Origin: Salinarchaeum sp. Harcht-Bsk1
GTDB taxonomy: Archaea; Halobacteriota; Halobacteria; Halobacteriales; Salinarchaeaceae
DNA length: 64,000 nucleotides
NCBI RefSeq assembly: GCF_000403645.1
Contig: NC_021313.1
Location: 1,116,001-1,180,000, forward strand
Reading direction: 5' to 3'
The notes under the pieces were generated by a model, which was given only the letters and a program-made list of their open reading frames with translations, was not told the DNA's origin and did not search any database. Position numbers and translations under genes: made by a program. Below are positions 1 to 64,000 of the stretch, piece by piece (the first letter of the stretch is position 1; each line of letters begins with the position of its first letter).

Positions 1-368
1 CGTTCGGCCCCTTCCAGTCCCACCCTGTCCATCGGAGATACGCGAAACCCCGGTGGACTACGTCGGCGCGTGCTCGCGGAGGCCGTGAGCCCCGAAGCGG
101 GCGAGCGGCCGGTGCGGACTCATCGCGCGAGGGATGAGCACCGAGCGCAGCGAGGCGCGCAATCGGTTGGGGAGGACGTGGACTGTTTGGGCGGACTACG
201 AAAGGGGCCGATCGCTCGGCGTTCGTCACGACGTAAGCACCGCAGGGAAGGAAGCGAAGCGACTGACTGAGGAGCGCAGCGAGTGAGGTGCGTCGAGCGT
301 TCGGGGGCTTTCGGTGGCCACTGGAACGGATAAGCCCGCCTTGCTCACGAACACGTATTTCCGTAGTC
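1..368. other. gene-free leading stretch
   Basis: No reading frame here looks like a protein. The stretch repeats short purine-rich words such as GAGCGCAGCGAG near 145 and 270, a kind of low-complexity intergenic sequence common in high-GC haloarchaeal genomes. The only open frame is a basic, compositionally odd 66-codon ORF that I regard as noise. Confidence 0.5.
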
Positions 369-581
369 CTACTCCTGCAGGTACCCCAGGTCCTGCAACT
401 GCTCGGCGATCTCCTGGAACTCGGCCTCCGTCAGCTCGCCGCGGCGCTCGTGCTGGATCACGATCGAGCGCAGCAGGAAGCGCACGAGGTCGCTCGTCGA
501 GGAGAAGCTCGTCCCCTCGATCGTCTCGTCGACGCGCTCGGCGAGGTCGGCAGGGATCGAGACGGTGGTGTACTCGGTCAC
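369..581 (-). CDS. ribbon-helix-helix (CopG/MetJ-type) regulator
   Basis: A 70-residue protein beginning VTEYTTVSIPADLAERVDE, the beta-strand plus first helix of a ribbon-helix-helix DNA-binding domain. A second helix follows (STSDLVRFLLRSIV). The C-terminal half (about residues 45-70) is an acidic helix that could be a dimer or ligand tail. Such proteins bind operators as dimers of dimers. The frame opens upstream to a TTG at 608, but I place the start at GTG 581: the TATA-like element at 601-612 sits about 25 bases upstream, which fits a leaderless transcript. No target can be named. Confidence 0.75.
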   Translation of the reverse strand: MTEYTTVSIPADLAERVDETIEGTSFSSTSDLVRFLLRSIVIQHERRGELTEAEFQEIAEQLQDLGYLQE

Positions 582-600
582 GACCGAGTGTCGGACGGGA

Positions 601-612
601 CGGTACAAATCG
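601..612 (-). promoter_or_regulatory. TATA box of RHH gene
   Basis: The minus strand reads GATTTGTACC here, about 25 bases upstream of GTG 581. It supports a leaderless start at that GTG rather than the upstream TTG. Confidence 0.4.
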
Positions 613-680
613 GTTGTGCGACCGAACAGGAGCGGAGCGCTCGAAGCGCCGACGCTGCTCCTCCCGATACAGCGCGCCGA

Positions 681-1607
681 TCAGTCTTCGTCGTCGAACC
701 GACGCTCCACGCGCTCGATCCGGCGGCGCTGATCGCGGTGCAGCGCGACGATCATGTCCGAGAGGAACCCGAACATGATCAACTGGATCCCCACGAGAAT
801 GCCAGCGGCCGCGACGACCGCGAGCACCTCGTGGGGGACCCTGTTGACGAACCAGTCGTAGCCGACGTATGACGCGATCGCAAGACCGGTCAGCAACGCG
901 ACGGTGCCGAAGCTCCCGAAGTAAAAGAGGGGATTGTTCGTCTTCGCGAGGCGATAGAGCGTGACGATGATCGTCCCGCCGTCCTTGATCGGGTGGAGGT
1001 TGGTCTCCGAACCGGCGGGTCGCGTCTCGTAGGTGATCGGTACCTCCATCGAGTCGATGCCGTGGCGGACGCACTCGACGCACATCTCCGTCTCGATGCC
1101 GAAGCCCTCCGCCGAGAGGTTCATCCGGTCGAGGGAGTCCACCGTCATCGCGCGATAGCCCGAGAGGATGTCGTAGTGCTCGCGCTGGTGGATCGTGCGG
1201 TAGGCCCAGTTGATTAGTTTGTTCCCGACCTGGTTGAGTCGCGGCATCGCGCCGGACTGGATGTCCGCGAACCGGTTGCCGACGACGTGCTCGGCCTCGC
1301 CCGACCGGAGCGGCTCCAGCAGGGCCTCGGCGTCCTTCGGGAGGTAGGTGCCGTCGCCGTCGAGCACGAGGACGTACTCGGTATCGATCTGGGCGAACCC
1401 CTGCATCATCGCGTCGCCCTTCCCGGTGCCGGACTGCTCGATCACGCGAGCGCCCGCCTCGCGGGCGATCTCCTGGGTGTCGTCGGACGAACCGCCGTCG
1501 ATCACGAGGACGTGTTCGTAGCCGCGCTCGACGAATCCCTCGACCACGTCGCCGATCGTGGCTGCCTCGTCGAGCGTCGGGATCATCACCGTGACGTCCT
1601 CGGTCAT
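681..1607 (-). CDS. aglJ: AglJ-like dolichol-phosphate glycosyltransferase
   Basis: A family-2 glycosyltransferase of 308 residues. The GT-A fold is visible in VMIPTLDEAATIGDVV near the start, then VIDGGSSDDT, and the metal-binding DGDGTYLP around residue 80. Two hydrophobic segments lie near residues 230-285 (TVALLTGLAIASYVG and VVAAAGILVGIQLIMF), followed by a basic-acidic tail. Length and sequence style match Haloferax AglJ, which loads the first sugar onto dolichol phosphate for S-layer N-glycosylation. aglF lies 2.4 kb away, which supports this. The first ATG is at 1622, but a TATA box at 1631-1640 favours the second ATG at 1607 as a leaderless start. A related polyprenyl-phosphate transferase is the main alternative. 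Confidence 0.78.
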   Translation of the reverse strand: MTEDVTVMIPTLDEAATIGDVVEGFVERGYEHVLVIDGGSSDDTQEIAREAGARVIEQSGTGKGDAMMQGFAQIDTEYVLVLDGDGTYLPKDAEALLEPLRSGEAEHVVGNRFADIQSGAMPRLNQVGNKLINWAYRTIHQREHYDILSGYRAMTVDSLDRMNLSAEGFGIETEMCVECVRHGIDSMEVPITYETRPAGSETNLHPIKDGGTIIVTLYRLAKTNNPLFYFGSFGTVALLTGLAIASYVGYDWFVNRVPHEVLAVVAAAGILVGIQLIMFGFLSDMIVALHRDQRRRIERVERRFDDED

Positions 1608-1630
1608 CGGACGGGACTGCACGGCGGGCC

Positions 1631-1640
1631 CGTAAATGGG
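1631..1640 (-). promoter_or_regulatory. TATA box of aglJ
   Basis: The minus strand reads CCCATTTACG. Its spacing to ATG 1607 is about 27 bases, normal for leaderless haloarchaeal transcripts, and it decides between the two in-frame ATGs. Confidence 0.45.
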
Positions 1641-1768
1641 TTACTACTGTTAGCGCTCCTGCACGGACGCCGACGGAACAGCACACCCCGACGACCAGCC
1701 TGCGCCCCCAGCGCTCCGGCTACCAGCGGAAGGAAACGGGTTTGTGCGGTCGTGGTCAATTTCGCTCC

Positions 1769-3040
1769 ATGAACGTACGGGCCATCGCCGACCTGCCGCC
1801 CGACGAGCGGGCGGCCCTCTTCGAGCGCGACGCCGGGATCGGGGATGCACGGGCCGACGCCCGGGAGATCGTCGAGCGCGTTCGAGACGAGGGCGACGTC
1901 GCGTTGCGCGAGTACGCCGAGGACCTCGACGGCGTCGCCGTCGGCAACCTCGACGTCACCGACGAGGCCGAGCGCGCCTGGGAGCGTCTCGACGGCGACC
2001 TCCGGACCGCGATCGAGGACGCCATCGAGAACGTCCGGGCCTTCCACGAACGCCAGGTGCCCGAGGACTGGACCGAGGAGTTCGAAGGCCGCGAACTCGG
2101 CCGCCGGTTCCGGCCGATCGAGCGCGCCGGCGTCTACGTCCCCGGCGGCACCGCCGCCTACCCCTCCAGCGCGATCATGGGCGTGATCCCGGCGGCCGTC
2201 GCGGGCGTCGAGCAGATCGCCGTCGCGACGCCGCCCGCCGAGGAGTTCTCCGACGCCACGCTCGGCGCGATCCACGCCGCCAGAGCCGATCGGGTCTACG
2301 CCGCCGGCGGCGCCCAGGCCATCGGCGCGCTCGCCTACGGCACCGAGACCGTCGATCGCGTCCAGAAGATCGTCGGGCCGGGCAACCGGTGGGTCAGCGC
2401 CGCGAAGGCGGAGGTCCGTGGTGACGTCGAGATCGACTTCGTCGCCGGGCCGAGCGAAGTGCTCGTGCTCGCCGACGAGACGGCGGACCCGACGCTCGTC
2501 GCCGCAGAACTCGTCGCACAGGCCGAGCATTCCCCGAACGCCGCGGTCGTGGCAGTCACCGACGACGAGGCCCTCGCAGAGGCTGTCGCGGAAAGTGTCG
2601 AGTCACAGGCGGCCGAGCGCGACCGCACCGAGACGATCCAGGCGGCGCTGGATAACGACGCCAGCGGCATCCTCCTCGCCCGATCGCAGTCCGAGGCCGT
2701 CGCGGTCGCCGAGGAGTTCGCCGCCGAGCACCTCGCGATCTACGCCGACGAGCCAGCGGAACTGGCCGACCGCGTCCCCTCCGCCGGCAGCGTCTTCCTC
2801 GGCGAGTACACCCCCGTCGCCGCGGGCGACTACGCCTCCGGGACGAACCACGTCCTTCCGACGAACGGCCTGGCGCGGGTGACCGGCGGACTCTCCGTCG
2901 ACACCTTCCTCCGCGCTTCCACCGTCCAGCGCCTCGACCGCGACGCCCTCGCCGACCTCCGGGGTACGATCGAGACGCTCGCGGAGGCGGAGGGCCTCGA
3001 CGCTCACGCCGAGAGCGTCCGGAAGCGCTTCGAGGAGTAG
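1769..3040 (+). CDS. hisD: histidinol dehydrogenase
   Basis: A 423-residue protein with the HisD hallmarks: FRPIERAGVYVPGGTAAYPS, then KIVGPGNRWVSAAKA and DFVAGPSEVLVLAD (NAD and substrate region), and the end-of-fold segment ASGTNHVLPTNGLAR. It oxidises L-histidinol to L-histidine through the aldehyde, with two NAD+ and an active-site zinc, the last step of histidine synthesis. Length is normal. I start at ATG 1769 (MNVRAIADLPP); the nine codons upstream lack family character. It is divergent from aglJ and no other his gene is nearby, as is usual for scattered haloarchaeal his genes. Confidence 0.95.
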   Translation: MNVRAIADLPPDERAALFERDAGIGDARADAREIVERVRDEGDVALREYAEDLDGVAVGNLDVTDEAERAWERLDGDLRTAIEDAIENVRAFHERQVPEDWTEEFEGRELGRRFRPIERAGVYVPGGTAAYPSSAIMGVIPAAVAGVEQIAVATPPAEEFSDATLGAIHAARADRVYAAGGAQAIGALAYGTETVDRVQKIVGPGNRWVSAAKAEVRGDVEIDFVAGPSEVLVLADETADPTLVAAELVAQAEHSPNAAVVAVTDDEALAEAVAESVESQAAERDRTETIQAALDNDASGILLARSQSEAVAVAEEFAAEHLAIYADEPAELADRVPSAGSVFLGEYTPVAAGDYASGTNHVLPTNGLARVTGGLSVDTFLRASTVQRLDRDALADLRGTIETLAEAEGLDAHAESVRKRFEE

Positions 3041-3123
3041 GGCTGCGTTGCGACGACGAGTCTGTGGACGGTCCAGAGCGAGAAACCGGGAGAATGAAAC
3101 CGTCCCGCGGTGACGGGTCGAGC

Positions 3124-3876
3124 GTGTCGAGGAGTCGGATCGACCCGCACGTGAAAGTGCTCGACGAATCGCTCGTCGAGCGAGCGACGCGTCGGGGCCT
3201 CGACGTCGTGGTCTACGCGCCGCACTTCACCCGACTCCCCGAAATCGAGCGGCGGGCCCGCGAACTCTCGACGGAGGACCTCCTCGTCGTCCCCGCCCGG
3301 GAGGTGTTCACCGGTACCTACCGGAATCGCAAGCACGTGCTCGCGCTTGGCCTCCAGGAACCGGTGCCCGACTTCATCTCCCTCGATGCCGCGATGGCCG
3401 AGTTCGAGCGCCAGGACGCGACCGTCCTCGCGCCCCATCCCGAGTACCTCACCGTCGGCCTCACGAACGCGGACGTCCGGACCTACGTCGAGCAGATCGA
3501 CGCCATCGAGGTGTACAACCCGAAGTACCTCCCCGGCGACGCCGGGCGGTCGCGATCGCTCGCGGGCGAGTTCGACCTCCCCGCTTTCGGCTCCTCCTAC
3601 GCCCACCTCGGCTGGACCATCGGCGACGTCTGGACCGAGACGAACCGGACGGTCGACGACGCGGACGCAGTCGCCAGCGCGTTCGCCGCCGACGGCAACC
3701 GCGTCTCGCGGCGCTCGGGGGTGGGCCCGCGACTTCGTTCGATCAGCGAGATCGGACACCTCGCCTGGGAGAACACCTGGAAGAAGATCGACCGCATCGG
3801 CTTTCCCGGCATGGAGGCGACCCACCCCAACGACGACGCGTACGGCGGTCGTTTCGACGAGGCGTACGTGTACTGA
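3124..3876 (+). CDS. PHP-domain metal-dependent phosphoesterase-like protein
   Basis: About 250 residues resembling the haloarchaeal PHP-associated family. Metal-ligand-like positions include DPHVKV at the start, YAPHFTRLP near residue 35, VLAPHPEYLTV near 110 and EVYNPKYLP near 145. A conserved closing region reads GWTIGDVWTETNR and ENTWKKIDRIGFPG. PHP proteins use a metal cluster to hydrolyse phosphoesters; the substrate is unknown. The starting DxH motif reads DPH instead of DLH, so the metal site may be altered. The start could be ATG 3094 or GTG 3124; I prefer the GTG because it lies just before the first conserved motif. Confidence 0.75.
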   Translation: MSRSRIDPHVKVLDESLVERATRRGLDVVVYAPHFTRLPEIERRARELSTEDLLVVPAREVFTGTYRNRKHVLALGLQEPVPDFISLDAAMAEFERQDATVLAPHPEYLTVGLTNADVRTYVEQIDAIEVYNPKYLPGDAGRSRSLAGEFDLPAFGSSYAHLGWTIGDVWTETNRTVDDADAVASAFAADGNRVSRRSGVGPRLRSISEIGHLAWENTWKKIDRIGFPGMEATHPNDDAYGGRFDEAYVY

Positions 3877-3964
3877 GCACTCGGCGACAATTGAGCGTCC
3901 GGAGACGACTGAGCGCCACGGCGACGACTGAACGCCACGGCGACGACTGAACGCCCCGGCGACT
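3872..3964. repeat. 19-bp tandem repeat spanning a convergent gene junction
   Basis: Five head-to-tail units of 18, 18, 19, 19 and 19 bp with consensus ACTGARCGCCMCGGCGACG. The last three are nearly identical. The first unit contains the TGA stop of the PHP gene, every unit carries a TGA at the same place, and the last reaches the aglF stop at 3963. The repeat therefore copies the gene terminus, stop codon included. Confidence 0.85.
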
Positions 3965-4718
3965 ACTCCGCAGCCGACTCCGCGACGTCCCCCTCCTCCT
4001 CGAGGATCCGCTCCTCGGCTTCGTCGCGATCCTCGGGGTAGCCGATGTCCATCCGCCAGCCGTCGAGTTCGACGGCGTCGATGGTGCGACCGGACTGGAG
4101 CAGCAGGTCGATCGCCTCGGAGATCTCGTACTCGCCGCGGTTGGAGGGCTGGGTGAGGTGGGCGGCGTGGAAGATCGCCGGCGTGAACGTGTAGAAGCCG
4201 GTCATCACGAGGTTGCTCGGCGGGTCCTCGGGCTTCTCGACGACCTCGGTGATTTCGCCGTACTTGTTGGTGTCGCAGACGCCGTAACGGGAGGCGTCCT
4301 CCCAGGGCACCTCCTCGACGAGGAAGGCGGCGTCCGCGCGGTCCTCCATCTGCCGGCGAACCACGTCAGCGAGGTTCGCTCGGAAGATGTTGTCGCCGAG
4401 CATCATCATGAAGTCGTCGTCGACGTGCTCCTCGACGGTCAGCAGTGCGTGGGCGATGCCGAGGGGTTCGCGCTGGTGGGCGTAGGTGATCGGGACGCCC
4501 TGGAACTCGTCGCCGTAGTGCTCGATGATGTCCTGCTTGCGGTAGCCGACGACGACGAGGAGCTCCGACGCCCCGAGGTCGACGAGCTTCTCGAAGCAGT
4601 GGGTGAGGATGGGCTTGTCCGCGACCTCGACCATGCCCTTCGGCTTGTCCTCCGTCAACGGGCGGAGGCGCGTTCCCTCCCCCGCCGCGATGACGACCGC
4701 CTGCATGTCGCTGTCCAT
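3963..4718 (-). CDS. aglF: AglF-type glucose-1-phosphate uridylyltransferase
   Basis: A nucleotidyltransferase of 251 residues. It shows the pyrophosphorylase signature AAGEGTRLRPLTEDKPKGM near the start, the metal and sugar motif MLGDNIF near 105, VEKPEDPPSN near 160, and TFTPAIFHAAHLTQPSNRGE near 175. It activates a hexose-1-phosphate with a nucleoside triphosphate; Haloferax AglF supplies the UDP-sugar precursor for N-glycans. Sequence and length agree closely with AglF. ATG 4718 is preferred over ATG 4706 because a TATA-like CTTGTA lies about 25 bases upstream of it. It ends inside the 19-bp tandem repeat. Confidence 0.88.
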   Translation of the reverse strand: MDSDMQAVVIAAGEGTRLRPLTEDKPKGMVEVADKPILTHCFEKLVDLGASELLVVVGYRKQDIIEHYGDEFQGVPITYAHQREPLGIAHALLTVEEHVDDDFMMMLGDNIFRANLADVVRRQMEDRADAAFLVEEVPWEDASRYGVCDTNKYGEITEVVEKPEDPPSNLVMTGFYTFTPAIFHAAHLTQPSNRGEYEISEAIDLLLQSGRTIDAVELDGWRMDIGYPEDRDEAEERILEEEGDVAESAAE

Positions 4719-4884
4719 ACGAAGTGGTGAGTCGACTTGGCTACAAGTACCTTGTTCCTCCAGGGTTCCTGGCGAGGTCCTCTCCGAAACCCGTGGCGTC
4801 GGTGCCGAACCGGAGCGCCCGCCGCCGTGACACGACCGGCGAAGCTAGATTTATTCCCCTGCCGATCGTAGTTCCACCCGGTGT

Positions 4885-5493
4885 ATGCCAATGAGTGGCA
4901 AGAAAATCCTCCAGATCGCCGGTGACTTCGTCGAAGACTACGAGAACATGGTTCCCTTCCAGGCTCTGCAGATGGTCGGCCACGACGTCCACGCCGTCTG
5001 CCCGGAGAAGGAAGCGGGCGACACCGTAAAGACGGCCATCCACGACTTCCGGGGCGACCAGACCTACCTCGAAACGCGCGGCCACGACTTCGAGATCACG
5101 GCGTCCCTCGTCGAGATCGACCCCGCGGACTACGACGCCCTGGTCGTCCCGGGCGGGCGTGCGCCGGAGTACCTCCGGACCTACGACGAGGTGATCGAGA
5201 CCGTCCAGCACTTCTTCGAGGAAGACAAGCCCGTCGCGACGCTCTGTCACGGGCCGCAGATCCTCGCCGCCGCTGGCGTCCTCGACGGCCGGGAGATCAC
5301 CTCCTACCCGGCGGTCCGGCCCGAGTGTGAACGCGCCGGCTGCTCCTGGGTCGACGGGGTCGTCACCGACGGCAACCTCGTGACCGCACAGGCGTGGCCG
5401 GACCACCCCGAGTGGCTCGCGCAGTTCCTCGACGTGCTCGGTACCGACGTCGAACACGGAGAACCCCAGACCGCCGCCGCTGACGACGACTGA
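4885..5493 (+). CDS. DJ-1/PfpI family protein
   Basis: A 202-residue class I glutamine-amidotransferase-like protein. The nucleophile elbow reads [14 protein letters not shown] near residue 117, with [12 protein letters not shown] near 90 and [11 protein letters not shown] near 163. Families of this type act as deglycases, chaperones or PfpI proteases; the acidic residue and Cys-His pair fit the intracellular DJ-1/PfpI branch. It stands alone, with TTTATT near 4850 as a TATA box about 30 bases before the ATG. A second in-frame ATG at 4891 is equally possible. The acidic C-terminal tail is typical of halophiles. Confidence 0.85.
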
Positions 5494-5761
5494 GCGCGGT
5501 CGGCAACCACTCCTTCCGTCGCCGAATCGAAATCCTCGTTTTTGCGGAGCGAACCTGCACCGGTACCCCCTCGACGATTCGATACCATCCGGAGCGCGGC
5601 GCTACGGGCGCGCGCTCCCCGGCCTGTGCAGTACCCCAGTAGAAGAGCGCGAGGTGGACCGGGGTGACGACGCCCAGCACGACAAGCAGCCATCCCCGCG
5701 CAGAGTTGAGGGCGTCTTCATGCGCCGTGGATCGACCAGTCTCCGTATCTTTGACTCGCAC
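5363..5761 (-). CDS. possible small membrane ORF, doubtful
   Basis: A GTG at 5761, 20 bases after the upstream SDR stop on the same strand, opens a frame beginning [17 protein letters not shown] and passing through a clear membrane segment ([20 protein letters not shown]). After about residue 50 the composition becomes arginine-rich and the frame runs about 130 bases antisense into the DJ-1 gene, which is unlike a real gene end. It may be a small single-span protein truncated by a frameshift, or a remnant. I do not recognise a family. Confidence 0.25.
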
Positions 5762-5781
5762 CGTCGGGCCCCGAACGGCCG

Positions 5782-6645
5782 CTACGCATCGTCGTAGGCC
5801 ATCGACCGCGAGAGCTCGGGGTAGGCCTCGATCTGCTCGGAGAGTTCGGCGACTCGTTCTTCGGCGAGTTCGATCGCGTCCTCGCCGGCGATGAAGCGCC
5901 GCGGCGGATCGTCCTCGCCGGCGATCTCGACCAGCGCGTCGGCGAGCCTCGCCGGATCGTTCGGCTGCTCGCCGCGCTGCTCGGTCCACCACTCCATCTG
6001 CTCCGCTCGCCGCTCGGCGTAGTCGTCGATCGACGGATCGGTGAAGGGCATCGACTCCCGGGACGTGAGCGTCGTGCGGAAGAACCCCGGATTGACGATC
6101 GTCGTGTCGATGCCGAAGGGCGCGACCTCCTCGGCCAGCGCGTCCATCCAGCCTTCGACAGCGAACTTCGAGGCCGCGTAGGCTGAACTGAACGCGAACC
6201 CGGAGAGCCCGGCGCCCGACGAAATCGAGACGACGTGTCCCGAGCGCTGGTCGCGCATGACCGGAAGCACGGCGCGGGTGACATGCATCTGTCCGAGGAG
6301 GTTCGCCTCGAGCTGGTGCTCGATCTCCGCCATCGTCATCTCCTCGAAGAAGCCTTTGTACGATATTCCGGCGTTGTTGACCAGTACGTCGATGCGGCCG
6401 AACCGATCGACGGCGGCCGCCGCGGCCGCTTCGGCGTCGGCAGGGTTCGTGACGTCGAGTTCCGCGACCAGCAGCGCCTCGTGCTCGCCGACGGCCTCGG
6501 TCACGGCGCCCGTGTCCCGACCGGTGGCCACGACCGCGTGGCCGGCGTCGAGTGCGGCGGCGGCGAATTCGCGGCCCATCCCACGACTCGTTCCTGTGAC
6601 GAACCAGACGTCGCCGTCGAACGCGGCGTCCGAATCGGCTCCCAT
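5782..6645 (-). CDS. short-chain dehydrogenase/reductase
   Basis: A classical SDR of 287 residues from ATG 6645. It has the nucleotide-binding TGTSRGMG near residue 18, DVLVNNAGISYKG near 87, catalytic Ser in SISSGAG near 137, and YAASK near 152. The basic residue after the glycine motif and VATGR suggest NADP(H). The C-terminal part (PRRFIAGEDAIEL) resembles SDRs of unknown carbonyl substrate. A further in-frame start exists at 6729, but the extra 28 residues are arginine-rich and not SDR-like. A second SDR lies just upstream on the same strand, 142 bases away. Confidence 0.85.
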   Translation of the reverse strand: MGADSDAAFDGDVWFVTGTSRGMGREFAAAALDAGHAVVATGRDTGAVTEAVGEHEALLVAELDVTNPADAEAAAAAAVDRFGRIDVLVNNAGISYKGFFEEMTMAEIEHQLEANLLGQMHVTRAVLPVMRDQRSGHVVSISSGAGLSGFAFSSAYAASKFAVEGWMDALAEEVAPFGIDTTIVNPGFFRTTLTSRESMPFTDPSIDDYAERRAEQMEWWTEQRGEQPNDPARLADALVEIAGEDDPPRRFIAGEDAIELAEERVAELSEQIEAYPELSRSMAYDDA

Positions 6646-6787
6646 TGCTCGAACGTATGCGGCCGAGGGGTTTGAGCGTGGTTCTCGCTGCAAAGCGCGT
6701 TCGAGTGACCTCGATCGCGGTTTGTCCACCCTCAGGTCGACGTCGAAGCCGTTCCAGCGCTCGAGCGCTGCCCCGATCGACGTCCCG

Positions 6788-7573
6788 CTACACCGTCTGG
6801 CCGCCGTCGACGACCATGGCGTGCCCGAGGACGAACGACGCCGCGTCCGAGCACAGCCAGAGCACCGCGTTGGCGATCTCCGCGGGCTCGCCCATCCGTC
6901 CGATCGGCTCCTGTTCGACCACCGACTGGCGGCCGCCCTCCCTGTCGTCGGTGACGCGATCCATCATCGACGTGTCGATAATGCCCGGACAGACGGCGTT
7001 GATGCGGAGATCCGTGTCCGCGTACTCGAGGGCTGCCGACTTCGTGAGGCCGACGACGCCGTGTTTCGCGGCGACGTACCCGGATTCGGGGAAGCCTCGA
7101 ATGCCAGCACCCGAGGAGATATTGACGATCGCACCGCCATGCTCTCGAATCGGTGGGATCTGGTACTTCATCGAGAGGAAGACGCCACGCAGGTCGGTGT
7201 CCAGGAGCCGGTCCCATTCCTCGACGTCCAGGTCCGCCGTCTTCACCGAGCGCTGTTCGACGCCGGCGTTGTTGCAGGCGTAGTCCAGCCGGCCGAACTC
7301 GTCGATCGTTCGCTCGATCGCCGCCTGGACTTCCGCGGGTTCCCGAAGGTCGCACGTGACGGCGAGTGCGTCGCTCCCGAGCGCGTCGATCCGCTCGGCT
7401 GTCTCTCGGTTGCCCGCTTCGTCGATGTCGGCGACGACGACGGCGGCACCCTCCTGAGCGAATGCCAGCGCCGTCGCGCGGCCGATCCCGCCCGCCGCGC
7501 CGGAGACGAACGCGACCTCGTTCTCAAAGTCGAAGTACTCGCGCTGTGGGGTCGGCTGTACGTTGTCGGGCAT
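6788..7573 (-). CDS. short-chain dehydrogenase/reductase (FabG-like)
   Basis: A 261-residue classical SDR: SGAAGGIG near residue 24, CDLREP (adenine-ring Asp) near 73, YACNNAGVEQ near 97, catalytic Ser in NISSGAG near 150, and YVAAK near 164. The end reads LGHAMVVDGGQTV as in FabG and sugar/alcohol dehydrogenases. The acidic residue in VVADIDEAG after the second strand suggests NAD(H). The substrate cannot be told. It is followed on the same strand by the other SDR, which may be co-transcribed although the gap is 142 bases. Confidence 0.88.
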   Translation of the reverse strand: MPDNVQPTPQREYFDFENEVAFVSGAAGGIGRATALAFAQEGAAVVVADIDEAGNRETAERIDALGSDALAVTCDLREPAEVQAAIERTIDEFGRLDYACNNAGVEQRSVKTADLDVEEWDRLLDTDLRGVFLSMKYQIPPIREHGGAIVNISSGAGIRGFPESGYVAAKHGVVGLTKSAALEYADTDLRINAVCPGIIDTSMMDRVTDDREGGRQSVVEQEPIGRMGEPAEIANAVLWLCSDAASFVLGHAMVVDGGQTV

Positions 7574-7768
7574 CGAGAATCACCACGACCGTCACTGCCT
7601 TACGTTCGTCCATCGGTTCGGAGCCCGCCGAGACCGTCGAGATCGACGAGCGGTAGCGATGGCGAACCGTCGAGAGACGTGGTGCCGATCGGCGAGTCTC
7701 GGGCGTTGCCTCTGTGAACGGCGTACCCGCTGGATCCGGAGGTCGCAGAGGATACCGGGCGTAGCGCT

Positions 7769-8077
7769 CTACCCGCCGCTTCCCGCGGTGTCACCCTCCT
7801 CCAGCCGCCGCTCGTACTTCGCGAGCGCGCCCGAAAGTGCGGCCTCCGCGTCGACGTCCGCCGCCTCGGCGAGCGCGAGCAGCGAGAAGTAGACGTCGCC
7901 GAGCTCGTCGGCCGACAGGTCGATCGCATCGGGATCGGTGCCGTAGCCCGTCGATTCGTTCGCCTCCTTCGCGAGTTCGCCTGTCTCGCTCACGAGATCG
8001 AGCAGGCGGTAGGCCGGCGGCGCCGAGAGGTCCTTGTCCGCGACGAAGGCGGCGACGCGTTGCTGTGGGTCGTCCAT
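7769..8077 (-). CDS. MazG-like nucleotide pyrophosphohydrolase
   Basis: A 102-residue all-alpha protein with the MazG/dUTPase-like Mg2+ motif in two halves, SETGELAKEAN near residue 31 and ADELGDVYFSLLALAE near 57. Such proteins hydrolyse NTPs to NMP and pyrophosphate, often as house-cleaning enzymes. It is single-domain, half the size of E. coli MazG. The C-terminus (EEGDTAGSGG) is a disordered tail. A weak TATA-like GATTTTCGG sits about 25 bases upstream of ATG 8077. The exact substrate is unknown. Confidence 0.75.
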   Translation of the reverse strand: MDDPQQRVAAFVADKDLSAPPAYRLLDLVSETGELAKEANESTGYGTDPDAIDLSADELGDVYFSLLALAEAADVDAEAALSGALAKYERRLEEGDTAGSGG

Positions 8078-8150
8078 GCGACGTCGTTCGAACCGATGGC
8101 CGAAAATCGGGGGGTTTCAGCCTGGCGCGGGCTCGGGCTCGCCAGCTGCG

Positions 8151-10013
8151 TCAGCCCCAGCCGCGACCGTCGTCGTCATCGTCGTCGCCCCATTCGCGGT
8201 CGTCATCGTCGTCATCCTCCCTGTCGTGACCGCGTCCACGGCCGTTCCCGCGGTCGTGGCCGTTCACGACCTCGAACATCCGCATCATCTCGTGTTCCTC
8301 GTGCTCGAGGACGTGGCAGTGGAAGGGGTACTTGCCCGCGAAGTCGCCGAACTTCACGGCGATGCGGACCGTCTCGTCGGGATTGACGCGGACGACGTCC
8401 TTCCCACCGCGCTCGTTCGGGTGGGGCGGTTCGGTGCCGTCCTGGCCGCGACCGATCACGGTGAACTCGACGAGGTGGAGGTGTAGCGGGTGGGTGTGCA
8501 TCGAGGTGTTCGAGATCTCCCAGACCTCGGTCGTGCCGAGCTGGGGTTCGATCTCGATCGGATCGCCCCAGCGCTTGTCATTGAGGGTGTGGAGTCCCGG
8601 ATCCGAGCCCATCTGCATCTCCATCGAGATCTGGCGGGTCTCCTGGGCGGCCCGCTCGGTGGGGGTGTGGCGGTACGGCATCCTGAGATCCGTCGGGTGG
8701 CGGGTCCGGTCCCAGCCGTCGCTCTCCTCGGCGACCTCGAACTGCATGATCTCGTGGATCTGGGGGTGGTCGCCGCCGCCGTGGCCGTCGTCGCCGCCCA
8801 TCTCGCCATCGCTGTCCATGTTCCCCATCCCGCCGTCGTGACCGTCGCCGTGGCTGCCACCGGAGTAGGGGAACTGGGCGTCGTTCGTCATGGTGATCGT
8901 CTCCCCGGCGTGATCCGAGAAGTCGACGACGACCTCCGCGCGCTCGAACGGCGCGATCACGAGCGTCTCCATGTCGCCGCCGTGACCGATCTCGACGACC
9001 TCCTCGAGGAAGCCGTGGCCGGTGGCGATCTGGTACATCGAGAGGCCCTCGCCGCCGTCGTCGTGGTCGCCGCTATCGCCGTCGTGTCCGTCGCCCTCGC
9101 TGGCGAGGTTGAGTCCGTACGTTCGCCCGTTCGAGGGGTTGAGAATCCGGAAACGGTACCGGCGCGGCTCGACCTCGAAGGTCGGCCACGCGGCGCCGTT
9201 GACGGTCGCGACGTCGCCGGCGAAGTTCGCGACGAACTCGTCGGGGTAGTACAGCAAGCCGTCCTCGTGGAAGGCCCGGTCGGCGAGGACGAGCGGCACG
9301 TCGTGCTCGTCCTCGGGGAGCCCCATGTGGCGCTCGCGCCAGCCCTTGACGATGTACGGACCGACGAGGCCGGCGTAGTTGTTGAGTCGGCTGATGCCGC
9401 GGGCGTGGTCGTGGTAGACCGTGGACATCCGGGCGTTGCGGTTGGGGATCTCCTGGACGGGCTCCGAGAACCGCGGGCCAGTCACGCCCTCGGGCGAGGT
9501 CCACATGTCCGCCTGGCCGTCGCTGGCCGTCGGCGTGTTCAGCCCGTGGAAGTGCGTGACCTGACGGACCTCCGGCACCGGCCCGTCGTAGTCGTGGTAG
9601 TTCTCCGTGGTCGTCCCCCGGATCTCCTCGTCGACCTCGAAGACGTGCTCGGTGGGCAGGTCGGAGGTGTCGAAGTGAACGCGGAGCCGGCGGTACTGCC
9701 AGCTCTCGATGATCGGGCCGGGGAACTGCCCGTCGAAGCCCAGAATCTTCGAGTCGGGGATGTCGGGGTGGAACGAGTGGGTCCCCGCCTCGACGCTGAC
9801 CTCGTGATAGGGCGCACCGCGATCCCGTCCGTCGGGTTCACGCGTCTCGGGAATCGGGAGTGGCTGGGCGAACTTCTCGAGGTCGGGCGACCCGTCCCAG
9901 GACGCGTGGTGGTCGCCATCGCTTTCCTCGGACGCGGCAGCGAGTGGGAGCCCAGCCACGGTGCCGAGCGCAGCACCAGTCTGGAGCAAGCCGCGTCGTG
10001 ATATCGGATTCAT
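8151..10013 (-). CDS. Tat-exported multicopper oxidase (laccase/CotA-like)
   Basis: A 620-residue secreted oxidase. The N-terminus NPISRRGLLQTGAALG is a Tat signal. Copper motifs appear in order: THFHGLNT near 152, YHDHARGIS near 199, HTHPLHLHLVEF near 515 and HCHVLEHEEHEMM near 575, giving the type 1 site and trinuclear cluster. An axial Met follows the last His group. It oxidises phenols, bilirubin-like pigments or metal ions with O2; Haloferax LccA is a relative. A Gly/His/Asp/Met-rich insert near residues 385-420 may bind extra copper. The C-terminus is a poly-Asp tail. Confidence 0.9.
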   Translation of the reverse strand: MNPISRRGLLQTGAALGTVAGLPLAAASEESDGDHHASWDGSPDLEKFAQPLPIPETREPDGRDRGAPYHEVSVEAGTHSFHPDIPDSKILGFDGQFPGPIIESWQYRRLRVHFDTSDLPTEHVFEVDEEIRGTTTENYHDYDGPVPEVRQVTHFHGLNTPTASDGQADMWTSPEGVTGPRFSEPVQEIPNRNARMSTVYHDHARGISRLNNYAGLVGPYIVKGWRERHMGLPEDEHDVPLVLADRAFHEDGLLYYPDEFVANFAGDVATVNGAAWPTFEVEPRRYRFRILNPSNGRTYGLNLASEGDGHDGDSGDHDDGGEGLSMYQIATGHGFLEEVVEIGHGGDMETLVIAPFERAEVVVDFSDHAGETITMTNDAQFPYSGGSHGDGHDGGMGNMDSDGEMGGDDGHGGGDHPQIHEIMQFEVAEESDGWDRTRHPTDLRMPYRHTPTERAAQETRQISMEMQMGSDPGLHTLNDKRWGDPIEIEPQLGTTEVWEISNTSMHTHPLHLHLVEFTVIGRGQDGTEPPHPNERGGKDVVRVNPDETVRIAVKFGDFAGKYPFHCHVLEHEEHEMMRMFEVVNGHDRGNGRGRGHDREDDDDDDREWGDDDDDDGRGWG

Positions 10014-10430
10014 CGGTCCGTCACCCCGCCGCGACGGCTCGTCGGTGCCGGTCGACCCCCGGACCGGCTGGGTAGTGCCAGGATTACCATTGGTAGCAGT
10101 GTGCTAACCATACGGCAAAAAAACTTCTGTGCGTCGATTGACGCGAATGATTAAGCCAGACGACCGTCGGAGCATCGTCTGACGCACCGACCGACCGCGA
10201 GAATCGCAGATGGCGTCCGTTACGCACTTGGCGAAAACAGCGGCGAGAACGGCCGAGCTACGCGATTATCAGGCGTGATAGCAGTTGCCAGGAGCCACCA
10301 CGTCGGAACGATCGGGCCGGCACGGCTATTGTGTCTCAGAGGACACGACAGAAATCGCGTCTGCAGGGCGCACCGGTTGCCGGCGAAGAGACGCTTCGGC
10401 ACCGATCGAGCGTCGCCCCTGGGAGCGTGG
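10014..10430. other. gene-free interval upstream of the oxidase
   Basis: A 417-base interval between two minus-strand genes. It holds an A-run and TATA-like TTTTTTTGCC (minus strand) near 10113-10122 and an 11-base inverted repeat TACCATTGGTA at 10085-10095. Nothing else is recognisable and no tRNA-like fold was found by eye. The part nearest 10430 is the 3' side of the acyl-CoA synthetase. Confidence 0.5.
10085..10095. promoter_or_regulatory. possible operator palindrome upstream of multicopper oxidase
   Basis: TACCA-T-TGGTA is a perfect 5-bp inverted repeat about 75 bases before the oxidase ATG and downstream of the best TATA candidate, a position where a repressor could act. Its role is inferred. 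Confidence 0.3.
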
Positions 10431-12458
10431 CTACCGCGCGTCCTCGATGGCGTCGAGCGCCTCGGGGTTCTCGATCGAGGACATGTCCCCCAGTTCCTCG
10501 CCCTCGTAGGTGCCCGCGATCGCGCGGCGGATGATCTTCCCCGACTGCGTCTTCGGGAACGCGTCGACGAAGAACAGCTCCCGGGGACGGAACGGCTTCC
10601 CGATCTCCTCGCCGACCCACCCGACGAGCGCGTCTCGTAGATCCTCTGTCTCCGCGACGCCGGGTTCGACGACGACGTAGGCGACGACGGCCTGCCCGGT
10701 CGTCTCGTCGTCGACGCCGACCGCTGCGGCCTGATTGACGTCCGCGTGGTCGATCAGCGCGCCCTCGACCTCCGCGGGGCCGACCTTCCGCCCCGCGACG
10801 TTGATCGCGTCGTCCGCGCGGCCGTGGAGGAACCAGAAGCCGTCGGCGTCGCGTTGTGCGAAGTCGCCGTGGTCCCACAGGTCGTCCCAGGTCGACCAAT
10901 ACTCCGCGAGGTAGCGCTCGTCGCCGGACCACAGCGACTGGGTCATGGAGGGACAGGAATCCCGCGCGACGAGGAATCCGCGGTCGGTCGTGTCGACGAT
11001 CGACTCGCCGTCCGGGTCGACGACGTCGACGTCCATCCCGAGGCCGGGGGCGCCGAGCGTGCAGGGCTTGAGCGACTGGATCGGCATCGGCATCAGGAAG
11101 CACCCGAAAATCTCCGTCCCGCCGGAGATGTTGACGATGGGGCACTCGCCGCCCCCGACCTCGTCGTAGAACCACTTCCAGGACTCGGGGTCCCAGGGTT
11201 CGCCGGTCGATCCGAGCAACCGGAGCGAGGAGAGGTCGTGGCCCTCCAGCCACTCCTCGCCCTGCTTTTTGAGCGCGCGGATCGCCGTCGGCGAGATGCC
11301 GAACACCGAGAGTTCGTGCTCGTCGATCATCCGCCAGAACCGATCGGGCTCCGGGTGGTCCGGCGCGCCCTCGTACATGAAGATCGTGCCGCCGAAGGCG
11401 TGGTTGCCGAGGAGGGTCCAGGGGCCCATCATCCAGCCGATGTCCGACACCCAGAAGAAGCGGTCCGAGGGCTGGTGGTCGAAGCCGAAGTAGATCTCCT
11501 TGGCCGACTGGAGCAACGCGCCGGCGTGGGGCTGGACGATCCCCTTCGGCTGACCGGTGGTCCCCGAGGAGTACAGCAACATCGCCGGGTGCTGGCTCGG
11601 GAGCGATTTCGTCTCGTAGTGGTCGTCGGCCTCGGCGACAGAATCTGCCCACCATTCGTCGCGGTCCTCGTGCCAAAGTACGTCGACGCCGCTGTCGGGA
11701 TCGCTCGCACCGAGGCGGTCGTAGACGATAGTGTGCTCGACGACCGACTCGTCGGCCGCCTCGCGGGCAGCCGCGATCGCCTCGTCGGCGGTGTCCTTCA
11801 GATACACCTCGTCGCCCCGTCGGTAGAAGCCGTCCGCCGTGAACAGCACGGAGCAACCGGCGTCGGACAGCCGCGTCTCGACGGCGTCGACGCCGAAGCC
11901 GGAGAAGATCGGCACCGCGATCGCCCCGACCTTGAGGCAGCCGTAGAGGATCGAGATGACCTCCGGGACCATCGGCATGTACAGCCCGACCGTGTCGCCC
12001 GTCTCGATCCCGCGATCTTCCAGGGCGTTCGCCACGCGATCGGCCTGTTTCCGGAGGTCCTGGAACGTGATCCGGCGGACGTCGCCGGGTTCGCCCTCCC
12101 AGATGCAGGCGACGTGATTACGCGCGCCCGTGTCGCGTGCGGCGTGGCGATCCAGGACGTTGTGCGCGGCGTTGATCTTCCCGCCGGGGTACCAGTCGGT
12201 GAACTGCGGTCCGTCGGAATCGTCGCGAACCCGGTCGTAGTCCTCGTCGAACTCGATGCCGAGTTCGTCGGGCAGGACGTCCCAGAACCACTCGACGCCG
12301 GAGTCCGGTTCGCCCTCGACCTCTGTCGTCGTCCGCTCGATCAGTTCCTCGTGGTCGTCGATGCCGTACCGCTGCATGAACTGCCAGACGTTCGTCGACT
12401 CCACGAACTCCCGGTCGGGCTCGTGGACGACCTCGTCGATGTCCTCGAGGGTGTCCAT
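10431..12458 (-). CDS. AMP-forming acyl-CoA synthetase (acetyl-CoA synthetase-like)
   Basis: A 675-residue adenylate-forming ligase. It has the phosphate-binding loop LYSSGTTGQPKG near residue 270, SGGTEIFGCF near 415, and the C-terminal lysine motif SGKIIRRAI near 645, the acyl-adenylate catalytic Lys. The N-terminal GGKINAAHNVLDRH is the ACAS_N type of acetyl/propionyl-CoA synthetases. It converts a short-chain acid, ATP and CoA to acyl-CoA. The start is ATG 12458, with a TATA-like element at 12483-12492; nine more codons open upstream. It differs enough from typical haloarchaeal AcsA that the acid may be other than acetate. Confidence 0.85.
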   Translation of the reverse strand: MDTLEDIDEVVHEPDREFVESTNVWQFMQRYGIDDHEELIERTTTEVEGEPDSGVEWFWDVLPDELGIEFDEDYDRVRDDSDGPQFTDWYPGGKINAAHNVLDRHAARDTGARNHVACIWEGEPGDVRRITFQDLRKQADRVANALEDRGIETGDTVGLYMPMVPEVISILYGCLKVGAIAVPIFSGFGVDAVETRLSDAGCSVLFTADGFYRRGDEVYLKDTADEAIAAAREAADESVVEHTIVYDRLGASDPDSGVDVLWHEDRDEWWADSVAEADDHYETKSLPSQHPAMLLYSSGTTGQPKGIVQPHAGALLQSAKEIYFGFDHQPSDRFFWVSDIGWMMGPWTLLGNHAFGGTIFMYEGAPDHPEPDRFWRMIDEHELSVFGISPTAIRALKKQGEEWLEGHDLSSLRLLGSTGEPWDPESWKWFYDEVGGGECPIVNISGGTEIFGCFLMPMPIQSLKPCTLGAPGLGMDVDVVDPDGESIVDTTDRGFLVARDSCPSMTQSLWSGDERYLAEYWSTWDDLWDHGDFAQRDADGFWFLHGRADDAINVAGRKVGPAEVEGALIDHADVNQAAAVGVDDETTGQAVVAYVVVEPGVAETEDLRDALVGWVGEEIGKPFRPRELFFVDAFPKTQSGKIIRRAIAGTYEGEELGDMSSIENPEALDAIEDAR

Positions 12459-12609
12459 ACGTGGTCTGTAGCGAACGTTCCCCATAGTTCTTGGTCCACT
12501 GGAACGGTCCCCGCTCGCCGCGAAGACGGGACGTCCTCGCCGCAGCCGGTACTGGCGGAGTGACAGATCGGCCCCGTATCACTATCCCCTCCTGTGACCA
12601 AGAGACACC

Positions 12610-13986
12610 ATGACCAGCGAACGATTCGGCTACCTCACGCCCCAGACCCTCGGCCTGTTCACCGATCGGTACGAACTGACCATGATGCGGGGCTACGGCG
12701 AGAACGACCACACGCCCGAGGCGACGTTCTCACTGTACTACCGTTCGCTACCGACGAACCGCGGGTACGTGATCGCCGCGGGACTCGAACAGGTCCTCGC
12801 GTACCTCGATTCCATCGAGTTCGGCGAGCGTGCCCTGCCCCACCTCCGGGCGGAGGGGTTCCCCGAGGGATTCCTCGACGTCCTCGCCGACTTCGAGTTC
12901 ACCGGCGACGTGCGTGCCGTCCCGGAGGGGACCGCGGTGTTCCCGAACGAGCCGCTGCTCGAAGTCACCGCACCGATCGAACAGGCACAGCTGTTCGAGA
13001 CGCTCGTGCTCAACCAGGTCGGCTTCCAGAGCCTGATCGCGACGAAGGCTGCGAGAATGCGCGACACCGTGGACCGTCACGACGAGGACGTCACGCTCGT
13101 CGACTTCGGCTCCCGTCGTGCCCACGGCACCGACGCCGGAGTGAAGGCCGCACGCGCCGCGTTCGTCGGCGGCTTCGACGGAACGTCGAACGAGGCGGCA
13201 GCGGAAGCGTTCGACCTCCCCGCGTACGGGACGATGGCCCACTCCTGGGTCCAGAGCTTCGAGACCGAGCGGGCGGCCTTCGAGGCGTTCGTCGACGTCT
13301 ACGGCGAGGACGCCGTCCTCCTGATCGACACCTACGATACGGTCGCCGGCGCTGAGACCGCGCTCGACGTAGCGCGAGAACGCGACGTGGACGTCCGCGG
13401 GGTTCGCCTCGACTCCGGGGACCTCCCAGCGCTCTCCGTCGCAGTCCGTGAGATCCTGCCGGCGGAGATGGACGTCTTCGTCTCCTCCGGCGTCGACGAG
13501 TTCTTCCTGCGCGAGTTCTACGAGCGGGACGGCGTCGCCGACGGCTTCGGCCCGGGCACGTCGCTGACGACGAGCAAGGACGCGCCGACGCTCAACCCGG
13601 TGTACAAACTCGTGGCCGTCGAGCAGGACGGCGAGATGACGCCGAGCACGAAGCTCTCGGCCGGGAAAGTGTCCTACCCGTGTGCCAAGAGCGTCCACCG
13701 GTTCGAGGACGAGGACGGGTTGGCACGCGACGTCGTCGCCCGCAGGGACGAGGACGTCGGTGGTCGCGAACTCCTCGTCGACGTCGTCCAGGACGGCGAG
13801 GTGGTGTACGACAGTCCCGACCTCGCGGCGATCCGAGACAGGACGGCCCGAACGCTCGCGAAGGTCCCAGCCGGGGTACGAGCCATCGAGGACCCCGAGG
13901 AGTATCCCGTCGCGATCAGCGACGGCCTCGCGGCGACCACCGACCGCCTCGAGGCCGACCTTCGCAAGGAGGCGGGGCTCGAGTGA
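12610..13986 (+). CDS. pncB: nicotinate phosphoribosyltransferase
   Basis: A 458-residue NAPRTase-family enzyme. It begins GLFTDRYELTMMRGY, typical of the family, with FGSRRAHG near residue 165 (substrate pocket), YGTMAHSWVQSF near 205, VRLDSGDLPALS near 268, and SSGVDEFFL near 292. It forms nicotinate mononucleotide from nicotinate and PRPP for NAD+ salvage. TPSTKLSAGKVSYPC near 345 is the conserved phosphate-binding lysine region. It is divergent from the acyl-CoA synthetase, with a TATA candidate near 12576-12585 about 28 bases before the ATG. Confidence 0.92.
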   Translation: MTSERFGYLTPQTLGLFTDRYELTMMRGYGENDHTPEATFSLYYRSLPTNRGYVIAAGLEQVLAYLDSIEFGERALPHLRAEGFPEGFLDVLADFEFTGDVRAVPEGTAVFPNEPLLEVTAPIEQAQLFETLVLNQVGFQSLIATKAARMRDTVDRHDEDVTLVDFGSRRAHGTDAGVKAARAAFVGGFDGTSNEAAAEAFDLPAYGTMAHSWVQSFETERAAFEAFVDVYGEDAVLLIDTYDTVAGAETALDVARERDVDVRGVRLDSGDLPALSVAVREILPAEMDVFVSSGVDEFFLREFYERDGVADGFGPGTSLTTSKDAPTLNPVYKLVAVEQDGEMTPSTKLSAGKVSYPCAKSVHRFEDEDGLARDVVARRDEDVGGRELLVDVVQDGEVVYDSPDLAAIRDRTARTLAKVPAGVRAIEDPEEYPVAISDGLAATTDRLEADLRKEAGLE

Positions 13987-14071
13987 TCCGTCGGGAGGAC
14001 CCAGCAGTCGTTCCGAGGCGGGGCTTGCGGCCAGCGACTGGACCGACGGCCTGACCAACTGCTGCGGATCG

Positions 14072-15670
14072 TCACTCGGAGAGCGACGCCCGATACTCCT
14101 CGACGACTGCCCAGGTCGACTCGTCGTCCGGGAAGATGGCGAGCGGGTCGTTCTCGTGGGTGTAGGTCGTACCGGTCGTCGGGTCGTGGAGGTCGGGCGC
14201 CCAGAGCGCGACCCCATTCAGACCGGTCTCCCCGGCGGCCTCGAACCCCGTCTCGAGGTAGGCGTTGCGCTTCGCGAGGTCGTACTCGGTGCCCGTGTCG
14301 ACGTGGACGCCGAACTCGCCGAGGTACGCGGGTTTCCCGACCTGCTCGTGGGCCTTCCGGACGTGCTCGCGGACGTACTCGGCGAAGGCATCGTGGCCGC
14401 GTTCGTTGATTCCATCCCACTCGTACACCGGGTAGTCGTGGAAGGAGCAGGCGTCGACGTGCTCGGACCGGTGGCTCTCGACGTAGGCGTTGCGAACGTT
14501 CCAGTCCTGGTACGTGTCGCCCGTAGCGCCGTGCATGCCGGAGCCGACGAGGTGCGCGTCGTCGATGGACGTGACGTGCGCCGCCGTCGCGTCGTACCAT
14601 TCGGCGAGGGATTCGCCGCGACGGTCGCCGTGGTACTCCATCTCGTTACCGACCTCCCACATGAAGATCGTCGGGTCGTCGCGGTACGCCAGCCCCGTGA
14701 TCCGGTTCTCTCGCGTCAGGACGTGCTCGACGTAGTTCCGGAAGTACCCGTTGGCCTGCTCGTCGGTGAAGAAGTCGTTCCGCGTCTCGGCGGTGTCCGA
14801 CCAGTCGGCGTAGGCCGCGGGGCTCGGTGGTTGCTCGGCCGTCGCCCAGTTCTGGATCAGCGGGAGGATCAACCGGACGTCGCGTCGCTTCGCGGCGGCG
14901 ATCACGTAGTCGAGGTGCTCGAACCACTCCTCGCGCAGGTTGCCGGGGCCGGCGTGGACGGAAGCGTCGGTCCAGCCGGGGGTGAAGGCCCAGGTCCTGA
15001 CGACCGAGACGCCGCGATCGGCGACGTAGTCCAGCCACCGGTCGACGTAGGACTCGCCCCACTGCGCGACCGGGAGGTGATTCGAGTTCGCGCCGAGGAA
15101 CCGGTACGTCGACCCCTCGAGGACGAAGTCCGTTCCCTCGGTCTCGACGAACGACGCGGGATACCGCTCGACGGCGACTGTCGTCGATCCCCGATCGCGG
15201 ATCTCGCCGGCGGTGCTCGCGCTCGCAGCGACCTCGTGGTCGCCGACGGCGTCGAACGCGTGCTCGACGGATACCGTCTCGCTGGCGCCCGGCGCGACCG
15301 ACACCGACTTCGAATCGAGAACCTCGCCGTCGACCGCCACCTGGACGTCGACGTCCGCGGTCGCGTCGCCGTCGTTTCGTACGTCGACGGACGTCGTCGC
15401 CGGGCGCGTCTGGCGCACCGTTGCCGGCTCGAGGTCGATCGACGCGATACGTGGTTCCGGCGTCCCGTCGTCGCCGCTTCCGGTGTCGCCTGTCGAGCCG
15501 TCGGCCACGTCTCCCGAATCTTCCTGGGCCGATCCCTCGCCGTCCGTCGACGAATCCCCGTCGCTCCCGCTACAGCCGGCGAGTGCCGTCGCGGCGACGG
15601 CAGCGAGGTACGCACGCCGACGGAGCGGCCGCTTCGAAGCGCCACGTCCCCCGGTACGGTCTCCAGTCAC
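14072..15670 (-). CDS. GH5-like beta-mannanase/cellulase lipoprotein with CARDB domain
   Basis: A 532-residue extracellular protein. The N-terminus RRRAYLAAVAATALAGCSG is a Tat lipoprotein signal with lipobox AGC. An acidic Ser/Thr/Gly spacer follows, then a CARDB-like beta domain (PATVRQTRPATTSVDVRNDG), then a glycoside hydrolase TIM barrel. The likely acid/base is Glu in WEVGNEMEYHG and the nucleophile is Glu in PAYLGEFGVH. Sequence resembles GH5 mannan endo-1,4-beta-mannosidases. I start at GTG 15670 because a TATA-like element lies 25 bases upstream; the frame itself opens much further but that part is antisense to ABC genes. The polysaccharide substrate is inferred. Confidence 0.82.
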   Translation of the reverse strand: MTGDRTGGRGASKRPLRRRAYLAAVAATALAGCSGSDGDSSTDGEGSAQEDSGDVADGSTGDTGSGDDGTPEPRIASIDLEPATVRQTRPATTSVDVRNDGDATADVDVQVAVDGEVLDSKSVSVAPGASETVSVEHAFDAVGDHEVAASASTAGEIRDRGSTTVAVERYPASFVETEGTDFVLEGSTYRFLGANSNHLPVAQWGESYVDRWLDYVADRGVSVVRTWAFTPGWTDASVHAGPGNLREEWFEHLDYVIAAAKRRDVRLILPLIQNWATAEQPPSPAAYADWSDTAETRNDFFTDEQANGYFRNYVEHVLTRENRITGLAYRDDPTIFMWEVGNEMEYHGDRRGESLAEWYDATAAHVTSIDDAHLVGSGMHGATGDTYQDWNVRNAYVESHRSEHVDACSFHDYPVYEWDGINERGHDAFAEYVREHVRKAHEQVGKPAYLGEFGVHVDTGTEYDLAKRNAYLETGFEAAGETGLNGVALWAPDLHDPTTGTTYTHENDPLAIFPDDESTWAVVEEYRASLSE

Positions 15671-15690
15671 GCGGGTTGCTATCGGCCAGT

Positions 15691-15704
15691 TTCTGAAAAC
15701 GATT
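15691..15704 (-). promoter_or_regulatory. TATA box of GH5-like gene
   Basis: The minus strand reads CGTTTTCAGAA about 25 bases upstream of GTG 15670. It supports the GTG as a leaderless start. Confidence 0.4.
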
Positions 15705-15799
15705 CGGGCCGTCCCGGGGTCGTCACGAACGGGCGGTCGAGCGAACCGGGGACGAACCCCCGCGAACACTTTTCCCCCGAGCGCACCCCACCATCGACT

Positions 15800-16759
15800 A
15801 TGGCCGCAATCCGCACCGAGGACCTCACCAAACGCTACGGAGACGTCGTCGGCATCGAGGACGTCTCGCTCACCGTCGAGGAGGGCGAAGTGTTCGGCTA
15901 CCTCGGCCCGAACGGCGCGGGCAAGACCACGACGATCCGCGCCCTCCTCGGGTTCATCACGCCCACGAGCGGTTCCGGCGAGGTCCTCGGCGCGGACATC
16001 TCCGATCCCACCGCCCTCCGCGAGGCCAGAGCCGACGTCGGCTTCCTCCCCTCGGTGATGGGCTTTCCCGAGGAGGTCACCGGACGGCGCTACCTCGATC
16101 ACCAGGCCCGGATCCTCGGCGACGAGCGACGAGACGAACTCCTCGAACTGTTCGATCCGCCGCTCGACCGGGCGATCGAGGAGTACTCGACGGGGAACCT
16201 GCGGATGCTCGGGATCGTCCGGGCGTTCATGCACGACCCCGACCTCGTGATCCTCGACGAGCCCACCTCCGGGCTCGACCCGCTGAAGCAGTCCCACTTC
16301 AACGCGTTCGTCCGGGGGGAGGTCGCCGACGGCACCACGGTGTTCTTCTCCTCGCACGTGCTCGGCGAGGTCCGGCAGGTCTGCGATCGCGTGGGGATCT
16401 TGCGCGGTGGCCGCCTCGTCACCGTCGAGCCCGTCGACGAACTGCTCCACCGCGGCGGCAAGCGAGTTCGCGTCGTGACCGACGAGCCCGATCGGGTCGG
16501 CGCGGGCCTCGACGGCGCCGTCGAGCGGACCGTCCACGACGGCGAGGTCCAGTTCACCTACGCCGGGGACTACCAGGCGCTCCTCCACCACCTCGCCGCC
16601 CTCGACTCCGTCCAGGACGTCGAGATCGCGGAGCCGCCGCTCGAGGACGTCTTCTTGCACTTCTACGGCGAGGAGAACGAGATCGGAGCAGAAGCCGCGA
16701 CCGTTGCGGATCCAGCACCTGCCGGGACCGCCACCGGTACGGAGGGCGACGATGTCTGA
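15800..16759 (+). CDS. ABC-2 type transporter ATP-binding protein
   Basis: A 319-residue ABC ATPase: Walker A GPNGAGKTTT near residue 38, an unusual signature YSTGNLRML near 130 in place of LSGGQ, Walker B LVILDEPTSG near 152, and H-loop SSHVLGE near 185. The C-terminal extension (residues 215-319) is typical of DrrA/CcmA-type exporters and ends in an Ala/Thr-rich tail. It overlaps the permease gene that follows by 8 bases, so both are one operon. The exported substrate is unknown. It is divergent from the GH5 lipoprotein gene. Confidence 0.9.
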   Translation: MAAIRTEDLTKRYGDVVGIEDVSLTVEEGEVFGYLGPNGAGKTTTIRALLGFITPTSGSGEVLGADISDPTALREARADVGFLPSVMGFPEEVTGRRYLDHQARILGDERRDELLELFDPPLDRAIEEYSTGNLRMLGIVRAFMHDPDLVILDEPTSGLDPLKQSHFNAFVRGEVADGTTVFFSSHVLGEVRQVCDRVGILRGGRLVTVEPVDELLHRGGKRVRVVTDEPDRVGAGLDGAVERTVHDGEVQFTYAGDYQALLHHLAALDSVQDVEIAEPPLEDVFLHFYGEENEIGAEAATVADPAPAGTATGTEGDDV

Positions 16760-17573
16760 GCGCGCGACCGATCGGTCCACTCGTCCGACGCTCGAGATCG
16801 CGCGCTTCGACGCCGGCCGACGCCTCAAGGGCTCGTTCGCGCTCTCCGTCGGGATCGCCTTCTTCGCGCTCCTCTTCACCTCCTTCTTCCCCTCCGTCGA
16901 GCAGATCGACGTCGAGGAGTACACCGAGGCGATGCCGGAGCTGTTCCGGGAGCTGTTCAACATCCAGGCGATGACCTCGGTCGAGGGGTTCCTCGCCGTC
17001 GAGGTATACCAGTTCATCTGGGTCCTCCTGCTCCCGCTGTACGTCGCCTACCTCGGCGCCGGGATCGTCGCGGGGGACGCCGACCGCGACCGGCTCGACG
17101 TCCTGCTCTCGCTGCCCGTCTCGCGCAGCCGGCTCCTCGCCGGCAAATCGGCAGCGCTCGCGCCGGTCATCGTCCTCCCCAACGTCATCGTTCCGCCGGT
17201 CGTCTACGTCGGCGTCCTCGCCCTCGGCGAGTCGATCGATCCCATGGCGCTCGTCGCCGTCCACGCGCTCTCGGTCCCCTTCTTCCTCGCTTGCGGGGCG
17301 ATCGGCGTCCTCGCGTCCGTGATCGTCCTCGACGGCGACCTCGCGCGCCGGGTCGCCCTCGCAGCGATCTTCGCACTCTACCTCCTCGAGTCCCTGTCGG
17401 TCGTCGCCGAGCAGGACTGGATCGGGGCGATCAGCCCGATGCGGTACTACGATCCCACTGAGATCATGGTCGACGGCGCGTACGACCTCGTCGGCGTCGC
17501 GGCGCTCCTCGCGATCGCCGGCGTTGCCCTGGGAATCGCGACAGTTCGATTCCAGCGCGTGGACGCGCCCTGA
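16752..17573 (+). CDS. ABC-2 type transporter permease
   Basis: A 273-residue membrane protein with about six hydrophobic segments, for example SVGIAFFALLFTSFFP near 33, YQFIWVLLLPLYVAYLGAG near 87, VLPNVIVPPVVYVGVLALG near 140, and VGVAALLAIAGVALGIATV near the end. The motif EDADRDR-like 'GDADRDRLDVLLSLPVSRS' near 115 is the NatB/ABC-2 cytoplasmic loop. The start at ATG 16752 overlaps the ATPase stop by 8 bases, showing translational coupling. It pairs with the preceding ATPase. Confidence 0.88.
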   Translation: MSERATDRSTRPTLEIARFDAGRRLKGSFALSVGIAFFALLFTSFFPSVEQIDVEEYTEAMPELFRELFNIQAMTSVEGFLAVEVYQFIWVLLLPLYVAYLGAGIVAGDADRDRLDVLLSLPVSRSRLLAGKSAALAPVIVLPNVIVPPVVYVGVLALGESIDPMALVAVHALSVPFFLACGAIGVLASVIVLDGDLARRVALAAIFALYLLESLSVVAEQDWIGAISPMRYYDPTEIMVDGAYDLVGVAALLAIAGVALGIATVRFQRVDAP

Positions 17574-17655
17574 CGCGATACCGACTCGCCGCACCGTAGC
17601 TACGCTGGGTCGTCACCAGCCTCGATCGAGACGCGCTGTAGCGGGCTCTGGAGCG

Positions 17656-17865
17656 TCAGGATCCGAACGTCGCCCCACGGTAGACCACGTAGCCACAGAA
17701 TACGCCGAGATAGAACACCGCGAGCACCGCCGTCAGCAGCGATCGGCCCAGGAGGACGATCAGCACGATCACGACCGGCCCGAGGAGCAAGAGGGAGTCG
17801 AACACGCGGTCGTCCGCACCAGATTCGAACACCTGCGAAACCACCGGAAGATCGTCGAGATTCAC
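17656..17865 (-). CDS. 69-aa two-span membrane protein coupled to trkH
   Basis: A GTG at 17865 overlaps the TGA stop of trkH in a GTGA junction, and the frame encodes 69 residues. They read a polar N-terminus (VNLDDLPVVSQVFESG), then two hydrophobic stretches (LLLLGPVVIVLIVLLGRSL and LTAVLAVFYLGVFCGYVVY), then a short tail. No known motif is seen. Tight coupling to trkH suggests an accessory or assembly subunit of the potassium channel complex, in the way small KdpF-like peptides accompany Kdp. This is inference. Confidence 0.7.
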   Translation of the reverse strand: MNLDDLPVVSQVFESGADDRVFDSLLLLGPVVIVLIVLLGRSLLTAVLAVFYLGVFCGYVVYRGATFGS

Positions 17866-19412
17866 GCGTACAACCCACCTCGCTGGAACACGGTGCGGAG
17901 CATCACGAGCACCGGGATGATTTCGAGTCGACCGATCCACATGTGGAAGAGGAACGTGACTTTCCCGATCGTCGGCAGCGAATCGGGGCCAGTAATGCCA
18001 CTGGAGAGCCCGACGTTCCCCTGCGCACTGGCCACCTCGAAGAAGACGTTTGGCAGCGTATAGTCGTCCGCAGGAAGCGCGAGGAGTAGCACGAACGTGC
18101 CGACGACGAGGAACGTGACCCAGAGGACGAAGACGATCGCTGCTTCCATGAACTCTCGACTCGACGCTTCGTCGTTCAGCCGACGGCCGTTGATAACCAA
18201 GCGGCGCACTGCACTCTCCGGGTAGAAGACCTCTGAGATCTGATACCGGATGCCCTTCGCGAGCGTCAGTCCACGGATGATCTTGATCCCGCCAACGGTC
18301 GATCCAGCGGCCCCGCCGACGAACATGCCGAACGTAACCGTAAGCTGGGCGTAGGATGGCCACCGGCCGATCGCCACGTTCGTCGCGTCGACGGCCGTCT
18401 GGAAGCCCGTACACGTGGCCGCCGAGACGAACTGGAACAGGCCATAGCGGAGCGCTGCGAAGGGAGTCTCGTAGGGACCCGCGAAGTAGAGCAAGCCCCA
18501 CAGCAGCGCCGACCCGGTGCTCATGTAGAGAAAGACCCATCGCGTCTGCAGATCGCTGTAGAAGTTGCGGAGGTCTCCCTGGAGAATGAGGTAGTGGACG
18601 GGGAACGCGATGCTCCCGAGGAGCATGATGGGGATGAGCGCGAAGTCGATGGCGACGCTGTCGTAGGTCGCGATCGAGTTGTCGGTGATCGAGAACCCGC
18701 CCGTCGAGAGCCCCGTCATCGCGTGATTGATCGCGCCCCAGATCGGCATCCCCGCCAGCCACAGCGTGAGGATAGCGCCGAAGGTGAAGAGGATGAAGAT
18801 CCACCAGATCGTTCGGACCGTCGAAACGACGCTGGGATGGATCTTCTCCGATCGCGCCTCGCTTTCGTAGAGCGTCAGCGACCCACTGCCGGGCCGTGAG
18901 AGGATCGCCGTCGTGAGCACGATCACGCCGACGCCACCGACCCACTCGCTGAAGGTCCGCCACCACTGGAGCGTCCGCGGCAGCGCACTTTCGTCGTCTG
19001 TCATCGTGAGTCCGGTGCCGGTGAACCCGCTCATGCTCTCGAAGATCGCGTTGAGTGGATTCGTGAACGCCGCCAGCGTTGCGGTCTGCTGTGGGGTCGA
19101 GACGATCGGCACGCCGAGTTCGACGCTCCACGCGACGAGCAGGAACGGAAGTGAGCCGAAGAGGCCGACGAAGAGCCAGCCCGCCGCGGCCACGATCATG
19201 CCGTGGAGCCGGCCCGGTGCATCCGCGCTCCTGTATCGGCGGTAGAGGAACCGGCCGATACCCAGTGGGACGACTGCAGAGACGAGCAATGCGGGGAGGG
19301 CGAAGTACTCTCCCCAGGCGAGCGTGACGAGAACCGAGACGATCATGAGGCCGCCGAGCGCCTCCAGTATCCGTCCAACGTCTCTCCCGATCGTCGCAGC
19401 TGCTCCGCTCAT
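17862..19412 (-). CDS. trkH: TrkH-type potassium uptake channel subunit
   Basis: A 516-residue membrane protein with the four TrkH/KtrB pore repeats. The filter segments are SGFTGTGLT near residue 128, GLSTGGFS near 234, ATCTGFQT near 332 and QGNVGLSSG near 464, each with the key Gly. GGAAGSTVGGIKIIR near 366 matches the conserved gating/loop region of TrkH. It forms the K+-conducting subunit, gated by a TrkA ring. trkA lies 60 bases upstream on the same strand and a 69-aa membrane gene overlaps the stop, so it belongs to a multigene transcript. Confidence 0.93.
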   Translation of the reverse strand: MSGAAATIGRDVGRILEALGGLMIVSVLVTLAWGEYFALPALLVSAVVPLGIGRFLYRRYRSADAPGRLHGMIVAAAGWLFVGLFGSLPFLLVAWSVELGVPIVSTPQQTATLAAFTNPLNAIFESMSGFTGTGLTMTDDESALPRTLQWWRTFSEWVGGVGVIVLTTAILSRPGSGSLTLYESEARSEKIHPSVVSTVRTIWWIFILFTFGAILTLWLAGMPIWGAINHAMTGLSTGGFSITDNSIATYDSVAIDFALIPIMLLGSIAFPVHYLILQGDLRNFYSDLQTRWVFLYMSTGSALLWGLLYFAGPYETPFAALRYGLFQFVSAATCTGFQTAVDATNVAIGRWPSYAQLTVTFGMFVGGAAGSTVGGIKIIRGLTLAKGIRYQISEVFYPESAVRRLVINGRRLNDEASSREFMEAAIVFVLWVTFLVVGTFVLLLALPADDYTLPNVFFEVASAQGNVGLSSGITGPDSLPTIGKVTFLFHMWIGRLEIIPVLVMLRTVFQRGGLYA

Positions 19413-19472
19413 GCGCCTGTCGAGCGACCGCGCTGCATTCTGTCGAGGGTTCCCACGTTCGACATTGTCAGA

Positions 19473-20159
19473 TCACTCGGCGTGGTCCTCGTAGTGGCCG
19501 AAAATATCGGTGATCTCTGGATCGGCCCCAACGGCGGAATACACCGTCAAGAGATCCCCCGATTCGAACGTGATCCCTCCACGGGGCGTGATCGGCTGAT
19601 CGACGCCCGATCGTTCGATCGCTACGACGAGCATGTCGTCGGTGAGGATGCCATCGGCGGCTGCTTCTTCTATCGTCTTCCCAACGATGGGCGCGTTCTC
19701 CGTGACGGTGATCTCGAACACCTCTGCGTCTTCCCCGATTCGCATGTAATCGACGATCGCGGGGCGGGCGACTGCCCGGTAGAGGTACTCGGCGATGAGC
19801 TCCTGTGGATTTTCCATGGTATTGACGCCGATCTGCTTGAACAGGCCCATGTGCTCGGGGTTGTGAACGACCGAGAGGATCGACGGGACCTCGAACTCCT
19901 GGGCCAGCAGACAGACCATGATGTTCGTCGCGTCCTGATCGGTCGTCGAGATGAGGGCGTCTGCCCTGTCCGCTCCTGCGTCTTCGAGCGTGTCCTTCGT
20001 CGTCGCGTTGTCGTTGAGAACGAGGCAGTCGAAATCGTCTGCTGCTCGATTCGCACGAGCCTCGTCCTTCTCGATCACGACGACCTCGTTTCCGGATCGC
20101 GTCGCGATGTCGATCAGTGGCGTACCGATGTCGCCTGCTCCAACGATAATGATGTACAT
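19473..20159 (-). CDS. trkA: TrkA potassium channel regulatory subunit
   Basis: A 228-residue protein with an RCK_N Rossmann domain (YIIIVGAGDIGTPLID at the start, VVVIEKDEARA with the acidic nucleotide-binding Glu, residues 1-135) and an RCK_C domain (VFEITVTENAPIVGKTIEE, about 145-220). RCK_N binds NAD(H)/ATP-type ligands and RCK_C binds ligands such as c-di-AMP in several families. It controls TrkH, encoded just downstream. The stop of the APC-Usp gene lies 6 bases upstream. One RCK pair per chain implies an octameric gating ring. Confidence 0.93.
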   Translation of the reverse strand: MYIIIVGAGDIGTPLIDIATRSGNEVVVIEKDEARANRAADDFDCLVLNDNATTKDTLEDAGADRADALISTTDQDATNIMVCLLAQEFEVPSILSVVHNPEHMGLFKQIGVNTMENPQELIAEYLYRAVARPAIVDYMRIGEDAEVFEITVTENAPIVGKTIEEAAADGILTDDMLVVAIERSGVDQPITPRGGITFESGDLLTVYSAVGADPEITDIFGHYEDHAE

Positions 20160-20165
20160 GGATAA

Positions 20166-22496
20166 TCACACCGCCAGTCGCTGTGAAATCGCCTGCCGTA
20201 TCGACGTTGGTGAGCGTTCCTGACCGCGAGCCATCACCACGGTTCGGTTCACGTTGGCACCGATCGTCTCGGGCAGTGATCCGAACACCGCCTGTGAGAC
20301 TGCGCCGGAGCGCGTCGCCCCGACGCAGACAGTGTCGTACTCGTCGGCAGCGTCGATAATCGCCCGTTCAGTGTCCTCCGCGACGATCACCTCCGTCCGG
20401 ACGGTGGCGTCCGCAATATCCGCGGCCTCGATGACGTCGTCGATGATCGCCTCACCTCGGTCGGTGGGCGATTCCGCCTCGTCCTCCGCAGGTGATTGGA
20501 CGTTGAGGAGCGTGAGTGAGGCGTCCTCCGCCGCTGCAGCGAACTCCGCGGCACGACGAGCCGCGACGGACGCGTGTGGCCCTTCGCCCGCGAGGACCAT
20601 GATGTCCCCACGTCCACGGCCTCCCTCGGGCCCGAGTTTGACGAGCGTCGTGTCACACGGTGCGCGACCGACGACCGGATCGATCGTCGATCCGAGGACG
20701 TGCTCACGTCGGCTCTGTGTTCCTTGCCAGCCGAGGAGCACGTGATCCGCATTCTCCTCCTCGATGACGTCGAGGATCACCGAGCCAGCGTTCCGGCCGA
20801 CGATCGCCCGCGTTTGCAACCCGACGTCGAGGTCGGCAGCGATGTCCCGTGCCGTCTCCAGCAGTTCCTGCTGGCGCTGGACCCGCTCCTCCTCGAACGC
20901 GAGGTCCTGCGACAGCGACGTCTGCCGAGGGACCTCGATGACGTTCACTGCGATCAACTCCGCCTGCTCGTCTTCGTGGGCGTGGGCGCTTGCGGCAGCC
21001 ATCCGAAGCAGGTCCCGTTCCGTCTCGGGATTTGCTATCGGAACCACGACGCGATAGCGTCCCGTGCCGTCGCCGACTGCGGTCGGTTCCGGGGCGATTG
21101 CGTCACCGACGAGACTCCTGCTGGGCGCTCGGTCACTCGCATAGACGAAGTACCAGACGACGCCGAACGCGACGATAACGGCCCCGATGGCCTGCACGAC
21201 GACGCTCATCTGCACCAGGATCGCCAAACAGGCGACGAACCCCACGATCGGGACGATCGGGTAGAGCAGCCGCGGAATTTTGAAGGCCGGATCGTACGCC
21301 TCCGGGTCGGCGCGCCGGAGGACCACGACGGCGACGTGAACCAGCGCGTACGTCACGAGATACATGAAACTCGCCACCTCTGCGAGCGTATCGATTCCCA
21401 CACCGACCGCGATCAGCAGCAGCGTGATGATCCCGGTAGCGGTGATCGCGCGGTAGGGCGTTCGGAACCGCTCGTGGACTTCGTTGAGCCAGTCGACGAG
21501 GATGCGATCGCGTCCCATGGCGAAATTGACGCGAGCCGCGGACAGGATACTGGCATTCGCACTCGATACCGTTGCGAGCACCGCTCCCACGATCATCAAC
21601 AGTGCGCCGAAGGACTCGGCTGCTGATGGAGAGATATCGACGAATGGAATCCGGGAGACGCCCGTTGCCAGTGGCGAAAAGATATTCTCGGCTACGTCTG
21701 CCACCGGAATCTGCGAGGAGGAGAGCGCGTCGATCGAGAGCGTTCCTGTCGCCACGAACATCACGCCGACGTACATCAACGTCGGCGTGACCACGGCGGC
21801 GATCATCGCAAGGGGGAGATTCCGGCTCGGATTCTTGATCTCTTCTGCGCTGGTCGCGATGACCTCGAATCCGATGAACGTCACGTAGACCGTACCGATC
21901 GTCGCGGCGACCGCTGGCCAGCCGTTCGGATTGAACTCCTGATAGCTCGGGCCACTGATAAACCCGAGCGCCAGAAATGCGAAAATGAGTCCGACCAGCG
22001 TGAGCACGATGACGTTCTGCAGTGCGCCCGTCTCCTTTACGCCGTAGTAGTTGACCGCCGTCAGGAGTGCTGCCATGACGAGGGCGGCGACCGTGATCCC
22101 CAGTTCTCCCCACCCTGCCAGGAACCCGACGTACTGGCCGAGACCCGGGAGGAGGTACTGGCCGAACCCGATCATGTAGAAGGCGCTCGCGAACGTCAAT
22201 CCCGCCCACATTCCCCAGCCGACGATGCTTCCGAAAAAGGGGCCAAGCGCCCGGTTGACGTAGTAGTAGCTTCCGCCGGCTTTCGGCATTCCGGTCGCTA
22301 GCTCCGACAGCGAGAGCGCGGCCAGGAGCGACACCAGTCCGCCAGCAAAGAACGAAACCATGCTCGCTGGGCCAGCCTGTTCGGCAGCGATACTCGGGAG
22401 GACGAAGATGCCCGCACCGATCATCGTCCCGAGGCCGATCGTGTAGGCCTCCAGGAACCCGAGGTCGCGGGCGAGTTCCTGATCCGCTTCACTCAT
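20166..22496 (-). CDS. APC-superfamily transporter fused to Usp domains
   Basis: A 776-residue fusion. Residues 1-about 460 form an APC transporter with some 12 membrane segments, opening EAYTIGLGTMIGAGIFVLP, the unwound TM1 substrate motif. After YFVYASDRAPSR come two Usp-like domains, the first starting YRVVVPIANPETERDLLRMA near 490 and the second GDIMVLAGEGPHASVAARRA near 635. Annotated as amino acid permeases, related APC-Usp proteins may instead carry cations; bacterial KimA is an APC-type K+ transporter with a cytosolic regulatory domain. It sits between uspA and trkA in one run, so a role in osmotic balance is likely. Substrate unproven. Confidence 0.85.
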   Translation of the reverse strand: MSEADQELARDLGFLEAYTIGLGTMIGAGIFVLPSIAAEQAGPASMVSFFAGGLVSLLAALSLSELATGMPKAGGSYYYVNRALGPFFGSIVGWGMWAGLTFASAFYMIGFGQYLLPGLGQYVGFLAGWGELGITVAALVMAALLTAVNYYGVKETGALQNVIVLTLVGLIFAFLALGFISGPSYQEFNPNGWPAVAATIGTVYVTFIGFEVIATSAEEIKNPSRNLPLAMIAAVVTPTLMYVGVMFVATGTLSIDALSSSQIPVADVAENIFSPLATGVSRIPFVDISPSAAESFGALLMIVGAVLATVSSANASILSAARVNFAMGRDRILVDWLNEVHERFRTPYRAITATGIITLLLIAVGVGIDTLAEVASFMYLVTYALVHVAVVVLRRADPEAYDPAFKIPRLLYPIVPIVGFVACLAILVQMSVVVQAIGAVIVAFGVVWYFVYASDRAPSRSLVGDAIAPEPTAVGDGTGRYRVVVPIANPETERDLLRMAAASAHAHEDEQAELIAVNVIEVPRQTSLSQDLAFEEERVQRQQELLETARDIAADLDVGLQTRAIVGRNAGSVILDVIEEENADHVLLGWQGTQSRREHVLGSTIDPVVGRAPCDTTLVKLGPEGGRGRGDIMVLAGEGPHASVAARRAAEFAAAAEDASLTLLNVQSPAEDEAESPTDRGEAIIDDVIEAADIADATVRTEVIVAEDTERAIIDAADEYDTVCVGATRSGAVSQAVFGSLPETIGANVNRTVVMARGQERSPTSIRQAISQRLAV

Positions 22497-22556
22497 CGAT
22501 CGTCACCTCTCGTCGTCGACGGCTCGCCTTCCCCGATGATCGAACGGTCGTTTCTT

Positions 22557-22976
22557 TCATGCTTCGTCGTCCCCTTCGGGAAGGGCGATTACCGGCCGAT
22601 CCGCTTCGGTGACGAGCTTGAGAGCCGTGTCGCCGGAGAGGAACTGGACGATCCGGCTACCGCCTCGCGGGCGGAACGCGATCGCGCTCGCCTGGACGTC
22701 GGCGGCAGTGTCGACAGTCGCTCCGACGACGTCTCGGTGGTAGACCAGCTCCGTCGCTGCGTTCGGGATGGTTTCTCGAAACGCAGCGAAGGCGTCCTCG
22801 GCCCGCTGTTCGGCTTGCTCGACGGAGAGCTTGTCCGGTGCACCGCCTGCCTTCTCGACGACGTGAACGACAGTCACGCGGTCGCACTCGTACCCACCGA
22901 GGATCGCTGCCGTGGCGCGTGCATCTTCTTCGTTCGCGACCGGGACGAGCAGATGGTCCGTGATCGAAGTCGGCAT
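22557..22976 (-). CDS. UspA-like universal stress protein
   Basis: A 139-residue single Usp domain from ATG 22976 ([20 protein letters not shown]). The fold elements are present, but the nucleotide-binding G-2x-G-9x-G(S/T) motif is degenerate, reading [20 protein letters not shown], which contains a partial match. It could bind ATP weakly or act as a partner. The zinc-ribbon gene stops 4 bases upstream and the APC-Usp gene starts 60 bases downstream, so all are likely co-transcribed. A longer frame upstream is antisense-like and rejected. Confidence 0.82.
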
Positions 22977-22980
22977 ATCG

Positions 22981-23433
22981 TTAGTCCTCACCCGATTCCT
23001 CGGTTTGTTCACTCCCGCAATGCGGACAGACCGCCGTGTCGCCAACGATCGTTCCGCCACAGGAATCACACCGGGCCTGCTCCGAATCGTGGACGTCGCC
23101 CAAAAACCGCCACTCCAGGGTTTCCTCCCCATCGGGATGCGGTGTCCGCTGAACGTGGTACATGGAAGTCACGTGCGTTGCCGCGCCGTCTCCATCCGGA
23201 TCGTCTGGATGCTTACGAACGATTGCGTAGGCGCCGTGATTTTCGATCTCGAGTACGTCGCCACTGGCAGTCGCTCTGATTTCGTCTTCGAGCGGGGTCC
23301 GAATCGATTCGATGCGCCGCTGTGCATAGGAGACCACTGCTTTCAACTCGGATATCTCGAGGCCGTCGAGCCGTTCGATCAGGGCGTCTGAAAGCTGGTC
23401 TGATGGATTCGGTGCCTCCCCTGATTCAGTCAT
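22981..23433 (-). CDS. zinc-ribbon protein heading the trk-associated operon
   Basis: A 150-residue soluble protein. Residues 1-55 are a helical region ([26 protein letters not shown]), the middle (60-110) is a predicted beta domain ([16 protein letters not shown]), and the C-terminus is a zinc ribbon with two Cys pairs (CDSCGG and CPHCGS, near 121-140). No family is recognised. It is the first gene of the minus-strand run leading to trkA-trkH, with only 4 bases before uspA. The layout would suit a regulator or adaptor, but this is inference. Confidence 0.75.
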
Positions 23434-23835
23434 CTTACGCCTCCGTATCGGAACCGCCCCTCGGCGAGTTGGTCGTCGTACGTTCGCTACGTACCTCTTG
23501 GAACGGTCGAACAGACGGCACTCCGCTGTCAGTCGCTCGGATTCGGATGTGCGTGCGCGCCAGAACTGGGGGCGGCGTCGAGACGGATGGCGGTACGGGC
23601 ATGGAGGGACAGATGGAACGGAATGATAAAAATACCTAGGGTCTGCGAACGATAGCGAACTTATAGAGAGAAGAATTTTCTAATCGTTTTTTCCAATCGT
23701 TCTGGCGTCTCACTGCCCTGAACCGGTGAAGCACGGTTCACGTATTCGCCTGTATGCCGGCGATCGGGCCTCGCTGCAAACAGATGCGTGATCAAAACAT
23801 CAATACTACCGGAGGACCATCTCCGTCGTATAAAT
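23434..23835. promoter_or_regulatory. divergent regulatory interval of the trk cluster
   Basis: A 402-base gap between the zinc-ribbon gene (minus) and the Lrp-RCK_C regulator (plus), with an AT-rich core at 23620-23705. It contains GCGAAC twice (23645-23650 and 23655-23660, spaced 10), AATCGTT twice (23682-23688 and 23695-23701, spaced 13), and TATA-like words CTTATAG near 23660 and, on the minus strand, GTATTTTTATC near 23626-23636. Repeats one helical turn apart are what an Lrp-type dimer would bind. The regulator gene and the operon probably both start here and have leaders over 100 bases. Confidence 0.5.
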
Positions 23836-24594
23836 ATGAGCCTTGAGATCGATTCGATCGACGAACGTATCCTCTACTATCTGGCACAAGAGGCTCGACA
23901 CACGTCCGCGCCCGACATCGCCGAGAACGTCGACGTCTCACCGCCGACGGTGCGAAATCGGATCCGCCGACTCGAGGAGGAAGGGGTCATCCGGGGCTAT
24001 CACGCCAACATCGACTATCAGAAGGTCGGTGGACGACTGACGAACCACTACGTCTGTAGTACTGGGAATCGCGACCGGCAGGAAATGGCGCAGCGAGTGC
24101 TCGACATTCCCGGAGTCATCAACGTCAGAGAGATCATGTCCGGCAAGGGGGATCTCCGAATTTCGGTGGTGGGGTCCGATACGCAGGACCTCACGCGGAT
24201 CGCGCAGGACATCACCGCGCTCGACATCGAGATCGACGACGAAGACCTCGTTCACCGAGAGTATCTCCGCCCGTTCGCCCCGTTTGGGCCACGCGACGCG
24301 GACCTGGTTTCGCCCGTGACCGGCGTCGCCGGTCTCGCTGGAGACGCCGACGTCGTCGAGGTGCTCGTTCGAGAGAGCGCACCCATCGCCGGTCGAACGC
24401 TGCAGGAAGCGAACGAACGCGATATCGTGCCGCCGGACGTGTTGGTCGTCCGGATCAATAGAGACGACGACTCGATCACGCCAACGGGGGAGACGGCAAT
24501 CAGAGAAGGCGATTTCGTCACGATTCACTCGCGGACGGGCGTGACCGACGCAACGCTCGAAGCGTTCACCGGCCACTCTTCGGACGCAGAATAG
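23836..24594 (+). CDS. Lrp/AsnC-type regulator with TrkA-C (RCK_C) domain
   Basis: A 252-residue protein. Residues 1-60 are an AsnC-type winged helix (IDSIDERILYYLAQEARHT, then VSPPTVRNRIRRLEEEGVI). Residues 65-150 resemble the RAM-like ligand domain. Residues 170-245 are an RCK_C domain (VVEVLVRESAPIAGRTLQE) that aligns with TrkA encoded 3.7 kb away, where the same segment reads VFEITVTENAPIVGKTIEE. It is divergent from the trk operon. It probably reads the same K+-related ligand as TrkA and controls the operon; this is inference. The start is ATG 23836, as 16 upstream codons do not look like HTH sequence. Confidence 0.85.
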   Translation: MSLEIDSIDERILYYLAQEARHTSAPDIAENVDVSPPTVRNRIRRLEEEGVIRGYHANIDYQKVGGRLTNHYVCSTGNRDRQEMAQRVLDIPGVINVREIMSGKGDLRISVVGSDTQDLTRIAQDITALDIEIDDEDLVHREYLRPFAPFGPRDADLVSPVTGVAGLAGDADVVEVLVRESAPIAGRTLQEANERDIVPPDVLVVRINRDDDSITPTGETAIREGDFVTIHSRTGVTDATLEAFTGHSSDAE

Positions 24595-24769
24595 CCGGTT
24601 CGGTCGCGACCGTGGCAGGCGAGGCGACGGGAGTCGAGACGGCGATCGACGTATCGAGGCTGACGGGACCGATTCGGGAAACGCGGCGCGAGTCCCAGGG
24701 GATCAGACCGGGGCCGGATCGAAGCGGGCCGATGGCCAACCCGAGCGAACGCCCGGGTGGCGAGACGCG

Positions 24770-27079
24770 TCAGTCGGCTGGGCTCGTCCGTCCTCGTGCG
24801 GACACGCCGAGAGGGCCCGGCACCGACAGGTCGACGCGCCGGAGCAACTGGGCGTTGATCGCGACGATCACGGTAGAAAGCGACATCAACACCGCACCGA
24901 CCGCGGGCGAGAGCACGACGCCGATCGGCGCCAGGACGCCCGCTGCAAGTGGGATCGCGAAGACGTTGTAGCCGGCCGCCCAGACGATGTTCTCCTGCAT
25001 CTTCCGGTAGCTGGCCTTGCTCAGCTTCACGAGCCGGACGACGTCCATCGGATTGTTCTGGACGAGGATCACGTCGGCCGACTGGACGGCGACGTCGGTG
25101 CCGCTCCCGATGGCGATGCCGACGTCGGCCCGCGTCAGTGCCGGCGCGTCGTTGACGCCGTCGCCGACCATCCCGACGCGATTGCCCTGGTCCTGGAGCT
25201 CCTGGATCTTCACGTCCTTGTCCTCGGGCAGTACCTCGGCGAACACGGTGTCGATGCCCAGTTCGTCCGCCACCGCATCGGCCACGTCCCGTGAATCGCC
25301 GGTCAGCATCGCGACCTCGATGCCCAGTTCGTGGAGCGCGTCGACGACAGCGTAGCTCTCCTCTCGGATCACGTCCGCCATCGCGAACGCGGCGAGCAGC
25401 TCGCCCTCGCGGCTCGCGGGGCCGTCGTCCCCGCTCCCTCCCTCCGGGACCTCCATTCGCTCGGCCCCGCGGACGAGATAGACCACTGTCTGGGCGTTCT
25501 CGCCGGCTTCGTCGGCGAACGACTGCAGTTCCGGCAGTACGCCGCTCTCGAGCTGGTGCAGCAGGTTCGGACCGCCGACGTAGAGCTCCTCACCACCGAC
25601 GAGTGCGCGAACGCCCCGTCCCTTGATCGCCTCGAACGCCCTCGATTCGGGCACGTCGACGCCTCGCTCGCTGGCCGCCTCGCGAATCGCGCGGGCGATC
25701 ACGTGCTCGGAGTCGCCCTCGACCGCGGCCGCGAGCGCCAGCGCCTCGTCAGCGTCGACGCCCTCGACGGTCGCCGTCCCGACGACGCCGTGTTCGCCCT
25801 CGGTGAGGGTCCCGGTCTTGTCGAAGACGATCGAATCGAGGTTCCTGGCGTCCTCCATCGCGATGCGATCCCGGATGAGCATCCCATTGCGTGCGGCCAG
25901 GGACGTGTTGATAGCGACGACGAGCGGGATCGCCAGCCCCAGCGCGTGCGGGCAGGCGATGACGAGCACCGTCACGACGCGTGCGATCACCTCGGCGTCG
26001 AACGTGACGGCGACCGTCCAGGCCACGCCGGTCACGGCCGCGGCCGCGACGGCGACGTAGAACAGCCAGCCAGCCGCCCGGTCGGCGAGCACCTGGGTCC
26101 TGGACTTGCTCTGCTGGGCCGACTCGACGAGGCGCATGATCCCCGCGAGGGTCGTGTCCTCGCCGATCGCGTCGACGCGAACGCGGAGGCTTCCGTCGCC
26201 GTTGACGGTGCCGCCGATGACCTCGTCGCCGGGCGTCTTCGAGACCGGCCTCGACTCGCCGGTGATCATCGCCTCGTTCACGTCGGAGTCGCCCTCCTCG
26301 ACGACCCCGTCGGCGGGAACGCTCGCCCCGGGCCGCACCAGCACGAGGTCGCCTTCGGAGAGCTGGTGGACCGGGACCTCCTCGGTCTCCCCCGACTCGA
26401 CGATGCGCTCGGCCGTGTCGGGCATGAGTTTGGCGAGTTCGTCGAGGGCGCTGGAAGCCCGCCGGACCGACCGCATCTCGATCCAGTGGCCCAGTAGCAT
26501 GACGTCGATCAGGGTCACCAGCTCCCAGAAGAAGGGCTCGCCCCAATCGACGGCCACCGTCGCCAGACTGTAGACGAACGCGACGGAGATCGCCATCGAG
26601 ATGAGCGTCATCATGCCGGGTGCGCGATCGCGGAGCTCCGGGACTGCCATCCGGAGGAAGGGTACCCCGCCGACGGCGAAGACGATCACCGAGAAGACGG
26701 GGGAGATCCACTCGCTCCCCGGGAACGCTGGCGCGGAGAACCCCAGCCACCCCTGGAGCGTTTCGCTATAGAGCAACACTGGGATCGAGAGCAGCGTCGC
26801 GACGAAGAAGCGACGACGAAACAGCTGCTCGTGGCCCTCGTGCATCCCGCCGTGGCCTCCGTGATCGCCGGCGTCTCCGTGGCTGCCGCGGTCTCCATGA
26901 CCACCGTCACCGCCTGGGCCGCCCTGGTCGTGCTGCCCCTGCCGACCTGCTCCCGCGTGGCGCGCCTGGTTTTCGAGCATCGACTGCTCGCGAGGCGTAT
27001 CCTCGGCCGGTTCGCCTGCACCGTGCCGGGAGTGGTCCTGCGACGGCCCCACCGCCGACTCACGTTCGTGATCGTCCAT
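24770..27079 (-). CDS. copB: CopB-type heavy-metal P-type ATPase
   Basis: A 769-residue P1B-ATPase. The N-terminus (1-88) is rich in His and Gly and probably binds metal. Eight membrane segments and the catalytic core follow: actuator MITGESRP near 272, ion-site ACPHALG (Cys-Pro-His) at 375-381, phosphorylation site DKTGTLT near 420, and hinge [10 protein letters not shown] near 640. The CPH motif marks the CopB (P1B-3) group that exports Cu+, Cu2+ or Ag+ and gives resistance. The start is ATG 27079; upstream codons are spurious. No copper chaperone gene adjoins it, although other copper proteins lie elsewhere in the window. Confidence 0.88.
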
Positions 27080-27291
27080 GCATTCGATCCGTTGGAACGA
27101 CAGTTCGCTGCCGAAGATAATGGAACTATGGCCAGCAACGGCCAGTGCCCGAGAGCCCGTGGTCGTCACGAAGTCGGCAGCGTCCCGGACCGGCCGCTCA
27201 CGTCGGTGGCACCGAACGGACGCCCGAGTGGCGAGACGTCGCACGCACCGCTGCCAAACGAACGTAAGGCTGCGACGCCTACAGAAACGGT

Positions 27292-27583
27292 GTGCCCGAC
27301 GATACCCCAACCACTGACGCCATCGACGAACGGCTCGAGAAGATCGGCCGCTTCTCCCGGTACAGTACGATCGGGCTCTGGACCATCCTGGGCGCGTTCG
27401 CGATCGCCGTCGTCGGACGGCTTCCCTACAACCTCGATTCCGTCCCCAGCGTCGTCGATGCGATCCTGCTGCCGCTGATCTTCGTCGATGGGGTTCCTCC
27501 TCTTCGGGATCGGCATGCACCTCCACCTGCTCCACCTGAACCTCGTGAAGCAGTTGCGGGCGGAGGGAAGCGACGACGGGTAG
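27292..27583 (+). pseudogene. frameshifted small membrane protein
   Basis: From GTG 27292 the frame reads [19 protein letters not shown], then a membrane span ([19 protein letters not shown]) and the start of a second ([12 protein letters not shown]). At about 27490 sense is lost, and the +1 frame continues with [20 protein letters not shown] and a polar end to TAG at 27581-27583. The join lies at TCGATGGGG, consistent with one inserted base or a sequencing error. The intact protein would have about 96 residues and two membrane helices. Otherwise it is a broken gene. No family is recognised. Confidence 0.7.
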
Positions 27584-28206
27584 CAGGTGGGACGCTGCCG
27601 AGGGAGCTGGCACGCGTTCGGATTCAGTGTCCCGATTCGCGTCCGCTTCGTGGTCCACTCCGCCCCCGTAGATTCGAAACACCGGCGACTGTAGCCGTAC
27701 CCGGAGTGTTGGAGGAGACGGACTTCGACGCCGTTGGTTCCCTCCCAGCACCGTGTGGACGTGAAGCAGAACGTCGATCGAGGAGACAGCCGTTCGTACG
27801 CATGTGGGAACCCGGAACGATCTCCGCGAGCCGACGGACGAAGCGGCGGTCCTATTCGGGCGAACGGCCTCGAGAAGACCTACACCGAACGCAACGCCGA
27901 CCGTCGTTGCCCCGGATCTGCACGCGATCGTCCTCACCGACGAACGTAGCATTCTCCCAGATATCCTCTGTGCGGGCCGAAGCGTCGGCTGCCATCTTCC
28001 CTACCGTGACGCCGTATAGCGGTCTGAACGTTTGTGGGGTTGCGTGCAGCGGATCGACAGTTCCGACCCCTGTTCGTGGGCATCGCGACCGTCACGTGCC
28101 CCGCGCACGATACGTGTCTCGACCCGGAGCTGCGGGGATACGACGGATCTGGGGGTGCGTACAACGCTTATTCCGTCAGCGCGCCTTTTTAGGGGCGATA
28201 GAATCG
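27584..28206. other. gene-free stretch, possible decayed region
   Basis: Over 600 bases show no protein-like frame on either strand and no RNA gene is recognised. A TATA-like run (CCTTTTTAGG) at 28184-28193 belongs to the next gene. The interval follows a frameshifted gene, so it may be decayed coding DNA. Confidence 0.45.
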
Positions 28207-28770
28207 GTGAAGACCCAGTACTACACGGCAACGAGCGTCGACGGGTATCTCGCGGACGAGGAGAACTCACTGGAGTGGCTGTTTCAGTTCGGAGCGGTAG
28301 AAGGCGTGGACGACGGGTACTCCCAGTTCGTAGAGCGGGTTGGTGCCCTGGCCATGGGCTCGACGACCTACGACTGGATCATCGAGCACGAAGACCTCCT
28401 GAAGCATCCCGAAATGTGGCCGTACGAGGGTCCAGCGTGGGTGTTCAGCACGCGCGAGTTGCCGGCAGTCGACGGTGCGGACATTCGCTTCGTGCAGGGA
28501 GACGTCGGACCCGTCCACGAGGAGATGGTGGCGGCCGCAGCTGGCGAGAACGTCTGGCTCGTCGGCGGTGGTGAGCTCGTGGGGCAGTTCCACGATCGAG
28601 GGCTCCTGGACGAAATCGTTCTCAACGTTGCGCCTGTCACGCTCGCCTCGGGAGCGCCGCTACTGCCACGGAGGATTACCGATCCGCCCCTGAAACTAAC
28701 AGACGTGGAAAGACAGGGGAACGGCTTTGCGGTTCTCACCTACGAGGTGCAACGGCCCGCCGAGAACTAG
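28207..28770 (+). CDS. dihydrofolate reductase/RibD C-terminal family protein
   Basis: A 187-residue protein with the DHFR-like (RibD_C) fold: TQYYTATSVDGYLADEENSL at the start, GALAMGSTTYDWI near 50, VFSTRELP near 80, ENVWLVGGGELVGQFHDRG near 115 (the NADPH-binding Gly motif), and VTLASGAPLLP near 148. Members are NADPH-dependent reductases of pterin/pyrimidine-like or unknown substrates; this is not the canonical folate enzyme. I start at GTG 28207, near the TATA-like run at 28184-28193. The frame continues far upstream, but that part is not protein-like. Confidence 0.82.
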   Translation: MKTQYYTATSVDGYLADEENSLEWLFQFGAVEGVDDGYSQFVERVGALAMGSTTYDWIIEHEDLLKHPEMWPYEGPAWVFSTRELPAVDGADIRFVQGDVGPVHEEMVAAAAGENVWLVGGGELVGQFHDRGLLDEIVLNVAPVTLASGAPLLPRRITDPPLKLTDVERQGNGFAVLTYEVQRPAEN

Positions 28771-29110
28771 TCGATCGGACCTCTCGACGGCGCCGTCGAA
28801 CGCCGCTTCCCCGGATACGGCACAGCCCGGTCGGCTACTCGACCTGTCGAGCGAAGGCGACCCGTCAGGTCCGTGTATTTCGGACGGCAACACGACCGAA
28901 ACGTGGGGATTCGGCAGAGTCACGAGACGTAACCTGGGTCGGCCGTCCGATCCGTACTGCCTCTACGTCGGGCGGTCACCTCGTCGCATCCCGCCGTCGT
29001 GATTTGCACCAGCACACATGCAGGTGACCGAACGAACACCGCCAGAATGCGTGTAATGCGCACCGAACAGCGAGGAACGCCCGCGATTTCCCCGCTGGGA
29101 CTGACGCCGG
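28771..29110. other. gene-free interval
   Basis: About 340 bases with no protein-like frame and no recognisable RNA, between a plus-strand gene and a minus-strand gene that converge here. Confidence 0.45.
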
Positions 29111-31102
29111 CTACTCGGCCGCCTCCAGCGGCGGGATCTCCTCGCCCTCGCCCGGCGGCACGATCCGGAACACCTCGCCGGTACCGTCGACGCTCGGCGT
29201 CTGGCTCGTCAGCACGTAGAGTTCGTCAGCCTGGTCGCGACCGAAGGCCAGGACGGTGCGGTTGAGGGTGCCGTCCTCGCTGCCGGCGACCTGTAGCTCC
29301 TCCATGGGGAACTCGGCGTCTTCCGTGACGGGAACGTCGAAGCCCTCGGCCTCGCCCTGTTCGGGCAGGTCGGCGACGAACAGTCGGCCGTTCGGTCGCT
29401 CGAAGCCCGCGCTCCAGTCGCCGAAGACGTAGCGGCCGTCGAGGTCGCTCAGTTCACCGCCGCGGTAAACGTAGCCGCCCGTGACCGAGATGCCGACGAC
29501 CTGGTCTCCGATCTGGTGGGGGTACTCGAGGACCGGATCGAGCAGCGCCGACCCGTCGTAGGGCGCCGAATCGGGCTCCTCGGTCGGACAGTCGGTGATG
29601 GCCTGCGGGTCGCTCGGGCTCTCCGTGCTGAAACAGTGGAAGCTCTCGAAGACGTTCCAGCCGTAGTTCCCGCCGGCCTCGACCCGGTCGATCTCCTCCC
29701 AGAGGTTCTGGCCGACGTCCGCGACGAGCAGGTCGCCCTCGCCGTCGGACCCGCTGTCGGAGCCGCCCCATGCCCACTCCGTCTCCTCCTCTTCCTCACC
29801 CGCGGACACGTCGAAGGAAAATCGCCAGGGGTTCCGGAACCCGTAGGCGTAGATCTCGTCCATGCCCTCGGTGCCGACGAAGGGGTTGTCCTCCGGGACG
29901 CCGTATGGCCTGTCCTCGCCCTCGGTGTCGACGTCGATACGGAGGATGCTTCCGAGGAGGTTGTCGGTGACGTCCTGCCCGTTCCCGCCGCCGTTGGCAT
30001 CGTACCAGTCCTCGACGTGGCCGAGGCCGGTGTCGTCCGCACCGCCGCCGTCACCGACGCTCACGTAGAGGTAGTCGTCGGGGCCGAACGCGATGTCGCC
30101 GCCGTTGTGGTTGAACTGCGGCTCCGGAATGGTGACGAGTCGTCGTTCGGACTCGGGGTCCCCCTGCAGCGCGTCGTCCTCGCTCGCCTGGAACTCCGCG
30201 AGGACGAACAGGTGATCGTAGTCCTCCGGCAGTGCCTCGCCACCCTCCGGCCACCCGCTGTAGCGGACGTAGAACAGCCCGTTCTCCTGGTAGTCCGGGT
30301 GGAACGCGAGTCCGAGGAGGCCGCGTTCGTCGAACCCGTCGTTGTCCATGACGATGCGGGGCGAGATGTCCAGGAACTCCTCGACGCCGTCGTCGGTGAC
30401 GTGGTAGATCTCGCCCGTCTGGTCGACGACGAATCGCTCCTCGGCGTCGTCGACGGTTACCGTCTCCATGCCCACCGGCTGGGAGATCGGGTCGCCGGCG
30501 ATCTTCTGGAGGCCGACCTCCTGCCCCTGCGGGACGAGCGGTTCCGCTGCGTCCTGGGCCGGTTCGTCCCCGGCCTCGCCGACCGTGATCGACCCGCGCA
30601 TCGACGACGGATGGACCTCACAGACGTAGGTCGCCAGCTCCTCGGTCACCGAAACGGAGACAGTCTGTTCTGCGTCCTGCTCGTCGACGATCTCCGTTTG
30701 CAGCAGGGCGTTCCCGTCGGCGTCGAGGAAGGCAATGTTGTGGGGCAGTCCGTCCACGTTGATCCATGTGAGTTCGTAGGTCTCCCCGGCGACCAGTTGC
30801 AGCGTGGGGTTCGTCGCGCCGGCGATCGCCTCTGGCTCGCGACCCTCCCACCCTTCGGTGATCCCGCCGAGGACGATCGTCTCGGCCGGATCGATCGGTT
30901 CGCCGCCAGCCTCGCCGTCGTCCTCACCGTCGTCGTCCTCCTGGCCGCTTGCAGCGGGGACGCCACCCAGGGCCCCGAGTGCCGTCGCCGCGACGGTTCC
31001 CTGGAGGAGGCGCCGGCGCGTCGGTCGATACGGTTCGATCGCGTCGGTCCGCCCGGAGTCGTCCGCTGGGATACGCTCACCCATCGTGGGATCGATTGGC
31101 AT
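29111..31102 (-). CDS. cupredoxin-sugar dehydrogenase (GSDH) fusion, Tat-exported
   Basis: A 663-residue exported protein. Residues 1-60 carry the Tat signal (TRRRLLQGTVAATALGAL), followed by an acidic spacer. Residues about 70-165 are a plastocyanin-like domain with type 1 copper ligands His (LPHNIAF), Cys, His and Met (YVCEVHPSSM). The rest is a soluble glucose/sorbosone dehydrogenase beta-propeller (PQQ type), with DERGLLGLAFHPDYQENG, NHNGGDIAFGPDDYLYVS, GFRNPWRFSFD and GGNYGWNVFESFHCF. It probably oxidises an aldose outside the cell and passes electrons to copper. ATG 31102 is preferred over upstream TTG 31114. Co-purified PQQ is not shown. Confidence 0.85.
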   Translation of the reverse strand: MPIDPTMGERIPADDSGRTDAIEPYRPTRRRLLQGTVAATALGALGGVPAASGQEDDDGEDDGEAGGEPIDPAETIVLGGITEGWEGREPEAIAGATNPTLQLVAGETYELTWINVDGLPHNIAFLDADGNALLQTEIVDEQDAEQTVSVSVTEELATYVCEVHPSSMRGSITVGEAGDEPAQDAAEPLVPQGQEVGLQKIAGDPISQPVGMETVTVDDAEERFVVDQTGEIYHVTDDGVEEFLDISPRIVMDNDGFDERGLLGLAFHPDYQENGLFYVRYSGWPEGGEALPEDYDHLFVLAEFQASEDDALQGDPESERRLVTIPEPQFNHNGGDIAFGPDDYLYVSVGDGGGADDTGLGHVEDWYDANGGGNGQDVTDNLLGSILRIDVDTEGEDRPYGVPEDNPFVGTEGMDEIYAYGFRNPWRFSFDVSAGEEEEETEWAWGGSDSGSDGEGDLLVADVGQNLWEEIDRVEAGGNYGWNVFESFHCFSTESPSDPQAITDCPTEEPDSAPYDGSALLDPVLEYPHQIGDQVVGISVTGGYVYRGGELSDLDGRYVFGDWSAGFERPNGRLFVADLPEQGEAEGFDVPVTEDAEFPMEELQVAGSEDGTLNRTVLAFGRDQADELYVLTSQTPSVDGTGEVFRIVPPGEGEEIPPLEAAE

Positions 31103-31541
31103 GGGTTGCACCAACGCGAATGGTCAACGGCCACACAGTTAGGAACCGGAGATCGTTTCTGCGGTACGATCGCGTGAATTCGCGTCCGTCGACGGTACGA
31201 CGATCCTGCCGGGAGTGGCCACCGAACGACGGCGTCCGCGAGGGTCGACCAGGATCGGCGACCGAGTAGAGATCGCGAGATCGGTCGGCCGGAGAGCTAC
31301 TTCGGCGACGCCGCGTGGCCTTACTCGGGAGAAACGTGGCAGTATTGGATTGAGTGAGCGACCGTGGAGGGACAAGCCACTTCCTACCCTCACCGACGTA
31401 ACCAGTACGTCACGGACGCAGCAACGATACTGGCGACTCCTGCCCGCAACGGCGGCCCCTATTCCGGCACAGGCGATGCAGAGCGCGACGTCGGTCCTTG
31501 CCCCGCCCATCCCGACGTCGAGGGGGCGCCGTCGCGAGCGC
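31103..31541. other. gene-free interval
   Basis: About 440 bases without a credible gene. A TATA-like CCTAACTGT (minus strand) near 31134-31143 belongs to the sugar dehydrogenase. The rest shows nothing recognised. Confidence 0.45.
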
Positions 31542-32093
31542 TCAGGCGGCCCCGCCAAGAAGGTTCCCGACGGTGTACGCGACGACAGCCGCAGCCATTC
31601 CGACGACGAACATCTCGGCACCGTTGACGTACCACCGTCGCCGCGTCACCACGCTCCGACTCGATCCGACGGCGAAGAACGCGAGTCCGGTAAAGGCAAT
31701 CGAGAGTGGGAAGGAGGGCTCGAGCGCGAGGATGTAGGGGATAAGGGGTGCCCATCCAGCGACGACGAAGGCGAGAAACGTGACGAACGCCGTTCGACGG
31801 GGAGACTTCGCGTCGGACGGCGCGCTCGGTGGACCCGGTTCGTCACCTTGCACGGAGCGCTCGTAATCGAGTTCCGACCGGCGGCTGAGATAGTTGCTCA
31901 TCCCCATCGAGAAGCCGTCGGCGAACAGATTGGCCGCACCCAGGATGAGCACGATCGAGGGGTTCAGCGCCGCTCCCGCGACGCCGGAGACAACGGCGAA
32001 GGTGGTGACGATCCCGTCGTTGGCACCGTAGATCACTTCGGCGAGATAGCGCCCGGACGATTCGACGTCGTCACCGAGGAGTTTCCCGATCAT
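31542..32093 (-). CDS. VIT1/CCC1-type iron/manganese transporter
   Basis: A 183-residue membrane protein of the CCC1/VIT1 family. The signature AEVIYGANDGIVTTFAVVSG near residue 17 is the metal-transporting TM1 with its Asp, and LGAANLFADGFSMGMSNYLS near 50 holds the second conserved Asp/Met site. Three further spans follow (AFVTFLAFVVAGWAP, IAFTGLAFFAVGSSR, MFVVGMAAAVVAYTV). It sequesters or exports Fe2+/Mn2+. ATGs exist at 32201 and 32162, but a TATA box at 32121-32132 places the leaderless start at ATG 32093 (MIGKLLGDDV). It is divergent from uspA. Confidence 0.82.
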   Translation of the reverse strand: MIGKLLGDDVESSGRYLAEVIYGANDGIVTTFAVVSGVAGAALNPSIVLILGAANLFADGFSMGMSNYLSRRSELDYERSVQGDEPGPPSAPSDAKSPRRTAFVTFLAFVVAGWAPLIPYILALEPSFPLSIAFTGLAFFAVGSSRSVVTRRRWYVNGAEMFVVGMAAAVVAYTVGNLLGGAA

Positions 32094-32120
32094 CTCGTCC
32101 GTGAGTCTTCGGCCGCTATC

Positions 32121-32132
32121 GACTAAGTACCC
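32121..32132 (-). promoter_or_regulatory. TATA box of VIT1 gene
   Basis: The minus strand reads GGGTACTTAGTC, about 28 bases upstream of ATG 32093. It decides for that start. Confidence 0.4.
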
Positions 32133-32189
32133 GTGCGAGCGGTCCAGCGCGGGAACATCCATTTCGTGCTTCGGACCCCAATCCCAGTC

Positions 32190-32618
32190 ATGCAGGAGCA
32201 CCTACTCGTTCCGTACGACGGGTCGCCACTGTCCCAGCGGGCGCTCGAACGAGCGCTCACGAAACACCCCGACGATCGAATCACCGTCCTCTACGTGCTC
32301 GATCCGGTGCTCGCGGTGTACGAAGCGGAGGCGAAGGGCGCGCCAGCGGCGAGTACGTTGCACGACCGAATGACCGAGCGGGCCGACGAAATCTGTGCCG
32401 ACGCGGCAGAGCGAGCCAGTGAACACGGCCGTGAAATCACGAAGGCCACCGAAAACGGCCGTCCAGCCCGGACCATCGTATCGTACGCCGACGACCACGA
32501 CGTCGACCACATCGTCATGGGAAGCCACGGGCGTGAAGGGGTGTCGCGGCTCGTGCTCGGGAGCGTCGCGGAACGGGTGATGCGGCAGGCACCGATGCCC
32601 GTGACGATCGTTCGCTGA
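32190..32618 (+). CDS. UspA universal stress protein
   Basis: A 142-residue Usp-domain protein. It starts MQEHLLVPYDGSPLSQRALE and ends with a full ATP-binding motif, GSHGREGVSRLVLGSVAERV, matching G-2x-G-9x-G(S). It probably binds ATP and homodimerises under stress. ATG 32190 is chosen; 19 upstream codons overlap the VIT1 promoter region. It is divergent from the VIT1 transporter, so metal stress may regulate both. Confidence 0.88.
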   Translation: MQEHLLVPYDGSPLSQRALERALTKHPDDRITVLYVLDPVLAVYEAEAKGAPAASTLHDRMTERADEICADAAERASEHGREITKATENGRPARTIVSYADDHDVDHIVMGSHGREGVSRLVLGSVAERVMRQAPMPVTIVR

Positions 32619-32897
32619 CGAGCACCGGCGTAGTGAGACCGGGTAGTACCGTCGCGCGCTCCTCGCGGTCGCCGTCACCGGCCCGAAGCAGTCTTCGGAG
32701 TGTCACGACCCAGATGCACCCGACAGGCGGCAACTGGCCGTCGCTCGCAGTCGTTCGTTGTGCATAGTCTGCACGTCGGCTGCGTACCGTCTCGGCGAAT
32801 TCCCACAGCGCGCACACCGGAACCTCGCCGCTGAAAGCGGTCTCTCCGGGAGCGCAGGTCCGTCCGAACGACTTCGACCGTCCGAACGGCTCGACCC
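32619..32897. other. intergenic, nothing recognised except repeat at its end
   Basis: About 280 bases with no gene. The last 36 bases are the tandem repeat reported at 32862-32897. Confidence 0.45.
32862..32897. repeat. 17-18-bp tandem repeat abutting the dsrE stop
   Basis: Two units, GTCCGAACGACTTCGACC at 32862-32879 and GTCCGAACGGCTCGACC at 32880-32896, lie directly next to the stop of the DsrE-family gene (32898-32900 on the minus strand). Confidence 0.75.
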
Positions 32898-33254
32898 TCA
32901 GTACGTGAGGACCTCGTAGCCGTCGTCGACGAGCGACTGGATGCTGGGGTGGCCGCCGTTGTCGTCGAGGCGCACCACGCCGGAATCGTTCACTGCGTCG
33001 TCGACGCCGAACGCTCCGGAGCAGTAGTCACAGGCGGACGCGTCGTCCCGGACGGCCTGGTAGAGTTCGTGCTGGTCGCTGTCCGGATCTTCGAGTTCGG
33101 CGATCCACTGTGTGCCAGCGCCGTCGAAGATGAGTTCGACCTCGTCCCCGTCCGTTTCGGCGAACTCCTTCGCCGTTTCGAGCCCGTTCACGATACGCCC
33201 CAGGTTCGCGTGGCCCTCCGTTCCAGCGAGGATCACGACAGCTGCTTTCGTCAT
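32898..33254 (-). CDS. DsrE-family protein
   Basis: A 118-residue DsrE/DsrF-like protein. It begins KAAVVILAGTEGHANLGRIVNGLETAKEFAE, with the DsrE domain's nucleotide-like start, then VELIFDGAGTQWIAEL, and ends with ...YCSGAFGVDDAV and GGHPSIQSLVDDGYEVLTY. A Cys pair (ACDYCSG near residue 75) could be the sulfur-relay site. Family members take part in sulfur transfer or act as hypothetical partners of redox proteins. A TATA box at 33279-33288 supports a leaderless ATG 33254. Convergent or divergent partners give no further clue. Confidence 0.8.
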   Translation of the reverse strand: MTKAAVVILAGTEGHANLGRIVNGLETAKEFAETDGDEVELIFDGAGTQWIAELEDPDSDQHELYQAVRDDASACDYCSGAFGVDDAVNDSGVVRLDDNGGHPSIQSLVDDGYEVLTY

Positions 33255-33278
33255 TGCAACCGTCGGTAGCCCGCGGGC

Positions 33279-33288
33279 GGGTATAGTG
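33279..33288 (-). promoter_or_regulatory. TATA box of dsrE gene
   Basis: The minus strand reads CGCACTATACC, about 27 bases upstream of ATG 33254. Confidence 0.45.
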
Positions 33289-33327
33289 CGTGTGCGGCCG
33301 TGCAGCGGCGGTGCGCCCCCGGGCGAG

Positions 33328-33336
33328 ATTTATAAG
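33328..33336. promoter_or_regulatory. strong unassigned TATA box
   Basis: ATTTATAAG is one of the best TATA boxes in the window. On the plus strand it would start RNA antisense to the disulfide reductase; on the minus strand it would give dsrE a second start with a leader of about 50 bases. Confidence 0.4.
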
Positions 33337-33388
33337 CAACTGCGCGGCCGGCTCCGATCCGCGGTGGAGCAAGCAGCGACAGTCCGGA

Positions 33389-34810
33389 TCAGTGGGCGTG
33401 TCCGCCCCGGGTGAACTGTCCCGAGAACGCCCGCTGCACGACCTCGGACAGGGCAGGATGGATGTGGACTGACTCGCGGATGTCCTGGACGGACCCGGAC
33501 CCCGCTTTCATCGCGACGACGACCTCCTGGATCAGGTTGGACGCGTCCGGACCGATGACGTGGCACCCCAGGATCTGGCCGTCGAGGTCGATGATGGCCT
33601 TGACGAACCCCTCGGCCTGCATCGCACTCCCCCGCGCAGTATCCTCGTACCGGTAGGTCCGGGTCGCGTACTCCCGGCCGGCGGCCTCGAGTTCCTCCTT
33701 GCGTGCACCCACGCCCGCGACCTCCGGCGAGGCGAACACCGCGAAGGGCATCGCGGTGTAGTCGACCGCCTGGAGTTCGTCGCCGAAGAGATTCCGGGCG
33801 ACGGCCTGCGCCTCGTGGTTCGCGCTGTGTTTCAGCAGGTGCTCGCCGACGATGTCGCCGAGGGCCCAGACCCCCTCGGCGGTCGTCCGGAGGTATTCGT
33901 CGGTCTCGACGAAGCCCCGGTCGTCCGTATCGACCCCCGTCGCGTCGAGATCGAGGAGATCCGTGTTCGGCCGGCGACCGGCGGCCACGAGCAGTTCGTC
34001 CCCCGTCGCGGTCACTGCGTCGTCCTCGCTGAGGCCGCCGGCGGGGCCGTACTCGTAGGGGTGTGCCTCGACTGTCACCGTTCCGTCGGTTTCGGAGACG
34101 CCGGTGGCCGCGTGGCCCGTATGGACGGTGAAGCGCTCGGCGTAGCGGTCGGTGAACGCCTCGGCGACTTCCTGGTCGGCCTCCGGGAGGAGGTTCGGTC
34201 GGCGGCCGACGATCGTCACGTCGCTCCCGAAGGTGCCGAAGAAGTGACCGAGTTCGGCGGCGATGTACCCGCCACCGACGATCACGAGATGCTCGGGCGG
34301 GGTCTCCAGCTGCAACGCCTCGGTGCTGGTGAGGTAGTCGACGTCGTCGATGCCGTCGACGTCCGGGATCGCCGGCCGCGTCCCGGCGGCGATCAGCACC
34401 GTCTCGGCGCGGATCCGCGCCCCCTCGTCCTCGCCGCTCACGATCTCGACCGTCCGATCGTCGACGAATCGTCCTTCCCCCTCGAAGAGGTCATGGTGGG
34501 GAGAGGACCGCAACCCCTGCCGTATCGACGCAGCGTCGTCCTGGACCTCCTCGTTGACCTTCTGGACGATCTCGGAGAAGTCGACGTCCTCGACGGTCGC
34601 CTCGACGTGGAACTCGCCGGCGCGCTCGACGGTCTCCAGGACGTCAGCGTGGTAGAGCAGGTGCTTCGAGGGGATACAGCCGCGATTGAGACACGTTCCG
34701 CCCAACGGCCCTTTCTCGACGACGGCGACCGACTGCCCCTGATTCGCGGCCGCGTTGGCTACGTCAAGTCCGGACCCCGATCCGATGACCAGAAAATCGA
34801 CCTCGTCCAT
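33389..34810 (-). CDS. FAD-dependent disulfide reductase (Lpd/mycothione-reductase-like)
   Basis: A 473-residue pyridine nucleotide-disulfide oxidoreductase. It has the FAD motif VDFLVIGSGSGLDVANA at the start, the redox-active pair GGTCLNRGCIPSK near residue 40, the NAD(P) motif VIVGGGYIAAELGHFFGTFG near 175, the FAD tail WALGDIVGEH near 315, and the catalytic His-Glu-type HIHPALSEVVQRA near 450. It reduces a disulfide or dihydrolipoyl-type substrate with NAD(P)H. The sequence resembles mycothione/mercuric reductases; the substrate (lipoyl, gamma-Glu-Cys or metal) is not determined. No E2 subunit adjoins it. A paralog lies at 39975. Confidence 0.85.
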   Translation of the reverse strand: MDEVDFLVIGSGSGLDVANAAANQGQSVAVVEKGPLGGTCLNRGCIPSKHLLYHADVLETVERAGEFHVEATVEDVDFSEIVQKVNEEVQDDAASIRQGLRSSPHHDLFEGEGRFVDDRTVEIVSGEDEGARIRAETVLIAAGTRPAIPDVDGIDDVDYLTSTEALQLETPPEHLVIVGGGYIAAELGHFFGTFGSDVTIVGRRPNLLPEADQEVAEAFTDRYAERFTVHTGHAATGVSETDGTVTVEAHPYEYGPAGGLSEDDAVTATGDELLVAAGRRPNTDLLDLDATGVDTDDRGFVETDEYLRTTAEGVWALGDIVGEHLLKHSANHEAQAVARNLFGDELQAVDYTAMPFAVFASPEVAGVGARKEELEAAGREYATRTYRYEDTARGSAMQAEGFVKAIIDLDGQILGCHVIGPDASNLIQEVVVAMKAGSGSVQDIRESVHIHPALSEVVQRAFSGQFTRGGHAH

Positions 34811-34914
34811 GCCCCGTTTCTACAGGGCCCGCGTACCTTAATCACTCGCGGGTGGTCGACGGGCGTGCACGCGGCGTCCGGCGTCGGACAGGGGCCATCG
34901 TCTCGCACCAGCTC

Positions 34915-36189
34915 TCACAGTCGATGGCCGCAGGCGCAGTTCCCGATGCAGTAGGTCGTCTCCGCTCGGTCACTCCCGATGCCGAGTCGCGCGACCGCTA
35001 GCTGCATCGACGCCCCGGCGTCGCTCCCCGGCCGGACGCGGGCCGCGGTCGCTCCATACGGACTCGGTCCGACGCCGATCCGCTCGACCACCGCTCCGCG
35101 CTCGTGATCGACGACCGCCACCTCGTCGGCGGTCTGGACGGAAACGTAGAGCTTCGACCGATCGGGCTCCCACGTTCCGGCGAACGCCGCGCCGCCGACG
35201 TCGAGTCGCTCGGTCACGGTTCCCGCGGCGAGATCGACGAGAGTCACGTCGTTCGAACCCGGCGTGAACACGTAGCCGGTCGCCGAATCCGGGCCGATCT
35301 CGCTGGTCAGCGGTCGCCGTCCGAGTCCGTCCGCGGTAGTCAGCCGCGCCGTCAGTCTCGGTTCGGCCGGGTCCGCGAGGCTCCAGATGCTCTCGGTGCC
35401 AGCCTCGCCCTCGTCGTGTTCGACGAGCAGCGTCTCGCCGTCCGGCGCCACGGTGCCCATCCACGGGCGGGCGGGCCCGTCTCCGACCGGATCGACGTCG
35501 ATCTGCGTAACGATCTCGAAGGGATCGACCGAGAGCACGGTCAGGGTGTCCCCGAAGAGATCCGGGACGTAGGCGTACTCGCCGTCGGGGTGGATCGTGA
35601 CGTCGCAGGGCCCTGGCCCGTCCCTGTCACCGAGGCCGCCCTCCGGCGTCCGATCGATCTCGGCGGTCACCTCGCCGAACGCTTCCGTCGTCCGATCGGC
35701 GTCGATGCGGAACTGCGCGTGGCTGGGCTCCCTGGCACTGACGACGACGTGAGCGCCGTCGGGGGTCCGTTCGAGCCAGTTCGCGCCCGAGCCCGTCTCG
35801 ACGGCCGCCGTCTCCGAGAGCGAGCCGACCTCGAGGCCGCGGACGCCGCGACCGACGTTGAGCCACAGCGAGTCCTCGGGCGCGTCGGTCAGGTCGGGCG
35901 TGTACTGGTTCGACGGGAAGGACGACGACAGATCGATCGCCCGCGTCTCGACGAGCTCGTCGCTCTCGGAATCGAGTAGACTCACCGTGCCGTCGCCGGT
36001 GTTGAAGACGAACACCGTCGGCCGATCGGTGGGCGCACTCTCGCCGCCGTCGCCCGTACAGCCCGCCGTCGCGACGGCGCCCGCAGCGGCACCGCCGGCG
36101 AGGACGTCGCGACGTGAGACCCCCGAGGTGGAGGTCGAGGCCTTGCCACGGTTCGGATAGAGTACTGGGTCGGCGTCCTGTCCCGTCAC
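34915..36189 (-). CDS. Tat lipoprotein beta-propeller with Cys-rich tail
   Basis: A 424-residue exported protein. The Tat lipoprotein signal SRRDVLAGGAAAGAVATAGCTG ends in the lipobox. YVTN-type propeller repeats follow, for example VFVFNTGDGTVSLLDSESDE, DVTIHPDGEYAYVPDLFGDT, GYVFTPGSNDVTLVDLAAGT and KLYVSVQTADEVAVVDHERG. The extreme C-terminus is cysteine-rich (TTYCIGNCACGHRL) and could bind a metal. The function is unknown; YncE-like propellers often bind partners or sugars at the cell surface. Several in-frame GTGs exist; GTG 36189 is chosen by the TATA box at 36211-36222. Confidence 0.8.
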   Translation of the reverse strand: MTGQDADPVLYPNRGKASTSTSGVSRRDVLAGGAAAGAVATAGCTGDGGESAPTDRPTVFVFNTGDGTVSLLDSESDELVETRAIDLSSSFPSNQYTPDLTDAPEDSLWLNVGRGVRGLEVGSLSETAAVETGSGANWLERTPDGAHVVVSAREPSHAQFRIDADRTTEAFGEVTAEIDRTPEGGLGDRDGPGPCDVTIHPDGEYAYVPDLFGDTLTVLSVDPFEIVTQIDVDPVGDGPARPWMGTVAPDGETLLVEHDEGEAGTESIWSLADPAEPRLTARLTTADGLGRRPLTSEIGPDSATGYVFTPGSNDVTLVDLAAGTVTERLDVGGAAFAGTWEPDRSKLYVSVQTADEVAVVDHERGAVVERIGVGPSPYGATAARVRPGSDAGASMQLAVARLGIGSDRAETTYCIGNCACGHRL

Positions 36190-36210
36190 GCCCACCACTT
36201 CGGCCCGGAG

Positions 36211-36222
36211 CGTCTAATCAGT
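36211..36222 (-). promoter_or_regulatory. TATA box of propeller lipoprotein
   Basis: The minus strand reads ACTGATTAGACG, about 25 bases upstream of GTG 36189. It chooses this start among three clustered GTGs. Confidence 0.4.
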
Positions 36223-36423
36223 GACCCGGGTGCCGCCCGTCACGAGTGGCGATCCGATCGCTGACGGGTCGGCGACGGCGACGCCCGCGTCGTCGATTCG
36301 TCAGTTCGGAAGGGGCGTATAGACCAACAAAAGCGGTGATTCGACGGTTTCGCGGCTGTGCGAGTGCGTGCCCCGACCGCCTCGCCACTTTGTACCCATC
36401 GCGCATCTGATAGCACCGTACAC

Positions 36424-36849
36424 ATGGCTTCACTACTCGCCGGTCTGGCAGGCGGTCTCGTCGCGACGATCGTCATGACGATGGTGATGATGACGATGGG
36501 CGACGGCGGCCCGCCGCCGACGGCAGCACTCGTGGCAAAGTTCGCCGGCGGCGATCCCGAGGACTACGCGATGCCCGGCATGCTCTTGCACCTCCTGTAC
36601 GGCATCGGCGCGGGGGCGGTCTTCGCGGTCGGCGTCCCGGCGCTCGGCCTCGACCTCGATTCCATCGGCGTCGCCGTCGGCCTCGGACTCGTCTACGGCG
36701 TCGTCCTCATGATCGGCGGGATGGCGTTCTGGATGCGGACGATCATCGGGATCGAACCGGACCGCGACACGATCACGCTCTTTGGGACCGTCCACGTCGT
36801 CTACGGGGTCGTGCTGGGCGCCTTCCTCGGTGCGGGCATCCTTGCGTGA
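36424..36849 (+). CDS. four-span membrane protein of unknown function
   Basis: A 141-residue protein with four hydrophobic stretches (LAGLAGGLVATIVMTMVMMTM, HLLYGIGAGAVFAVGVPALG, VAVGLGLVYGVVLMIGGMAF and GTVHVVYGVVLGAFLGAGIL). The spacing suggests two inverted repeats of two helices. A Pro-rich and acidic loop lies between helices 1 and 2. I do not recognise a family. It is 90 bases before the tauE-like gene and on the same strand, so it may be co-transcribed or simply adjacent. ATG 36424 is used; an earlier frame has no membrane character. Confidence 0.7.
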   Translation: MASLLAGLAGGLVATIVMTMVMMTMGDGGPPPTAALVAKFAGGDPEDYAMPGMLLHLLYGIGAGAVFAVGVPALGLDLDSIGVAVGLGLVYGVVLMIGGMAFWMRTIIGIEPDRDTITLFGTVHVVYGVVLGAFLGAGILA

Positions 36850-36937
36850 GCGGGCACCGAATCGCGACTCGAATCGAACCGTCCCGTGACCGAACCGGAC
36901 GGCCCGACGAACGCCGCTCCCATCGAATCACTCGATC

Positions 36938-37921
36938 ATGACCCGTCGGAAGGTGCTTGCACTCGGCGGAATCCTCGTACTCGCGGCAGCGATGACCCTC
37001 CCGATGCTCGGAGCCGGGACTGATTTGGGGACGATCGCGCTCCAGTCGCTGTCCATTCCCGCCGGATTTCCGGTCGATCGGTTCCTCGCCCACTGGTGGG
37101 TATTCCCGGCGTCGATCGTCTTCTCGCTGGTCGCGATCGGGTCGGGCGTCTCCGGCGCGCTCTTTTTCAGCCCGTTTTTCATGCTGTTCGTCGGGCTTGC
37201 ACCCGCACAGGCGATCGGCGCCGGGCTCCTGACGGAGGTCTTCGGGATGGGCAACGGGCTGGCGAACTACGTGCGCCAGGGCGTCGTCGACTATGCCACG
37301 GCGAAATGGCTCCTGCTCGGCGCGGTCCCGGCCGTCGTCCTCGGCGCGCTCGCCGCCCACGTCGTGCCAACGGCGCTACTCACGCTCGCGTTCGGGGGCG
37401 GACTCCTGCTGCTGGGCGCGTTCCTGGTCTACTACGATCCCCCAGAGGAGTGCGTCCCGGGCGAGTGCGAGGGCGCGTTCCTGCGACGGAAGAACACGGG
37501 GCGCGGAACGACGACGATCGAGACGGCCGACGGCGAGACGTACACCTACGACACCTGCTGGCGCCCGCCCGGCCTGGGCCTGGCGACCGCCGGTGGGTTC
37601 ATCACCGGGCTGATCAGCGCAGGGCTCCCCGAGATCACGACGACCCAGCTGATCGTCCGGTGTCGGCTCCCGCCCCGGGTGGCGATCGCGACGAGCGTGT
37701 TCGTCCTCGGGATCGCCGCCATCGCCGGGGCGGCCGTGCACGCGCTCGCCGCCACGCCAGTCTGGTTCGTCGTCGCGTGGTCGATCCCCGGTGTCCTCGT
37801 CGGCAGTACGATCGGCACCCGCGTCGGGAAGTACGTCCCCAGCGACGTGATGGAGCCGGTCCTCGGCGTCGTCTTCGGGATCGTCGGCGCGATCGTGCTC
37901 GCGAGCGAGCTGCTCGTGTAG
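36938..37921 (+). CDS. TauE/SafE family permease
   Basis: A 327-residue membrane protein of the TauE/SafE (sulfite/organosulfonate exporter-like) family. Two repeats are visible: SLVAIGSGVSGALFFSPFFML near 67 and ITGLISAGLPEITTTQLIVRC near 223, each with the family's Gly-rich turn. About eight membrane helices surround a large soluble loop (residues 165-210, Cys- and Asp-containing: ECVPGECEGAF). Family members move sulfite, sulfoacetate or related anions out of the cell; the substrate here is unknown. It lies 88 bases after the four-span protein. Confidence 0.85.
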   Translation: MTRRKVLALGGILVLAAAMTLPMLGAGTDLGTIALQSLSIPAGFPVDRFLAHWWVFPASIVFSLVAIGSGVSGALFFSPFFMLFVGLAPAQAIGAGLLTEVFGMGNGLANYVRQGVVDYATAKWLLLGAVPAVVLGALAAHVVPTALLTLAFGGGLLLLGAFLVYYDPPEECVPGECEGAFLRRKNTGRGTTTIETADGETYTYDTCWRPPGLGLATAGGFITGLISAGLPEITTTQLIVRCRLPPRVAIATSVFVLGIAAIAGAAVHALAATPVWFVVAWSIPGVLVGSTIGTRVGKYVPSDVMEPVLGVVFGIVGAIVLASELLV

Positions 37922-38060
37922 CGGACGATCGGTCCCCGGAGAGATCGCTCGGTCGACGCGCGAAACCGTTCGATCGCCGAGAGACCTTTGCGCCGGGTGG
38001 CGCCAGCAGTACGCGCCCGAGACACGACTTTACGGACAGGCGACGTACCACTGTGTGCGA

Positions 38061-38924
38061 ATGTCACCCACCTCCGCCGACCTCACGGTCCCCGAACTCA
38101 CCGCCGCCGACCTCCTCGTGCTCGACGATCCCCGCTTCGACCCGGACACCGTCGCGGTCGTCACCGGCGCCGCCTCCGGCATCGGCCGGGCCACGTCGGT
38201 CGCGCTCGCGGCCAACGGGCTCGCCGTTGTCGGCGCCGACGTCGACGAGGACGGGCTCGAAACGACCGCCGACCTCGCCGACGAGCTCGACGCACCGGGC
38301 ACGATCCATCCCGTCCCGACCGATCTCACCGACGACGGCGACGTCGAGGCGATGATCGACGCCGCGGCCGACTACGGCAACCTGCGGTACGTCGCGAACG
38401 TCGCCGGGATGCAACATATCGCGTCGATCACCGAGTTCCCGATGGAGCGCTACGATCTGCTGCTCGACGTCATGCTGCGCGCCCCGTTCCTGATCGCCAA
38501 ACGTGCGATGCCTCACATCCGGGCCACCGACGACGGCGTCGGCGCGATCGGCAACATGTCCTCGGTGCACGGCCACGTAGCGACCCAGGACAAGCCGGCC
38601 TACGTGACGGCCAAACACGGGCTCCACGGGCTCACGCGGTCGATCGCCGCCGAGGGCGAGGGAACGCTCCGGGGCTTCTCCGTGAGCGTCGGGTACGTCC
38701 TCACGCCACTGATGGTAAACCAGATCGAGGACACCGCTGAGGAACGGGGCATCTCCGAGCGAGCGGTTGTCGAGGACGTGATGCTCGGACAGGCCCGCAC
38801 GAAGGAGATGATGACACCCGCGGAGGTGGCGAACCTCTTCGTGTTCGGCTTTTCTCAGCACGGCACCCACCTCAACGGCGGCGACCTGCTCTGGGACGGC
38901 GGTTACACGACCACCTATGCCTGA
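38061..38924 (+). CDS. bdhA: 3-hydroxybutyrate dehydrogenase-like SDR
   Basis: A 287-residue SDR: TGAASGIGRATSVALAANG near residue 36, VANVAGMQHI near 113 in place of the usual NNAG, and NMSSVHG and YVTAKHGLHGL near 165-190 for Ser-Tyr-Lys catalysis. The C-terminus GTHLNGGDLLWDGGYTTTY is the 3-hydroxybutyrate dehydrogenase type. It overlaps the following patatin gene by 8 bases. In Haloferax mediterranei a bdhA lies next to the patatin-like PHA depolymerase PhaZh1, giving the same pair here. The enzyme would oxidise (R)-3-hydroxybutyrate to acetoacetate with NAD+. The start is ATG 38061, with TATA-like CTTTACGG at 38027-38034. Confidence 0.78.
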   Translation: MSPTSADLTVPELTAADLLVLDDPRFDPDTVAVVTGAASGIGRATSVALAANGLAVVGADVDEDGLETTADLADELDAPGTIHPVPTDLTDDGDVEAMIDAAADYGNLRYVANVAGMQHIASITEFPMERYDLLLDVMLRAPFLIAKRAMPHIRATDDGVGAIGNMSSVHGHVATQDKPAYVTAKHGLHGLTRSIAAEGEGTLRGFSVSVGYVLTPLMVNQIEDTAEERGISERAVVEDVMLGQARTKEMMTPAEVANLFVFGFSQHGTHLNGGDLLWDGGYTTTYA

Positions 38925-39882
38925 GGACGCGCCCACGAAGGTCGCCATCGCCTGCCAGGGCGGCGGCAGCCACACGGCGTTCACCGCCGGCGTCCTGAAG
39001 GGAGTCCTACGGGAGTGGGAGGACGAGTACGAACTCGTCGGGATCAGCGGCACGTCCGGCGGCGCGTTCAATGCCCTCGCGACGTGGTACGGGCTCGTCA
39101 CCGACGGCGAGGAGCGGGCGATCGAGCTGCTCGACGCGCTCTGGGACGACCTCGCCGCCGACGATCTCACCGATCGGATGGCGAACGACTGGGGCGTCGC
39201 GCTCTCACGGATCGAGGCGAGCGGGCTCCCGTTGCCCCGAGTCAGTCCCTATCTCACGCCAGGCTCCCGGCTCGGGAAATCACGGATCAGACGGATACTG
39301 GAGCGACACATCGACTTCGAGGCAGTTCCGGACCACTGTACCCGCGAGGCGCCGGAACTCGTTGTCGGCACGGTCGACGTCAACGCCGGCGTCTTCGAGA
39401 CGTTCACCAACGAGGACGTTACGCCCGAGGCCGTTCTCGCCTCCGCGGCGGTGCCGACGCTGTTCGAGGCCGTCGAAATCCACGGCCACTACCACTGGGA
39501 CGGACTGTTCAGCCAGAACCCGCCGATCGACGACCTCATGACCGGCGACGCCGCCCGCAAACCCGAGGAGCTGTGGGTGATCCAGATCAACCCACAGGAA
39601 CGTGAGGGCGAACCCACGTCGCTCGAGGAGATCGCCGATCGTCGCAACGAGCTCGCGGGGAACATCTCCCTGAACCAGGAGCTACGCGTGATCGAGCGCG
39701 TCAACGACTGGATCGACGCCGGCCACCTGCCCGAGAGCGACTTCTCGAAGACCCGAATTCGACGGATCGCGATGGATCGGGCGTACCACTGCTCGACGAA
39801 GGTCGACCGGAGCCCGTCGTTCCTCCAGGAACTGCAGGACCTCGGCGAGACGCGGGCCCAGACGTTTCTGGCCGAGAAGTGA
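38917..39882 (+). CDS. phaZ: patatin-like PHA depolymerase/phospholipase
   Basis: A 321-residue patatin-fold hydrolase. The oxyanion hole is in CQGGGSHTAFTAGVLKG near 13-29, the nucleophile in GISGTSGGAFNAL (GxSxG) near 43, and the catalytic Asp in YHWDGLFSQNPP near 190. The family hydrolyses acyl esters; with the adjacent 3-hydroxybutyrate dehydrogenase the likely job is depolymerising polyhydroxyalkanoate granules (PhaZh1-like). An 8-base overlap with the SDR proves one transcript. The alternative is a phospholipase. No PHA synthase gene is in view. Confidence 0.8.
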   Translation: MPEDAPTKVAIACQGGGSHTAFTAGVLKGVLREWEDEYELVGISGTSGGAFNALATWYGLVTDGEERAIELLDALWDDLAADDLTDRMANDWGVALSRIEASGLPLPRVSPYLTPGSRLGKSRIRRILERHIDFEAVPDHCTREAPELVVGTVDVNAGVFETFTNEDVTPEAVLASAAVPTLFEAVEIHGHYHWDGLFSQNPPIDDLMTGDAARKPEELWVIQINPQEREGEPTSLEEIADRRNELAGNISLNQELRVIERVNDWIDAGHLPESDFSKTRIRRIAMDRAYHCSTKVDRSPSFLQELQDLGETRAQTFLAEK

Positions 39883-39974
39883 CTCGGCTGCTGCCAAGGC
39901 CAGGGGCCGTCGGTGGACGCCGATCCGGCTCGTCGGCAACCGGGGCGACCCGCCGACGGGGCGGATCGCCCGCC

Positions 39975-41336
39975 TCATCGCGGGACGTCCCGGAACGCCG
40001 CCTCGACCACCTTGCTCAACGTCGGGTGGGCGTGGATCGTGCCGCCGACGTCCTCGACGGTCGCGCCGGTTCGCATCGCGACGACCGCCTCGTGTAGCAG
40101 CGTCGCGGCCTCGTAGCCGATGGCGTGGGCGCCCAGAATCTCGCCGTCGGGGTCGGCGAGCACTTTCACGAACCCGTGGTCGAGCTTCTTCGCCCGACCC
40201 ATCGCCGAGTCGGCGTAGTCGGCCCGGCCCGTCACGTACTCGGATCCCTCCTCGTCGAGGTCATCCGCCGTCGCGCCGACGCCGGCGATCTGGGGTTCGG
40301 TGAAGATCGCGTGGGGCATCGCCGAGAGGTCGAGCGTGCGTCGCTCCTCGTCGACGACGTTCGCGATCGTGTGGCGAGTCTCGTAGTCGCCGGAGTGTTT
40401 GAACAGGGCGTTTCCCGCGACGTCGCCCTGCGCCCAGACGCCCTCGGCGGTGGTCTCCAGGTACTCGTTCGTCTCGACGAACCCCCTGTCGTCGACCTCG
40501 ATCCCTGCCGTCTCGAGGGCGAGCGTATCGCTGTTGGGCCGGCGGCCCAGTGCGACCAACACCTCGCTCCCCTCGACGGTCGTCGCCTCGCCGGCCTCGG
40601 TCTCGGCGTGGACGGCGTAGCTCTCGTCCGCTTCCTCGACCGCCGTCACCCGATGGCCGGTGTAGACGTCGTGGCGGTCGGCCGCGAGTTCGGTGAACGC
40701 CCCGGCGACGTCGGCGTCCTCGCGATGGACGAGCGAGTCCATCATCTCGACGATTTTCACGTCCGTCCCCATCGCGTCGAAGAAGTAGCCGAGTTCGACG
40801 GCGATGTACCCGCCTCCGAGGATCACGAGGCTCTCGGGCGTCGTTCGGCGGTAGAGGGCGTCCTGACTCGTGAGGTAGTCCACATCCGCGAGGCCGTCGA
40901 TCGGCGGCACGACGGGGCGGCTGCCCGCAGCGATGACTATCTTCTCCGCGGTGACGGCCTCGCCGCCGAGCTCGACCGTCCGCTCGTCGACGAACTCGGT
41001 GCGTTCGTCGAACAGCGTCAGGTGGTCCCGCTCGCGGTAGCGCGTTTCCATGTCCGCCGCAATGCCACCGAGGAGCTCGTCCATCTCGTCGACGACGACG
41101 GCGTGGTCGATGCCCTCGAAGGTCGCGTCGACGTGGAAGCGCTCGGCGTCGCGCACGTCGTGGACTGCGTTGGCCGCCTGGATGAGCATCTTCGAGGGGT
41201 TACAGCCTCGATTGAGACAGGTTCCACCGAGCGGGCCCGGTTCAACCAGCGCCGTCTCCAGTCCGGCGTCGGCCGCCGCCGCGGCCACGTTGTTGCCCGT
41301 GCCACCGCCGATCACGAGGACGTCGAAGTCGGCCAT
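39975..41336 (-). CDS. FAD-dependent disulfide reductase (Lpd-like), paralog 2
   Basis: A 453-residue relative of the enzyme at 33389. The features are FDVLVIGGGTGNNVAAAAAD at the start, GGTCLNRGCNPSKM near 38, ILGGGYIAVELGYFFDAMG near 170, WAQGDVAGNALF near 305, and HAHPTLSKVVEAAF at the end. The redox pair is intact. The two proteins share the GGTCLNRGC core and differ in the FAD region, so they are an old duplication rather than a recent one. Substrate unknown; mycothione/mercuric reductase or dihydrolipoyl dehydrogenase type. It converges on the PHA pair. Confidence 0.83.
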   Translation of the reverse strand: MADFDVLVIGGGTGNNVAAAAADAGLETALVEPGPLGGTCLNRGCNPSKMLIQAANAVHDVRDAERFHVDATFEGIDHAVVVDEMDELLGGIAADMETRYRERDHLTLFDERTEFVDERTVELGGEAVTAEKIVIAAGSRPVVPPIDGLADVDYLTSQDALYRRTTPESLVILGGGYIAVELGYFFDAMGTDVKIVEMMDSLVHREDADVAGAFTELAADRHDVYTGHRVTAVEEADESYAVHAETEAGEATTVEGSEVLVALGRRPNSDTLALETAGIEVDDRGFVETNEYLETTAEGVWAQGDVAGNALFKHSGDYETRHTIANVVDEERRTLDLSAMPHAIFTEPQIAGVGATADDLDEEGSEYVTGRADYADSAMGRAKKLDHGFVKVLADPDGEILGAHAIGYEAATLLHEAVVAMRTGATVEDVGGTIHAHPTLSKVVEAAFRDVPR

Positions 41337-41776
41337 AGCTAGTACACGACGCCAACGACAAAGAAACCCGGTCGGTGGTTCAGTCCGAGTGCACGGACGG
41401 CGCTCCAGTCGGGGAATGGCGCTACGTTTCGATCGCCCATGGGCCCCTCGTCAATCCACCTAAGCGGACCCCTGGCGTGCCTGACCACTACTCGGTACGC
41501 GATCGCCCGGAAGCACCGGTGATGCGGACCCTGGCGGTCCACCGTACAACGGAGTCCACACAACCGCTGTCCTGGCGGACTGAAAGGGCGAGGTCGGGTC
41601 GCGTGCGCCTCAGCCGGCTCTATCCGAGCGAGCGACTGCGAGTGAGGATATCCGGCTGAGCGTGCGCGAACCGGCCGAGGGCTTTCGAGGCCGGAGCGGA
41701 TGCGATCCACCGATCGACCCACTTCCGATTCCGGCCGGGCGTTTTTACTACCGCACCCTCCAACCCCGCTCCAACG
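41337..41776. promoter_or_regulatory. divergent interval, paralog 2 and ABC operon
   Basis: A 440-base gap between two divergent genes. Near each end is a TATA-like word: GTTTCTTTG (minus strand) near 41362-41370 for the reductase and GTTTTTACTAC at 41739-41750 for the ABC ATPase. The middle holds no gene or RNA that I recognise. Confidence 0.5.
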
Positions 41777-42682
41777 ATGATCGAAGTCGAGGCCCTCCGG
41801 AAGGAGTACGGGGGGTTCGTCGCCGTGACCGGGAGCACGTTCGCGGTCGACGCCGGCGAGGTGTTCGGCATCGTCGGCCCGAACGGAGCGGGCAAGACGA
41901 CGACGCTGAAGATGCTCGCCGGCCTCCTGGAGCCCACCGACGGCACCGCGACCGTCGCCGGCCGGGACGCCAGCGATCCCGAGATGCGCCGGAACCTCGG
42001 CTTCCTCCCCGAAGAGTCGCCGCTCTACGAGGAGATGACCGCCCGCTCCTACCTCTCCTTCTTCGCCGACCTCTACGACGTGCACCGAGACACCGCCAGC
42101 AACCGGATCGAGGACAGCCTCGACCGCCTCGAACTCGAGCACCGCGACCGGAAGATCGGGGACATGTCCAAGGGGATGACCCGGAAGGTCGCCATCGCCC
42201 GGGCGCTCGTCAACGATCCGGACGTCCTGATCTTCGACGAACCCGCGAGCGGCCTCGACCCGCGGACGACGAACTACATCAACGACTTCGTCGGCGAACT
42301 CGCCGATCGCGGGAAGACGGTCGTCTTCTCCGCGCACAACCTCTATCACGTCGAGGACGTCTGCGATCGCGTCGCGATCATGAACGAGGGCGACATCGTC
42401 GCCCGTGGCACGCTCGACGCGATCCGGGAGGAACACGGCCGGAGCGCCTACCACGTCTACACCGACGTGGCAATCGAGGGAAGCGTCCGGGAGAACGGGC
42501 GGTACAAGCGCGTCGTCACGGCCTACGACGACATCGAGCAGGTTCGGGATGCCGCCGACGCAGCGGGCGGCCGGGTGCTCGACGTGCGGACGGAGGGATC
42601 CAGCCTCGAGGAGATCTTCCTCGACCTCGCCGGCGACGACGAGGGATCGATCGGGAGCGATAGCCAGGAGGCCGAGCCGTGA
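41777..42682 (+). CDS. ABC-2 transporter ATP-binding protein
   Basis: A 301-residue ATPase: Walker A GPNGAGKTTTLKM near 38, a Q-loop near PEESPLYEEM, a variant signature DMSKGMTRKVAIARAL near 135, and Walker B VLIFDEPASGLD near 154. The last 60 residues are an acidic extension that ends in a disordered tail. It heads a three-gene plus-strand set with two large permease subunits, like NatA of the NatAB Na+ exporter family. A gap of 106 bases precedes the first permease. Confidence 0.9.
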   Translation: MIEVEALRKEYGGFVAVTGSTFAVDAGEVFGIVGPNGAGKTTTLKMLAGLLEPTDGTATVAGRDASDPEMRRNLGFLPEESPLYEEMTARSYLSFFADLYDVHRDTASNRIEDSLDRLELEHRDRKIGDMSKGMTRKVAIARALVNDPDVLIFDEPASGLDPRTTNYINDFVGELADRGKTVVFSAHNLYHVEDVCDRVAIMNEGDIVARGTLDAIREEHGRSAYHVYTDVAIEGSVRENGRYKRVVTAYDDIEQVRDAADAAGGRVLDVRTEGSSLEEIFLDLAGDDEGSIGSDSQEAEP

Positions 42683-42788
42683 GGCCGATCGCCGCGCCGA
42701 GCGGACCGAATCGACTGCAGACACGAGACGCAGGCCACCGGCGCAGGCCGCAAGCACGCAGCGAACCCACGCGGAGGGACGATCGGCA

Positions 42789-44606
42789 GTGAGCGCACGG
42801 AAGCTCCTCCGGATCGCGCGCTGGGAGGTGGCAACGAGCACCGGCACGATCGATCGCAAGACGGTCGCCGTCCTGCTCGTCGCGCTGCTCGCCGCCGCGG
42901 CGGGCGCACCGGCGATCACGAGCGGCGCCGGCCAGCTCGACGCCGGCCTCTACACCGTCGCCGTCGACGACGAGCACCCCTATTCGGACGCGATCGAGTC
43001 GCGAGACTCTCTGCGAATCGTCGACAGTGAGAACCGCGCGGACCTCGTCGTCACCGACGGTGACGTCCGCGTCGCCGACGGCACGAGCGGGGACGCCGCG
43101 CTGTCGGAACTCCGGGACGCGATCCGGTCGTACAACAACCGCAACCTCCGCGAGGAAGACGATCAGGCAGCGGCCTTCCCCGTGTTCGTCGACCTCGAGT
43201 TCGTCGAGGAGGCCGGGACGACGATCGGCGAGGACGGCACCAGCGACGGCGACACCACGGGCGATGGAACGAGCGACGGAACGGGCGATACCACCGGGGA
43301 CGGCTCCGGGACCGATGGTGGCGGCTCCGGTGAAACGGACGGATCCGCCGACGACAGCGACGGCACCACCGACGACGGCAGCATCGGAGGCAGCACCGGT
43401 AGCAGCGACGGGCGACTCCCCGTGCCCGACGTCGGCGTGGGCGGCAGCGGCGCCCAGAGCGGCACGCCCGGGGACATCTCGGCGCCGTTCCCCTTCGCCT
43501 CGCTCGTGCTCGCCTTCCTGTTCGTCCTCCCGATGAACTTCGTGATCCAGGCCTACGGCTCGACGATCATGGACGAACGGCGCAACCGTCGGGGCGAACT
43601 CCTGCTCGTCGCGCCGGTCACTCGCACCGACGTCGTCGGCGGGAAGACCCTGCCCTACGTCGGCGGGATCGCCGCGGTCACCGTGACCATCGCCGCGCTG
43701 GTCGGCGGCGGGCCGCTCTCCGTCCTGGCCGTCATGCCGATCGGCCTGCTCTTCCTCGGGCTCACGTTCGTCGCCGCGATGTTCGCTCGCTCCTACAAGG
43801 AGTTGACCTTCCTCACCGTCTCGATCAGCGTCTTCGTCACGAGCTTCGTGTTCGTGCCGGCGATCTTCACCGACGTGACGCCGATCGCGCTGATCTCGCC
43901 GCTGACCCTGGTAGTGATCGACCTGAAAGGGAGCGCAGTCGACGCCGGCGGCGTGCTCTTCGCGACCGGCCCGTCGCTGCTCGCGAGCGGCGTGCTGTTC
44001 GGCCTTGGCATCGGCATCTACCGCGAGGAGGACATGTTCACGCAGGTGCCCGTCCACGGGAAGGCCCTCGACGCGCTCGCGGCGTGGATTCACCGCCCGC
44101 GTCACGTCGCCGCGATGACCGCGCTGTTCATCCCGTTCGTGTTCGTCCTCGAACTCCTCGCCGTCGCCGTCCTGTTCGCGCTCCCGCTCGCCGTCTCGCT
44201 CCCCGCGATCCTCGTCCTCGTCGCCGTGGTCGAGGAGGTCGCCAAGAGTCTCCACGTGTTCGCCGCCTTCGAGCACGATCGCTTCGATCGTGCCCTCCCC
44301 ACCGCGCTCGGCCTCGGCCTGGCCAGCGGCGCGGGCTTCTTCCTCGCGGAGAAGGCCACGCACGCGATCCAGCTCGTCGGGCTCGACCAGCTCGAGGTCG
44401 GGCAGGCCGCGTTCGCGCCCTCGACGGGCGTCGGCCCCGCACTCGCAGTCGCGCTCTTCCTCGCGCCGCTTGTGCTCCACGGCGTCACGGCCGCGATCAG
44501 CGCGGTCGGCGCGAGCGAGAACGCGAAGACATACGGGAGCGCCCTCGCCGTCGCGATCCTGGTCCACGCCGGCTACAACCTGGGGGTGATCCTCCTTGTC
44601 GCGTGA
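42789..44606 (+). CDS. ABC-2 permease fused to a PrsW-like domain
   Basis: A 605-residue membrane protein in two parts. Residues 1-about 440 form an ABC-2/NatB-type permease: an amphipathic start (KLLRIARWEV), a first span, an extracytoplasmic region with a Gly/Asp/Thr/Ser-rich linker near 145-215, then five spans, with PMNFVIQAYGSTIMDERRNR marking the family loop. Residues 475-600 resemble PrsW intramembrane metalloproteases: VVEEVAKSLHVF near 480, GAGFFLAEKATH near 515 and the His-containing LHGVTAAISAVG and LVHAGYNLG near the end. The start is GTG 42789, the first good one. The fused protease-like role is inferred. Confidence 0.75.
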   Translation: MSARKLLRIARWEVATSTGTIDRKTVAVLLVALLAAAAGAPAITSGAGQLDAGLYTVAVDDEHPYSDAIESRDSLRIVDSENRADLVVTDGDVRVADGTSGDAALSELRDAIRSYNNRNLREEDDQAAAFPVFVDLEFVEEAGTTIGEDGTSDGDTTGDGTSDGTGDTTGDGSGTDGGGSGETDGSADDSDGTTDDGSIGGSTGSSDGRLPVPDVGVGGSGAQSGTPGDISAPFPFASLVLAFLFVLPMNFVIQAYGSTIMDERRNRRGELLLVAPVTRTDVVGGKTLPYVGGIAAVTVTIAALVGGGPLSVLAVMPIGLLFLGLTFVAAMFARSYKELTFLTVSISVFVTSFVFVPAIFTDVTPIALISPLTLVVIDLKGSAVDAGGVLFATGPSLLASGVLFGLGIGIYREEDMFTQVPVHGKALDALAAWIHRPRHVAAMTALFIPFVFVLELLAVAVLFALPLAVSLPAILVLVAVVEEVAKSLHVFAAFEHDRFDRALPTALGLGLASGAGFFLAEKATHAIQLVGLDQLEVGQAAFAPSTGVGPALAVALFLAPLVLHGVTAAISAVGASENAKTYGSALAVAILVHAGYNLGVILLVA

Positions 44607-45663
44607 TCCCCGGCTGACGATCGCTCGCAGGGAGCTCGCCGCCCTCAAGAGCGAGAAGACGATCGTCCTCGCGCTGCTCATCCAGCTGTTCGTCGCCGGC
44701 TTCTCCTCGTTTCTCGTCGTGGGCCTCGTCTCGATGTACGATCCCTCCTCCGTCGAGGGCGGCTCCGTGGGCGTCGCGATCGTCGGCGAGGGCGACGAGG
44801 ACGTCGCCGACTCGCTGGAGTCCGTCGACGGCGTCGAACCGACCAGCTTCGCCGACGTGACCGAAGCGCACACGCGGTTCCGGGACGGGCGGTTCGACGC
44901 GCTCCTGGTCGTCACCGAGAGCGAGGACGGCCGACTGCGGATACGCGCCTCCGTCCCCGATTCGGGCGTCCGGAGCACGCTGGTCGTCGTCCGCTTACGG
45001 GAGGGGCTCCAGCAGGTCGAGCGCGATCGTCGCGCGTCTTTCAGCGATCGACTCGACTTCGAGCCGATCGCGCTCCCGGAGTCCTCGGCCGGCAGTCCCT
45101 ACGTCGGCTTCACCTACACCGTCCTCGTGCCGCTGCTCTGCTTTCTCCCGGTGTTCATCAGCGGCTCGATCGCCGTGGACTCCATCAGCGAGGAGCTCGA
45201 ACGGGGGACCTTCGAGCTCCTGCGCGCGGCGCCGGTTTCGCTCGTCGACATCCTGGACGGCAAGCTCCTGGCCGCCGGTTCACTCGCACCGCTCCAGGCG
45301 GCACTCTGGCTCGCGCTCCTCCGGTTCAACGGCATCCCGATCGAGCACGCGCTCCCCGTCGTCGGTCTCGTCGCTGCCCTCACCGCCGCGATCGTGGGGC
45401 TGGGGATCGCGATCGCGCTGCTCGCGCCCGACCGCAGGCAGGCACAGCTCGTCTACTCCGTCGGCGTCCTCAGCGTGTTCGTCGTCGCCTCGCTGCTGCC
45501 CGAACACCCCGCGAACACCGTCGCGAAGCTCGCGATCGGTAACCCCACCGACGCGACCTGGACGCTGCTGGCGGGCTACCTCGTCGCTGGCGCGTCCGCG
45601 CTGGTCGTGGTCCGTGGGCTCGTCGGGCGACTCTCCGTCGAACACCTCGGCGGCGATCGCTGA
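44596..45663 (+). CDS. ABC-2 transporter permease (NatB-like)
   Basis: A 355-residue permease. N-terminal RELAALKSEKTIVLALLIQL is the first span, residues 55-150 form a large extracytoplasmic domain, and five spans follow (YTVLVPLLCFLPVFISGSIA, VVGLVAALTAAIVGLGIAIA and others). The loop SISEELERGTFELLRAAPVS is the NatB/CcmB coupling helix. It starts at TTG 44596, overlapping the previous stop by 11 bases, a rare start codon imposed by the overlap. With the other two genes it forms one exporter, substrate unknown. Confidence 0.83.
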   Translation: MSRDPRLTIARRELAALKSEKTIVLALLIQLFVAGFSSFLVVGLVSMYDPSSVEGGSVGVAIVGEGDEDVADSLESVDGVEPTSFADVTEAHTRFRDGRFDALLVVTESEDGRLRIRASVPDSGVRSTLVVVRLREGLQQVERDRRASFSDRLDFEPIALPESSAGSPYVGFTYTVLVPLLCFLPVFISGSIAVDSISEELERGTFELLRAAPVSLVDILDGKLLAAGSLAPLQAALWLALLRFNGIPIEHALPVVGLVAALTAAIVGLGIAIALLAPDRRQAQLVYSVGVLSVFVVASLLPEHPANTVAKLAIGNPTDATWTLLAGYLVAGASALVVVRGLVGRLSVEHLGGDR

Positions 45664-45821
45664 ACGCTCACTGCCCCGATCGAGCATGCGTGCGGCCCCG
45701 AGAGGTCCATCCAAACGACGCGCGGAGCAGCCGCTGCCCGTGCGCGATCACCGACGGACGCTACTTGCGCGCGGTACCGGACAACCACATCCCACGGCAA
45801 AGCCGGGACGACAGCTCTCGC

Positions 45822-46079
45822 CTACCCTTCGCCCTCGGACTGCCCCGGCTCACCAACTGCCTCGACGGGCAACACGCTGTAGAGTTCCATGGAGAGTTCG
45901 TCCGCGGACGCGAAGTCGTCGGTGCCGACGCGATCAAGGACGTCTGGGAGCGCCTCCTCGCCGTCGGCGTACTGGAAGACGACGTCGTCGAAGCGCTCCC
46001 GGACGGTCGCCGTGTCCGTGGGGTAGGACAGTTCCTCGAATAACTCGTCACTCTCGTTGAGGGGGACCTCGCGAACCAT
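45822..46079 (-). CDS. small acidic protein (DUF5789-like)
   Basis: An 85-residue acidic protein. The core reads DELFEELSYPTDTATVRERF, then VVFQYADGEEALPDVLDRVG and FASADELSMELYSVLP, a pattern like the haloarchaeal DUF5789/DUF2795 small proteins. No function is known for them. It lies beside the rRNA terminator; its TATA box (46104-46112) is directly preceded by a 22-base palindrome. It starts at ATG 46079; the frame upstream is arginine-rich noise. Confidence 0.72.
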   Translation of the reverse strand: MVREVPLNESDELFEELSYPTDTATVRERFDDVVFQYADGEEALPDVLDRVGTDDFASADELSMELYSVLPVEAVGEPGQSEGEG

Positions 46080-46103
46080 GGCGTCGCCACTAGGCGTGGG
46101 ACG

Positions 46104-46112
46104 GGCATAAGA
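46104..46112 (-). promoter_or_regulatory. TATA box of small acidic protein
   Basis: The minus strand reads CTTCTTATG, about 25 bases upstream of ATG 46079. Confidence 0.45.
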
Positions 46113-46114
46113 AG

Positions 46115-46136
46115 GTGGTACGTGTCGACGTACCAC
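46115..46136. promoter_or_regulatory. 22-bp palindrome upstream of a TATA box
   Basis: GTGGTACG-TGTCGA-CGTACCAC is an inverted repeat with perfect 8-bp arms and a partly symmetric centre. It begins 2 bases upstream of the TATA box of the acidic-protein gene, covering the BRE position, and lies 16 bases from the rRNA terminator. It would suit a dimeric regulator; an RNA hairpin is also possible. Confidence 0.55.
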
Positions 46137-46151
46137 ACCGAGACACATACG

Positions 46152-46186
46152 AAAACCCCCGCACAGCGCTGTTGCTGTGCGAGGGG
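46152..46186 (-). terminator. hairpin plus T-run terminator of the rRNA operon
   Basis: In the transcribed direction CCCCTCGCACAGC pairs with GCTGTGCGGGGG (12 bp with one mismatch), followed by TTTT. It starts 10 bases after the 5S rRNA. No tRNA-Cys lies after the 5S, unlike many haloarchaeal operons. Confidence 0.7.
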
Positions 46187-46195
46187 TGAATGAGT

Positions 46196-46318
46196 GGTAG
46201 GCGGCGAACCGGATTTCCCAGAGGCTCGCGCACTCCAGTACTCGCCGGAACGCAGGTGGGCTTATCTTCCGTGTTCGGGATGGGTACGGGAGTGACCCCA
46301 CCGCTATGGCCGCCTTAA
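46196..46318 (-). rRNA. rrf: 5S ribosomal RNA
   Basis: About 122 bases read from 46318 down. It begins TTAAGGCGGCCATAGCGGTG and ends GGTTCGCCGCCTACC. The terminal helix GGCGGC/GCCGCC closes, and the central CCCATCCCGAACAC is the invariant loop C/helix III of 5S RNA. It is the last RNA of the operon, after 23S. Confidence 0.93.
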
Positions 46319-46371
46319 CGCCGACTCGCGGAATCGAACCGCGACGCGGAACGGCTCCTGCGTCGGTCATC

Positions 46372-46417
46372 CGTGTAGTACGTGCGATCCAGTTTACGCC
46401 TGGGTCCGTTCAGCGAT
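46372..46417 (-). ncRNA. 3' half of the pre-23S processing stem (bulge-helix-bulge)
   Basis: In RNA sense it reads ATCGCTGA, ACGGACCCAG, GCGT, AAA, CTGGATCGCACGTAC. It pairs with 49385-49429. The 10-bp and 15-bp helices frame a 4-bp helix (ACGU:GCGU) between 3-nt bulges CCA and AAA, the canonical site for the archaeal splicing endonuclease. Confidence 0.8.
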
Positions 46418-46443
46418 GGAACGAACGTCAGCAATGCGGTATG

Positions 46444-49361
<2,918 letters not shown>

Positions 49362-49384
49362 GCAGTCTGCTGACGTCGGGTCCG

Positions 49385-49429
49385 ATCGCTGTACGGACCC
49401 AGTGGACGTCTGGATCGCACGTACACACG
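49385..49429 (-). ncRNA. 5' half of the pre-23S processing stem
   Basis: In RNA sense it reads GTACGTGCGATCCAG, ACGT, CCA, CTGGGTCCGT, ACAGCGAT. It pairs with 46372-46417. Cuts in the two bulges would release a circularisable pre-23S. Confidence 0.8.
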
Positions 49430-49573
49430 GTGTCATTTGCACGCCCTAGTGTGAGCGGTGCGTGCATCGACCCTTCCCACCCGCGCTTGCGCGGGGCGGT
49501 GCATCGGTCAGTCGTGACCCATCGTATCGCCGTCCCACACTTAAGGGGACGGTTTCCGATCGGCCACGAGGCA

Positions 49574-49645
49574 TGGACCCACTGGGATTCGAACCCAGGG
49601 CATCCTCCTTGCAAAGGAGGCACTCTACCACTGAGCTATGGGCCC
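49574..49645 (-). tRNA. tRNA-Ala (UGC)
   Basis: A 72-base cloverleaf read from 49645 down: acceptor GGGCCCA with TGGGTCC and discriminator A, D-arm AGCTCAGTGG, anticodon stem-loop CTCCTTTGCAAGGAG with anticodon TGC, T-arm CTGGGTTCGAATCCCAG. CCA is not encoded. It sits between 16S and 23S, the usual haloarchaeal place. Confidence 0.97.
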
Positions 49646-49661
49646 ACCCCTCTCGGGGAAC

Positions 49662-49693
49662 GTTAGCCTTGGTAGTTCGTTAGCGTCCGGCCT
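49662..49693 (-). ncRNA. 3' half of the pre-16S processing stem
   Basis: In RNA sense it reads AGGCCGGA, CGCT, AAC, GAACTACCAAGGCTAAC. It pairs with 51326-51357. The helices frame GGCG:CGCU (one G-U pair) between 3-nt bulges ACA and AAC, a bulge-helix-bulge site. Confidence 0.8.
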
Positions 49694-49753
49694 GAAAGAC
49701 GACGTCGGCGTTCTCGGATAGGTGGGCCTGGCTGATCGCCAGGTCCCGGTCTG

Positions 49754-51224
<1,471 letters not shown>

Positions 51225-51325
51225 GTCGCCTCCGTAATGGAGGCGGGTTAGGCGGGAACACGTGACGTCGCGATGACGTCGCGTGAACATTGCATATGGT
51301 CCAAGAACGACGACAATCGGCCAAC

Positions 51326-51357
51326 AGGCCGGATGTCGCCGAACTACCAAGGCTAAC
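51326..51357 (-). ncRNA. 5' half of the pre-16S processing stem
   Basis: In RNA sense it reads GTTAGCCTTGGTAGTTC, GGCG, ACA, TCCGGCCT. It pairs with 49662-49693 across the 16S gene. Confidence 0.8.
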
Positions 51358-51438
51358 ATCAGATCCCGTCTGTTACGGCGGACCGCAGGGGCGGGATCCT
51401 CATTTCCTTCGGACTTCAACGTAGGGCTTCGTCCGGGC

Positions 51439-51447
51439 ATAAACCCT
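51439..51447 (-). promoter_or_regulatory. rRNA promoter P4 (proximal)
   Basis: The minus strand reads GGGTTTATG. A conserved TTCGAA lies just upstream and GCCCGGAC just downstream. It is closest to 16S. Confidence 0.55.
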
Positions 51448-51534
51448 TCGAACCCTTCGCGAGTCCGTGCAACGGAGCGGGTTGAACGCCCCGCCGACGT
51501 CGCGTCGTTCGCATTCACACCCCAATGCCCGTTT

Positions 51535-51544
51535 ACATATAAGG
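51535..51544 (-). promoter_or_regulatory. rRNA promoter P3
   Basis: The minus strand reads CCTTATATGT, followed by AACGGGCATTG, the start-region motif shared by the tandem promoters. Confidence 0.55.
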
Positions 51545-51616
51545 CATTCGGATCGTGTCCGCGAGTGATCCGGCCGTCGTCGGCCGGTTTTCGCGTTCTG
51601 TTCCGAATGCCCGTAT

Positions 51617-51625
51617 GTACTTAAG
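51617..51625 (-). promoter_or_regulatory. rRNA promoter P2
   Basis: The minus strand reads CTTAAGTAC, followed by ATACGGGCATTCGGAAC. TTCACAGC precedes it. Confidence 0.6.
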
Positions 51626-51794
51626 GGCTGTGAACCGGAACGGCCAGCGGTCGCGAGGGACGCCGATCGTCCACCACAGCCGCCTGGTCGAGATCGACCT
51701 GGCCGCCGGTCCGGGGCGTGCTTCCTTCGAGCCGGAATACAGCCGAAGGCCGCGGCGCGGCGCACCGCGTTTCCATTCTTCCGGATGCCGGGTT

Positions 51795-51805
51795 TATACT
51801 TAAGG
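51795..51805 (-). promoter_or_regulatory. rRNA promoter P1 (distal)
   Basis: The minus strand reads CCTTAAGTATA, preceded by TTCGACGG and followed by AACCCGGCATCCGGAAG. It has the same layout as P2. Confidence 0.6.
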
Positions 51806-52511
51806 CCGTCGAACGAACCGACGTTCGATTCGCGGTACCATGCGCCGATCTCCCACGAACGACCAGCGCGGCTGGCGAGCGGGGAAGCGTAGCCACTCCA
51901 CGGGGTAACCATCGAGTAGCCACTACACAGGTACGACCTCGAGTGTTGCACGGACGGAGGCCGGCCGGTCATCCCGCGCGTCGTGCGGCGTCGGGCCGGG
52001 TGGGATCCGCGCACCTGTGCGTCGGCGTGTGTCGCGGAAAAGCCCGTCGTCGCTGGGCAGTGCGACGGGGAAAACGCGGTGACAATACCAGTCCACCGCG
52101 GGCATCGGAACTGTCTTCGATCACGAATCGCGGGAGTAACCGACGAGGCGCGTCGTCGGCCTGACCGACGTAGGCCGCTGTACAGTCGACGGCGGGAGCC
52201 CTGGGACGATGCGTGTATCGGAACGGACGATGCTGGCGGTGGACGGACGACGGAGCCAATGGGACAATGGAGCGCGCCCACGCGTGGGCACGTGCGTGCG
52301 CGAGCGGTGTCAGGCACGAGAGAGTGCGAAGGGAGTGAGAACGTCGGAGCGGGCAACCGTGGGAGTGCGAGGACGTATTCATGGCACTGCGCAGTATCGA
52401 GCGTGCCCCGAGAGAGGGCGACTCACGTCGAGTCGCGGTAGTCCCGACGATAGAGAAGCCAACGGCTCGGCGCAGTCGATCGCACAAAATATCGGTACTG
52501 TCGCCCCGAAT

Positions 52512-52817
52512 TCACTCGTCGAGGTGCTCGATGCCCTTCTTCGAGACGTTCGCCTCGGTGATGTCCCCCGGCATCCAGTCTGGGCTGTCGTCGGGGGCGT
52601 TCTCCTCCCAGGCCCACCCGTCGTAGATGTGGACCTTGTCGGTGCCTTTCTCGCGGAGTCGCAGCTCCGTCTCGTTGGCTGCAGATTCCGACGATGCTGG
52701 TTCGAGACGCCGCGCCGCCTTGAGAGCGGCCTGCCGCGGCGTGTTTCCGGAGAAGACGCTCGATTCGTCCCCGTCCTCGCGCAGTGCGAAGTTCCGTTTA
52801 CCGTCTTCACGTACCAT
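52512..52817 (-). CDS. non-histone chromosomal protein MC1
   Basis: A 101-residue MC1-family DNA-bending protein. It reads NFALREDGDESSVFSGNTPR, ALKAARRLEP, LRLREKGTDKVHIYDGWAW, and DWMPGDITEANVSKKGIEHL, matching methanogen MC1 along its whole length but with more acidic residues, as expected in a halophile. MC1 binds and sharply bends DNA as a monomer. It lies 700 bases upstream of the rRNA promoters on the same strand. The start ATG 52817 is fixed by a Shine-Dalgarno GGAGGT about 10 bases upstream, unusual among the leaderless genes here. TATA boxes lie near 52858-52865 and 52893-52901. Confidence 0.9.
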   Translation of the reverse strand: MVREDGKRNFALREDGDESSVFSGNTPRQAALKAARRLEPASSESAANETELRLREKGTDKVHIYDGWAWEENAPDDSPDWMPGDITEANVSKKGIEHLDE

Positions 52818-52857
52818 GGGTTCCAAACCTCCGTGTGAATGGAACACACTCCCCAAC

Positions 52858-52901
52858 ATAAAGATATCCCCGAGATCGCCAGACGGGAGCGCCCCATATA
52901 T
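52858..52901 (-). promoter_or_regulatory. two TATA boxes of the MC1 gene
   Basis: The minus strand reads TCTTTATG near 52858-52865 and CTATATATAT near 52893-52901. They give leaders of roughly 20 and 55 bases. The AT-rich spacer is rare for this window. Confidence 0.5.
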
Positions 52902-53090
52902 ATAGCTTTCCCACAGCTGCGACGGCTCGACGGGCAAATTCGGGGGACGACGGCGGATTACGGCGAAAATCGAGCGACCGGAGCGCCGGCGCGCGGACGC
53001 GAAGTCGCAAGCCGACGGCCAGACGGCGAGTCACCGGTCCAACAACACTTAAGTACGTGCTGGGGTGAAACTTCGGGACGAGAGACCGCG

Positions 53091-53288
53091 ATGGTCCGCA
53101 AAAAGAAGCTCAGCCCGAGTGGCGCGAAGGACGAGGACGGCGAGTACCACAACGTCCACATCAACCTCCACGAGGACGAACTCGCCGTCGCTGGGATGGA
53201 GATCGGCGACGAGGTCTTCGTCCGCGTGCGCGAGGACAAGATCATCATCCAGAAGGCCGATCAAGACGACGTCGAGCACGAGTTCTAG
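53091..53288 (+). CDS. AbrB-like small protein
   Basis: A 65-residue protein with basic N-terminus MVRKKKLSPSGAK, then HNVHINLHEDELAVAGMEIGDEVFVRV, followed by KIIIQKADQDDVE. The strand-turn pattern (GMEIGDEVFV then DKIIIQ) is that of the AbrB/SpoVT swapped-hairpin DNA-binding fold. It is likely a homodimeric regulator or scaffold; the target is unknown. It is convergent to nothing and stands beside MC1 (divergent, 270 bases away). A TATA-like CTTAAGTAC at 53048-53056 precedes ATG 53091 by about 38 bases, so there is a short leader. Confidence 0.75.
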   Translation: MVRKKKLSPSGAKDEDGEYHNVHINLHEDELAVAGMEIGDEVFVRVREDKIIIQKADQDDVEHEF

Positions 53289-53407
53289 TACGGACGGTCC
53301 CCGATTCGAACTGCTACCCGGGTGAGATGGGCGATTCCAAGCCCGAGGCGGACGATCGCCACCGATTTCCGGGCGTTTATTGACGTTGCGGCGTCGGTAT
53401 CTCCCCA

Positions 53408-54463
53408 ATGAACGCGTACTCGATCGCGAAGCCGTTGCTCTTTCGACTCCCACCGGAGGCGGCCCACCACGTCGTTCACCGGGGACTGCGGGTCGCCCAG
53501 GCCACGCCGCTGGAGCGACTACTCCGGTGGCGCTACTGCGTCGAGGACGAACGGCTCGAGGTCGACGAGTTCGGCCTCGAGTTCCCGGCCCCGGTAGGCG
53601 TCGCTGCTGGCTTCGACAAGAACGCACGCATCCCCCGCGCCCTCGCCGCACTCGGCTTCGGCCACGTCGAGGTCGGCGGCGTGACCGCAGAGGCCCAGGA
53701 AGGCAACCCGCGGCCCCGCCTGTTCCGGCTGCCGGAGGACCGCGCGCTCGTGAACCGGATGGGGTTCAACAACGACGGTGCGGACGCGATCGGGAAACGC
53801 CTCGATGAATCACGGCTCCCAGACGTCCCGGTCGGGATCAACATCGGAAAGTCGAAGTCCACGCCGCTGGCCGACGCCGCCGACGACTACGCGTACACCT
53901 ACGAGGCGGTCGCCGACGCGGGCGATTACTTCGCCGTGAACGTCTCGAGTCCGAACACGCCGGGACTCCGAGAGCTTCAGGACCGGGGGCCCCTGGTCGA
54001 CATCCTCTCTCGCCTGCAGGAGGAGGGTGCCTCGCCGCTGCTGGTGAAACTCTCGCCAGACCTCTCGGAGGCCGCGACCGAGGACGCTCTCGAAGTCGTC
54101 CGTGATCTGGATCTCGACGGTGTCATCGCGGTCAACACAACCACCGAGCGCGACGAGAGTCTCCGGAGCCAGAACGCCGCGGAATCGGGCGGGCTCTCGG
54201 GCGCACCGCTCGAACACCGCGCGACGGAACGCGTCCGCTTCGTCGCCGATCGCGTGGACGTCCCGGTGATCGGCGTCGGTGGAATCGCGTCCGCGGAGGG
54301 CGCATACCGGAAGCTCCGCGCCGGCGCGAGCGTCGTGCAACTCTACACGGGCCTCGTCTACGAAGGACCGACGATCGCTAGCGAGATTAATCGCGGGCTG
54401 CTGGAGTTGCTGGAACGAGATGGCTTCGCATCAGTCGAAGACGCGGTCGGTGTCGACCTGTAG
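53408..54463 (+). CDS. pyrD: dihydroorotate dehydrogenase (class 2)
   Basis: A 351-residue quinone-dependent enzyme. FMN and orotate motifs run PVGVAAGFDKNARIPRALAA near 60, GGVTAEAQEGNPRPRLFRLP near 87, NRMGFNNDGADAI near 117, NVSSPNTPGLRELQ near 178 (catalytic Ser), LVKLSPDLS near 210, VNTTTERDESL near 240, and GVGGIASAEGAYRKLRAGA near 288. The N-terminal helix for membrane/quinone contact is present. It oxidises dihydroorotate to orotate in pyrimidine synthesis. TATA-like CGTTTATTG lies near 53376-53384, about 30 bases before the ATG. Confidence 0.95.
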   Translation: MNAYSIAKPLLFRLPPEAAHHVVHRGLRVAQATPLERLLRWRYCVEDERLEVDEFGLEFPAPVGVAAGFDKNARIPRALAALGFGHVEVGGVTAEAQEGNPRPRLFRLPEDRALVNRMGFNNDGADAIGKRLDESRLPDVPVGINIGKSKSTPLADAADDYAYTYEAVADAGDYFAVNVSSPNTPGLRELQDRGPLVDILSRLQEEGASPLLVKLSPDLSEAATEDALEVVRDLDLDGVIAVNTTTERDESLRSQNAAESGGLSGAPLEHRATERVRFVADRVDVPVIGVGGIASAEGAYRKLRAGASVVQLYTGLVYEGPTIASEINRGLLELLERDGFASVEDAVGVDL

Positions 54464-54534
54464 CGATCCGCGCTGGAGCAGTCGGACGAGTCGCGTCCGG
54501 GCGCAGCACCCGAGGGGACGCAAACGCGAGACGC

Positions 54535-56124
54535 TTACCGGCCGGTCCACCGCAACAGCAGGAGCGTCCCCTCGAAGAGCGCGACCATCGTCGCCATCAG
54601 GAGGAACGGCGCCATCCCGGTCGGGTCGGGGCCGAAGATGACGGCGACGCCGAGGAACAGCCCCCAGAAGTAGAGGCGGCGGCGTTCGAGCCACCGGCGG
54701 GTGGTGATCCCCATCATGATCGCGAGCATGATCAACAGCGGGATCTGGAAGATGATCGCGAGCATCCCCATCATCAGCAGGATGAGGTTCATCGTCTCGG
54801 CGAGCTGGAAAGCCAGGTCCGCCGAGCCCTGCGTGTAGCCGATAAAGTACGCGAACAACAGCGGGAGGAGAACGAAATAGGCGAACAGCATCCCGATGAT
54901 CGCGAGGACGAGGCTGAACGGAACGGCCGCGAGGTAGTATCGACGCTCGTGTGGGTACAGCCCCGGACGCATGAACCGGTAGGTCTGGTAGACGCCCAGG
55001 GGCAGCGCTGCGAGCAGTCCGGCGAGCCCGGCGACGCGGATCCGCGTCAGGACGAGTTCCAGCGGCCCGTAGACGTGGGGCGCCACGCAGTCGCCGCTCT
55101 GGGGAGCCGTCTTGCACGCCTCGACGGTACCGGTGTGGACGTCGTACCACATCTCGATGATGATGTCGTTGGCGAAGGGGAAGGCTGCCAGCGTCGCGAA
55201 CGCGGCGACGACCACGACGATCGCGAGCCGCGTGAGCATCTCCTCGATGTGCTCGGTGAGCGGCATCTCCTCGTCGTCGGGCGGCGCCGAGCCGCCGATG
55301 CCGCCGGAGAGGATGCTGCTCCCGCCGCTCCCACCGTCGTCAGTCACCGAGGTCGACGGCGTACTCGCGGCGTCGGACTGGGTACGCGCGGCATCGGTCT
55401 GATCCGTCGTCCCAGCACCGGCCCGGGAGTGAGCGGTCCCTCGTGGAGCCCGCTCCGTGGGGTTCCTGGTAGGCTGGTCGTCCGGCGTTCCGGGGGCGTC
55501 CGGATGCTCGGCGTCCTCGTCTCGTGCGTCCGTCGCATCGTCGTCGAGTTTGTCCGTGGCGTAGTCGGGCTGACTCGTGGTGGAGCCGAAATCGTCGGGG
55601 TCGTGGTGGGAGACGCGGTCCTCGTCCGAGTTCGCGTCGTCGTCCGCCACATCGCTCGGCCGCTTCGCCGGACGATCACCGGGAGGTGGCCGGGACCCCA
55701 TGCGCGCACGGCCGCTGCCGCGGCGATCCGCAGGTGGCTCCGCCTCGTCGCCGGCCGATTCGGCGGACGGATCTGCAGCGTCGGAATCGGCCTCGCCGTC
55801 GTCGCCATTTCCGTCGATAGAGGAATCCTCGGCGTCGGCAGGAGAATCCTCGGCGTCGGCAGGAGAATCCTCGCCGTTGACAGGTGCATCTTCGGCGTCG
55901 GCCAATGCGTCCGCTCCATCGGCCGTCGTCTCCTCGGCGTCCCCACCGTCGGAATCCGATTCCTCCTCGCCGGGACGGGACCAGGATTCACCGTCCCACG
56001 TAGGCGTCTCCTCGGGGTCAGCGGAGGGCGCGGAGTCCGTCGCGTCGTCCTTGGGGCCGGACGTGGACGACGCTCCTTCGGCGTCGCTCCCGGAATCGCC
56101 GTCCTCGTCCGGCTCGTCGGGCAT
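54535..56124 (-). CDS. tatC: TatC translocase (TatCo-type) with acidic N-extension
   Basis: A 529-residue protein. Residues 287-529 are a normal six-span TatC: PLTEHIEEMLTRLAIVVVV at its start, GVYQTYRFMRPGLYPHERRY near 377, and ends with GTLLLLRWTGR. It recognises twin-arginine signal peptides. The first 286 residues are Asp/Glu/Ser/Ala-rich and disordered, far beyond a bacterial TatC (about 250 aa). Within it, three 21-bp repeats (55822-55884) code EDSPADA units. The TATA box at 56147-56158 is 23-30 bases before ATG 56124. It is divergent from tatCt. Many substrates are encoded in this window. Confidence 0.9.
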   Translation of the reverse strand: MPDEPDEDGDSGSDAEGASSTSGPKDDATDSAPSADPEETPTWDGESWSRPGEEESDSDGGDAEETTADGADALADAEDAPVNGEDSPADAEDSPADAEDSSIDGNGDDGEADSDAADPSAESAGDEAEPPADRRGSGRARMGSRPPPGDRPAKRPSDVADDDANSDEDRVSHHDPDDFGSTTSQPDYATDKLDDDATDARDEDAEHPDAPGTPDDQPTRNPTERAPRGTAHSRAGAGTTDQTDAARTQSDAASTPSTSVTDDGGSGGSSILSGGIGGSAPPDDEEMPLTEHIEEMLTRLAIVVVVAAFATLAAFPFANDIIIEMWYDVHTGTVEACKTAPQSGDCVAPHVYGPLELVLTRIRVAGLAGLLAALPLGVYQTYRFMRPGLYPHERRYYLAAVPFSLVLAIIGMLFAYFVLLPLLFAYFIGYTQGSADLAFQLAETMNLILLMMGMLAIIFQIPLLIMLAIMMGITTRRWLERRRLYFWGLFLGVAVIFGPDPTGMAPFLLMATMVALFEGTLLLLRWTGR

Positions 56125-56146
56125 TCGTCCCGTAGTTCGCAACCGG

Positions 56147-56158
56147 GTTATTATAGGC
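56147..56158 (-). promoter_or_regulatory. TATA box of tatC
   Basis: The minus strand reads CCTATAATAACC, about 26 bases upstream of ATG 56124, fitting a leaderless start. Confidence 0.5.
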
Positions 56159-56234
56159 CTTTTCGACTCGCCTCCGTGCCCGCGCGGGGTGAAGGAAGAA
56201 GATTGATAACGAGCAGATTGCAAGCCTCGGGAAC

Positions 56235-58961
56235 ATGAGTGTCGTCGACGAGGACACGGCTCGCGCCGTCAACGCTGGGCGAGAGACGATCGGCGGCGTG
56301 CTCTCGGAGGCCCAGCGCGAGCTGAAGAAGGTGTTCCTCGTCTTCGTCTTCGCCTTTCTCGGGACGATTCTCGCATTGCGCTGGTGGATCTGGGACTACC
56401 TCGAAGCGGTGACGAAGGCCCAGATGAACGAGTCGGTCGCCCAGGAGGTCGACATCATCGCGCGGACCCCGTTCGACGTCATCCTGATGCAGGTGAAAAT
56501 CGGGGTCATCGTCGGCATCGTCCTCGCATCGGTCGTCGGCCTCTACCTGGCCCGGAAAGCCATCCTCGGTCGCATCGAGGACACCGGCGTGAACGTCACG
56601 ACCGGCAAGGTCTACGGCTTCGTCGGACTCTCGCTCGGCCTCGCCGTCGTCGGGATGGTCTACGCGTACGCCGTCTTCTTCCCGCTGATGTTCAAGATCC
56701 TCGCCGAACAGGCCTACGCGGCGGGGGCGAAACCGAGCTACGGGATCGTACGATTCACCGAGTTCCTCCTCCTGCTGACCATCTCGTTCGCGCTCGCTGC
56801 GCAGCTTCCACTCGTCATGGGCGTCCTGTCCTACGGAGAGATCGTCCCCTACGAGACGTTCCGGGACAAGTGGCGCTACGCTGTACTCGGCATCTTCGTC
56901 TTCGGCGCCGTCTTCTCGCCACCGGACCCGTTCACCCAGATCATGTGGGCGATCCCGCTGATCACTCTCTACGCGTTCAGCCTCGGCGTCGCGAAGGTCG
57001 TCACGAACGTCCACCGCGGCGGCGTACGGAACAGTCCGGTCGAGCCCGGCACCTTCCGGCGGAAAGGGTACCTCGTGGTCGGCGCATTCGTGCTCTCCGG
57101 TGGTGCAACAGCGCTCGCGCTCTACACCGGTCACGCCGAGGTGATCGGGGAAGCAGTGCTCGAACAGCTACCCCGATCGGCCTCGATCCCGTTCCTGGGA
57201 GAGGTCACGTTCCCGACGACTGTCGAGCGTGGCGGACCGACGGTGTGGCTTCGCTCGGGGCTGGTGATGGGCGTCCTCGGCGGGGCGGTAGCACTCGCTT
57301 ACGCGCTGGTGGCGGTGCTCCGGATGCCGGTCGTCCCCCGCGCCTACGTCGGCGTCGAGGAGGAGGAGGATCCGGAAGCCGTCGACGTCGCCTCTCTCGA
57401 CGTCGAGGGCGTTCGTCGCGCGCCGCTTGCCGCGTTCGCGGACCTCTCGGAGTCAGAAGCAGTCGACATCGCCGGCGAGGCGATGGAGGCCGGCGACGAA
57501 GAGAAGGGACGACTCGTCCTCGAACGGTGGGAGGACGCTCAGCAGGCAGCCGATGGCGACGGAGCGGACGGCGATTCCGAAGACGCCGTCGACCTCCGCG
57601 GCCTCGACGCAGCGGGCGTCGCAGACGCGCCGGACTCGGCCTTCGCCGCGCTCACCGAGGAGCAGGCCGTCGAGATTGCCGGCGCTGCGATGGAGAACGG
57701 CGACGAGGAGAAGGGACGGCTCGTCCTCCAGCGCTGGCAAGCGGCAGAAGACGTCGACGAGCCGCCGGTCACCGGTGATCCCGCGAACCTCGACCTCCGC
57801 GAACTGGACGCCGGCGGCGTCGAGGCAGCGCCGACGGAGGCGTTCGCGGCGATCAGCGAGGACGAGGCGATCGACATCGCCGGCGAAGCGATGGAGGCCG
57901 GCGACGAGGAGAAGGGCCAGCTCGTCCTCCAGCGCTGGGACGAGATCAACGAGGCCGGCACGGCCGCCCCGAACGGCGGCGAGGGCGATCCGAACGCTGT
58001 CGCGACCGCAGACGTCGAAGCCGGCGCTGGCGCCGAGACGACCGAGCAGTCTGCAGCCACCGACGAGGAGGGCGGCGCCTTCGACGACCTGTTCAGTGAC
58101 ACCGCCGGCGGGATGCTCGGCGCCTTCGCCGACGAAGAGCGCGACGAGGACGAGATCGGCGGCTACATGTACGACATCGGGTTCATTCTGGACTCGATGC
58201 GTTCGCGAATGTTCGTCATCGTCGCGGTGTTCATCGGCGTGTTCACGGCGACGTTCGCCTACCTCTACACGGTCGGCATCAAGCAGATCATGGACGTCTT
58301 CATCTCGCAGGTGCCAAACGAGGCCCTCGCGCCGGGGCAGCGCGCCACCGACGCGACGGACGTGATCATCGCCCTCCACCCCGTCGAGGTGCTCATCTTC
58401 ATCGTGAAGTTCAGCGGCGTGCTGGCGATTCTCGTCACCACGCCGGTGATCCTCTACTACGCCTGGCCCGCGCTCCAGCAGCGCGGGCTGGCCCCCGGGT
58501 CCGGCGACCGACGCGCGTTCCTGATGTGGGGCTACGTCCTCCTGATGGGGACGCTCACCGGCGCGGTCGTCGGCTTCTTCGGCGTCGCGCCGACGGTGAT
58601 CTCCTATCTCGTCACCGACGCCGTCCAGTCCGGGATGGTCGTCTCCTACCGCATCAAGAGCCTGCTGTGGATCGTCTTCTTCATGACGATCGGCTTCGGG
58701 TTCTTCCTCAACATCCCGATCGGGATGATCCTCCTCCACCTCTCGGACCTCGTCTACTTCGAGAGCATGCGCAAGTACTGGCGACACTTCGTCCTGGTCA
58801 CCTTCGTGGTCGCGGCGCTGATCACGCCCGGCGGCATCCTCACGATGCTCGTCTTCGCCATCCCGGTGGCGGTCGCGTACGTGCTCGGCCTCCTGCTCCT
58901 GTGGCTGCTCACGGCACCGTGGCGGCTGTTCGGCCGAGGGCGGGCCTCCAGGACGTCGTAG
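56235..58961 (+). CDS. tatCt: double TatC fusion (TatCt-type)
   Basis: A 908-residue protein. Two TatC domains (about residues 1-250 and 625-900) are joined by a third hydrophobic region (270-375) and a long soluble linker. In the linker, residues 383-575 carry three copies of a 60-70 residue module, best seen as AVDIAGEAMEAGDEEKGRLV, AVEIAGAAMENGDEEKGRLV and AIDIAGEAMEAGDEEKGQLV, each ending in RW. In haloarchaea TatCt acts with TatCo. It starts at ATG 56235, divergent from tatC with 110 bases between. The stop (TAG 58959-58961) is followed by a tandem repeat. Confidence 0.92.
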   Translation: MSVVDEDTARAVNAGRETIGGVLSEAQRELKKVFLVFVFAFLGTILALRWWIWDYLEAVTKAQMNESVAQEVDIIARTPFDVILMQVKIGVIVGIVLASVVGLYLARKAILGRIEDTGVNVTTGKVYGFVGLSLGLAVVGMVYAYAVFFPLMFKILAEQAYAAGAKPSYGIVRFTEFLLLLTISFALAAQLPLVMGVLSYGEIVPYETFRDKWRYAVLGIFVFGAVFSPPDPFTQIMWAIPLITLYAFSLGVAKVVTNVHRGGVRNSPVEPGTFRRKGYLVVGAFVLSGGATALALYTGHAEVIGEAVLEQLPRSASIPFLGEVTFPTTVERGGPTVWLRSGLVMGVLGGAVALAYALVAVLRMPVVPRAYVGVEEEEDPEAVDVASLDVEGVRRAPLAAFADLSESEAVDIAGEAMEAGDEEKGRLVLERWEDAQQAADGDGADGDSEDAVDLRGLDAAGVADAPDSAFAALTEEQAVEIAGAAMENGDEEKGRLVLQRWQAAEDVDEPPVTGDPANLDLRELDAGGVEAAPTEAFAAISEDEAIDIAGEAMEAGDEEKGQLVLQRWDEINEAGTAAPNGGEGDPNAVATADVEAGAGAETTEQSAATDEEGGAFDDLFSDTAGGMLGAFADEERDEDEIGGYMYDIGFILDSMRSRMFVIVAVFIGVFTATFAYLYTVGIKQIMDVFISQVPNEALAPGQRATDATDVIIALHPVEVLIFIVKFSGVLAILVTTPVILYYAWPALQQRGLAPGSGDRRAFLMWGYVLLMGTLTGAVVGFFGVAPTVISYLVTDAVQSGMVVSYRIKSLLWIVFFMTIGFGFFLNIPIGMILLHLSDLVYFESMRKYWRHFVLVTFVVAALITPGGILTMLVFAIPVAVAYVLGLLLLWLLTAPWRLFGRGRASRTS

Positions 58962-59053
58962 CGCCGATCCTCGTAGGTTTCTGAGCACCGATCTCGTGGG
59001 GTTCTGAGCGTCGAACGTCGAGGGGTTCGGCGCCGAGCGTTGCGGGCGTCGTA
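58961..59053. repeat. 22-24-bp tandem repeat after tatCt stop
   Basis: Four decayed units follow the stop, each about 23 bases. The first three are GCGCCGATCCTCGTAGGTTTCTGA-like at 58961-58984, GCACCGATCTCGTGGGGTTCTGA-like at 58985-59007, and GCGTCGAACGTCGAGGGGTTCGG-like at 59008-59030. Several hold TGA or TAG at the same place. Confidence 0.6.
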
Positions 59054-59185
59054 GCCCGTCGAGCGTTCGGGTCTCCGCTAAGTAGACTGGTGTGGCCGGA
59101 GCGTGGGACCCACGCTGCGAGGAGCGCGACGGAAAGGAAGGTTCGATGCGTCGAACGCGACGGAGACGACGCGACCAGAGCGGCG

Positions 59186-59998
59186 TCAGTCGACGCGTTC
59201 CGCGAACGCGAACCGCGGCTTGACCTCGTCGATCCGCACCTCGAGCGACTCGCCGACTTCGGCGTCGGGAACGAATAGCGTGAACCCGTCGACGTGAGCG
59301 ACGCCGTCTCCTTCCGAGCCCTCGTCGGTGACATCGACGGTGTAGGTCTCGCCAGCGGCGACGGGTGCCGTAATGCGGTGCTTGCCGACGACGTAGACCT
59401 CCGAGGAGCTGTCGCGGGTCGCGTCCGGGACGACCGTCCGGGCGTAGTCGAACGCCTCGTCCACGTCGGCCTTGAATGCCTCAAGGTCCTGCCCCTGGAA
59501 GACCTTCGCGACGAAGTCGCCGCCGGGCGCCAACACGCTCTTGGCGGTCTCGAAGGCCTGGCGCGCGAGGTGGACCGACCGGGCGTGGTCGAGTTCGTAC
59601 TCGCCGGAGACGTTCGGCGCCATGTCGGAGAGCACGACGTCGACGGCGCCTGTAGCGGTGTCAGCGGAGGGGTCAGCCCCCGCAACCTCGGCTGCGATCT
59701 CGCGGATACGTTCCCGCGTGTCCGCCTCCGTGACGTCGCCCCTGAGGAGTTCGACGCGTGGTTCCGGGTCCTCGAGGTCGTCGATGCGCTGTCTGTCGAC
59801 GCCGATCACGGCCCCGTCGGGACCGACGCGCTCGGCGGCGACCTGGAGCCAGCCCCCGGGCGCCGCGCCGAGGTCCACGACGACGTTCCCGGGACCGAAC
59901 AGACCCGCGGTCTCGTCGAGCTGTCTGAGCTTGAAGGCCGAGCGAGCGCGGTAGCCCTCGACTTTGGCCCTGTTGTAGTACTCGTCCTTCCCGGGCAT
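59186..59998 (-). CDS. rlmE: 23S rRNA (uridine-2'-O)-methyltransferase RlmE with TRAM domain
   Basis: A 270-residue FtsJ/RlmE enzyme. It reads GKDEYYNRAKVEGYRARSAF at the start (Lys of the K-D-K-E tetrad), DLGAAPGGWLQVA near 42 (SAM binding), VLSDMAPNVSG near 125 (Asp), DFVAKVFQGQD near 164 (Lys), and EVYVVGK near 200 (Glu). The final 55 residues (YTVDVTDEGSEGDGVAHVDG) are a TRAM beta-barrel for RNA binding, an archaeal feature. It methylates the 2'-O of a conserved uridine in 23S rRNA. The start is ATG 59998; six upstream codons are unlikely. Confidence 0.93.
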   Translation of the reverse strand: MPGKDEYYNRAKVEGYRARSAFKLRQLDETAGLFGPGNVVVDLGAAPGGWLQVAAERVGPDGAVIGVDRQRIDDLEDPEPRVELLRGDVTEADTRERIREIAAEVAGADPSADTATGAVDVVLSDMAPNVSGEYELDHARSVHLARQAFETAKSVLAPGGDFVAKVFQGQDLEAFKADVDEAFDYARTVVPDATRDSSSEVYVVGKHRITAPVAAGETYTVDVTDEGSEGDGVAHVDGFTLFVPDAEVGESLEVRIDEVKPRFAFAERVD

Positions 59999-60182
59999 TC
60001 TTGGCCAATGTAGCACTGGCGACGGTAAACGGGCTTCGTTCCCGCCCGATCGCAGGCCGTGCGCACCACCAGGTGCCGATCCGCGCCCGTCGATCGCTAC
60101 AGAAGCGAATTTCAGTAAACCGCACTACAGAAATGTAGTTCAGATTATGCTTATGGGGACGGGGCTCCGACTACTAACTACA

Positions 60183-60401
60183 ATGGAGCAAACGATCCCC
60201 ACGTCCGGCTACAAGAGCTCAGTGACCGACCACCGCTCGATCGGCGGCACGATCGTCTTCGTCGCAGTGCTCGCCGCCCTGCTGCTCGCGGCGGCGTACC
60301 CCGCACTCGCGACTGCAACGGCCCTCGGTGCGATCAGCGCCCACGTCCTCGGCACCGCCATCGCGGCGCGGCGACGGCACAAGCGCCGCTACGCAGCCTG
60401 A
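60183..60401 (+). CDS. small membrane protein of unknown function
   Basis: A 72-residue protein with two hydrophobic stretches (SIGGTIVFVAVLAALLLAAA and TATALGAISAHVLGTAIAA) and a basic tail (RRRHKRRYAA). I recognise no family. It starts at ATG 60183 and is preceded by TATA-like CTTATGGG near 60149-60157, so it is probably expressed alone. It is convergent with the zinc-finger regulator at 60473. Confidence 0.65.
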   Translation: MEQTIPTSGYKSSVTDHRSIGGTIVFVAVLAALLLAAAYPALATATALGAISAHVLGTAIAARRRHKRRYAA

Positions 60402-60472
60402 GCTGCCGGGGAGCTCCGTAGTTCGAGCGGCCAGTCTGCAGTTCTCACTACCTGATCGCGGGCGACGGGCGA

Positions 60473-61366
60473 CTACTCTGGTCCAGCCTCGTCGACGACG
60501 AGCGATTCCTCGACTGCGTCGACGACCGTCGCGGTCTCGTCGAGCGTCACGGTGAGCCGAGCGTCCTCGGTCTCGAACGTGACGGCGACACGGAACGGCG
60601 ATTCGGAGACGATCCGCTGTTCGCCCGTCCAGTCGTCGATCTCCCAGGCCACGACCTCGCGGACGTCGACCCCTCGCTCCCAGAAGAAGGAGACGACGGC
60701 GGGGTGGAAGAACACGGCGTAGGTCGGTGGCGTGGAGTAGCCGACGCCACAGCGAGTGCACCGACCGGTGTAGAGCACTGGCGCGGGACCGTCGGCGTCG
60801 CGATCGACCGACCACTCGACGTCACCGTAGCAGTACGTGCACGTGCCCTCGAGCACGATCTGGAGTTTGTACCTGGCGCGGGCCCGGACCGATTCCAGCA
60901 CGTCGGCGAGTGACTCCTCCGTCGCGAGGTCGTGGGGCACGCTGCTCGTGAAGATCTCGTGGCCGTCACCACACGAGACCACGATCTGACCGTGCTCGTA
61001 GGCCGCTTCGAGAGGCGCGCCACAGTGCGGACAGTCGCCGTCGAGGGGCTCCGGACCGCGATCTTCCCCCTCCGCGAACGCGCCCGAGAGGATCGCGCCG
61101 GCCACCTCGTGGCCGCGCGGCGAGAGCCGGTACCCATCCTCCGTCGAGCGAACGAGGTGGCCCCGGAGCTTGTCGAGGTGGTAATTGAACTGGCCGGAAT
61201 CGTCGATGTCGACGCGATCGTGGAGAGTCGAGAAGGTGAGCGCCGGCGCGTCGGGATCGGCGCTTGCCTGTTCGGCGAGCGCGAGCAGGATGTCGACGCG
61301 CGCCGGACTTCGAACCACGTCGAACGCCGAGACGTACCGCTCGTCGAGACCGCCGCTCCCGTCCAT
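60473..61366 (-). CDS. winged-helix protein with zinc-finger cassettes
   Basis: A 297-residue protein. Residues 10-95 form an ArsR-like winged helix (YVSAFDVVRSPARVDILLAL; GQFNYHLDKLRGHLV). Residues 110-215 carry CxxC pairs in two cassettes (CPHCGAPLEAAYEHGQ; CTYCYG with CTRCGVG). The C-terminal 90 residues look like a ligand or dimer domain. It is probably a transcription factor with zinc-stabilised sensor. The frame extends upstream to 61510, but ATG 61366 begins the HTH domain. It is divergent from the membrane gene at 61456. Confidence 0.8.
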   Translation of the reverse strand: MDGSGGLDERYVSAFDVVRSPARVDILLALAEQASADPDAPALTFSTLHDRVDIDDSGQFNYHLDKLRGHLVRSTEDGYRLSPRGHEVAGAILSGAFAEGEDRGPEPLDGDCPHCGAPLEAAYEHGQIVVSCGDGHEIFTSSVPHDLATEESLADVLESVRARARYKLQIVLEGTCTYCYGDVEWSVDRDADGPAPVLYTGRCTRCGVGYSTPPTYAVFFHPAVVSFFWERGVDVREVVAWEIDDWTGEQRIVSESPFRVAVTFETEDARLTVTLDETATVVDAVEESLVVDEAGPE

Positions 61367-61455
61367 ATCATCGGCGAGGTGCCCGTCCGACAAAACCGCT
61401 GTGCCGGTGCGCGTCCGCCAGCCTCGTTGCACGGTACGGATCGCACGCCACGACA

Positions 61456-62091
61456 GTGGCGCGCCGTGAGAAACTCGGAGAGGACGACAGACGCTGGCTT
61501 CGGGCGTCAAAGCCGGTACGCAACGCCTTCGTTCTGGGTACGCACGTGTTGCTATTGGCGGCGGATGCCGTTCCTGAACGCGTGCTCACGCAGTTCACGC
61601 TCGTGGTCCTGGTCGCGAGTCGCACCGTCGCCCAGAGCGCGACCGACGTCGGGACGAATCTCCTCGGCAGCGCCGTCGGTGCGTTCCTCGGCACGCTGAT
61701 CGTCGGCGGAATCATGATCCTCGTGTTCCCCGACTACACGGAGCGCACGGTACGGACGCTCCGTCGAGATCCGGGGCCGTCGTTACTCTACGGACTCCTC
61801 ACGCTCGTCGCGTTGATCGTACTGACGGTGCTGCTGGTGCTCACGATCGTCGGCATCCTCGTCGTGATCCCGCTCGCGTTCCTGGCGTACATCCTGTGGG
61901 CCGTCGGTGCTGCGATCGCCTTCATCACGATCGGCGACCGCCTGGTCGGGCACGAGGGCGGCTGGACCGCCGCGCTCGTGGTGGGCAGCGCGATCAACGG
62001 CGTCCTCGTCCTGACGGGGATCGGCGGCTTCGTGTCCTTCCTGATCGGCGCCGCCGGCTTCGGTGCCGTCATCCACGGCTACCTGGGGTAG
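61456..62091 (+). CDS. multi-span membrane protein of unknown function
   Basis: A 211-residue protein with about five hydrophobic segments, for example FVLGTHVLLLAADAVPE, GSAVGAFLGTLIVGGIMILV, LYGLLTLVALIVLTVLLVLT and LVVGSAINGVLVLTGIGGFV. The gly-rich C-terminal spans resemble the membrane halves of some haloarchaeal bactofilin-like proteins, but I name no function. GTG 61456 is the best start. It is divergent from the winged-helix gene, which may regulate it. Confidence 0.7.
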   Translation: MARREKLGEDDRRWLRASKPVRNAFVLGTHVLLLAADAVPERVLTQFTLVVLVASRTVAQSATDVGTNLLGSAVGAFLGTLIVGGIMILVFPDYTERTVRTLRRDPGPSLLYGLLTLVALIVLTVLLVLTIVGILVVIPLAFLAYILWAVGAAIAFITIGDRLVGHEGGWTAALVVGSAINGVLVLTGIGGFVSFLIGAAGFGAVIHGYLG

Positions 62092-62174
62092 GGCGACGAC
62101 GCTCGTCGCAGTACGGATCGGTGATCCGACGAGGTGGAGAACCGCCGACGGTCGGAGGATCGCCTCAGGTAGCA

Positions 62175-62308
62175 TCAGCCGATGGAGTTCGGCCGGTTCG
62201 GTGGTGACAGCCGATGGAGTCCAGCGGGTGTAGCGGCGTCTACTCGATGGAATCCAGCGGGGTCTGGCGGCGTCTACTCGATGTAGCCCAGCGCGTCCTC
62301 GATGCGGC
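62175..62308. repeat. 33-bp tandem repeat copying the aIF6 3' end
   Basis: Period 32-34. Copies begin near 62175, 62208 and 62241, and the fourth is the 3' end of the aIF6 gene itself (62275-62308). In the aIF6 reading direction the words ATCGAGTAGACGCCGC occur at the gene's own stop and again 34 bases later, so the stop codon was duplicated with the gene end. Confidence 0.75.
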
Positions 62309-62939
62309 CGAGTTCGGGACCCGTGGTGTCTTCGCCGACGACGTAGCCGTCCTCGCTGGCGATGAGCCCGGAACCGACGAGCGGGGCGCCGTAGTTGATC
62401 GTCCCGATGTCGGCGTGGACGTCGAGGTGCTCGGCGAGGTGGTCGAGCTGTTCGTCGGTCGCCTTCGGGTGACAGAGCACCCCGCGGTCGTTGGCGACGG
62501 CCGCCGTCCCGACGGTACGGACGCTCGCGACGTCGCCGCGGTCGACGGGGACGCCGAGTGTCTCCTCGATCACCTCGACGGCCTCGTCACCGAGTTCGCG
62601 GTGGACGTAGGCGCCCGTGTCGTTCGCGAGGACGACGTTGCCAGCGGCGTTGATCCGACCCGGTAGCTCGGCCACGGGGACGGAGACGGCATCCCGGATG
62701 CGGTCAAGTTCCCGGTCGAGCGCGCGGCTGCTCACGAGGATGCCGTTATCGTTCCCGACGGCGAGCGAGCCGACGGTCCCGGAGCCCCCGACGGTCGTCG
62801 GGAGGGGCTCGAGGCCGAGTTCGTCGGCGATCGACTGCTGGAGGGACACGTCGACGTCGGGGCGGACCAGCAGGTGGCCGGCGGCCGCCCGAGCGAAGAC
62901 GCCGACGTACGACGAGCCGGAGAAGGAGGCCCGGAGCAA
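62274..62939 (-). CDS. tif6: translation initiation factor aIF6
   Basis: A 221-residue factor that binds the 50S subunit and blocks premature joining. It starts [17 protein letters not shown], has repeated modules typical of the five-fold aIF6 fold ([72 protein letters not shown]), and normal length. The start is a TTG at 62939, 12 bases after the eL31 stop, so it is translated from the same mRNA as the ribosomal proteins. Its C-terminal codons form the last copy of the tandem repeat at 62175-62308. Confidence 0.95.
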
Positions 62940-62951
62940 GTGTGGCTCCCG

Positions 62952-63230
62952 TTACTCCGCGTGTTCGGCTTCCACGACGCCTTCGCCCTCTTCCTGGAAT
63001 CGGGCGGCGCGAACGCGGAGCTTTCGTGGCGGGCTCGCGTTCCCGGCGTTCCAGACGGCCTCGTTGATCGAGGGGTCCAGGCGAACGGCGTCCTCCTCGA
63101 CGGAGAAGTGCTTCGCGAGGTGGCCCCGGATCAGCTTCATCGCCTTGTCGGAGCGCTGGTGGCTCGGCGCCGCGGCGGCGTCCCGCAGCGGAACCGTCAC
63201 GACGCGCTCCTCGAAGTCACTCGCGCTCAT
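62952..63230 (-). CDS. rpl31e: ribosomal protein eL31
   Basis: A 92-residue protein matching archaeal L31e: [59 protein letters not shown] and [17 protein letters not shown]. It is a component of the large subunit near the exit tunnel. Its start overlaps the eL39 stop by 4 bases (ATGA), so the genes are coupled. Confidence 0.97.
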
Positions 63231-63379
63231 TCGTCAGTGGAGGAGCGCCGCCAGTTACGACGCTTGGGGTTGCGGGTGACCTCGCGATCCGTCTTCAGCA
63301 TGACCCACGCCGGGATGCGGGAGTTCTGTCGCTCCAGCTTCCCGAGGCGCTTCTTCTGGGCCTTCGACTTCTTGCTCAT
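63227..63379 (-). CDS. rpl39e: ribosomal protein eL39
   Basis: A 50-residue, very basic protein: [20 protein letters not shown], then [19 protein letters not shown] and [10 protein letters not shown]. It lines the exit tunnel of the 50S subunit. The frame opens upstream to 63460, but ATG 63379 matches the family and lies about 27 bases below a TATA box at 63405-63414. It is the first gene of eL39-eL31-aIF6. Confidence 0.96.
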
Positions 63380-63404
63380 GGTGACGTGTTCGTTCCGCGC
63401 CGAC

Positions 63405-63414
63405 TCATAAAACG
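63405..63414 (-). promoter_or_regulatory. TATA box of the eL39-eL31-aIF6 operon
   Basis: The minus strand reads CGTTTTATGA, about 25-30 bases upstream of ATG 63379. Confidence 0.5.
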
Positions 63415-63655
63415 TTGTTCTTCCGCGTCGACCGACCGGCCGGCCAGTGCCGTCGGTCACGAGCAGGGCTACTTCGACCGACAGGAGCCGGCCACCGCCG
63501 GCGGTGCCGCCACGACTCGATCACGGACGGGACACAACTGTCAGAACTGTTGCAGTATCGAGGAGAAAACGGACGAAACGGGGGCAGTGACGGGCGTACG
63601 GTACGACCGTCCTACCACACGTCCCCGAGAGCCACAGCGGCCGACTCCGAGGATC

Positions 63656-63823
63656 TCACCGCATGTCTTCGAGGTCCGGCGCCTCCTCTGCGTCGATGGA
63701 TACCCAGGCCTCCTCTGTTGCGATGTCCGCTATGACGTAGGATTCGCGGTCGTCGGCGTCGTCCAGCGACCCGATCACCTCTCGGTCGGGGCCGTCGTCA
63801 GCGTGGCCTGGTGCGACTGCCAT
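63656..63823 (-). CDS. DUF7556-like small protein
   Basis: A 55-residue acidic protein: AVAPGHADDGPDREVIGSLD, then DRESYVIADIATEEAWVSI and DAEEAPDLEDMR. The YVIADIxxEEAWVSI core is the haloarchaeal DUF7556 type. Function is unknown. ATG 63823 is chosen, with a TATA box at 63848-63856 about 27 bases upstream; the frame further up lacks family character. A gap of 276 bases with no gene separates it from eL39. Confidence 0.65.
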   Translation of the reverse strand: MAVAPGHADDGPDREVIGSLDDADDRESYVIADIATEEAWVSIDAEEAPDLEDMR

Positions 63824-63847
63824 GTGAGTACCTACCGAACGGTAACT

Positions 63848-63856
63848 GATAAACGC
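63848..63856 (-). promoter_or_regulatory. TATA box of DUF7556-like gene
   Basis: The minus strand reads GCGTTTATC, about 27 bases upstream of ATG 63823. Confidence 0.4.
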
Positions 63857-63947
63857 TCCGGATCGGAGTGGCCCCTCGATCATTGGAGTACGATCGTCCT
63901 ATATTCGACAATATAGCTAAACATTCCGTCACTTGCACCGATTACAC

Positions 63948-63997
63948 CTATATATTGACCACTTTTCCCGGCGGAGTAAGACATGAACAATCGTTAG
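63948..63997 (+). promoter_or_regulatory. TATA box, ribosome site and four-codon ORF at window end
   Basis: CTATATATT at 63948-63956 is a strong TATA box. GGCGGAG at 63970-63976 could be a ribosome-binding site before ATG 63983, but the frame ends after four codons (MNNR, TAG 63995-63997). The plus-strand transcript probably continues beyond the window, perhaps with a leader ORF. Confidence 0.35.
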
Positions 63998-64000
63998 GTC

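Follow-up and report, generated by a model that had tools for sequence, protein, structure and literature searches.

A Trh2-type Lrp regulator with a TrkA-type RCK_C domain faces a conserved trk operon and a candidate operator in haloarchaea

Haloarchaea balance external salt by very high cytoplasmic K+, and in the literature searched no specific transcriptional regulator of haloarchaeal trk operons is described. The closest known protein is Trh2 (VNG1285G) of Halobacterium salinarum, reported in 2014 as a TrkA-C domain fused to an Lrp protein. In that report the fusion is said to be restricted to haloarchaea, its RAM domain is judged likely non-functional, K+/NAD+ is guessed as the effector and the predicted role of the protein is that of a conditional activator (PMC4236453). 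A later survey tallies HTH + TrkA_C proteins family by family in haloarchaea (PMC8229911). In Streptococcus and Lactococcus, BusR is a c-di-AMP-responsive GntR-RCK_C repressor of solved structure (PMC8517857). Archaeal Lrp activators, for their part, bind as dimers just ahead of BRE, at a distance of a few bp, and their sites are two or three helical turns apart (PMC2995911). Given Trh2 and BusR, the architecture discussed below is already known, and bacteria provide a proven case of a transcription factor that carries a channel ligand domain (PMC4236453, PMC8517857). What is added here is the conservation of a trk neighborhood, a candidate operator with a 29-bp spacer and the placement of the fused regulators in a single Lrp clade.

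The window, a 64,000-nucleotide stretch of the Salinarchaeum sp. Harcht-Bsk1 genome, encodes a protein of the Trh2 type (Table 1). Its reading frame has zero internal stops, and the equivalent ATG serves as start in all orthologs. The N-terminal helix-turn-helix places it among the Lrp/AsnC (FFRP) proteins (HTH_24, E=1.2e-13, residues 6-53; HTH_AsnC-type, 1.2e-9), and the C-terminal TrkA_C match lies above the curated Pfam cut-off. The RAM domain between them is degenerate, as AsnC_trans_reg reaches only E=0.0028; its fold is recognizable, with Foldseek matches to solved Lrp proteins at E about 1e-9 over about 148 columns. A structure model built from a 67-sequence alignment has a mean pLDDT of 80. 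Its N-terminal half retrieves solved Lrp/AsnC proteins, and BusR and TM1088B are also returned. The C-terminal domain modeled in isolation (pLDDT 85.6, with a core above 90, at about 95) adopts the RCK_C fold and finds TM1088B and Vibrio TrkA as its best matches, with the c-di-AMP binder CpaA (5f29, 4ys2) lower. An earlier note on this DNA had read the protein as an Lrp-type regulator ending in RCK_C and had proposed modeling that domain; profiles, predicted structure and fold comparison all agree with its reading.

Table 1. Features of the regulator gene, the facing trk cluster and the region between them (positions in the window)
Feature	Coordinates	Strand	Evidence or remark
TrkH K+ uptake subunit	17862..19412	-	TrkH 5.4e-81
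TrkA, single RCK_N + RCK_C, 228 aa	19473..20159	-	TrkA_N 1.4e-28, TrkA_C 9.4e-12
APC-family permease fused to USP domains	20166..22496	-	AA_permease_2 1.4e-53, Usp 7.6e-30
Protein of 150 aa with C-terminal zinc ribbon, first large gene of the trk cluster	22981..23433	-	Weak zinc-ribbon matches (Pfam)
Possible short leader ORF (55 codons)	23435..23602	-	ATG about 25 bp downstream of TATA-like box; tentative
TATA-like box, trk-side promoter (ATAAAAA on +; ATAAATA in orthologs)	23626..23632	-	14 aligned orthologous regions
Candidate operator, inverted repeat AACGAT-N29-ATCGTT	23648..23688		Conserved in close orthologs; single genomic copy
Tandem 13-bp direct repeat TTTTCTAATCGTT/TTTTCCAATCGTT, TTTTC(T/C)AATCGTT	23676..23701	+	Duplicates right half-site in this genome
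Lrp/AsnC-type regulator with C-terminal RCK_C, 252 aa, Trh2-type	23836..24594	+	Pfam, predicted structure
AsnC helix-turn-helix, residues 5-53	23848..23994	+	Pfam
Degenerate RAM domain, about residues 60-140	24013..24255	+	AsnC_trans_reg below cut-off; Lrp/AsnC fold matches of model
RCK_C / TrkA_C domain, residues 173-230	24352..24525	+	TrkA_C E=2.4e-10; model; Foldseek

Helix-turn-helix, weak RAM and C-terminal TrkA_C within one chain constitute the architecture described for Trh2 and its haloarchaeal relatives. The accessible parts of that literature propose K+/NAD+, not c-di-AMP, and mention neither a trk neighborhood nor an N29 operator (PMC4236453, PMC8229911). BusR likewise is a transcription factor that ends in RCK_C and is tied to osmolyte and ion transport; it differs in having a GntR winged helix with a coiled-coil ruler and no RAM, and in repressing busA (PMC8517857). 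The N-terminal half of the present protein consists of AsnC helix-turn-helix and RAM rather than the GntR winged helix and coiled-coil tetramer of the BusR family.

The regulator faces the trk operon, as the earlier note had stated. Across an intergenic region (23434-23835) it diverges from a minus-strand operon that encodes the zinc-ribbon protein, the APC-USP permease, TrkA and TrkH, and each of the 15 named orthologs, from Haloferax, Halorubrum, Halobellus, Halosimplex, Haladaptatus, Halorussus, Halolamina and others (70-83% identity), diverges from a zinc-ribbon-(APC-USP)-TrkA-TrkH series. The zinc-ribbon protein, present at each of these 15 loci, is a possible third component of the system. 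Profile matches to it were also seen near several paralogous regulators. The nearest solved structures to the APC-USP protein are amino-acid transporters. A KimA-like role in K+ transport was considered for it and set aside, the matches being headed by amino-acid transporters and then cation-chloride cotransporters, with KimA absent among the 60 matches listed.

The association extends well beyond close orthologs. Of the 78 RCK_C regulators, 64 have TrkH or TrkA at most 5 kb away (24/24 in the ortholog group and 40/54 among paralogs), and 72 have TrkH, TrkA or an APC transporter at that range; such neighbors accompany only three of 20 control Lrp genes from the same order that lack RCK_C. The Fisher p values for trk linkage against these controls (3.8e-8 for all regulators, 7.5e-6 for paralogs only) are only indicative, because the loci are related and not independent and the 54 paralogs were chosen as best-scoring rather than at random. 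Among the six paralogs with neither TrkH, TrkA nor an APC transporter nearby, two adjoin a Na+/H+ antiporter and a Na+/Ca2+ exchanger.

In 16 upstream regions the stretch between the divergent genes carries AACGAW-N29-WTCGTT, always with a 29-bp spacer and at -184 to -188 from the regulator ATG. A blind inverted-repeat scan found AACGA-N31-TCGTT in 16/24 sequences, where no repeat exceeded 2 in shuffled sequences. This locus holds the one copy of the motif in the 3.26-Mb genome, against a chance expectation of 0.01 in the window, and the reversed pattern used as a control is absent. Both the inverted repeat and the direct repeat that overlaps it fall inside 23640-23705, the region that had been named for footprinting. 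An exact match was found neither in the more diverged orthologs nor in any paralog examined, so the pairing of operator and regulator rests on one clade; a common operator was sought across the paralogs and none was found. The loci being related by descent, repeat and trk linkage could both be relics of shared ancestry devoid of regulatory meaning. That account is very improbable, as the half-sites average 1.88 bits per base while the spacer has diverged to 0.70, the linkage is kept among paralogs although their gene order varies, and even beyond the order, in an archaeon of low GC content, USP and APC-USP genes accompany the regulator.

On the trk side, the TATA-like box stands at a fixed distance from the candidate operator (-22 to -16), and about 25 bp beyond it lies a conserved CAT, which would be an ATG or the operon start site. 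The near edge of the repeat is about 148 bp from the regulator start. Such a position, just upstream of BRE/TATA, and the spacing of the half-sites recall Ptr2, LysM and Ss-LrpB, which share the Lrp fold and differ in lacking RCK_C and in their targets and signals (PMC2995911). The two half-sites may also be likened to those of BusR, which are about three DNA turns apart (PMC8517857). Most orthologs have short frames comparable to 23435-23602 that stop immediately ahead of the zinc-ribbon gene; their protein sequence is poorly conserved, and the frame here is possibly a leaderless leader peptide. No riboswitch or other RNA family was found in 17800-24800.

The likely explanation is that this is a Trh2-type Lrp regulator of monovalent-cation homeostasis that acts through the inverted repeat, most likely activating trk, with RCK_C as its input. 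The repeat at 23648-23688, to which its helix-turn-helix would bind, precedes the TATA box of the divergent operon by about 16 bp and is over 100 bp away from the promoter of the regulator itself. Bound at this site, the protein would most likely activate the operon in the manner of Ptr2/LysM-type activators, which act from sites just upstream of BRE. RCK_C would serve as a dimerizing input module of the TrkA type, through which regulator and channel gate may sense one and the same physiological variable. Because it combines a sensor-type domain like that of TrkA with an adjacent position and a conserved site that it faces, the protein very probably controls the neighboring potassium-uptake genes. 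It is probably an activator: position, which matches that of archaeal Lrp activators, favors activation over repression. The independent prediction of Trh2 as a conditional activator counts in favor of this explanation (PMC4236453). An upstream site could instead repress, by DNA wrapping.

Homology of the C-terminal domain to TrkA is clear. The earlier note had aligned its key segment VRESAPIAGRTLQE with VTENAPIVGKTIEE of TrkA, and the domain as a whole shares 41% identity (84 aa) with the RCK_C of the neighboring TrkA (19473-20159), 47% with that of a second TrkA elsewhere in the genome and 41-48% with haloarchaeal TrkA RCK_C domains. Such identities indicate that the likeness of the two segments is due to homology rather than chance. 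With TrkA and KtrA the regulator thus has a homologous RCK_C in common; it differs from them in lacking the RCK_N nucleotide-binding domain, in carrying a DNA-binding domain and in being no channel subunit.

Could the same domain bind c-di-AMP, as the earlier note had suggested? As a haloarchaeal counterpart of BusR, the regulator would bind c-di-AMP on its RCK_C dimer, switching DNA binding and coupling trk transcription to the second messenger. The fold is right, and Foldseek finds BusR at probability 1.00. Production of c-di-AMP is plausible, since the genome contains a diadenylate cyclase gene (DAC, PF02457), and in Haloferax the nucleotide is made, essential and tied to osmoregulation (PMC6741144). 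The binding pocket argues otherwise. At the positions equivalent to BusR 153, 154, 157-160, 164-166, 180 and 181 the regulator has L, Q, N, E, R, V, V, L, V, T and G, where S. aureus KtrA has I, I, D, I, R, A, I, N, I, N and P (PMC8517857, PMC7288161). Most of these 11 positions differ, although substitution-matrix pocket scores fail to separate binders from non-binders, the proven binder KtrC scoring as low as the regulator. Binders' G/I, V/I, H/A, T/N and P are replaced by Q, E, V, L and G, and of the BusR pocket residues I153, N157, H160, A164 and P181 most are not conserved (PMC8517857). N193, which matches the ribose-binding N/D of BusR and KtrA, is kept in 17/20 orthologs. Pocket hydrophobics are nonetheless lost (Q190, E194), and the last proline of the SPxP found in most binders gives way to a nearly invariant glycine in TPxG, a motif common to TrkA-type domains. 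The pocket loop has a 2-residue insertion, and most orthologs carry acidic residues at 194-195 (R195 is peculiar to the window protein; elsewhere the residue is mostly E/D). With binder residues replaced both here and in the window TrkA, which departs from the pocket as the regulator does, the known c-di-AMP binding mode is disfavored. Moreover, among solved RCK_C domains those of the TrkA type come closest, and BusR is reached by profile only at E=0.95.

Genes for DHH(-DHHA1) proteins, possible c-di-AMP phosphodiesterases, adjoin the paralogs at L056 (6032-7390), L061 (8881-9945), L065 (3-614) and L078 (6913-7998). Their presence next door in a few paralogous loci would suit a c-di-AMP circuit; such genes also lie near 2/20 control Lrps and are not enriched, and this linkage was dropped as support. 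A BusR-like switch is thus rather unlikely, and c-di-AMP is not favored as the signal. The tie to the trk operon that had been proposed for the regulator survives as a functional link, through conserved synteny and a conserved candidate operator at the trk-side promoter; c-di-AMP as its signal is not supported.

An effector of another kind could act elsewhere in the chain. If RCK_C set the oligomeric state only and an amino acid bound to RAM were the effector, the protein would be an ordinary feast/famine regulator with transporters as incidental targets. A RAM fold is present and the neighboring APC-USP protein resembles amino-acid transporters. Yet RAM is weakly matched by its profile, almost every member of the clade has kept RCK_C, and the RAM of Trh2 was judged likely non-functional (PMC4236453). 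The probability of this reading is low.

The history of the fusion bears on how RCK_C is used. In an Lrp tree, all 78 fused regulators belong to one group, which includes just two unfused proteins (support 0.78) and is separate from the control Lrps (support 0.988), and 77/78 of their RCK_C domains cluster separately from those of TrkA, with weak support. A single fusion event fits this pattern of one regulator group whose RCK_C stands apart from TrkA domains. Close relatives that lack RCK_C (L074-L082) mostly adjoin a stand-alone RCK_N protein, and the tie to RCK modules therefore probably predates or parallels the fusion. At L074-L077 and L080-L082 (about 7400-9150 each) this neighboring TrkA_N protein has ~140-180 aa and is often followed by APC-USP. 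Such pairs are a possible two-piece version of the regulator.

RCK_C domains dimerize, and the domain could be a protein-protein module that forms mixed dimers with TrkA, in which case the state of the channel ring would decide whether the regulator is sequestered or free. The 41-48% identity of the two domains, their invariable co-occurrence in the ortholog group and the RCK_N partners just mentioned all suit such contacts. The separate clustering of regulator and TrkA domains, weakly supported as it is, speaks against them, and mixed dimers are unlikely. A broader idea can be offered tentatively, as a possibility short of probable: trk transcription and channel gating may both be under homologous RCK_C domains that read one shared input, a ligand or direct regulator-TrkA contact, via a fixed-spacing bipartite operator, an independent archaeal parallel to BusR.

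Under the preferred explanation, a Trh2-type regulator acting on trk, haloarchaeal trk control gains a named candidate regulator, a probable operator and a conserved target operon. The question is testable in Haloferax, where the orthologs L040 and L044 carry the same candidate operator, and such tests would also reveal whether the regulator and the gate of the channel answer to a common signal.

Outside the order, the genomes searched yielded no full-length fusion besides one in a low-GC (36%) archaeon from another family of the phylum. There the regulator (L148, 7866-8627) lies beside USP and APC-USP genes; its carrier is possibly a salt-in methanogen, or the gene may have been transferred. 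In the window itself, beyond the conserved cluster, the minus strand at 24770-27952 encodes a P-type ATPase of the heavy-metal (copper) type, whose frame has a long extension ahead of the transport domains.
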